NCBI GenBank assembly: GCA_002700465.1
Contig: PADT01000061.1
Location: forward strand, 1-32,399
DNA: 32,399 nt
Source of the DNA: Flavobacteriaceae bacterium
GTDB lineage: Bacteria; Bacteroidota; Bacteroidia; Flavobacteriales; Flavobacteriaceae
Direction: 5' to 3'
Shown here: positions 1 through 32,399 of the stretch, one piece after another
Layout: every line of letters starts with the position of its first letter
How positions within the stretch are numbered: position 1 is the stretch's first letter
Translations under genes and position numbers: made by a program
The notes under the pieces: model-generated
The model's database searches: none
Seen by the model: the letters and a program-made list of their open reading frames with translations, nothing else
Told to the model about the DNA's origin: nothing

Positions 1-1
1 T

Positions 2-154
2 AAATTTATAGAGCTTAAACCAAGATCTAGCAAAACAATATATGTCAAAACTAAAAAAATTGAAGAAACAGTTTCTCTAGAATTCGAAATTTTAAATTAT
101 GTGATTGCCCCTAAAACAAACCTTAAAACAATAAAAACCATGAATATAAATTAA
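2..154 (+). CDS. C-terminal fragment of an unrecognised protein (5' end outside the window)
   Basis: An open frame runs from the window edge for 50 codons to a TAA at 152-154. It is the only plus-strand frame here that is open from the edge, and it points towards the minus-strand DUF2141 gene, so the two are convergent. The visible residues begin KFIELKPRSSKTIYV and look like beta-strands (alternating hydrophobic and charged residues), as in the C-terminal beta-sandwich of a secreted or glycoside-hydrolase-type protein. That resemblance is weak and I do not assign a family. It is partial, and the rest of the gene is needed to name it. Confidence 0.5.
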   Translation, partial: KFIELKPRSSKTIYVKTKKIEETVSLEFEILNYVIAPKTNLKTIKTMNIN

Positions 155-178
155 GTGATGTGGTGCCAAAAGCTCTAA

Positions 179-625
179 TTATTGTAACTCAATATTCAAA
201 ATTTTATTTTTAAAAAATTCTATAGAACCTTCATCAAATTTTGGTTTTCTAAACCTGATCTGTTTTTTTGTAGAAAAACCATACTGTTCAGTTGGAATTC
301 CAATAAAATTTTTATCTACTACGTTATTAAAGTTTTCATCCAATAAAATTGATATGAAATAAGTTCCTTTAGGTAAATTAATGATGGTAGAAAACTTACC
401 TTTTTGAACCTTTTCTTTAAAAGCATAGTCAAAACCAACCATTTGACCTGAGCTATTTGTTTTATTAGTATTCCATGAGTATGAGTCAGACCAAATTGCA
501 ATCATTAAATTTCCTGAGGACTTAATATTAGAAATATTTAATTTCATCTCAAATAATTCCGAGTTATTTTGTGACAACAATTCAATGTTTAATAGTAAAA
601 TAAATACTATAAAAAATTTGTTCAT
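179..625 (-). CDS. DUF2141 domain exported protein
   Basis: A 148-residue protein. The start at 625 (MNKFFIVFILLLN...) is chosen because it opens a clear signal peptide; the longer reading frame begins inside the neighbouring tRNA. The mature part has the marks of the DUF2141 family: a beta-rich start with GNLMIAIWSD, a LPKGTYFISILLDENFNNVVDKN segment in the middle (the family's lP.G.Ya..v.hD.N.N...D pattern), and GIPTEQYGFS near residue 110. Family members are secreted or periplasmic proteins of unknown function that are common in Bacteroidota. The start codon lies only 12 bases after the tRNA 3' end, so the gene probably has no promoter of its own and is expressed from the upstream transcript. 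The identification as DUF2141 is fairly sure; the function is unknown. Confidence 0.8.
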   Translation of the reverse strand: MNKFFIVFILLLNIELLSQNNSELFEMKLNISNIKSSGNLMIAIWSDSYSWNTNKTNSSGQMVGFDYAFKEKVQKGKFSTIINLPKGTYFISILLDENFNNVVDKNFIGIPTEQYGFSTKKQIRFRKPKFDEGSIEFFKNKILNIELQ

Positions 626-637
626 TAGTTTTTTTAG

Positions 638-711
638 CGACCCAGGGAGGATTCGAACCCCCAACCGTCAGAGCCGAAATCTGATATTCTATCCAGTTGA
701 ACTACTGGGCC
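638..711 (-). tRNA. tRNA-Arg (anticodon UCG)
   Basis: The 74-base sequence folds as a full cloverleaf. The acceptor stem is GGCCCAG/CTGGGTC with one G-U pair. The D arm GTTC/GAAT encloses a 9-base loop, and the anticodon stem TCAGA/TCTGA encloses TTTCGGC. The T arm GGGGG/CCTCC encloses TTCGAAT. The middle loop bases at 677-675 give anticodon TCG, reading CGA and probably other CGN codons as arginine. The discriminator base is G at 638 and CCA is not encoded (next bases are CTA). It sits 6 bases after the yqeY stop and 12 bases before the DUF2141 start on the same strand, so it is probably cut out of a longer mRNA. Confidence 0.93.
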
Positions 712-717
712 TATTTA

Positions 718-1167
718 TTATATAAGTTTTGAGCGTACAATATTTGATATAGTTTTTCCATCTGCTTTTCCAGAAAGTTTAGTTGATGCAATACCCATTA
801 CTTTTCCCATGTCTTTCATTCCTTTAGCTCCAGTCTGACTAATAATTTCACTAATTAATTTATCAAGATCTTCTAAACTAATTTGAGCTGGTAAAAATCT
901 CTCAATTATATTAGATTGACTAATCTCAATATCTGCTAGTTCTAATCTATTTTGTTTCTTATATATTTCTGCACTTTCTTTTCTTTGTTTCACTAATTTT
1001 TGAAGAATTTTAATTTCATCTGATTCTTGAATATTACCATCTGAACCCTTTTGGGTTTGAGCTAACAAAAGTGCTGATTTAATTGCTCTTAAAGACTCCA
1101 ATTCATCAACATTTTTTTCTTTCATTGCTGATATAATTGAACTTGATATTTTATCTATTAATTTCAT
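718..1167 (-). CDS. GatB/YqeY domain protein
   Basis: A 149-residue, mostly helical protein that matches the YqeY family: an N-terminal MKEKNVDELESLRAIKSALL, a central KQRKESAEIYKKQNRLELADIE, and a C-terminal GAKGMKDMGKVMGIASTKLSGKADGKTIS segment. The family shares the tRNA-binding tail domain of the amidotransferase subunit GatB, but stand-alone YqeY proteins lack the catalytic part, and their exact role is not settled. Full length for the family. It starts 11 bases after the ftsZ stop and is directly followed by tRNA-Arg, so it belongs to the 3' end of the dcw transcript. In flavobacteria a gene of this family commonly follows ftsZ (from memory). Confidence 0.88.
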   Translation of the reverse strand: MKLIDKISSSIISAMKEKNVDELESLRAIKSALLLAQTQKGSDGNIQESDEIKILQKLVKQRKESAEIYKKQNRLELADIEISQSNIIERFLPAQISLEDLDKLISEIISQTGAKGMKDMGKVMGIASTKLSGKADGKTISNIVRSKLI

Positions 1168-1178
1168 ATAATTTTATT

Positions 1179-2996
1179 TTAATCCACGTTATCATGTAAA
1201 AACGAATTATTGGTTCGCAAATTAATCTCTCCGTTTAAATCTTCACTTATAACTGATCTGGAAGATTCAAATTGATGTACACTATCTAAACTAACACCAG
1301 CTCTTTTAAAAGCAGGTTCATTCTCCATAGATTTAATATTATTAGCTTTAGTAAAACTGTAATTATATTGCTTTAATTTAATTTTTCGTTCCTCAGTTCT
1401 TTTAGATAATCCATCAGCTATTGAGCTGTTCAAAGGATTTAAAACAATTTCCTTGTTGTCTGCTTTAATTTCAGATACCAAAGGCTCAACAGTATTATTA
1501 ATTTCATAATCATCGATACCCGATTTATTAGCATTTGTTCCGTTAATCTCGGTTACAGGAATGATATGAATAGGATTTACAACTTCTATTTCGTTTACAT
1601 CTTCAATTAGTTCATGAACAATTTTATCTGACTCAATTGTTTGTTTTTTTAATGGCATATCAAAATCAAATGAAACTTGATCAATAGGTTTAAGTTCCTC
1701 AGGTGAAGTAACTTCAATTTCATTTATTTTCAGTGAAACATCATTGATTTCTATTTCATCTTCATTAATTTTTAAATCTGAAATCACTTCCTCATAATCA
1801 ACATGAATATCATTTATAATCTTAGTATTATCTGTATTTTCCATTTCAGAATTAGTGTTTTTAAAATCGATCGAATTTGAGGCAAAATCAAATTGTAAAG
1901 AATCTTTTTTATCAATCATAGTGTCAGAACTTAGATTATGAACATATTCACTATTTTCATCAAGATTATGAATTATTTTTTTTGGATCAGAATGTATGAT
2001 TTCGTCTTGTTGATTAGGGTCAAAACCAGTAGCGATTACTGTAACAGAAATCGAGCTTTCTAAATTCAAATCCTCACCTACTCCCATTATAATATTAGCT
2101 CCGTGCCCAGCTTTTTCTTGAATATAGTCATTAATAAGACCTATTTCATCAATTGTTATTTCTTCTTTTCCAGAAACAATTAGTAATAAAACGTTTTTAG
2201 CTCCTGTAATTCTATTATCATTTAAAAGTGGGGAATCAAGAGCAGATGAAATAGCTTCAATTGACCTTTTAGTACCTGCAGCCGTAGAAGATCCCATTAT
2301 AGCATTTCCGCTATTTGATAGTACTGTTTTAGCATCTTTTAAATCAATATTTTGAGTATAATGATGAGTAATAACTTCAGCTATTCCTCTTGACGCCGTA
2401 GCTAGCACTTCATCAGCTTTTGCAAATCCCTCTTTAAATCCTAAATTTCCGTAAATATCTCTTAAATTATTATTATTAATAACAATTAAGGCATCTACTT
2501 CTTTTCTTAATTTTTCAATTCCTGTTTTGGCTTGCTGCTCTCTTATCTTACCTTCAAATTGGAATGGCATAGTAACTATTCCAACAGTTAATATATCCAT
2601 CTCTTTAGCTAATTTTGAGATTACTGGAGCTGCTCCAGTACCAGTTCCTCCTCCCATTCCTGCAGTTATAAAAACCATTTTAGTATTAGTTTCAAGCATT
2701 TTCTTTAAATCATCAAAACTTTCAACTGCTGCTTTTTCTCCAATTTCAGGATTTGCCCCAGCTCCTAAACCCTCTGTTAATGAAATACCAAGCTGAATTT
2801 TGTTCTCAACTTTACTGTTTTCTAAAGCTTGTGAATCGGTATTACATACAACAAAATCAACTCCTTTTATTCCCTTAGAGTGCATGTAGTTAATTGCATT
2901 ACTTCCACCACCACCAACTCCGATGACTTTTATTACATTACTTTGATTTTTTGGTAAATCAAATGGCAAATTATTTATTTCTGGGTTTAAGTGCAT
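1179..2996 (-). CDS. ftsZ: Cell division protein FtsZ
   Basis: Tubulin-like GTPase that polymerises into the division ring at mid-cell. The GTP-binding core fills roughly residues 20-335. It has IGVGGGGSNAIN near 25-36, the tubulin signature GGGTGTG at 115-121, and the NIDLKDAKTVL loop that supplies the catalytic aspartates to the neighbouring subunit. After the core comes an unusually long acidic linker (about residues 335-555), rich in E, D, N and I. Then follow the Bacteroidota motif EPAFKRAGVSLD and the conserved tip NNSFLHDNVD, which should bind FtsA. At 605 residues it is much longer than the E. coli protein, but long linkers are normal in this phylum. It is the last of the core dcw genes, 10 bases after ftsA. 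Confidence 0.98.
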   Translation of the reverse strand: MHLNPEINNLPFDLPKNQSNVIKVIGVGGGGSNAINYMHSKGIKGVDFVVCNTDSQALENSKVENKIQLGISLTEGLGAGANPEIGEKAAVESFDDLKKMLETNTKMVFITAGMGGGTGTGAAPVISKLAKEMDILTVGIVTMPFQFEGKIREQQAKTGIEKLRKEVDALIVINNNNLRDIYGNLGFKEGFAKADEVLATASRGIAEVITHHYTQNIDLKDAKTVLSNSGNAIMGSSTAAGTKRSIEAISSALDSPLLNDNRITGAKNVLLLIVSGKEEITIDEIGLINDYIQEKAGHGANIIMGVGEDLNLESSISVTVIATGFDPNQQDEIIHSDPKKIIHNLDENSEYVHNLSSDTMIDKKDSLQFDFASNSIDFKNTNSEMENTDNTKIINDIHVDYEEVISDLKINEDEIEINDVSLKINEIEVTSPEELKPIDQVSFDFDMPLKKQTIESDKIVHELIEDVNEIEVVNPIHIIPVTEINGTNANKSGIDDYEINNTVEPLVSEIKADNKEIVLNPLNSSIADGLSKRTEERKIKLKQYNYSFTKANNIKSMENEPAFKRAGVSLDSVHQFESSRSVISEDLNGEINLRTNNSFLHDNVD

Positions 2997-3006
2997 AATC
3001 TTTAAT

Positions 3007-4302
3007 TTATTCGGCGTTATCTAAAAATGTTTTTATTTTTTCTGTAAACTGTTCAAAAATTGTTAACCTTTCACTTTGATTTGTTTCATCAATTTCTTCA
3101 AGTTCATTTTGATCTATATCTTCTTTTTTATTACTTTTTTTACTAATTCTTGTTGAATTCATAACCAAACCTACAGCTGTAGCATACATAGGGCTCGAAA
3201 TATCTATCGAATTATTTCCTGCTAAATGTTCGCTTGGGTGACCCAACCTAGTATCCATTCCTGTTATGTATTCAACAAGTTGTTTTAAATGTTTTAATTG
3301 ACTACCACCTCCAGTTAAAACAATACCAGCAATCAATTTCTTTTTCTGTTCTTCATGTCCATAATTTTTAATTTCTATATAAACCTGTTCGACTATTTCA
3401 ACAACTCTTGCATGAATAATTTTTGATAAGTTTTTAAGAGTAATTTCTTTTGGATCTCTTCCTCTTAAGCCTGGAATTGAAACAATTTCATTTTCTTTAT
3501 TTTCTCCAGGCCAAGCAGAACCAAATTTAATTTTCAATAGTTCAGCTTGTTTCTCTATAATTGAACACCCTTCTTTTATATCTTCAGTAATAATATTACC
3601 GCCGAAAGGTATTACTGACGTATGACGAATAATTCCATCTTTAAAAATTGCTAAATCAGTTGTTCCTCCACCTATATCAATTAAAGCAACACCAGCTTCT
3701 TTTTCTTCCTGACTTAATACAGCATCAGAGGAAGCTATAGGCTCTAATGTAATTCCTTCAAAATCAATCCCTGCACTCTTAATACATCTAGCTATATTTT
3801 TAATAGAAGAGACTTGACCTACTACTACGTGGAAATTTGCTTCTAATCTTCCACCAAACATTCCTATTGGTTCTTTAATTTCAGCCTGACCATCAACCTT
3901 ATAATCTTGAGGAAGTACATGAATTATTTCTTCTCCAGGAAGCATAACTAGTTTATAAACTTGATTTATTAGTTTGTCTAAATCGTCATTATTAATAACG
4001 GTATCAGAATTAATCCTAGTTATGTAATCGCTGTGCTGAAGACTTCTAATATGTTGACCTGCAATCCCAACTATAACTTTATCAATTTTTTCAGATGAAT
4101 TTAGTTCTGCTTCACTAACAGCTAATTGAATAGATTGAATTGTTTGAGTAATATTATTTACAACTCCACGATGAACGCCTAAACTTTTTGATTTACCAAT
4201 TCCAATTATTTTTAACTTACCATATTCATTCAAAGATCCAATTAATGCAACAATTTTAGTTGTACCTATATCTAATCCAACAAATAAATTTTTTGTTTCC
4301 AT
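3007..4302 (-). CDS. ftsA: Cell division protein FtsA
   Basis: Actin-like ATPase of 431 residues that ties FtsZ filaments to the inner membrane. The first phosphate loop is GLDIGTTKI at residues 9-17. The SHS2/1C insertion follows (KVIVGIAGQHI region). The second nucleotide motif is VALIDIGGGTTDLAIF near residue 205, and the adenosine-contact GIVLTGGGSQL lies near residue 330. The last residues (IFEQFTEKIKTFLDNAE) look like the amphipathic membrane-targeting helix found at FtsA C-termini. The gene starts 2 bases after ftsQ and is followed by ftsZ, the standard dcw order. Confidence 0.97.
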   Translation of the reverse strand: METKNLFVGLDIGTTKIVALIGSLNEYGKLKIIGIGKSKSLGVHRGVVNNITQTIQSIQLAVSEAELNSSEKIDKVIVGIAGQHIRSLQHSDYITRINSDTVINNDDLDKLINQVYKLVMLPGEEIIHVLPQDYKVDGQAEIKEPIGMFGGRLEANFHVVVGQVSSIKNIARCIKSAGIDFEGITLEPIASSDAVLSQEEKEAGVALIDIGGGTTDLAIFKDGIIRHTSVIPFGGNIITEDIKEGCSIIEKQAELLKIKFGSAWPGENKENEIVSIPGLRGRDPKEITLKNLSKIIHARVVEIVEQVYIEIKNYGHEEQKKKLIAGIVLTGGGSQLKHLKQLVEYITGMDTRLGHPSEHLAGNNSIDISSPMYATAVGLVMNSTRISKKSNKKEDIDQNELEEIDETNQSERLTIFEQFTEKIKTFLDNAE

Positions 4303-4304
4303 AT

Positions 4305-5012
4305 TTATTTTCTTTGTATTATAACCTGGTTTTTAAAATCAAGATTAACGGATTTCAAACTATCTAATAAACCAGATGAATAAACAGTATTGAAAAATGC
4401 TTCATAATTTTTAAATTTCGAAACATAATTTCCATCACTAATTAAATTCAAATTATATTGAAAACCGTCAATATTAAATATTAATTTATTATTTGACTTA
4501 GTTAATCCTGCAATATGATTTGATAAAAATTTATGATTTTTTATGTAGATACCTAAATCACCAAACATTTTTAAATCAATCGAATCTACAATACTTAAAA
4601 TCATTGGACATGTTTCGGAAAAACTTTTAGATAATGGCATTTTTTTTCCATCAGCATCAACATAATACTTTTCATTCAAAACTCTAAACACTGGATTTTT
4701 TTCTTTAATATTTACCCCCAATTTTCCATCAATACTAATTGACACTTCAGCTGAACTTACATATTCATTTGATAGAATTATACGTTCAAATTCCTCCAAA
4801 TTTAAATTACTTTTCAAAATTTCATTAGAAAATAATTTACTTTGTGTTAACAATTTATTAACCGAATCTTTGGAGATAAATTTAAAATCAGTATTCACAT
4901 AAGTTAAGTCAACAAAGTCAATAATTCTACTCTGATTTTTATTAAAACTAAATAATGTCAATAGACAAACAGTCAGTATTAAGAAAGACATTTTTAGTAT
5001 ATTTAAATTCAT
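4305..5012 (-). CDS. ftsQ: Cell division protein FtsQ
   Basis: A 235-residue membrane-anchored division protein. One transmembrane segment (about residues 7-24) is followed by a POTRA-like stretch (DLTYVNTDFKFISKDSVNKLL...NLEEFERIILSNEYVSSAEVSI) and a beta domain ending FKNQVIIQRK. Sequence conservation in this family is low. The assignment rests on the POTRA pattern, the single N-terminal membrane span and the position between murC and ftsA. FtsQ links the cytoplasmic ring to the late divisome (FtsL/B and FtsW/I). A second Met at residue 8 could also be the start; the first was kept because it gives the usual short cytoplasmic tail and 1-base spacing to murC. Confidence 0.88.
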   Translation of the reverse strand: MNLNILKMSFLILTVCLLTLFSFNKNQSRIIDFVDLTYVNTDFKFISKDSVNKLLTQSKLFSNEILKSNLNLEEFERIILSNEYVSSAEVSISIDGKLGVNIKEKNPVFRVLNEKYYVDADGKKMPLSKSFSETCPMILSIVDSIDLKMFGDLGIYIKNHKFLSNHIAGLTKSNNKLIFNIDGFQYNLNLISDGNYVSKFKNYEAFFNTVYSSGLLDSLKSVNLDFKNQVIIQRK

Positions 5013-5013
5013 A

Positions 5014-6354
5014 TTAAATAAGAATATTATTTTTAATTATTTCAACCTCATCAGCAATATCTCCAGCGCCCATTATTATAAAAACTTCAGAATCAGATTC
5101 TCTTAAAAAATTTGATAAATCTGACTTTTTTAATATTGATTTGTTTTTATTATCAATTAATTCTAATAATTTATCAGAACTGATATTAGTAATAGGTTTT
5201 TCTCTTGCAGGATATATTTCTGTTAAAATGATATTATCAAATTTTGATAAAATTTCTGCAAATTCATACATAAAATCTCTTGTTCTTGAAAATAAATGTG
5301 GTTGAAAAATAGCAGTATTTGTTTTGTCAGGATATAAATCTTTTATAGTGTCATAAACAGCTTTTATCTCACTTGGGTGATGAGCATAATCATCTATTAT
5401 AATTTTTGGTGTGTATAATGCATAGCTAAATCTCCTTTTAACCCCTAAAAATGAAGATAAAGAATTAGCAATGGATTTGTCATCAATATTCAATTCTTTT
5501 CCAATCGCAAATGCAACAAGTGCATTTAATGCGTTATGTTTTCCAGGCATATTAAACTTCACAGAATCTATTGAAACATCACCATAATTTATATTAAAAA
5601 AAGAAGAAGATTTGAAATTAGAATAATTAGAAATAAAATATTCGCATTTAGAACTAAATCCATATGAAACACCCCCTAGTAAAGTTTTTTCATTTGAGAA
5701 TAGTACTCCTTTTGGTTTAATATTATCAATAAATTGGTTGAATGATTTATTTAATTCTTCGTTTGAATTATAAATATCCAAATGATCAGGGTCAACAGAT
5801 GTAACACAAGCTATATTTGGAAATAAAGAATGAAAAGATCTGTCAAACTCATCAGCTTCAACTAACACGATATCATTACCGTTTTGTAATAAGTTTGAGT
5901 TATAATTTTCAGAAATTCCACCAATAAAAGAAGTGAAGCTTATATTGTTTTCATAAAGTATATGAGACAAAATTGATGAAGTTGTAGTTTTACCGTGAGT
6001 TCCTCCAATCGCAATACAAAATTTATTTTGAGAAATCAATCCAAGGAGTTCTGACCTTTTTAAAATTCTAAATCCATTTTCTTTAAAATAATTAAACTCT
6101 TTATTAGATTTAGAAATAGCAGGAGTATAAACTATCAGGGTTTCTAATTGATTTAAAAACTTAGATGGAATATTTATAACATCATCATTACAGTGAATTT
6201 CAGCACCTTTTTCAGAAAGTAATTTAGTAATACTAGAATTCACTTTATCATATCCAGCTACAAGTTTGTTTTCGTTAATAAAATAAAAAGCCAAAGAAGA
6301 CATCCCTATTCCGCCAATACCTAAAAAATAAATTCTTGTATAATTATTAATCAT
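5014..6354 (-). CDS. murC: UDP-N-acetylmuramate--L-alanine ligase
   Basis: Adds L-alanine to UDP-MurNAc, the first amino acid step of peptidoglycan precursor synthesis in the cytoplasm. The N-terminal UDP-binding domain shows YFLGIGGIGMSSLA at 9-22. The ATP loop GGTHGKTTT is at 117-125, with THGKT typical for MurC rather than MurD/E/F. The central domain has SVDPDHLDIY and the C-terminal domain DDYAHHPSEIKA. 446 residues is the normal length. The start overlaps the murG stop by 4 bases (ATGA type), implying translational coupling. Confidence 0.97.
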   Translation of the reverse strand: MINNYTRIYFLGIGGIGMSSLAFYFINENKLVAGYDKVNSSITKLLSEKGAEIHCNDDVINIPSKFLNQLETLIVYTPAISKSNKEFNYFKENGFRILKRSELLGLISQNKFCIAIGGTHGKTTTSSILSHILYENNISFTSFIGGISENYNSNLLQNGNDIVLVEADEFDRSFHSLFPNIACVTSVDPDHLDIYNSNEELNKSFNQFIDNIKPKGVLFSNEKTLLGGVSYGFSSKCEYFISNYSNFKSSSFFNINYGDVSIDSVKFNMPGKHNALNALVAFAIGKELNIDDKSIANSLSSFLGVKRRFSYALYTPKIIIDDYAHHPSEIKAVYDTIKDLYPDKTNTAIFQPHLFSRTRDFMYEFAEILSKFDNIILTEIYPAREKPITNISSDKLLELIDNKNKSILKKSDLSNFLRESDSEVFIIMGAGDIADEVEIIKNNILI

Positions 6355-7439
6355 TTCAAAAATTTTTTAATATAATTAACAATATCCTCTGTTGCAGTAG
6401 GTCTTTCAATTTTTTTAATTGATTTTGATAATTTTAAAGAGTATTCTTTATTATTATATATTTTTTCAAAAACTCGATTAAACTCAGTGTCCAAATCTTT
6501 TTCCATTACAATTTCTGCTGAGTTTAAATTCACAATAGACATTGCATTTTTAGTTTGGTGGTCTTCTGCTACGTTAGGTGAAGGAATAAAAATTACTGGC
6601 TTACCAACAATACATAGTTCAGAAATCACACTTGCACCAGATCTTGATATGATATAATCAGCTGCTTGATAAGCATGGTTCATTTTTTTTATAAACGGCT
6701 TAACTTTTACAATATCTGTTTCAAGTGACTGGAATTTTTGAAAATAATGATTTCCACATTGCCATAGAATTTGAACTCCTAAATTCTTGAAATAATTTAA
6801 ATTGGATTCAATAAATTCATTAATTTTTAATGCTCCTAAACTTCCTCCCAAAACTAACAAGGTTTTTTTGTTCGTGTTTAGGTTAAAAAACTCTAATGAA
6901 ACTTTCTTTGAGATTGTTGATAAATAAATATCTTTTCTAACAGGGTTGCCAGTAAATAATAATTTGGATTTTGGGAAATATCTTTCCATTTTTAAATAAG
7001 AAACACAAATGTAATTGACTGATTTAGATAGAATTCTGTTGGTAATTCCTGGGTAAGAATTTTGTTCTTGAATTAAAGTTGGTATTTTTAATTTTGAAGC
7101 AACATATAAAACTGGACCACTAGCAAATCCTCCAGTTCCTACTACAAAATCTGGTTTAAATTTTTTAATGATAAAATAAGATTTTACAATACTTGAAATA
7201 ATCTTTAATGGGATTAATAAATTTGAAAAATGTAATTTTCTATTAATTCCACTAATCCATAACCCGATAATATCGTATCCATATTCGGGAACTTTTTGCA
7301 TTTCCATTCGATCAGATGAACCGACAAATAATATTTTATTATTTTCAAATCTTGTAGATAATTCTTCGGCAATAGAAATAGCAGGATAAATATGCCCCCC
7401 TGTACCTCCACCCGAAATTAAAAATCTATTCTGTTTCAC
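6351..7439 (-). CDS. murG: UDP-GlcNAc:lipid I N-acetylglucosaminyltransferase MurG
   Basis: Converts lipid I to lipid II on the inner face of the membrane. The glycine loop GGGTGGHIYPA (residues 10-20) binds the lipid I diphosphate. Further family marks are VGTGGFASGP, IQEQNSYPGITNR, FTGNPVR, the second loop GGSLGA, and SRSGASVISEL followed by EDHQTKNA in the UDP-GlcNAc site. 362 residues, usual length. The start codon is GTG at 7439-7437 and lies inside the end of ftsW (14-base overlap); no ATG nearby keeps the P-loop region intact. Confidence 0.97.
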   Translation of the reverse strand: MKQNRFLISGGGTGGHIYPAISIAEELSTRFENNKILFVGSSDRMEMQKVPEYGYDIIGLWISGINRKLHFSNLLIPLKIISSIVKSYFIIKKFKPDFVVGTGGFASGPVLYVASKLKIPTLIQEQNSYPGITNRILSKSVNYICVSYLKMERYFPKSKLLFTGNPVRKDIYLSTISKKVSLEFFNLNTNKKTLLVLGGSLGALKINEFIESNLNYFKNLGVQILWQCGNHYFQKFQSLETDIVKVKPFIKKMNHAYQAADYIISRSGASVISELCIVGKPVIFIPSPNVAEDHQTKNAMSIVNLNSAEIVMEKDLDTEFNRVFEKIYNNKEYSLKLSKSIKKIERPTATEDIVNYIKKFLK

Positions 7440-8598
7440 TTAGTATATTTAAAGGGTTATCAGTATTTAAAATATCTGTTGATTCTTTAGAACTTATACT
7501 TAAAACTATACCAAGTGCTAGAAAAGTCATCCAAATAGATGTTCCACCAGTACTTATTAATGGTAAGGGCTGACCAGTAACAGGGAAAAGCTGAACTGCA
7601 ACTCCCATATTAATGAATGCTTGAAAAATTATAGGTAGTCCTGATCCTAATGCCAATAATTGTCCAAAAACAGTATTAGACTTATACGATACTATTATTA
7701 TTCTAAAAAGTAATAGTAGGTAAAGAAACAATACACTAACTGCTCCAACAGTTCCGTATTCTTCAGTAATTATTGCATAAATAAAATCAGATGTGCTTTG
7801 GGGAAGAATATTTTTCATTGAGCTTTTTCCTGCTCCAACTCCGAAAACCATACCAGATGCTATTGCAGATTTAGCTCTTAAGATTTGATAATTATTTTCA
7901 GAATTTTCAGATGATGAAAAATTTTCAATTCTACTTATCCATGTATCTATTCTATTAGGCATTAAATCTGGATAATTTTTCACAGTTAAAAAGAAAAGTG
8001 AAAAAAGGATTATTCCAGAAAATCCTATACCTAGTAAATATTTAAAAGGATATCCTCCGATGAAAATTAAAGTAATTATCATCAAAAATATCATAGCAGC
8101 AGTCGAAAAATTTGAAGGTAAAATTAAAAATACTATTAATATAATAGGAACCCAAAGAGGGATTATAGTTTTGAAAAAACTTATTTTTTTATTATAATTT
8201 TTAGATAAATAAAATGAAACATAAACCATTAATACAACTATAGCCATCGACGAGGGCTGAAAAGACAAACCAATAATAGGTAACTTAATCCATCTACTTG
8301 CATTAGCCCCATCTATTAAATTACCCTGTAAAGAAGTAAGGATTAAAACAGCTATTATAAAAGGTAATGCTAGCTTTGATAATCCTTTAAAATATTTGTA
8401 TGGAATCAAATGTGTGCCGTACATTATTAAAATACCAACTGTTACAATTGCAAGATGTTTTAAAACATTTGATAAAACAAAACTATTTCCAAAATTAGAG
8501 CTTGCACTGTAAACAGGTAAAAAAGAAAAAACTGCCAATAGTATAACTATTGACCAAATTATCTTATCTCCTTTAATTTTTTCTAAAAATAAATTCAT
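7426..8598 (-). CDS. ftsW: Lipid II polymerase / cell division protein FtsW
   Basis: SEDS-family septal peptidoglycan glycosyltransferase, 390 residues with about ten hydrophobic spans. Family marks are NASRWIKLPIIGLSFQPSS near residue 100 and GAGKSSMKNILPQSTSDFIYAIITEEYG in the large loop. PVTGQPLPLISTGGTS near residue 340 separates FtsW/RodA proteins from other membrane proteins. Its position between murD and murG, beside ftsI and ftsQ, argues for FtsW rather than RodA. It works with FtsI in the divisome. The gene overlaps murD by one base and murG by 14 bases. Confidence 0.96.
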   Translation of the reverse strand: MNLFLEKIKGDKIIWSIVILLAVFSFLPVYSASSNFGNSFVLSNVLKHLAIVTVGILIMYGTHLIPYKYFKGLSKLALPFIIAVLILTSLQGNLIDGANASRWIKLPIIGLSFQPSSMAIVVLMVYVSFYLSKNYNKKISFFKTIIPLWVPIILIVFLILPSNFSTAAMIFLMIITLIFIGGYPFKYLLGIGFSGIILFSLFFLTVKNYPDLMPNRIDTWISRIENFSSSENSENNYQILRAKSAIASGMVFGVGAGKSSMKNILPQSTSDFIYAIITEEYGTVGAVSVLFLYLLLLFRIIIVSYKSNTVFGQLLALGSGLPIIFQAFINMGVAVQLFPVTGQPLPLISTGGTSIWMTFLALGIVLSISSKESTDILNTDNPLNILSETE

Positions 8599-9941
8599 TA
8601 TAATTTTCTTACCGCTGCCTTGAACTGATTCCCTCTATCTTCGTAATTTTTGAATAAGTCAAAACTTGAACAAGCCGGTGACAATAACACATTATCTTTT
8701 GGTTCAGCAATTTTATATGCATTTTTAACAGCTTCAACCATATTTTCATTTTCTATAATTATCTCAACAAAAGGAGAAAATGATTCTATAATTTTTGAAT
8801 TATCAATTCCAATACAAATAATTGCTTTGACCTTTTCTCTTACCAAAGGAATTAAATCGTCGTAATTATTTCCCTTGTCTACTCCACCAACAATCCAAAC
8901 AGTTGATGATTTCATAGAATCTAAAGCGTAAAATACAGCGTTTACATTAGTGGCTTTAGAATCATTGATATATTTTACTTTTTGAATAGTTAATACATGT
9001 TCAAGTCTATGATTTATAGATTGAAAATTCCCTAATGATTCCCTGATTTTTTGATCGCTAATATTTAAAATTTTTGCTACCGTTGCAGCAGCCATATTAT
9101 TTTGAACATTATGCTTTCCTTTAATGGATAAATTTTCAATTGGTATCATAAAACTGGTGTTATTTATATTAGAATTAATATTATCGTTTTTAACATAAGT
9201 AAGATTATTTCCATGTATATTTTCATATGAAAATGGAATTTTTATTGAATTGATATTTCTATTGCTTAGCTCAGAAATGATTTTATCATCATCATTATTA
9301 TAAATAAAATAATCCGAGGATGACTGATTAGAAATAATATTAAATTTTGAGTTAACATAATTCTGAAAATCATAATTATATCTCTCTAAATGATCAGGGG
9401 ATAAATTGATAATTATTGAAATAAATGGATTAAAATTTATTATATCATCTAATTGAAAACTACTTAGTTCTAAGACAACATATTCAAAGTCATTTTTGGC
9501 AGTTAAAAAAGAAAAACTGTTACCAATATTTCCTGCTAGTCCAACACTTTTTCCTGAACTTTTAAGAATATGGTAAATAAGAGAGCATGTTGTTGTTTTA
9601 CCATTAGAACCGGTAACTGCAATTAAAATAGAATTTGTAAATCTGTAAGCAAATTCAATTTCTGAAATTATTGGAATATTTTTAGATTTAATTTTGATAA
9701 TTATATCAGAATTATTAGAAATTCCCGGACTTTTAATAATCTCTCTAGCTTTGAGAAATTTTTCTAGAGTATGCCCTCCTTCTTCATAATTAATTTGATT
9801 ATTTTTTAATATTTTTTTATATTTTTTTTCTATAGTATTGAATTCTGAAAGAAAAACATCGTATCCGTTCTTGTTAGCAAGAAAGGCTGCTCCAACACCA
9901 CTTTCTCCACCACCAATAACAACAATACTATTTTTCATCAT
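8598..9941 (-). CDS. murD: UDP-N-acetylmuramoyl-L-alanine--D-glutamate ligase
   Basis: Adds D-glutamate to UDP-MurNAc-L-Ala. The N-terminal nucleotide-like domain begins VVIGGGESGVGAA (residues 7-19). The ATP loop GSNGKTTT is at 111-118, the central domain has NLSPDHLERY, and the C-terminal domain has INDSKATNVNAVFYAL and LLSPACSSFDLFKNYEDRGNQF, both typical of MurD. 447 residues, usual length. Two Met codons open the gene and either may be used. It overlaps mraY by one base. Confidence 0.96.
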   Translation of the reverse strand: MMKNSIVVIGGGESGVGAAFLANKNGYDVFLSEFNTIEKKYKKILKNNQINYEEGGHTLEKFLKAREIIKSPGISNNSDIIIKIKSKNIPIISEIEFAYRFTNSILIAVTGSNGKTTTCSLIYHILKSSGKSVGLAGNIGNSFSFLTAKNDFEYVVLELSSFQLDDIINFNPFISIIINLSPDHLERYNYDFQNYVNSKFNIISNQSSSDYFIYNNDDDKIISELSNRNINSIKIPFSYENIHGNNLTYVKNDNINSNINNTSFMIPIENLSIKGKHNVQNNMAAATVAKILNISDQKIRESLGNFQSINHRLEHVLTIQKVKYINDSKATNVNAVFYALDSMKSSTVWIVGGVDKGNNYDDLIPLVREKVKAIICIGIDNSKIIESFSPFVEIIIENENMVEAVKNAYKIAEPKDNVLLSPACSSFDLFKNYEDRGNQFKAAVRKL

Positions 9942-11155
9942 TATCTAATTTTTAAAGTTATTAAAGAGAGAATCGCTAATAAAATTCCAATTATCCAAAA
10001 TCTCACTACAATTTTACTTTCATGTAATCCAGATTTTTGGAAATGATGGTGAATAGGTGACATAAGAAAAATTCTTTGCCCTATGCCTTTTTTACTCTTG
10101 GTATACTTAAAATAAGTTACTTGAATTATTACAGATAAAGTTTCTATAAGAAAAATACCACAAATAAGAGGAAGCAATAACTCTTTTCTTACAATTATAG
10201 CTATAACTGCTATAACACCTCCAATAGTAAGGCTACCAGTATCTCCCATAAAAACTTGAGCAGGAAAAGTATTGTACCATAAAAACCCTATCAGACCTCC
10301 AATAAAAGAAGAAATAAAAACAACTACCTCACCAACGCGGGGTATATACATTATATTCAAATACTCAGAAAAAATTATATTTCCGGAAACCCAAGCAAAC
10401 ACACCCAATGTGATGGTAATAATTACTGAAGAACCAGCTGCTAAACCATCGATTCCATCTGTTAAATTAGCACCATTAGAAACTGATGTAATTATTAAAA
10501 TAACAAAGAATACAAAAACAATTATACTTATAGTTTTACTTTCACTAGCCGTTAATGAACTAAAAAATGAATAATCAAATTCATTATTTTTTAAAAAGGG
10601 CACCGTTGTTTTAGTAGACTTATATTCTGAGTTAACTGTAACTTTCTGGATATTGTTTGAATCTAAATTATTTTGATTTTTTAAAGTTACCTGCGGATGA
10701 AAAAATAAAGTTAAACCCACAATTAAACCAAGACTAACCTGTCCTATAATTTTAAATTTACCTTTAAGTCCTTTCTTGTTTTTTTTAAATACTTTAATAT
10801 AATCATCTAAAAAACCTATAGCTCCAAGCCAAGCAGTTGTAAAAAGAAGAATAATGATATAGATATTGGTAAAGTTTGAAAAAAGTAAAACTGGAATTAT
10901 AGTAGAAAAAATAATAATAAGTCCACCCATAGTTGGTGTACCTTTTTTTTCCTTTTGGCCAATCAAACCTAAATCTCTAATTGATTCACCTATTTGTTTT
11001 TTATTTAAAAAATTAATTATTTTTTTGCCGAAAATAATTGAAAAAAATAATGAAAAAATAAATGCTAAAGATGATCTAAAAGAAATATACTGAAATAAAC
11101 TAGCTCCTGTTAACTGGAATTGATTTTCTAAGTATTCAAATAAAAAATAAAACAT
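9941..11155 (-). CDS. mraY: Phospho-MurNAc-pentapeptide transferase MraY
   Basis: Integral membrane enzyme that transfers phospho-MurNAc-pentapeptide to undecaprenyl phosphate, making lipid I. Catalytic marks are FLDDYIKV (Asp117-Asp118), [10 protein letters not shown] at 230-239, FMGDTGSL and the histidine motif IHHHFQKSG. About ten membrane spans. At 404 residues it is longer than the E. coli enzyme; the extra length is a hydrophilic insertion at about 155-205 (ending before [11 protein letters not shown]), seen also in other Bacteroidota enzymes as far as I recall. It ends directly in murD and starts 1 base after murE. Confidence 0.97.
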
Positions 11156-11156
11156 T

Positions 11157-12617
11157 TTACTTATTAATTTTTAGAGATTCTATTAAAATTTTTTTATCGT
11201 TAAATTTCATTTTTTCTTTTCCTGTAATTTGATATTTCTCGTGTCCCTTACCGGCTATCAAAATAACATCGTTTTTTCTTGCTAATTCACATGCTTCTTG
11301 AATGGCTTTCCTCCTATTTATTTCTAAAATAAACTTATGTTTATCTTTATTTTTTACTCCACTTTTCATTTGATCTATTATCAAAATAGGATCCTCAGAT
11401 CTTGGATTGTCAGATGTAAAAATCACTTTATCGCTAAGGGAGCAAGCTATTTTACCCATCAAAGGCCTTTTTTCTTTGTCCCTATCACCACCACATCCAA
11501 TAACAGTTATCAATGATTCATTTAGATTCTTAATATCATTAATTGTGTTTAATACATTTTTTAAGGAATCTGGGCTGTGTGCATAATCAATTATTCCGAT
11601 TTTATCACTATTTAAATTAATTAACTCAAATCTACCCTCAGGTGAGTTTAATGAACTGATCTTTTGCAAGATTGATTCATCTGAAATATTAAATACTTTA
11701 GCAACACAAAAAACTGTAAGTATATTGTATGCATTAAAAGTTCCTGTTAGCTTAGTCCATAATTCAATATCATTTATTAGTAGTTTCATTCCATTAAAAT
11801 CTTTTTCTAAAATTTTTAAAGAAAAATTTGAATTAAATTTCAAAGAATATGAAAAGATTTCACAAACAGCATTTTGAACCATATAATTGCCATTCTTATC
11901 ATCAACATTAGTTATAGCAAAACTTGATTTAGGTAAAGAATCAAAAAATATTTTTTTAACATCTCGATAGTCTATAAAAGATTTATGATAATCTAAATGG
12001 TCATGAGATAAATTTGTAAAAACACCAACATCAAAACTTAAATTATAAACTCTCATTTGTGAAATTGCATGAGATGATACCTCCATAAAACAATATTCGA
12101 CTTTCGAAATAACCATTTCGTTTAAAATATAGTTTAGATATAATGAATCAGGAGTAGTTTGATTAGCGTTAAATTTAATATTATTAATCAAAATTATGTT
12201 AGTAGATATTAATCCAACTTTTTTGTTAAAACTTTTGAAAAGCTGATACATTAATGTAGTACTAGATGTTTTACCATTCGTTCCTGTAACTCCAATAAGT
12301 TTTATTTTTTGTGAAGGATTGTCATAATAATTTGAAGATATTAGGGCTAATGTTTTTCTTGAATCAATAACAATAATATAGGTAACATCTTTTGTAATTT
12401 GACTTGGAACTGAATTGCATATAATGGCTTTTGATCCGTTTGATATAGCGTTACTTATAAAACTATTTCCGTCTGATTTATAGCCCTTTATAGCTATGAA
12501 TAAATCATTTTTTAAGATTTTTTTAGAATTAAATTCTATCTTATTTATATTAATATCTGTATTACCAATAACAGACTGAATTTCTACTTTGTATAATATG
12601 TCTTTTAATAATTTCAT
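11157..12617 (-). CDS. murE: UDP-MurNAc-tripeptide synthetase MurE (meso-DAP adding)
   Basis: Adds the third amino acid to the peptidoglycan stem peptide. The ATP loop is GTNGKTS at 112-118. The central domain has [11 protein letters not shown] with the carbamylated lysine region after it, and the C-terminal domain holds [15 protein letters not shown] and SDNPRSEDP. The DNPR motif is that of meso-diaminopimelate-adding enzymes rather than L-lysine ones, so a Gram-negative DAP-type wall is inferred. 486 residues, usual length. It overlaps ftsI by 4 bases. No murF is present in this cluster, which is usual for flavobacteria. Confidence 0.96.
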
Positions 12618-14575
12618 GTAAGACTAATAACTATATTTTTTTGAGACTTATTTTTGATTCTGAAGTCTTTAATAACCATACCTGTTCCAATAAAAGAAAC
12701 GTTAAATCCAAGATTTTCTAAAGCAGGTAGAATGTTTTTATAATTTTTTCCTATTATTAACGATAAATTATCAATATCAATTGAGAGTGTTTTTCCTTTA
12801 TTAGAAATTTGAGGAGAATTAATTTTTTTAGTTTCATTATAATTAACTAATTCAGGCGTTAAAGAGTATATTTTATCTGCAATTTTCTTAAAAACTGGTG
12901 CAGCAACTGTTGCCCCATAATATCCTTTTTTCTTATTGGGTTTATGAATAATCACTATACATGAATATTTGGGCTTATCAGCTGGAAAATACCCAACAAA
13001 ACTTGAAATATATTGCATATTATCAGTGTTGTAATCAACCTGACCAGTTCCAGTTTTTCCAGCAATTCTATAAATATTTGATTGTATATTATTTGCTGTT
13101 CCTCCTTCATCGTTTACAACATTTTCTAACATTAATTTAACTTTATTAAGGGTATCTTCCGAACAAATTGACGGGTTTAAAACTACTTTATTAGATTCCA
13201 ATCTACTTTGTCTTATAAAAACAGGCTTGACCATTTCTCCGTTATTTGCGACAGAATTATAAAATGTTAAAATTTGTAATGGTGATAACAGTACTCCATA
13301 GCCATAAGCCATCCAAGGCAGAGATAAACCATTCCAGTTTTTATCATTTGGATGCGGAATTCTAGGGCTAGATTCTCCTAAAATTGAAAGTCCTAACTTA
13401 TTATTTAATCCCATATTAAAAAGTCTGTCAGAAAATTTATGTGGTTCATTTCCATAAGATTCGCTAATAATCTTTACAATTCCTGTGTTAGATGAAAATT
13501 TGAAAGCATCGTTAACAGAAATTTTTCCATATCCTCCTGGTTTAGAATCTCTTACTTTATTACCATAAAAAGAAAGGACTCCTTTCCCTGTATCTATTAT
13601 TGTATTTGGCTCGACTTTATCATCTTCAAATGCAGCGATTACTGACATTAATTTAAAAGTAGAACCAGGCTCAAAGTGTTCTCCCACAGCGTAGTTTAAC
13701 TTTTCATAATATTTTCCCTCTGAGGTCCTTCCTAAATTTGAAATTGCTTTGATTTCACCTGTGTTAGTTTCCATTACCACCGCAGTACCGTGGTCAGCTT
13801 CAAAATCTTCCAATTGCTTTAATAAAGAGTGATGTGTAATATCTTGGAATCCAACATTAATTGTTGAAATAATATCATTTCCTGGAATTGGTTCGATTTT
13901 ATTACTTGAGGAAATTGGTTTCCATTTACCATTTGAAATTTTTTGCATTAATTGTAAGCCATTTTTGCCTCTTAATTTTGAACCAAAAGCATGTTCAAGT
14001 CCTACTCCACTAAAATTATCATCTTTAGAAATCCTCTCGTATCCAATAGTTCTTTCTGCAATCTTGTTTAACGGATAATCTCTAGAATTCTTTTTTTCAA
14101 TAATCAAACCACCTCTAACACCACCCATTTTAAAAAGTGGCATTTGTCTTATTTTATTTAAATTTTCTATTGAAACTCCTCTATTGATTAGATGATATCT
14201 TTTGTTATTATTTTTAGCAAAATTTAGTCTATCAAGAAAAGTTTTTTCTGATTTATTAAAAGTTTTTGAAAGTTCTTTTGAAAGTTCTTTTGAATATTTT
14301 GAAAAATTCGCATCCGAGACAGTTACAGCATCAAAATATATATCAAAACTGATTGTTGAAGCTGCTAACAAACTACCATCATCAGAAAATATATTGCCTC
14401 TTTCAGGTGAAATCGTAAAATTTTGTAAAGTATTATTTTTAGCTATTTTCCTGTAATCATTACCATCAACATATTGAATATGAAAAATTTTATAACCTAT
14501 TCCTAAACCCAAAAACACCAATACACCAGCGACTAGATAAAGCCTGTATAAAAATTGTTTTTGATTAGTTTCCAT
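12614..14575 (-). CDS. ftsI: Septal penicillin-binding protein (FtsI / PBP3 type) with C-terminal PASTA-like domain
   Basis: Class B transpeptidase that cross-links septal peptidoglycan in the periplasm. A single membrane anchor (about 11-30) is followed by the PBP dimerisation region with SPERGNIFSDDG. The transpeptidase domain has the three active-site motifs: STFK at 305-308, SSN at 361-363 and KTG at 507-509. The last about 50 residues (DNLSLIIGKNYKNILPALENLGF) resemble a PASTA domain, as in SpoVD-like proteins. 653 residues. A short in-frame tandem repeat (two copies of a 12-base unit near 14268-14293) encodes a doubled KELS. It is preceded by ftsL and overlaps both neighbours by 1-4 bases. 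Confidence 0.96.
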   Translation of the reverse strand: METNQKQFLYRLYLVAGVLVFLGLGIGYKIFHIQYVDGNDYRKIAKNNTLQNFTISPERGNIFSDDGSLLAASTISFDIYFDAVTVSDANFSKYSKELSKELSKTFNKSEKTFLDRLNFAKNNNKRYHLINRGVSIENLNKIRQMPLFKMGGVRGGLIIEKKNSRDYPLNKIAERTIGYERISKDDNFSGVGLEHAFGSKLRGKNGLQLMQKISNGKWKPISSSNKIEPIPGNDIISTINVGFQDITHHSLLKQLEDFEADHGTAVVMETNTGEIKAISNLGRTSEGKYYEKLNYAVGEHFEPGSTFKLMSVIAAFEDDKVEPNTIIDTGKGVLSFYGNKVRDSKPGGYGKISVNDAFKFSSNTGIVKIISESYGNEPHKFSDRLFNMGLNNKLGLSILGESSPRIPHPNDKNWNGLSLPWMAYGYGVLLSPLQILTFYNSVANNGEMVKPVFIRQSRLESNKVVLNPSICSEDTLNKVKLMLENVVNDEGGTANNIQSNIYRIAGKTGTGQVDYNTDNMQYISSFVGYFPADKPKYSCIVIIHKPNKKKGYYGATVAAPVFKKIADKIYSLTPELVNYNETKKINSPQISNKGKTLSIDIDNLSLIIGKNYKNILPALENLGFNVSFIGTGMVIKDFRIKNKSQKNIVISLT

Positions 14576-14883
14576 TATTCAATAATTATTTTTTTTGGTG
14601 GAGTAGTAGAACTCTTAATGTTTCTTTCATCCATTACAAGTGAAACATTAGATTCCATTTTTAATATCATTACTTCTTTTCTTTTATTTATGAACTTACT
14701 TTGAAGTACTGAAATTTCATTTTTCAAATCTCCAATTTTTATGATCTTGCTATCAACTGAATGAGAGGAGTATATCATGATTAGACAAATAGCAAATAAA
14801 AAAAAGACATAACCCCAGTTTTTAATTGATCCTTCATTAATTAAAAACTTGCCTAGTATTATTTTTTTTAAACTATCTCTCAT
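14575..14883 (-). CDS. ftsL: FtsL-like cell division protein
   Basis: A 102-residue protein with a cytoplasmic N-terminus, one membrane span (about 24-40, YVFFLFAICLIMIYSS) and a short coiled coil (about 48-78, KIGDLKNEISVLQSKFINKRKEVMIL). This is the FtsL architecture; FtsL pairs with FtsB and activates FtsW/FtsI. Sequence identity in the family is very low, so the call depends on topology and on its place between rsmH and ftsI, which is constant in dcw clusters. Overlaps rsmH by 4 bases and ftsI by 1. Confidence 0.85.
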   Translation of the reverse strand: MRDSLKKIILGKFLINEGSIKNWGYVFFLFAICLIMIYSSHSVDSKIIKIGDLKNEISVLQSKFINKRKEVMILKMESNVSLVMDERNIKSSTTPPKKIIIE

Positions 14884-15773
14884 ATTTTTATTGCAGATCT
14901 TAATTTTGCACTTCTAGCTCTATTGTTAGATTTAACTTCTTTTAATGATGGTGCAATGAATTTAAATGTTTTTTTGAATGGAATTTCAGAAACTCCAAAT
15001 TCGTTTTTAGATGGCTCAGAATTAAAACAACCGTTTTGAATAAATCTTTTAACAATTCTATCTTCAATAGAATGATAAGTTATAAACGAAATTGTTCCTC
15101 CTTTTTTAACCAAACTAGGAAGCTGTAATAAAACTTCTTTTAGAGCTTCTATTTCCTGATTAACCTCAATACGTAAAGCTTGATAAACTTTAGCAAGAAT
15201 TTTATTTTCAAATCCTTTTGGAAGAAAAGAACTTAGTATTTCATTTAACTGACTGGTTCTTTTAATTTTTCCTAAAGATCTTGCATCAACTATAGTTTTA
15301 GCAATATCTTTTGAATTTCTTAAATCTGCATATTCAAAAAAAATATTTGAAAGTTGATTTTCCGAATATTCATTTAAAATCTCTTTAGCATCAAATGAAG
15401 AATTAGTATTCATTCTCATATCTATTTCAGAATCGAACCTTATAGAAAAACCTCTTTTAGAACTATCAAATTGATGAGAAGAAACTCCTAAATCTGCAAA
15501 TACTCCATCAACGTTTAATATGTTATTGTATTTCAAATTTTGTTTTAGAAATTTAAAATTTTGATTAATTAAAATAAATCTCGAATCATCTATTTTATTT
15601 TCGATTGCATCAATATCTTGGTCAAATGCTATTAATTTTCCTTTACTACTTAAATTGTTTAATATTAATTTAGAATGACCTCCACCTCCAAAAGTTAAAT
15701 CAACATAAACACCATTACTTAAAATATTTAAACTATCAATTGATTCTACTGGCATTACCGGACTATGATACAT
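14880..15773 (-). CDS. rsmH: 16S rRNA (cytosine1402-N4)-methyltransferase RsmH
   Basis: SAM-dependent methyltransferase (old name MraW) that methylates C1402 of 16S rRNA at the P site. It opens MYHSPVMPVESID, has the SAM motif VDLTFGGGGHSKLIL (about 28-42), AFDQD (74-78), FADLGVSSHQFD and the C-terminal ITYHSIEDRIVKRF. 297 residues, full length. The start overlaps the end of mraZ by 11 bases. It is the second gene of the dcw operon, its usual place. Confidence 0.97.
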   Translation of the reverse strand: MYHSPVMPVESIDSLNILSNGVYVDLTFGGGGHSKLILNNLSSKGKLIAFDQDIDAIENKIDDSRFILINQNFKFLKQNLKYNNILNVDGVFADLGVSSHQFDSSKRGFSIRFDSEIDMRMNTNSSFDAKEILNEYSENQLSNIFFEYADLRNSKDIAKTIVDARSLGKIKRTSQLNEILSSFLPKGFENKILAKVYQALRIEVNQEIEALKEVLLQLPSLVKKGGTISFITYHSIEDRIVKRFIQNGCFNSEPSKNEFGVSEIPFKKTFKFIAPSLKEVKSNNRARSAKLRSAIKI

Positions 15774-16227
15774 CGTTAGACTGATTACCCATTACACTTT
15801 CAGATAAATCTGCGAAATTTAAATTTGGATCATTAATAACTTCCTCGTAAGAATGTTTGTTCCAAACTTCAATGATGTTGATAGCTGATGTTAGTACTAT
15901 CTCGTTATTTAAAAAATATAATTTTGACAAATCTCTTGGAATTAATAATCTTCCACTATTATCTAAATCAATAATTCTGACACCTGCATTATATCTTCTT
16001 ATGAAATCATTATTTTTTTTTACGAACCTATTGAGTTTGTTAAGTTTCTCCATAGTAATTTTCCATTCACTAAAAGGATGAATTTCTAAACAATTTTGAA
16101 ATACAGATCTCTTAACAATAAAACTTTCATTTAAGTGTTTACCTAATTGCTTTTTTAAATTGACTGGGAGCATGAAACGTCCCTTGACATCAATTTTACA
16201 TTCGTAAGTTCCAATCAGGTTAATCAC
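15763..16227 (-). CDS. mraZ: Transcriptional regulator MraZ
   Basis: A 154-residue AbrB-like DNA-binding protein with two SpoVT/AbrB repeats: the first around GTYECKIDVKGRFMLPVNLKK (6-26), the second around VRIIDLDNSGRLLIPRDL (103-120). MraZ forms ring-shaped oligomers and in E. coli represses its own dcw operon by binding direct repeats upstream. The start is a GTG at 16227-16225, supported by the conserved family opening INLIGTYE. It is the first gene of the cluster, and three 10-bp repeats that fit its operator lie 34-63 bases upstream of the start. Confidence 0.95.
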   Translation of the reverse strand: MINLIGTYECKIDVKGRFMLPVNLKKQLGKHLNESFIVKRSVFQNCLEIHPFSEWKITMEKLNKLNRFVKKNNDFIRRYNAGVRIIDLDNSGRLLIPRDLSKLYFLNNEIVLTSAINIIEVWNKHSYEEVINDPNLNFADLSESVMGNQSNDVS

Positions 16228-16245
16228 TTTAATTTTGGTTTAACT

Positions 16246-16253
16246 CAAATATA
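16246..16253 (-). promoter_or_regulatory. mraZ (dcw) promoter -7 box
   Basis: TATATTTG on the minus strand, an exact match to the Bacteroidota -7 consensus TAnnTTTG, ends 18 bases before the mraZ GTG. Transcription should begin about 6 bases downstream, giving a leader of roughly 12 bases. No good TTTG -33 box lies 19-21 bases further upstream; that place is occupied by the repeat array (GTGG), so the array probably covers the polymerase site. Confidence 0.65.
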
Positions 16254-16260
16254 TCGAAAT

Positions 16261-16290
16261 TTTACCACATTTTACCACATTTTACCACAT
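16261..16290 (-). promoter_or_regulatory. Probable MraZ operator: three perfect 10-bp direct repeats
   Basis: Three identical, contiguous copies of a 10-base unit (minus strand ATGTGGTAAA) lie directly upstream of the mraZ -7 box. Known MraZ sites are short G-rich direct repeats (TGGG type in E. coli, AAAGTG type in mollicutes) spaced exactly one helical turn apart, which matches the 10-bp period and the GTGG core here. Overlap with the -33 region suggests repression. A looser related unit (TTTTGTGGT on the minus strand) occurs at 16311-16319. The link to MraZ is inferred from position, period and sequence. Confidence 0.75.
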
Positions 16291-16413
16291 TGTTAATAAT
16301 TTTCAATTAAACCACAAAACATGAAATTAAATAATTGATTTACAGTCTTTTAAATTTGTTAAAAAGTGGGTTAATAAAAAAAAAAAGTTAAAATTATTCT
16401 TATTGTAAATACC

Positions 16414-16421
16414 TATATTTG
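16414..16421 (+). promoter_or_regulatory. Promoter -7 box for the hydrolase-engB unit
   Basis: TATATTTG on the plus strand matches TAnnTTTG exactly and lies 32 bases before the hydrolase ATG. No clear TTTG is found 19-21 bases upstream, where the sequence is A-rich, so only the -7 element is supported. The rest of the 226-base divergent region between mraZ and the hydrolase is very AT-rich and shows no other gene. Confidence 0.5.
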
Positions 16422-16453
16422 CTTAACTAACATGTATTATTTATTATAAAAAA

Positions 16454-17221
16454 ATGAATAGCCTAACACATATTGAAAACAGCGGTTTTAAATACACTGT
16501 TGGAGGACAAGGAAACCCTATTATTGTATTACATGGACTTATGGGGGGTCTTGGCAACTTTAAAGAGTTTTTAGAAAGGTTCCAAAATTTAGACTATCAA
16601 GTTTTTATGCCTGAATTACCTATTTATTCTTCTTCACTTCTTGATACAAATGTTAAATATTTTGCAAAATATATTAATAACTTTATCAAACAGTTAAAGT
16701 TAAAAAAAGTAATTCTAGTTGGAAATTCATTAGGCGGACATGTAGCATTAGTGCATGCAAAATTATTTCCCTCAGATACAAAAGCCTTAATTTTAACGGG
16801 TAGCTCTGGATTATATGAAAATGCAATGGGTGACACATATCCAAGAAGAGGGGATTATGAATTTATTAAAACTAAAACTCAAAATGTTTTTTATTCACCT
16901 GAAATAGCAACCAAAGAAGTAGTTGATGAAATATTTGAAGCGGTTAATGACAGAAGGAAGATTTTAAAAATTTTAGCAGTTGCAAAGAGTGCGATAAGAC
17001 ACAATATGTCTAAAGATCTGCCAAACATTAATATACCTACAGCACTTATTTGGGGTGAAAATGACGAAGTTACACCTCCAGATGTAGCTAATGAATTTGA
17101 CAAATTATTGCCAAATTCTAAATTATTTTGGTTTGAAAAATGTGGTCATGCCCCAATGATGGAACACCCAGATAAATTTAATTCGACCGTTCACAATTGG
17201 CTCATAGATAAAAAACTATGA
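16454..17221 (+). CDS. Alpha/beta hydrolase
   Basis: A 255-residue alpha/beta hydrolase fold protein. The oxyanion-hole motif VLHGLMGG is at 25-32 and the nucleophile elbow GNSLGG at 90-95 (Ser92). The acid Asp204 lies in WGENDEVTP and the base His232 in CGHAPMMEHP, so the catalytic triad is complete. There is no signal peptide, so it is cytoplasmic. The substrate cannot be told from sequence; the closest general type is the MhpC-like or epoxide-hydrolase-like group. It is divergent from mraZ and ends 3 bases before engB, with which it forms a unit. I recall the same neighbourhood in other flavobacteria. Confidence 0.9.
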   Translation: MNSLTHIENSGFKYTVGGQGNPIIVLHGLMGGLGNFKEFLERFQNLDYQVFMPELPIYSSSLLDTNVKYFAKYINNFIKQLKLKKVILVGNSLGGHVALVHAKLFPSDTKALILTGSSGLYENAMGDTYPRRGDYEFIKTKTQNVFYSPEIATKEVVDEIFEAVNDRRKILKILAVAKSAIRHNMSKDLPNINIPTALIWGENDEVTPPDVANEFDKLLPNSKLFWFEKCGHAPMMEHPDKFNSTVHNWLIDKKL

Positions 17222-17224
17222 TAA

Positions 17225-17827
17225 ATGAAAATAACGTCATCTAGTTTTGTAAAAAGTAGTTCAAAATCGAAAGACTGTCCAGATCAGAAATTTTATGAAT
17301 ATGCATTTATTGGAAGATCTAATGTTGGAAAATCTTCACTAATAAACGCGTTAACAAACAGTAAAAAATTAGCTAAAATTTCTGGAACGCCTGGAAAAAC
17401 TCTTCTGATCAATCATTTTTTAATTAACGAAAAATGGTTTTTGGTAGATTTACCTGGTTACGGTTTTGCTAGGAAATCAAAAAAAGAAAAAAAAATAATT
17501 GAAGAGATAATAACAGATTACTTTTTGAATAGAAACAATATCAACTTAACATTTGTACTTATAGATCTTAGACTAAAGCCCCAAAAAATTGATTTAGAAT
17601 TCATGCTGTGGCTAAACCAAAACAATCTTCAGTTCAAAATAATTTTTACAAAAGCAGATAAACTAAATAAAAAAGAATTTATTGAAAATCCTGATAATTA
17701 TCTCAAAATTTTATACAATGAAATAGGTATTCATCCCGAGCACTTTGTAAGCTCTTCAAAATCAAAATTAGGGCGAGAAGAGATCTTGCATAACATCTCT
17801 CTGCAAATGAATTCTAAGAAAGCTTAA
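17225..17827 (+). CDS. engB: Ribosome biogenesis GTPase EngB (YihA/YsxC)
   Basis: A 200-residue TrmE-Era-type GTPase needed for late 50S subunit assembly. The G1 loop is GRSNVGKSS at 30-38, the G2 region is SGTPGKT at 53-59, G3 is DLPGYG at 75-80, and G4 is FTKADK near residue 139. The SSSKSKLGREEIL region near the end provides G5. Length is normal for the family. It follows the hydrolase by 3 bases, and its last 14 bases overlap the convergent gldC gene. Confidence 0.96.
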   Translation: MKITSSSFVKSSSKSKDCPDQKFYEYAFIGRSNVGKSSLINALTNSKKLAKISGTPGKTLLINHFLINEKWFLVDLPGYGFARKSKKEKKIIEEIITDYFLNRNNINLTFVLIDLRLKPQKIDLEFMLWLNQNNLQFKIIFTKADKLNKKEFIENPDNYLKILYNEIGIHPEHFVSSSKSKLGREEILHNISLQMNSKKA

Positions 17828-18143
17828 TATTTAAATTGTCAGCAAAATAATCACAAAATTGTTTAAAAGAATCTGTCATTTTTTCATTATTTGTTGATCT
17901 AAAATATGTGTCACTCATACTAACTAATGTCTGATGAAAAAAAACGTTCATTTGATCAATCGGCATATCTTTTGTCCACAAATCTATCTTTAAAGTTTCT
18001 TGAGGTTTATGATCCCAAACTGACAAAAACACGGCTTTAGATTCTTTGTTAGCAATACCTCCGTCAGTTGCTGACCAATTTATTTTTTCAGGAATTTGAT
18101 TTTCATCTAATTCTATATTGAAGGTAATTTGAGTTTTTTTCAT
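17814..18143 (-). CDS. gldC: Gliding motility-associated protein GldC
   Basis: A 109-residue soluble protein of the GldC family: opening KKTQITFNIELDENQIPEKINWSA, the middle AVFLSVWDHKPQETLKIDLWTKDMPIDQM and the MSDTYFRST segment. In Flavobacterium johnsoniae GldC supports efficient gliding, but the biochemical role is unclear and the gene is kept in many non-gliding flavobacteria. The ATG overlaps the gldB stop by one base (TAATG), so gldB and gldC are a translationally coupled pair. The end overlaps convergent engB by 14 bases. Confidence 0.92.
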   Translation of the reverse strand: MKKTQITFNIELDENQIPEKINWSATDGGIANKESKAVFLSVWDHKPQETLKIDLWTKDMPIDQMNVFFHQTLVSMSDTYFRSTNNEKMTDSFKQFCDYFADNLNIKLS

Positions 18144-19075
18144 TATTTAAATGGTTTATATTTTGAATTTTTAAAGATAGTATAATGATCTAAATCTATT
18201 AAATCATTTAGACTTACTTTGTTATTTTTCATATATGAATCTACTATTTTATAACCTAACCAACGCCCTATGCCACCAGGTGATTCTTTATCAATATCAA
18301 GATTGAATTTTGAATAAGGGGATAATGAAATAAATCTAGATCTCAAGTCAATATTAGTATTAAAAAAATATTCGTTTTCAACAAAATAAGACCAAATTTC
18401 AAATTCATTATCAATAGTCCATTTCATTTTTTTTTGATTTGTGTTAAATATGACCCAATCTTCATCTTCCTTGTTAAGTAGTTTATTTATATAAAGAATT
18501 TTTCCAAAATGAATCATATTAGAAATTAAAGTTCTATCATCTTTACTTTGAACAAATCTTTCTGAAATCTTAAACGCAATGTCATTAGGTATGAATAATT
18601 TATTCATATTAAAGGAAAGATAATTTGGAATATTTGTATAATAATTTGATCCAAAATACAAATTCAATGAAATAAATAAATAAGGTCCACTATAAATTAT
18701 TCGTTCGTTAAAATCGCTTTTGGAAATAAGTGTAATTAAAGTAGGGGTTTTGAAGTTATCTAAAATATTATTAGCGTTATGGAAAATTGATTGAACTTGA
18801 TTAGAATTAAAATTATAATCTTTAAATTCAATTAAAGAATAATTATAAAGATCATTTTCAATCGAATCATTAATTTTGTTAATCCAAGTTGTTTTAGAAA
18901 ACTGATCAGGAAATAGAAATGGATATTCATCAATTAAATCATCTAGTTTTTTTTCGTCTGAATTATAAAATTCTTTCTCAAATCTTACTATTTCTACATC
19001 ATTATAAATAACATGATCACACCCGATTGAAAAAAAAACAATAAAAATAACTGTGTATATCTTATTATAATCCAT
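18143..19075 (-). CDS. gldB: Gliding motility lipoprotein GldB
   Basis: A 310-residue protein starting MDYNKIYTVIFIVFFSIGC: a hydrophobic signal followed by a lipobox-like SIGC, so a lipoprotein is likely although the -3 residue is Ser. The longer reading frame (to 19168) runs into nadE and lacks this signal at its start, so 19075 is chosen. Family marks are VEIVRFEKEFYN after the signal, LITLISKSDFNERIIYSGPYLFISLNLYFGS in the middle (resembling zinc-peptidase-like folds), and ESPGGIGRWLGYKIVDSYMKNN at the end. In F. johnsoniae GldB is essential for gliding. It is coupled to gldC and divergent from nadE. Confidence 0.9.
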   Translation of the reverse strand: MDYNKIYTVIFIVFFSIGCDHVIYNDVEIVRFEKEFYNSDEKKLDDLIDEYPFLFPDQFSKTTWINKINDSIENDLYNYSLIEFKDYNFNSNQVQSIFHNANNILDNFKTPTLITLISKSDFNERIIYSGPYLFISLNLYFGSNYYTNIPNYLSFNMNKLFIPNDIAFKISERFVQSKDDRTLISNMIHFGKILYINKLLNKEDEDWVIFNTNQKKMKWTIDNEFEIWSYFVENEYFFNTNIDLRSRFISLSPYSKFNLDIDKESPGGIGRWLGYKIVDSYMKNNKVSLNDLIDLDHYTIFKNSKYKPFK

Positions 19076-19083
19076 TAATTTTG
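19052..19083 (+). promoter_or_regulatory. Probable nadE promoter
   Basis: TAATTTTG at 19076-19083 matches TAnnTTTG exactly, with TGTG (one mismatch to TTTG) at 19052-19055 and a 20-base spacer. Transcription would begin near 19089, leaving about 44 bases before the nadE ATG. The -7 box lies on top of the gldB start codon. Confidence 0.5.
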
Positions 19084-19099
19084 TAGTGTATAATTTTAT

Positions 19100-19107
19100 C
19101 AAATTTA
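19100..19107 (-). promoter_or_regulatory. Possible gldB promoter -7 box
   Basis: TAAATTTG on the minus strand matches TAnnTTTG, 24 bases before the gldB ATG. No good -33 box is found at the right distance. An alternative is TTTG at 19114-19111 with a 20-base spacer and a poor -7 (TACACTAC), so the exact element is uncertain. Confidence 0.35.
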
Positions 19108-19132
19108 ATACAAAGTCAATAAATATATATAA

Positions 19133-19918
19133 ATGAAATATGATATAATTGCAAGTAATATAATTCAATGGCTAAAATCTTATTCAAAAAAATCTAAAAC
19201 TAATGGTTTTGTTATTGGAATTTCTGGAGGAATTGATTCAGCCTTAACATCAACTCTTTGTGCTAGCACTGGTCTTCCAACTATATGTATAGATATGCCA
19301 ATTATGCAGAGTCAAAATGAAGTAAACAGAGCTTCAAATCATATAAAATGGCTTCAAAAAAGATTCAATAATGTTATTCATAAATCTGTTGATCTTAATA
19401 ATGCTTTCAGTTCATTTAAAAATACAGTACAACAAAAAAATAATGAAAATAATTTTTTATCATTAGCGAATTCAAGGTCTAGGCTTAGAATGACTACATT
19501 ATATTATTTTGCCGGTATAAATAACCATTTAGTTGCTGGTACTGGAAATAAAGTTGAGGATTTTGGAATTGGTTTTTATACAAAATATGGAGATGGAGGA
19601 GTAGATATAAGCCCAATTGCAGATTTAAATAAAACGGATGTTTTTGAAATTTCCAAATCACTTGAAATAATAAATGAGATTGTTAATGCTAAACCAACAG
19701 ATGGCTTGTGGGATGACGGAAGAACTGATGAAGATCAAATAGGAGCAACCTACAAAGAACTTGAGTGGGCTATGCAACAAAAAGATTTAAATAAAGAATT
19801 AACTGATTTTAAAGGTAGAGAAAAAGAAGTTTTTCAAATTTTGAAAAAATTTAATGAACAGAATCTACATAAAATGATTCCCATACCAATTTACAAAGTT
19901 CCAGAAGACCTTAAATGA
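19133..19918 (+). CDS. nadE: NAD synthetase (ammonia-dependent)
   Basis: Last step of NAD synthesis: amidation of deamido-NAD with ATP through an adenylate. The PP-loop SGGIDSA is at 31-37. Further marks are NSRSRLRMTTLYYFAG, LVAGTGNKVEDFGIGFYTKYGDGGVDISPIADL and PTDGLWDDGRTDEDQIG. At 261 residues it lacks a glutaminase domain, so it should use free ammonia. It is single, divergent from gldB, and its stop codon is directly adjacent to the end of convergent dnaG with no base between. Confidence 0.96.
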   Translation: MKYDIIASNIIQWLKSYSKKSKTNGFVIGISGGIDSALTSTLCASTGLPTICIDMPIMQSQNEVNRASNHIKWLQKRFNNVIHKSVDLNNAFSSFKNTVQQKNNENNFLSLANSRSRLRMTTLYYFAGINNHLVAGTGNKVEDFGIGFYTKYGDGGVDISPIADLNKTDVFEISKSLEIINEIVNAKPTDGLWDDGRTDEDQIGATYKELEWAMQQKDLNKELTDFKGREKEVFQILKKFNEQNLHKMIPIPIYKVPEDLK

Positions 19919-21853
19919 TTATAAAACTCTATTAAGTTTTTTTGACAATAGTTTTTTTAATTTGTGATATTCTCCAATCTCCTCCAATATTTTATCGTTA
20001 TCTAAATTATTTTTAGTTTCTTCTTTTAATTCTTCAACTTTTTTATTTATTAAAAAAGTTCTTAAAGTAAGAATAGTTTCAGAAACCAATTGACTTATGA
20101 CTGTGTCTTTATGTTTAACAAATATATCTTTACTTAGCCAATCATGAAGCTCATATTGATCTTCGTTCATTAAAATTCCTGTAACATGATTTGCTAAATC
20201 TTGATCTAAACTATTTAAAAAAACTTCCAAAATCAACTTTTGATTTTTCTGAAAATCACTAATAATTTTTTCGTAAATAATTTTAAAAGATTCGTTTGTG
20301 AATTCAATTTCATCTTGTTGTAAATCCAGAAAAATTTTTTCATAAACTAATGAATTTACAATCGTAGGTTCTAAAATGACATTACCATCTTCATCATTTT
20401 TCAAGATCAATTCTTCAAAATTTTCTTGCTTTCCTCCATATAATAAGAGTATTTCAATAATTTTTTTTTCTAACTCAAACAGTAAATTGACATCTTTATT
20501 TTTTGATGTTTTCTGAACTTTAGAAATTCTTTTTTTAGAAATTGAATGAATTTCATTTTTTGTTTTCTGAGCTAATGAATTAAACAAAACCTCCTCAGAA
20601 ATATCCATAATGGATGAACAATGCTTTACATATATTTCTTGCTTAATTCTATCTGGAATAATTGAAATACTATTTATAATTTCATTAATAGTATTTGCTT
20701 TAGAAATAGGATCGTTTTTTGAGTTTTGAGCTAAGATTGATGCTTTAAATTGTATGAAATCTTTTGAATTATTTTTTAAATAATCATCAATTTCTTCAAA
20801 AGATTTATCTTGACTGTAACTATCAGGATCCTCACCATTTGGAAAAGAGCATACATTAACATTTAAACCTGCTGTTAAAATAATATCAATTCCTCTTAAT
20901 GTTGCATTAACGCCTGCTTTATCACCATCAAAAAGCATAGTTACATTTGATGTCAATCTTCTAATCAATGTAATTTGATCTAAACTAAGTGCAGTTCCTG
21001 ATGAAGAAACGACATTTTTAATTCCTTTTTGATGCAACTGAATAACATCGGTATAGCCCTCAACAATAAAACAATTATCAAGCTTTGCAATATCCTGTTT
21101 TGCATAAAATATACCGTATAAAATTTTACTTTTATTATATATTAGACTTTCAGGTGAATTTAAATATTTTGCTGTTTTAAGTTGATTGTTTAGGATTCTT
21201 CCACCAAAACCAAGTATCCTCCCTGACATACTATGAATCGGGAATATCACTCTTCCTCTAAATCTATCAATTGATTTTTCGTTTTGAAAAATTGATAATC
21301 CAGATTTTTCCAAAAAAACTGGATCATAGCCATTTGCAATTGCCTCTTTTGAGAAATAGTTTAATTTGTCTGGTAAATATCCTAAATCATACTTTTTTAT
21401 AGTTTCATCACTAAATCCTCTTTCTTTAAAATATGACAAGCCAATAGTTTTACCTTCCTTAGTATTTAACAAGGTATCACTAAAGAAAACTTTAGCATAC
21501 TCTGAAACTATAAATAAACTCTCTTTTTCAGAAGCTTTTTCCTTATCTAAGGAACTTATTTGAGTTTCTTCTATTTCAATATTATATTTTCTAGCTAAAT
21601 ATTTTATAGCTTCAGGATAAGTAAAGTGTTCATGTTCCATCAAAAATGCAACTGCATTCCCCCCTTTTCCACTACTAAAATCTTTCCAAATTTGTTTAAC
21701 AGGTGACACAACAAAACTTGGTGTTTTTTCATTAGAAAAAGGACTTAATCCTTTATAATTTGAACCCGATTTTTTTAATTGAACGAATTCACCAACAACC
21801 TCTTCAACCAAAGATTGCTCAAAAACTTTATCTATTGTGCTTTTAGAAATCAA
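19919..21853 (-). CDS. dnaG: DNA primase DnaG with degenerate zinc domain
   Basis: Makes RNA primers at the replication fork. The N-terminal CHC2 domain is clearly aligned (LKKSGSNYKGLSPFSNEKTPSF ... KDFSSGKGGNAVAFLMEHE). However, the four zinc ligands are replaced by Ser37, Ser40, Asp58 and Ser61. The catalytic core follows with RFRGRVIFPI, the TOPRIM glutamate in IVEGYTDV and the metal site DGDKAG. The C-terminal third is the helicase-binding region. 644 residues, usual length. The start is TTG at 21853-21851, supported by the flavobacterial family opening MISKSTIDKVFE. It is last in the queA-rlmN-prenyl synthetase-dnaG unit, 47 bases after its neighbour. Confidence 0.96.
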   Translation of the reverse strand: MISKSTIDKVFEQSLVEEVVGEFVQLKKSGSNYKGLSPFSNEKTPSFVVSPVKQIWKDFSSGKGGNAVAFLMEHEHFTYPEAIKYLARKYNIEIEETQISSLDKEKASEKESLFIVSEYAKVFFSDTLLNTKEGKTIGLSYFKERGFSDETIKKYDLGYLPDKLNYFSKEAIANGYDPVFLEKSGLSIFQNEKSIDRFRGRVIFPIHSMSGRILGFGGRILNNQLKTAKYLNSPESLIYNKSKILYGIFYAKQDIAKLDNCFIVEGYTDVIQLHQKGIKNVVSSSGTALSLDQITLIRRLTSNVTMLFDGDKAGVNATLRGIDIILTAGLNVNVCSFPNGEDPDSYSQDKSFEEIDDYLKNNSKDFIQFKASILAQNSKNDPISKANTINEIINSISIIPDRIKQEIYVKHCSSIMDISEEVLFNSLAQKTKNEIHSISKKRISKVQKTSKNKDVNLLFELEKKIIEILLLYGGKQENFEELILKNDEDGNVILEPTIVNSLVYEKIFLDLQQDEIEFTNESFKIIYEKIISDFQKNQKLILEVFLNSLDQDLANHVTGILMNEDQYELHDWLSKDIFVKHKDTVISQLVSETILTLRTFLINKKVEELKEETKNNLDNDKILEEIGEYHKLKKLLSKKLNRVL

Positions 21854-21900
21854 TTTTTTTATAAAGTATTAATTTAAACAAAAAAAATTATTTAAGTAAA

Positions 21901-22875
21901 CTAGTAATTTCTTTCAATTACATATTTAATTAATTTTTTTAAGCTTTCTTTAAATTCGTTGTCATCAAAATTTTTTAAATCTTCAATTGCAGAGTGATAA
22001 AACTCATTGATTTTTTTTTGAGTATAATCAATCCCTCCAATTTCAGTAACATAATTTATAATATCTTTTATAACGTCATCATTACTGTTTTTAACAGAAT
22101 TAATTAGCCATTTTTTTTTAGAATTTGAAGAATTGTTTAAAGCATATATTAGAGGAAGAGTCAATTTTTTTTCTTTAATATCAATTCCTGTTGGCTTCCC
22201 TATTTTTCTTTTACCATAGTCAAATAAATCATCTTTTAATTGAAAAGCTATACCGATTTTCTCGCCTAATTTATAAAATTTATTAATTTGAGTTTTTGAG
22301 GAATTTGAAGCAGAAGCGCCAAGTGCACAGCAAGATGCTATTAAAGATGCTGTTTTTTTTGTAATTATATCAAAATAAGTTTTTTCATCAATATCTAATC
22401 TTCTTGCTTTTTCTATTTGCAAAAGCTCTCCTTGACTCATATCTTTTACAGATTTAGAAATTATTTTGAGTAAATCAAAATCATCATTATCAATACAAAG
22501 CAACATGCCTTTTGACAATAAAAAATCTCCTACTAAAACAGCAATTTTATTTTTCCATAAAGCATTTAAAGAGAAAAAACCTCTTCTTTTATCACTAGAA
22601 TCAACTACATCATCATGAATTAATGTTGCCGTATGAATTAATTCAATTATAGAAGCTGCTCGATAAACTCTTTCATTAATAATTCCGCTATCTGACATCA
22701 TTTTAGCAGTTAAAAACACAAACATGGGCCTCATTTGCTTGCCTTTTCTTTTAACTACATAATGAGTGATTCTGTTTAGTAAAGGGACATCAGAAATCAT
22801 AGAATTGGAAAATTTATCCTCGAAAAGATCCATTTCTTTTTTGATAGGCAATTTAATTTTATCTAAAATTTTCAT
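21901..22875 (-). CDS. Polyprenyl diphosphate synthase (long-chain type)
   Basis: Trans-prenyltransferase that adds isopentenyl units to an allylic diphosphate, probably making the menaquinone side chain. The first aspartate-rich motif DDVVD is at 88-92, followed by KRRG; the second, DDLFD, is at 215-219. Small residues (Ala83, Thr84) before the first motif are typical of enzymes making long chains rather than FPP. GKQMRP near 45-50 binds IPP. 324 residues, usual length. It starts 10 bases after rlmN. IspB/octaprenyl type is the nearest label, but the product chain length is not certain. Confidence 0.92.
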   Translation of the reverse strand: MKILDKIKLPIKKEMDLFEDKFSNSMISDVPLLNRITHYVVKRKGKQMRPMFVFLTAKMMSDSGIINERVYRAASIIELIHTATLIHDDVVDSSDKRRGFFSLNALWKNKIAVLVGDFLLSKGMLLCIDNDDFDLLKIISKSVKDMSQGELLQIEKARRLDIDEKTYFDIITKKTASLIASCCALGASASNSSKTQINKFYKLGEKIGIAFQLKDDLFDYGKRKIGKPTGIDIKEKKLTLPLIYALNNSSNSKKKWLINSVKNSNDDVIKDIINYVTEIGGIDYTQKKINEFYHSAIEDLKNFDDNEFKESLKKLIKYVIERNY

Positions 22876-22885
22876 GTCAATACTA

Positions 22886-23923
22886 CTATAACTTATTAGC
22901 TAATTGTCCACAAGCTGCATCAATATCTTTTCCTCTTGATTTACGAATTGTTACCGGAATTTTATTTTTCTCAAGCTTATTCACATATTCATCTATAGCT
23001 TTATTTTTTGCAGACCTAAAAAGATTATTATCGGTTGTATTGTACTCAATAAGATTAACCTTAGACGGTGAAGATTTGCAAAAATTAACTAGAGCAGTTA
23101 TATGCTCTTCATCATCATTAATTCCTTCCCAAACTATGTATTCATAAGTTACGATTTTATTAGTTTTTAAATACCAATATTTTACAGCTTCTAAAAGATT
23201 TTCTAATGGAAATTTTTTAGAAAAAGGCATTATTTTATTTCTAGTTTTTTCTATAGCTGAGTGTAGAGAAATAGCTAAATTAAATTTCACATTGTCATCA
23301 GCCATTTTAATGATTAATTTTGATATGCCTGACGTGGATACTGTTATTCTTTTAGGTGACATACCTAAACCCTCTTTACTAGTTATTTTATCAATGCCTT
23401 TGATTACATTTTTATAGTTTAAAAGAGGCTCACCCATACCCATAAAAACTATATTAGAGATAGGTCTATCATGATATTTTATACTTTGAGAATTTATAGT
23501 AACGGCTTGATCATAGATCTCATCTGGATTTAAATTTCTTATCCTATCCATTTTTGAAGTTGCACAAAATTCACAATCTAAACTACATCCTACTTGACTA
23601 GAAATACAAGCAGTAGTTCTTGATTTTGTAGGTATTAAAACAGATTCTACTAAAAGATTATCATATAATGATATTGCATTTTTTATAGTTCCATCTTTAC
23701 TTTTCTGTAACTTATCAATTTTAATATGATTTATGACAAATTTACTTTTCATTAGATTTCTTAATTCTAAAGAAATATTTGTCATTTCATCAAATGATAG
23801 ACAGGATTTTTTCCAAAGCCAGTTATAAACTTGATTAGCCCTGTAGGTGGGCATATTATTAGATTTAAAAAAAGAAGTCAGCTCTTCAATTGATAAAGAT
23901 CTAATATCTTTTTTTTCTTTCAT
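22886..23923 (-). CDS. rlmN: Dual-specificity 23S rRNA/tRNA adenine-C2 methyltransferase RlmN
   Basis: Radical SAM enzyme that methylates A2503 of 23S rRNA and A37 of some tRNAs. The iron-sulfur cluster cysteines are C113, C117 and C120 (GCSLDCEFC), the glycine motif is MGMGEPLLNY, and the methyl-carrying cysteine near the C-terminus is C338 (DAACGQL). 345 residues, usual length. It sits between queA and the prenyl synthetase with gaps of 9-10 bases. Together with queA it gives this unit an RNA-modification character. Confidence 0.96.
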   Translation of the reverse strand: MKEKKDIRSLSIEELTSFFKSNNMPTYRANQVYNWLWKKSCLSFDEMTNISLELRNLMKSKFVINHIKIDKLQKSKDGTIKNAISLYDNLLVESVLIPTKSRTTACISSQVGCSLDCEFCATSKMDRIRNLNPDEIYDQAVTINSQSIKYHDRPISNIVFMGMGEPLLNYKNVIKGIDKITSKEGLGMSPKRITVSTSGISKLIIKMADDNVKFNLAISLHSAIEKTRNKIMPFSKKFPLENLLEAVKYWYLKTNKIVTYEYIVWEGINDDEEHITALVNFCKSSPSKVNLIEYNTTDNNLFRSAKNKAIDEYVNKLEKNKIPVTIRKSRGKDIDAACGQLANKL

Positions 23924-23932
23924 TTTAAAAAC

Positions 23933-24982
23933 TTATATAATCAACATAGCATCTCCGTAAGAATAAAAATTATATTTTTCTTTTATTGCAACCGAGTATG
24001 CTTCTTTTATAAAATCAGGACCAGCAAAAGCTGAGGCCATCATTAGTAATGTAGATTTAGGTGTATGAAAATTAGTGATCATAGAATCAGCAATTCTAAA
24101 ATCATAAGGTGGAAAAATAAACTTATGAGTCCAGCCACTATATGGATTTAAAGTTCTAATAGAGGATACTGACGATTCAATTCCTCGCATTGAAGTTGTT
24201 CCAACTGCACAAATTCTTTTTTTATTTGTTTTTGCTCCATTAATTATTTTACAAGCCTTTTCATTGATAAATAATTCCTCAGAATCCATTTTGTGTTTAG
24301 ATAAATCTTCAACTTCAACTGGGTTAAAAGTTCCTAATCCAACATGCATAGTTATTTCTGCAATATTAATTCCTTTAATTTCTAATCTTTTTAATAAATG
24401 TTTTGAAAAATGCATTCCTGCTGTAGGGGCAGCAACTGCACCTTCATGTTTTGCATATATAGTTTGATATCTTTCTTTATCAAAACTCTCTTCATCTCTT
24501 TTAATAAATTTTGGAAGCGGTGTTTGACCTAATTCAAATAGAGCTTTTCTAAACTCATCATAAGAACCGTCGTATAAAAATCTTAATGTTCTTCCTCTTG
24601 ATGTAGTATTATCAATAACTTCAGCAACTAGATTATCATCATCACCAAAATATAATTTATTACCAATTCTAATTTTTCTGGCTGGGTCAACTAAAACATC
24701 CCATAATCTTTGGTCATCACTTAATTCTCTTAAAAGAAAAACTTCAATTCTTGCACCAGTTTTTTCTTTATTTCCAATCAATCTAGCGGGAAATACCTTA
24801 GTATTATTAAAAACAAAAGCATCTCCTTCGTTAAAATAATTGACAACATCTTTAAAGGTTTTGTGCTCAATAGTTTCTTTTTTTCTATCCAGAACCATTA
24901 GCCTGGATTCGTCTCGGTGATCGGCGGGATATTCAGCTAAGCGTTCTTCAGGAAGCTCAAAATTAAATTGTGATAGTTTCAT
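23933..24982 (-). CDS. queA: S-adenosylmethionine:tRNA ribosyltransferase-isomerase QueA
   Basis: Builds epoxyqueuosine from preQ1 in tRNA. The start [20 protein letters not shown] is the conserved family opening, so 24982 is preferred over a TTG seven codons upstream that would lie inside the promoter. Further marks are [57 protein letters not shown] and [11 protein letters not shown]. 349 residues. First gene of the queA-rlmN-prenyl synthetase-dnaG unit. No preQ1 riboswitch is visible in the 71 bases before it. Confidence 0.96.
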
Positions 24983-24997
24983 AATGTTATTTAAAGT

Positions 24998-25044
24998 TTG
25001 CAAATATACATTTCTGCATACCCCTATGTCAAGTATATTTGCAA
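24998..25044. repeat. Perfect 12-bp inverted repeat over the queA promoter
   Basis: TTGCAAATATAC at 24998-25009 and its exact reverse complement at 25033-25044 flank 23 bases, which themselves contain a small CATA-CCCC-TATG hairpin. One arm contains the queA -7 box; the other contains the same -7 sequence on the opposite strand. It could be an operator, a hairpin or two opposed promoter boxes. Confidence 0.6.
25001..25032 (-). promoter_or_regulatory. queA promoter
   Basis: On the minus strand TTG at 25032-25030 and TATATTTG at 25008-25001 are separated by 21 bases, matching the Bacteroidota TTTG / TAnnTTTG arrangement. Transcription should start near 24995, about 13 bases before the queA ATG. 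Confidence 0.65.
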
Positions 25045-25053
25045 TTAATTAAA

Positions 25054-26286
25054 TTAAAGTTGTGAAATATTAAAGTCCAAGCTTTTTAAATCTTTCCAAA
25101 AATCCTTGTATGATTTTGTAACTACTTCTGGATTGTTGATTGTTAATGGAGTCTTTAAAGCCAGAGGAGCAAATGCCATTGCCATTCTATGATCATTATA
25201 AGTTTCAATTGAAACATCAGTATTTATTGAAAAAGAAGAAGATAAATGAAAACTGTTATTAGTAATTTTTACAATTGCCCCCAGTTTAGATAATTCAGTT
25301 TTTAAAGCTTCTAATCTATCGGTTTCTTTAATTTTTAAAGTATGTAATCCAAAAAGATCACAACTAATTCCTAATCCAAAACACGTAACTGCAATAGTTT
25401 GAGCAATGTCTGGGTTTTCTGTTAGATCAAGATCAATATGGTCTGGCTTATTAAAATCATTAATTTTTTTTAATGAGATTCTTGATGAAGATTCTATAAA
25501 TTTTGTTTCAACGCCAAGTTTTGTATAGATTTCACTCAACCTAATATCACCTTGAATTGATGATTTGTAAAATGTTCCAATATTTAATTTAGCAGATCTA
25601 GAAAGAGCTACAATACTATAAAAGTATGATAATGAACTCCAATCTGATTCAATTGAAATCGAAGAACTGTTAATTATTGAACAAGATTCAATTGAAATAA
25701 TATTATTTTTGAAACAACAATTAATTCCAATTTTTTTGAGAATCGCCAATGTCATTTCTAAATAAGGCTTTGAAGTTATTTGCCCCTCTAGATTAATTAA
25801 TAATCCTTTTTTTAAAATAGGTGCAATAAGCATTAAGGCAGAAATATATTGACTACTAATTTGAGAACTCAAACTTATCTCTCCACCAACTATCTCTTGA
25901 CCTTTTATCATTAAAGGAGGATATCCATTTTTATCACAATATGAAATGTTGGCACCTAATTTATTAAGAGCATCAACTAAGATTTTAATTGGCCTTTCCT
26001 TCATTCTATTTGACCCAGTAATTACAAACTGTTTGTTAGTTTTTATCGACAACAAAGCTGTTAAAAAACGCATAGCAGTACCTGCATGGTGAACATCAAT
26101 CTGATTTTCTAAGCTGGTGAGATATTTATCTAATATTACTGTGTCATCAGAGTTAGACAAATTATCGATTTTTAAATTTCCATAAATTGAATTTAAGATT
26201 AACAACCTATTTGATTCACTCTTAGAACCTGAAATTTCAAATGAATTTGAAAAACTATTATTATTATGGCTAATCAAATAACTCAT
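25054..26286 (-). CDS. aroA: 3-phosphoshikimate 1-carboxyvinyltransferase (EPSP synthase)
   Basis: Sixth step of the shikimate pathway: joins shikimate-3-phosphate and phosphoenolpyruvate. The N-terminal substrate loop is SGSKSESNRLLIL (about 19-31). Further marks are HHAGTAMRFLTALL, RPIKILVDALNKLGA, SSQISSQYISALMLIAP, and KIKETDRLEALKTEL with YNDHRMAMAFAPLAL in the C-terminal half. 410 residues, typical for the phylum. It is the last gene of the eight-gene aromatic operon that begins with pheA and starts 3 bases after the mazG-like gene. No strong terminator is visible after it. Confidence 0.96.
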   Translation of the reverse strand: MSYLISHNNNSFSNSFEISGSKSESNRLLILNSIYGNLKIDNLSNSDDTVILDKYLTSLENQIDVHHAGTAMRFLTALLSIKTNKQFVITGSNRMKERPIKILVDALNKLGANISYCDKNGYPPLMIKGQEIVGGEISLSSQISSQYISALMLIAPILKKGLLINLEGQITSKPYLEMTLAILKKIGINCCFKNNIISIESCSIINSSSISIESDWSSLSYFYSIVALSRSAKLNIGTFYKSSIQGDIRLSEIYTKLGVETKFIESSSRISLKKINDFNKPDHIDLDLTENPDIAQTIAVTCFGLGISCDLFGLHTLKIKETDRLEALKTELSKLGAIVKITNNSFHLSSSFSINTDVSIETYNDHRMAMAFAPLALKTPLTINNPEVVTKSYKDFWKDLKSLDFNISQL

Positions 26287-26289
26287 AAA

Positions 26290-26616
26290 TTATCTAAGCT
26301 TTGGATTGTTCTTATGTCTTGAATGATCTCTTTTAGACTTTAATTCTATTTTTTTATTAAATGAAGTGTCCAAGTCAATTCCTGTTTGATTAGCTAAACA
26401 AAAAACGACAAAAAGAACATCAGAAAGCTCTTCTCCTAAATCAATTTTTTTATCAGATTCTTTTTCTGATTGTTCACCAAATTTTCGAGAGATAACTCTA
26501 GCTACTTCACCTACTTCTTCAGTTAATTGAGCCATATTTGTTAGTGGATCAAAATAACGAACACCATGTTCATTTATCCAATTGTCTACTTTTTTTTGTA
26601 ATGATTTAAGTTCCAT
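26290..26616 (-). CDS. MazG-like nucleotide pyrophosphohydrolase
   Basis: A 108-residue single-domain all-alpha NTP pyrophosphohydrolase. The metal-binding helices are visible as LTEEVGEVARVI (EExxE, near 31-35) and LGEELSDVLFVVFCLANQTG (ExxD, near 61-69). Small MazG-like enzymes of this type hydrolyse (d)NTPs to monophosphates as housekeeping; the substrate here is unknown. It lies between dtd and aroA with gaps of 3-4 bases, so it is co-transcribed with aromatic synthesis genes without an obvious metabolic link. Confidence 0.88.
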   Translation of the reverse strand: MELKSLQKKVDNWINEHGVRYFDPLTNMAQLTEEVGEVARVISRKFGEQSEKESDKKIDLGEELSDVLFVVFCLANQTGIDLDTSFNKKIELKSKRDHSRHKNNPKLR

Positions 26617-26620
26617 AATT

Positions 26621-27073
26621 TTATTCTTTATTTTTAGAATCTATAAATATAGTTACTGGTCCATCATTTTCAATTTTAACGAGCATTTCTGCACCAAAAA
26701 CTCCTGAAAAAGGATTCTTTTTAATTTTTTGTTTTATTAAATCTAAAAACTCTTGATATGTTTTTAATGCAAATTCGCTTTTAGCAGCTTTTACATAAGA
26801 CGGTCTATTCCCTTTTTTTGTGGATGCATGAAGAGTAAATTGACTTACAACAAGAATATCTCCATCAACGTCAATTAAAGATTTGTTCATAATTTTATTT
26901 TCATCATCAAAAATTCTCAATTGGGAAACTTTGTTACAAAGCCAATCAATATCATTAGAAGTATCATTATTTTCAATTCCTAAAAACAAAACTATTCCCT
27001 TTTCAATTGAAGATATTTTTCTTCCATCTACAATTACACTTCCTTTTTTAACTCTTTGAATAATAACTCTCAT
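26621..27073 (-). CDS. dtd: D-aminoacyl-tRNA deacylase
   Basis: Removes D-amino acids (classically D-Tyr) and glycine from mischarged tRNA. Both active-site motifs are present: SQFTLHA starting at residue 77 and the cross-subunit GPVT at 138-141. The opening MRVIIQRVKKGSVIVDG is also typical. 150 residues, full length. It overlaps the rsgA end by one base. Its presence in an operon controlled by Phe/Tyr supply is suggestive, since D-Tyr-tRNA(Tyr) is a known substrate of the family. Confidence 0.95.
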   Translation of the reverse strand: MRVIIQRVKKGSVIVDGRKISSIEKGIVLFLGIENNDTSNDIDWLCNKVSQLRIFDDENKIMNKSLIDVDGDILVVSQFTLHASTKKGNRPSYVKAAKSEFALKTYQEFLDLIKQKIKKNPFSGVFGAEMLVKIENDGPVTIFIDSKNKE

Positions 27074-28014
27074 TAATTATAATTATCAGTTCTAAAGTTA
27101 TTATCATCACTATTTAATAAACTCAAATAATTATTATATCTAGATTTAGAAATTTCATTTTTATAAACAGCTGTCTTTATAGCACAATTTGGTTCGTTGT
27201 CGTGAAGACAGTTATTGAATTTGCAATTTTGACTTAGTTTTGCTATTTCATTAAAATATCCACCAATTTCATTTTTATCAATATCAATCAATCCGAAACC
27301 TTTTATACCTGGACTATCAATTATTTTTGCTCCATCAATTAAATCAAACATTTCAGCGAATGTTGTAGTATGTTGTCCTTGTTCATTTTGTTCGGATACA
27401 CTTGATGTCCTCAAATTCAAATTAGAATCTAATTTATTTAAAAGACTAGATTTCCCTACTCCGCTATGACCAGTAAAAACAGAAACTTTGTTCTTCATAA
27501 AACTTTTAACCAAATCAATATTAGTTCCTTTCTTAACTGAAATTCTTAGAGTTTTATAACCAGCATTGGTATAAATATGATTTAAGTTATTTATCGATTC
27601 ATAATCTTCATCACTATAAATATCTGTTTTATTGAACAAAATGATGGTTTCAATACCATATGATTTAGTTGAGACCAAAACTCTGTCAATAAAAAGACTG
27701 GAAGTCTGCGGATTAGATGGTGTTACAAATAAAAAACAGCAATCTATATTTGATGCTATAATGTGGGTTTGTTTAGAAAGGTTTACTGATTTTCTAATTA
27801 TATAATTGTCTCTATCCTCAATTTTAATAATTAATCCCTTTAAATCTTGCTCGTCAGTAATTTCAAAAAGCACTCTATCTCCGACTGCTACCGGATTGGT
27901 ACTTTTAATTCCTAAAGACCTAAACTTTCCCTTAATATTACATTTATAAATCTTTTTAGAATCAGTATGAACGTCATACCAATTTCCTGTAGATTTATAA
28001 ACTAGACCTTTCAT
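27073..28014 (-). CDS. rsgA: Ribosome small subunit-dependent GTPase RsgA
   Basis: Circularly permuted GTPase (YloQ/EngC) acting in late 30S maturation. An N-terminal OB-fold (about 1-70) is followed by the permuted G domain: G4 NKTD at 128-131, then G1 GHSGVGKSS at 182-190, then TTT at 216-218 and G3 DSPG at 233-236. The C-terminal zinc site uses C264, C269, H271 and C277. 313 residues, normal length. It is embedded between the DAHP synthase gene and dtd, 3 bases after the former. Confidence 0.96.
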   Translation of the reverse strand: MKGLVYKSTGNWYDVHTDSKKIYKCNIKGKFRSLGIKSTNPVAVGDRVLFEITDEQDLKGLIIKIEDRDNYIIRKSVNLSKQTHIIASNIDCCFLFVTPSNPQTSSLFIDRVLVSTKSYGIETIILFNKTDIYSDEDYESINNLNHIYTNAGYKTLRISVKKGTNIDLVKSFMKNKVSVFTGHSGVGKSSLLNKLDSNLNLRTSSVSEQNEQGQHTTTFAEMFDLIDGAKIIDSPGIKGFGLIDIDKNEIGGYFNEIAKLSQNCKFNNCLHDNEPNCAIKTAVYKNEISKSRYNNYLSLLNSDDNNFRTDNYN

Positions 28015-28017
28015 TAT

Positions 28018-29100
28018 TTAACTATTTATAACTTTCTCTTGATTATTAATAGATTCTTGATGGATTGCTTTAAACATTTTCAAAACAAATTCTTCACTTA
28101 AGCCTTTTTTCTCTCCTTCTAAGATCATATTTCCAAGAATTTCATTCCATCTTTTAGTCTGAAGAACTGCAACATTTTTTTTCTTTTTCAACTCACCAAT
28201 AGAAACAGCTACTTTCATTCTTTTACCCAAAGTTTCTAAAATACCGTGATCAATAACATCAATTTGGGTTCTTAGAGTGTTTAGCTGATTTTTGTAGTCA
28301 GCTTCATCACTAGTAAGAGTTCTAATTTTTAAATCCTCCATCATTTTGACTAAAACGTCAGGTGTGATTTGTTGAGCAGCATCACTCCAAGCATTATCTG
28401 GATCAGTGTGTGTTTCAATCATAAGGCCATCAAAATTCAAATCTAAAGCAGTTTGAGAAATATCTTGAAGAATATCTCGTCTACCAGCAATATGTGATGG
28501 GTCACAAATTAATGGAATATCAGGAAATCTGTTCTGAAGTTCTATTGGAAGTTGCCACTCGGGATTATTTCGATACTTTGATTTTTCATAAGTTGAAAAA
28601 CCTCTATGAATAACTCCAAGTTTTTTAATATTCGCTGAATAAAGTCTTTCAAGGCCTCCAAGCCATAAAGACAAATCAGGATTTACTGGGTTTTTAACTA
28701 ATACAATTTTATCAGTATCTTTTAGAGCGTCCGCAATTTCTTGAACAATAAATGGGCTTACAGTAGATCTTGCCCCTATCCACAAAACATCAATATCATA
28801 TTCTAAAGCCAATTTAACATGACTAGCATTTGCAACTTCTGTAGCTGTTAATAAACCGGTTTCTTTTTTTACTTTATCTAGCCATTTCAATCCAATAGCT
28901 CCAACACCCTCGAACATTCCTGGTCGAGTTCTTGGTTTCCATATACCTGCTCTATAAATAGAAACATCTGTGTTCTTTAAATCATGAGCTATTTTTAAAA
29001 CTTGATCTTCAGTTTCTGCACTACATGGGCCAGCAATTACCAATGGATGATTTAAATTAAAATCATCAAGCCAGCTTCTCATTTCTTTTCTATTTTTCAT
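28018..29100 (-). CDS. Bifunctional DAHP synthase / chorismate mutase
   Basis: First committed enzyme of aromatic amino acid synthesis fused to the enzyme that makes prephenate. Residues 1 to about 262 are a KDO8P-synthase-like (AroA-I-beta) DAHP synthase: GPCSAET near 24-30, YRAGIWKPRTRP, LWIGARSTVSPFIVQEIA, LICDPSHIAGRRD and METHTDPDNAWSDAAQQI. Residues about 271-355 are an AroQ-type chorismate mutase (LRTQIDVIDHGILETLGKRMKVAVSIGE..K). In related enzymes with a C-terminal mutase, such as that of Porphyromonas gingivalis, the mutase domain also carries feedback control by prephenate. It overlaps tyrA by 11 bases. Confidence 0.95.
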   Translation of the reverse strand: MKNRKEMRSWLDDFNLNHPLVIAGPCSAETEDQVLKIAHDLKNTDVSIYRAGIWKPRTRPGMFEGVGAIGLKWLDKVKKETGLLTATEVANASHVKLALEYDIDVLWIGARSTVSPFIVQEIADALKDTDKIVLVKNPVNPDLSLWLGGLERLYSANIKKLGVIHRGFSTYEKSKYRNNPEWQLPIELQNRFPDIPLICDPSHIAGRRDILQDISQTALDLNFDGLMIETHTDPDNAWSDAAQQITPDVLVKMMEDLKIRTLTSDEADYKNQLNTLRTQIDVIDHGILETLGKRMKVAVSIGELKKKKNVAVLQTKRWNEILGNMILEGEKKGLSEEFVLKMFKAIHQESINNQEKVINS

Positions 29101-29950
29101 CTTTTATTTTATTATTTAGTATTTCCTTAATTCTATTTGTATTATTTAATATTTCTGACAACTCAACCTCATTTTCATTTAAAATCAACTCTTTTAGAAG
29201 ATTTAGATTTGAAACATACTCTTCAATAGCAGCAGCTAAATTAGTTTTATTTTGTAAAAAAATAGGTGTCCATGTTTTTGGGTTACTTTTTGCAAGTCTT
29301 ACTGTTGATTCAAATCCACTTCCAGCTAAGTCAAAAATATTATCTTCGTTTTTTTCTTTTTCAATTACAGTTTTTCCAAGCATAAAAGAACTTATGTGTG
29401 AAAGATGAGAGACATATGCTACATGAACATCATGAGATTTGGGATCCATGTAGATAGTTTTCATCTTTAAACCTTGAAAAATTTCAAGTGCAAATTTTCC
29501 TAATTCATTATCTGTTTTTTCAAACTCACATATAATGTTTGTTTTACCAATGTAAAGATTTTTTTGAGCAGCACTAGGTCCAGAAAATTCTGTACCAGCC
29601 ATTGGGTGAGCAGCAAGGTAGTTTGATCTATTTTTATGATTTTTTAAAAGACTACAAATAGCTTCTTTAGTAGATCCAACATCGATCACTAAAGTATTTT
29701 TACCGACGGTATCTAAAACTTTCGGGATTATTTTAAGAAGATGATTAACGGGAACTGAAACCAAAACTATATCCATTTTGTTTAGTTCAGAATACTTAAT
29801 TTGATGGTCTATTAGACCAATTTTTAAAGCTTTATTAAGGTTATCTTCTGAATTATCTAAACCATATATAATAGAGTTTGGAAAAGGAGTTTTTATATCC
29901 AATGCAAAAGATCCTCCCATTAATCCTAAACCAACTATTCCTATTTTCAT
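29090..29950 (-). CDS. tyrA: Prephenate dehydrogenase
   Basis: Oxidatively decarboxylates prephenate to 4-hydroxyphenylpyruvate, the tyrosine branch. A Rossmann dinucleotide loop GLGLMGGSFA is at 7-16, VIDVGSTK near 90-97 and LAAHPMAGTEFSGP near 112-125 (His and Gly of the active site), followed by a helical C-terminal domain. At 286 residues it has no ACT or chorismate mutase domain. The start overlaps the aminotransferase stop by 4 bases and the end overlaps the DAHP synthase gene by 11. Confidence 0.94.
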   Translation of the reverse strand: MKIGIVGLGLMGGSFALDIKTPFPNSIIYGLDNSEDNLNKALKIGLIDHQIKYSELNKMDIVLVSVPVNHLLKIIPKVLDTVGKNTLVIDVGSTKEAICSLLKNHKNRSNYLAAHPMAGTEFSGPSAAQKNLYIGKTNIICEFEKTDNELGKFALEIFQGLKMKTIYMDPKSHDVHVAYVSHLSHISSFMLGKTVIEKEKNEDNIFDLAGSGFESTVRLAKSNPKTWTPIFLQNKTNLAAAIEEYVSNLNLLKELILNENEVELSEILNNTNRIKEILNNKIKDEK

Positions 29951-31098
29951 AATCCTATTCTTTTGAGAGCCTCATTAATTTTATTTTCATCAATACATAA
30001 AGAAAATCTGATATATCCTTCTCCTTTTGAACCAAAAATTGTTCCTGGTGCAACAAAAATTTTCTTTTGTTTTAAAAGAGAATCTATAAAACTTTCGGAA
30101 CTTTTTATATTATTAGGAAGCTTTGCCCAAACAAATAATCCTTTCGATCTTTTATCATAAGAACAGTTGAGTTTATCGGCAATTTTCCAAATTAATTTTC
30201 TTCTAGTTAGATATATTTTATTTAAATCCTTAAACCAACTTTCATTTAAATTAAGAGCAGCTATAGCTCCTTTTTGTATTCCATAAAACATTCCAGAATC
30301 CATATTGCTTTTAACTTTCAAAACTTTAGAAATATTTTCAGAAGAACCGAGCAACATTCCAACTCTCCAGCCTGACATATTAAAAGATTTACTAAGTGAA
30401 TTTAATTCCATAGCAACTTCTTTTGAATTATCAATTGAAAGTAAGCTAGTATGATTATCGTTTAAAATAAAACTGTACGGATTATCGTTAATAATTAAAA
30501 TATTATGTTTTTTAGCAAAATTTATTAACTGCTCAAACTGTTGTTTACTAGCCGAAGCTCCAGTTGGCATATGGGGATAATTAACCCACATTATTTTAAC
30601 ATTAGAAAGATTTAATTTTTCTAACTCTTCAATGTCTGGAAACCATTTGTTTTCAAGCGACAAGTTGTAAAATCTAGGTTTAGCTTCTACTAGTTTTGTT
30701 ACAGACAAATATGTCGGATATCCTGGATTTGGAATTAAAACTTCATCGCCTGGATTTAAAAATGCTAAGGATATATGCATAATCCCTTCTTTAGATCCCA
30801 TTAATGGTAATATTTCATTGGAGGGGTTTAACTTGAATCCAAAAAACTTGTCGTAAAACTTTGATATTGCGTCTCTTAATTCAGGGATTCCTTGATAGCT
30901 TTGGTACTTATGAGCTATCGGATCAGATAAACTGTTCTTAATTTCATTTACCGCATCATTTGAGGGAAATAAATCAGGACTACCCACACCCATATTTATA
31001 ACAGAGTCCCCAGACTCTATCATTTTAGAAACTTCTCTTAATTTTTTAGAGAAATAATATTCTTCAACACTATTTAATCTGTTTGATTGCTTTATCAT
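29947..31098 (-). CDS. PLP-dependent aminotransferase, probably aromatic
   Basis: Class I/II fold-type I aminotransferase of 383 residues. Marks are MGVGSPDLFPS, the substrate-anchor region NYPHMPTGA (173-181), NDNPYSFI (Tyr208 contacts the cofactor) and the PLP lysine Lys237 in LSKSFNMSGWRVG. The last part has GEGYIRFSLC, with the arginine that binds the alpha-carboxylate. Its place between pheA and tyrA argues that it transaminates phenylpyruvate and 4-hydroxyphenylpyruvate to Phe and Tyr; sequence alone would also allow aspartate or another amino donor. 4-base overlaps join it to both neighbours. Confidence 0.9.
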   Translation of the reverse strand: MIKQSNRLNSVEEYYFSKKLREVSKMIESGDSVINMGVGSPDLFPSNDAVNEIKNSLSDPIAHKYQSYQGIPELRDAISKFYDKFFGFKLNPSNEILPLMGSKEGIMHISLAFLNPGDEVLIPNPGYPTYLSVTKLVEAKPRFYNLSLENKWFPDIEELEKLNLSNVKIMWVNYPHMPTGASASKQQFEQLINFAKKHNILIINDNPYSFILNDNHTSLLSIDNSKEVAMELNSLSKSFNMSGWRVGMLLGSSENISKVLKVKSNMDSGMFYGIQKGAIAALNLNESWFKDLNKIYLTRRKLIWKIADKLNCSYDKRSKGLFVWAKLPNNIKSSESFIDSLLKQKKIFVAPGTIFGSKGEGYIRFSLCIDENKINEALKRIGL

Positions 31099-31910
31099 TT
31101 CATCTGATTTTTATAGATTCCTAATAATTTTAAAGATTCGGCCTTATCATTAATTAACTCAAATGCTTTATTAAAATCATTAATGTTGCTAAAAGTAGTA
31201 TCAATAAAAAACGAATATTTCCATGGAATTTCAACAATTGGTAAAGATTGAATTTTAGTAAGATTTAAATTATAATTTTTTAATATACTTAAAACAGAAG
31301 CTAGACTACCAGTTTCGTGACTTAGTGAGAATTTTAGTGATGCTTTATCATTTTCATTTTTAGAAAGATCTTTGGAAATAATCACAAATCTAGTTTCATT
31401 ATTTTTTATAGTTTGAATATTACTAAAAATAATATCTAAACCATAGATGTGAGCAGCTTCAACACTTGCTATGGCTGCTGTATTTTTAATCTCGTTTTTA
31501 AAAATTATTTTTGCAACATCAGCAGTATCTTTTTCTTCAACCAAGGTAATATTTGGATATCTCTTAAGAAATTTTTTACATTGTAAAAGTGCCATTGGAT
31601 GTGATGAAACAAATTTTAAATCTTCAATTTTTACTCCTGGATAAACCATTAATTGGTGATTTATATTTATAAAATATTCACCTACTATATTTAAATTTAG
31701 GTTATCAATTAAAGCATAGTTTGGTATGATTGAACCAGCTATAGAATTTTCAATTGCCATAATACCAAAATCTGAATCTCCACACGCAACTGAATCGGCT
31801 AATTCATCGAAAGATAAAAATTCATTAACCTCGATTGAATCACCAAAATATTCTTTAGCTACTTGATCATGATAAGATCCTTTTATACCTTGAATTCCAA
31901 TTTTTTTCAT
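31095..31910 (-). CDS. pheA: Prephenate dehydratase
   Basis: Converts prephenate to phenylpyruvate, the phenylalanine branch. The two-lobed catalytic part (about 1-180) shows GIQGIKGSYHDQVA, FGIMAIENSIAGSI, SHPMALLQC and the catalytic NNETRF (TRF at 173-175). An ACT domain follows (about 190-268) with GSLASVL at 201-207. The family's Phe-binding ESRP motif is QSLP here (221-224), so feedback inhibition may differ. 271 residues, no chorismate mutase domain; that activity is on the DAHP synthase. First gene of the aromatic operon, preceded at 10 bases by the attenuator terminator. Confidence 0.96.
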   Translation of the reverse strand: MKKIGIQGIKGSYHDQVAKEYFGDSIEVNEFLSFDELADSVACGDSDFGIMAIENSIAGSIIPNYALIDNLNLNIVGEYFININHQLMVYPGVKIEDLKFVSSHPMALLQCKKFLKRYPNITLVEEKDTADVAKIIFKNEIKNTAAIASVEAAHIYGLDIIFSNIQTIKNNETRFVIISKDLSKNENDKASLKFSLSHETGSLASVLSILKNYNLNLTKIQSLPIVEIPWKYSFFIDTTFSNINDFNKAFELINDKAESLKLLGIYKNQMK

Positions 31911-31919
31911 TATTACTTT

Positions 31920-31950
31920 AAAAAAAAAGTCCCGATTAAATCAGGACTTT
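31920..31950 (-). terminator. Attenuator terminator in front of pheA
   Basis: On the minus strand AAAGTCC (31950-31944) pairs with GGACTTT (31932-31926). A U-G pair and GA/TC extend the stem to about 10 pairs around a TTTAA loop. Nine T follow directly (31928-31920, three of them shared with the stem). This is a standard rho-independent terminator, but it ends 10 bases before the pheA ATG, so it can only act as a conditional stop for the operon. Confidence 0.9.
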
Positions 31951-31995
31951 ATAAAATATATTTTAAAAATTATTAAATATACAAAGACCTGATTC
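31938..31995 (-). promoter_or_regulatory. Antiterminator alternative fold of the pheA leader
   Basis: AATCAGGTCTTT (31994-31983, within codons 19-23 of the leader ORF) is complementary to AAAGTCCTGATT (31950-31939), the 5' arm of the terminator, at 11 of 12 positions with one T-T mismatch. Weaker pairs extend the helix to 31995-31980 with 31953-31938. The loop of about 26 bases is A/T only. The two folds exclude each other. A ribosome stalled on the Phe/Tyr codons leaves this arm free (operon on), and one that reaches the stop codon covers it (operon off). Confidence 0.85.
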
Positions 31996-32050
31996 TTACT
32001 TCATAATAGAAGAAAAAATAAAATTTTTGATAAAAATAATTGCGTTTCAT
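31973..32050 (-). CDS. Phe/Tyr-rich leader peptide of the aromatic operon
   Basis: A 25-codon ORF, ATG at 32050-32048 and TAA at 31975-31973, too short for routine gene calling. Residues 4-16 read NYFYQKFYFFFYY; 10 of residues 5-16 are Phe or Tyr. The whole peptide has five Phe (TTT and TTC) and six Tyr (all TAT), no Trp. This fits a sensor of charged tRNA-Phe and tRNA-Tyr, the two end products of the pheA-tyrA operon. It begins 13 bases after a -7 box and ends 22 bases before the terminator. The peptide itself probably has no function after synthesis. AT-rich DNA favours Phe and Tyr codons, but the match to position, operon content and alternative RNA folds makes chance unlikely. Confidence 0.88.
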   Translation of the reverse strand: MKRNYFYQKFYFFFYYEVRIRSLYI

Positions 32051-32063
32051 AAATATTTGAGAG

Positions 32064-32094
32064 TAAATGTAGTATTAGTTATTGAAAAAACAAA
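32064..32094 (-). promoter_or_regulatory. Promoter of the aromatic operon leader
   Basis: Minus-strand TTTG at 32094-32091 and TACATTTA at 32071-32064 are 19 bases apart, matching the Bacteroidota TTTG-N19-21-TAnnTTTG pattern with a single mismatch. Transcription should begin near 32058, leaving only about 8 bases before the leader ATG. Confidence 0.7.
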
Positions 32095-32126
32095 AATCAA
32101 TTTAAAAAACTAGTAAATTTTATTTT

Positions 32127-32399
32127 TTAATTTCTCAACATAGAAACGTGTTTTTTAATAAATACATGAGATAATAATTGTTTCATTTGGTCAAACTCAA
32201 TTAAAAAAGCATCATGACCATGAACAGATTTAATTGTTTTAAAAAAAATATTTTCTTTAATCCTGCAAGCCTTGTAAAATGTTTCGCGATTTTGATAATC
32301 AGTAAAAAACAGGTCTGAATCTACAGAAACTATAAAAATATTTCCTTTTATTTTAGAAATAATATCTTCAAATTTAACTTCTTCATTTCTCGTAATATC
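32127..32399 (-). CDS. metX: Homoserine O-acetyltransferase, C-terminal part (5' end outside the window)
   Basis: Ninety codons open from the window edge to a TAA at 32129-32127. The end matches the MetX alpha/beta hydrolase family: IKGNIFIVSVDSDLFFTDYQ supplies the catalytic Asp strand and VHGHDAFLIEFDQM the catalytic His, the family's GHDAFLIE tail. The enzyme acetylates homoserine for methionine synthesis. Only the last quarter is present, so acetyl versus succinyl specificity cannot be checked. It lies upstream of the aromatic operon on the same strand, 32 bases before that operon's -33 box. Confidence 0.9.
   Translation of the reverse strand, partial: DITRNEEVKFEDIISKIKGNIFIVSVDSDLFFTDYQNRETFYKACRIKENIFFKTIKSVHGHDAFLIEFDQMKQLLSHVFIKKHVSMLRN

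Follow-up and report, generated by a model that had tools for sequence, protein, structure and literature searches.

The 216 bases on the minus strand between the end of an upstream open reading frame (ORF; position 32127) and the start of pheA (position 31910) most probably hold a ribosome-mediated transcription attenuator of an aromatic amino acid operon, a reading to which we assign a probability of about 0.93. The window, i.e. the whole stretch of 32,399 nucleotides that was analysed, comes from a Flavobacteriaceae assembly (GCA_002700465.1) of 1.18 Mb in 75 contigs, which is 66.6% complete. The nearest named relatives of its PheA, among 10 loci found, belong to 'uncultured Flavobacteriaceae' assemblies and to 'Cryomorphaceae bacterium BACL29'. 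Four elements lie before pheA on the minus strand: a promoter, a leader ORF rich in Phe and Tyr (F/Y) codons, an antiterminator arm within that ORF, and a terminator. This observation, made in a preliminary description of the sequence, is correct, and the arrangement is beyond chance. Sequence comparison provided the elements, their conservation, predicted mutually exclusive and covarying folds, and their spacing.

The leader ORF (32050-31973) starts with an ATG at 32050, ends with a stop codon at 31975-31973 and consists of 25 codons plus stop, encoding the peptide MKRNYFYQKFYFFFYYEVRIRSLYI. It was read from the sequence and is kept in relatives. Its regulatory codons are residues 5-16 (32038-32003), 10 of which are Phe or Tyr, exactly as the preliminary description had it. 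That description proposed dinucleotide shuffling as a check, and when the 216-base gap was shuffled in this way 5000 times, 10 F/Y in 12 residues arose once and at least nine arose 10 times, whereas a terminator of the type present in the window never arose. Both the ORF and the terminator are thus beyond chance. A few other short ORFs in the window have 7-8 F/Y in 12 residues, none of them with a terminator within 120 nt; among short window ORFs with at least 7 F/Y in 12, only the pheA leader has one.

The terminator consists of a hairpin (31950-31926) with an 11-pair stem and a 3-nt loop, and of nine T, three of which are within the stem. Its 5' side is arm 3 (31950-31940), followed by arm 4 and the T run (31936-31920; arm 4 at 31936-31926, T run at 31928-31920). 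A terminator scan of positions 31700-32399 returned this single site, versus a mean of 0.1 in shuffled sequences, and RNA folding gave -12.9 kcal/mol (z -4.7). Arm 2, the 5' arm of the antiterminator, corresponds to codons 20-23 of the leader ORF. Its sequence AATCAGGTCTTT (31994-31983) is complementary to AAAGTCCTGATT (31950-31939) at all but one of 12 positions, the exception being a T.T mismatch found in just one of 18 other aligned sequences of the genus, and the extended pairing between arms 2 and 3 (2:3) reaches 31995-31980. The antiterminator folds with -14.9 kcal/mol (z -3.9), and 5000 shuffles gave p = 0.001 for its complementarity. Arm 3 is common to the antiterminator (2:3) and the terminator (3:4), with 10 of its bases paired in both folds. 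Direct reading, folding and the terminator scan therefore bear out the 11/12 complementarity and the nine-T terminator originally reported.

We sought PheA in the genus (20 matches in 22 genomes), the family (130 in 149), the order (115 in 196) and the phylum (172 in 198). Within the family but outside the genus, 71 of 128 matched genomes were examined, and the leader analysis covers part of the order and phylum matches; loci L022-L030, with contigs of identical length, were excluded as copies of genus loci. A leader was scored as present when an F/Y-rich ORF and then a terminator were found upstream of pheA, a definition that 8 of 980 shuffled upstream regions also satisfied. With a stricter definition (at least 7 F/Y in 12 and a terminator score of at least 12), 91 of 98 real leaders passed versus 0 of 980 shuffles. 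The ORF with most F/Y was taken as the leader ORF of each locus, and some start codons may be wrong.

By the ordinary definition, the leader is present in 19 of the 20 pheA loci examined in the genus, the exception (L020) being a sequence cut 104 nt upstream that keeps the terminator. It was likewise found in 94/97 loci examined elsewhere in the family. Five further families of the order had it in 9/10 loci, additional orders of the class in 18/21, and other classes of the phylum in 4/31. Alignment of the pheA upstream regions of relatives, which had been suggested at the outset, showed that ORF and arms are conserved and covary across Bacteroidia. Relatives with the same operon that lack the ORF or the arms had been named beforehand as evidence against an attenuator; the comparison favoured the attenuator. 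The four loci from other classes with a leader (L098, L099, L165 and L172) have PheA proteins of 40-44% identity, which suggests that leader and operon may travel together.

Absence is concentrated in certain groups. In one family of the order (f4) all seven loci lack the F/Y-rich ORF with terminator, and their PheA proteins are mostly distant (six at 32-35% identity, with L150 at 46%). All four loci of family f15 scored by this definition, with genomes of 600 kb and PheA about 50% identical, also lack it. Twenty further f15 loci, for which only F/Y count and hairpin score were determined, show 3-7 F/Y in 12 and include two weak terminator-like hairpins (score 9). These 600-kb genomes hence keep pheA at 24 loci (L158-L161, L277-L296) with no F/Y leader and strong terminator, and it is plausible that the attenuator was lost in reduced genomes that would, by their apparent identity, be endosymbiont-like. 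In a genus of the same class (g216), three loci (L087, L089, L092) with PheA at 48-51% identity have no leader, and three others from the same family (L094, L096, L097) have kept it. By this comparison, the absence in g216 appears to be a lineage-specific loss.

Counted as far as the last F/Y codon, 53% of in-frame codons are F/Y, versus 16% and 21% in the other two frames, an excess that is partly built in because the ORF was chosen for F/Y. Density of F/Y does not correlate with GC content (-0.06), and five loci at 50-60% GC retain 6-10 F/Y in 12. Trp codons occur in 52 of 98 leaders and in none of seven non-redundant leaders of the genus. These figures bear on one alternative, in which a constitutive terminator, or the 3' end of the upstream gene, happens to lie next to an F/Y-rich ORF that arose by chance in T-rich DNA. 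The region is indeed AT-rich and the same strand does carry an ORF ahead of the terminator, yet the F/Y run survives at 50-60% GC, shuffles fail to reproduce ORF plus terminator, and the arm within the ORF covaries with the terminator (see below), making this explanation extremely improbable. A chance ORF in T-rich DNA was rejected on the shuffles, the GC-independent F/Y density and the specificity of the presence definition.

Covariation, the strongest evidence for attenuation, was assessed in a set of 145 leaders. Of these, 144 were used, L174 being omitted because its best ORF is far from the terminator, and 98 remained after similarity reduction. In brief, the stretch from the last F/Y codon to the terminator was matched against the 5' arm of the terminator, and arms were swapped among species in permutations, here and for the first hairpin below, that do not model the tree. 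The native 2:3 score of the 98 leaders was 20.8, versus 15.5 for swapped arms (sd 0.32, maximum 16.9), and was reached in 0 of 10,000 permutations. Dinucleotide shuffles scored 13.3, with 72 of 98 leaders individually at p ≤ 0.05 and 26 missing it. Individual scores fell within the top 5% of all swaps in 31/98 leaders, and in 52/98 when swaps were limited to different terminator cores.

The pairing is retained by arms of quite different sequence. Independent arm 2/arm 3 pairs include GGACTTT/AAAGTCC, GAGGCTTT/AAAGCCTC and GGGATTGT/ACAATCCC, and a further one, AGAGCGGTC/GACCGCT, includes a G-T pair. At the same stem positions G-C-G, A-T-A, C-G-C and T-A-T triples replace each other, arms 2, 3 and 4 changing together. 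The number of arm-3 bases paired in both folds has a median of 8 and is at least 5 in 96 of 98 leaders. The final codons of the peptide change to fit the terminator. That the two folds exclude one another, as had been claimed for the window, is upheld by an arm 3 that serves both and covaries across Bacteroidia.

The preliminary description missed arm 1, and the first hairpin that we add here is supported across relatives. In the window this tentative arm (32024-32009) lies on the F/Y codons and pairs with 32002-31987. Taken alone, the window's 1:2 hairpin (-5.9 kcal/mol, z -1.2) is not significant, 29 of 200 shuffles being as good. Across the 98 leaders, 1:2 complementarity was 16.9, versus 15.3 for swapped arms (sd 0.29; the highest of 5000 permutations was 16.4). 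Arm 1 is at median codons 8-12, on the F/Y run. By shuffling, 18/98 leaders were individually at p ≤ 0.05 and 80/98 missed it. At the stage when the transcript still lacks arm 3, folding predicts arm 2 to be paired upstream with a mean probability above 0.5 in 89/98 leaders, in native sequences with no shuffled control. For the group, these comparisons support a four-arm design, more weakly than they do the 2:3 pairing.

Spacing was assessed with an assumed ribosome footprint extending from 18 nt before to 12 nt after the first base of the A-site codon; PMC4833913 describes a footprint of up to 12 nt downstream. With the assumed footprint, a ribosome at the stop codon masks at least half of arm 2 in 89/98 leaders, and one whose A site holds the last F/Y codon leaves at least half of arm 2 free in 97/98. 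On this geometry, RNA polymerase would make the leader with a ribosome close behind. With ample charged tRNA-Phe and tRNA-Tyr, the ribosome would reach the stop codon and cover arm 2, arms 3 and 4 would form the terminator, and transcription would stop ahead of pheA. Were either tRNA short, the ribosome would stall on the F/Y codons, i.e. on arm 1, leaving arm 2 free to pair with arm 3; no terminator would form, and pheA and the genes for the aminotransferase, TyrA and DAHP synthase/chorismate mutase would be transcribed. If the leader were not translated, arm 2 would be held in the 1:2 hairpin, giving termination by default. What we infer from these arrangements is that charged tRNA-Phe/Tyr is the signal, that the ribosome is coupled to the polymerase and that expression is affected.

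A stalled ribosome could also be brought about by the nascent peptide, as in secM and tnaC, in which case the leader would sense free Phe/Tyr or another ligand and not tRNA charging. The peptides are strongly aromatic and alike within clades, as such sensing might lead one to expect, but they differ widely between clades, which all the same keep the density of F/Y codons and the geometry of the arms. Density that is kept despite peptide divergence is what sensing by codon dosage predicts, and we hold peptide-mediated stalling to be very unlikely.

Terminator/antiterminator pairs occur in T-box elements, riboswitches and protein-controlled leaders alike, so that attenuation could in principle work through one of these with the short ORF incidental. 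Several results speak against this, and we regard it as highly improbable. The Rfam scan gave the window no T-box, riboswitch or other family at gathering score except a distant tRNA gene, and a known Rfam element was accordingly rejected. Across 11 scanned loci (the window's own, pheA of eight relatives, one hisG and one trpE), it gave just Flavo-1, located elsewhere in L037. Moreover, the amino acids of the ORF fit the product of the operon and persist where the peptide otherwise differs, and in the window only about 13 nt lie between promoter box and ORF. The tRNA gene, the window's sole Rfam match at gathering score, is at 638-711 on the minus strand. In L037, two Flavo-1 RNA matches (2704-2781 and 166-91) flank pheA.

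Ribosome-mediated attenuation is the reading retained, and the closest known systems are the enterobacterial pheA, pheST and trp leaders, in which an amino-acid-rich leader peptide, the 1:2, 2:3 and 3:4 folds and a terminator precede the first gene. The leader described here would work in the same way as these, including Rfam Phe_leader RF01859, with four arms and a leader whose codons match the operon. It does not belong to the RF01859 sequence/structure family, its score of 15.5 bits falling short of the cut-off, 55. Unlike enterobacterial leaders, it combines Phe and Tyr codons, with Trp codons added in the 52 leaders mentioned above, a mixture that matches an operon also holding DAHP synthase. 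Its start codon, again unlike theirs, is very near the predicted promoter.

That promoter (32093-32064) consists of a TTG at -33 (32093-32091), a 19-nt spacer and a -7 box, TACATTTA (32071-32064). The box is close to the flavobacterial box TAnnTTTG, placed at -12 to -5 in the accessible text of PMC9723704, and the promoter is kept in the genus alignment. The promoter originally claimed was found as a promoter-like TTG and TACATTTA pair of flavobacterial type. A plain E. coli sigma-70 promoter was rejected, an E. coli-type scan giving 6 sites versus 5.2 in shuffles. The pattern TTG-N17-21-TAnnTTT[GAC] occurs no more than 75 nt from the start of the leader ORF in 35/97 leaders versus 3.2% of shuffles. 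From the box position, the transcript of the window is predicted to start near 32059-32057, some 7-9 nt ahead of the leader start codon. The distance from box to leader start ranges from 4 to 36 nt, with a median of 17 and a value of 13 for the window, and if transcription starts about 5 nt past the box, several leaders would begin a few nt from the RNA 5' end. In the window (32051-32071) and in L013, L031, L052 and L166, the -7 box is 4-13 nt before the start, and the ORF may be nearly leaderless. Such a start would be unusual, because 87% of predicted F. johnsoniae transcripts have leaders of more than 10 nt (PMC6847099, accessible text).

Downstream, on the same strand, lie genes whose Pfam identities match the function suggested by the leader codons. 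They are pheA (prephenate dehydratase; 31910-31095; PF00800, with an ACT domain match under the curated cut-off), a class I/II aminotransferase gene overlapping pheA (31098-29947; PF00155), tyrA (prephenate dehydrogenase; 29950-29090; PF02153, PF20463) and a gene for DAHP synthase fused to chorismate mutase (29100-28018; PF00793 and PF01817). These are followed by rsgA (RsgA-type GTPase; 28014-27073; PF03193), for which a 3-nt gap points to co-transcription, and by three genes probably co-transcribed too: dtd (D-Tyr-tRNA deacylase; 27073-26621; PF02580), a mazG-like pyrophosphohydrolase gene (26616-26290; PF03819) and aroA (EPSP synthase; 26286-25054; PF00275). Neighbours overlap or sit 3-4 nt apart. 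Of the eight-gene operon proposed at the outset, the gene identities held, and a reach of co-transcription as far as aroA is what this tight spacing suggests. As judged by eye from translations, with no search, the order pheA-aminotransferase-tyrA-DAHP synthase/chorismate mutase recurs in a relative from the family (L300), and pheA-DAHP synthase/chorismate mutase-aroA in a locus of the same class (L301).

Amino-acid attenuators have reportedly been surveyed computationally by Vitreschak et al. in 2004, in a paper whose abstract is said to mention Bacteroidetes/Chlorobi, and by Lopatovskaya et al. in 2010. In F. psychrophilum, the accessible text of PMC9723704 reports a structured 5' element upstream of the same gene, pheA, also found in other Flavobacteriaceae genera and with no Rfam match, and notes strong signs of leader-peptide attenuation in front of operons for amino-acid biosynthesis. 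What that text says of the pheA element includes no leader peptide, arms, covariation or wider spread and does not call it an attenuator outright. Compared by description and not by sequence, it is very probably the same element as ours. The hint of novelty in the preliminary description was too strong in view of that report; neither the arms nor their covariation were found described in the literature passages covered. The accessible text of PMC7366714 describes, for Bacteroides thetaiotaomicron, short ORFs that resemble leader peptides and leaves pheA unmentioned. Neither Bacteroid-, Flavobacteri-, pheA nor phenylalanine occurs in that of PMC2965389, and attenuat-, leader peptide and pheA are likewise absent from that of PMC6847099. 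Bacteroid-trp RNA (RF01692) is given as a putative cis-regulatory RNA of Bacteroidetes (PMC2864571), and its name places it at trp genes; neither the window nor any of the 11 loci, including L218, which has a Trp leader, matched it at gathering score. Judged by the sequence features tested, the pheA leader is a well-supported further case of a known mechanism, ribosome-mediated attenuation.

Comparable leaders precede other amino acid genes in the genus. A His-codon leader with terminator was found before hisG in 9 of 13 loci, or 10 counting L209; the nine with at least 3 His in ten residues are L203-L205, L207, L208, L210, L211, L213 and L214. Before trpE, a leader containing WW, with terminator, was found in 17 of 22 loci (L216-L231 and L235, with WW or WWW), the other five comprising four weak, paralogue-like matches and L215. 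In the genome of the window, whose assembly is 66.6% complete, the hisG locus (L202) shows no His leader and trpE gave a weak match only. With fixed cut-offs, 22 ilvD loci yielded no leader rich in branched-chain amino acid or Leu codons, and 18 thrA loci yielded no Thr/Ile or branched-chain leader.

Bacteroidota mRNAs are described as having no Shine-Dalgarno sequences in the accessible text of PMC6847099. The pheA leader provides a testable case of ribosome-mediated attenuation in such a phylum, present in most sampled Bacteroidia loci, and one in which a single leader would be tied to more than one aromatic amino acid. As an RNA element with no Rfam match here, it could be curated from the loci listed. 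Whether a near-leaderless, Shine-Dalgarno-independent Phe/Tyr(/Trp) attenuator is the ancestral aromatic control in Bacteroidia, lost in the 600-kb genomes, seems to us an evenly balanced question. If that ancestral role is real, the persistence of the leader, with the His and Trp leaders of the genus, would mean that Bacteroidota ribosomes stay tightly coupled to RNA polymerase. The leader offers a ready reporter of transcription-translation coupling in Bacteroidota.
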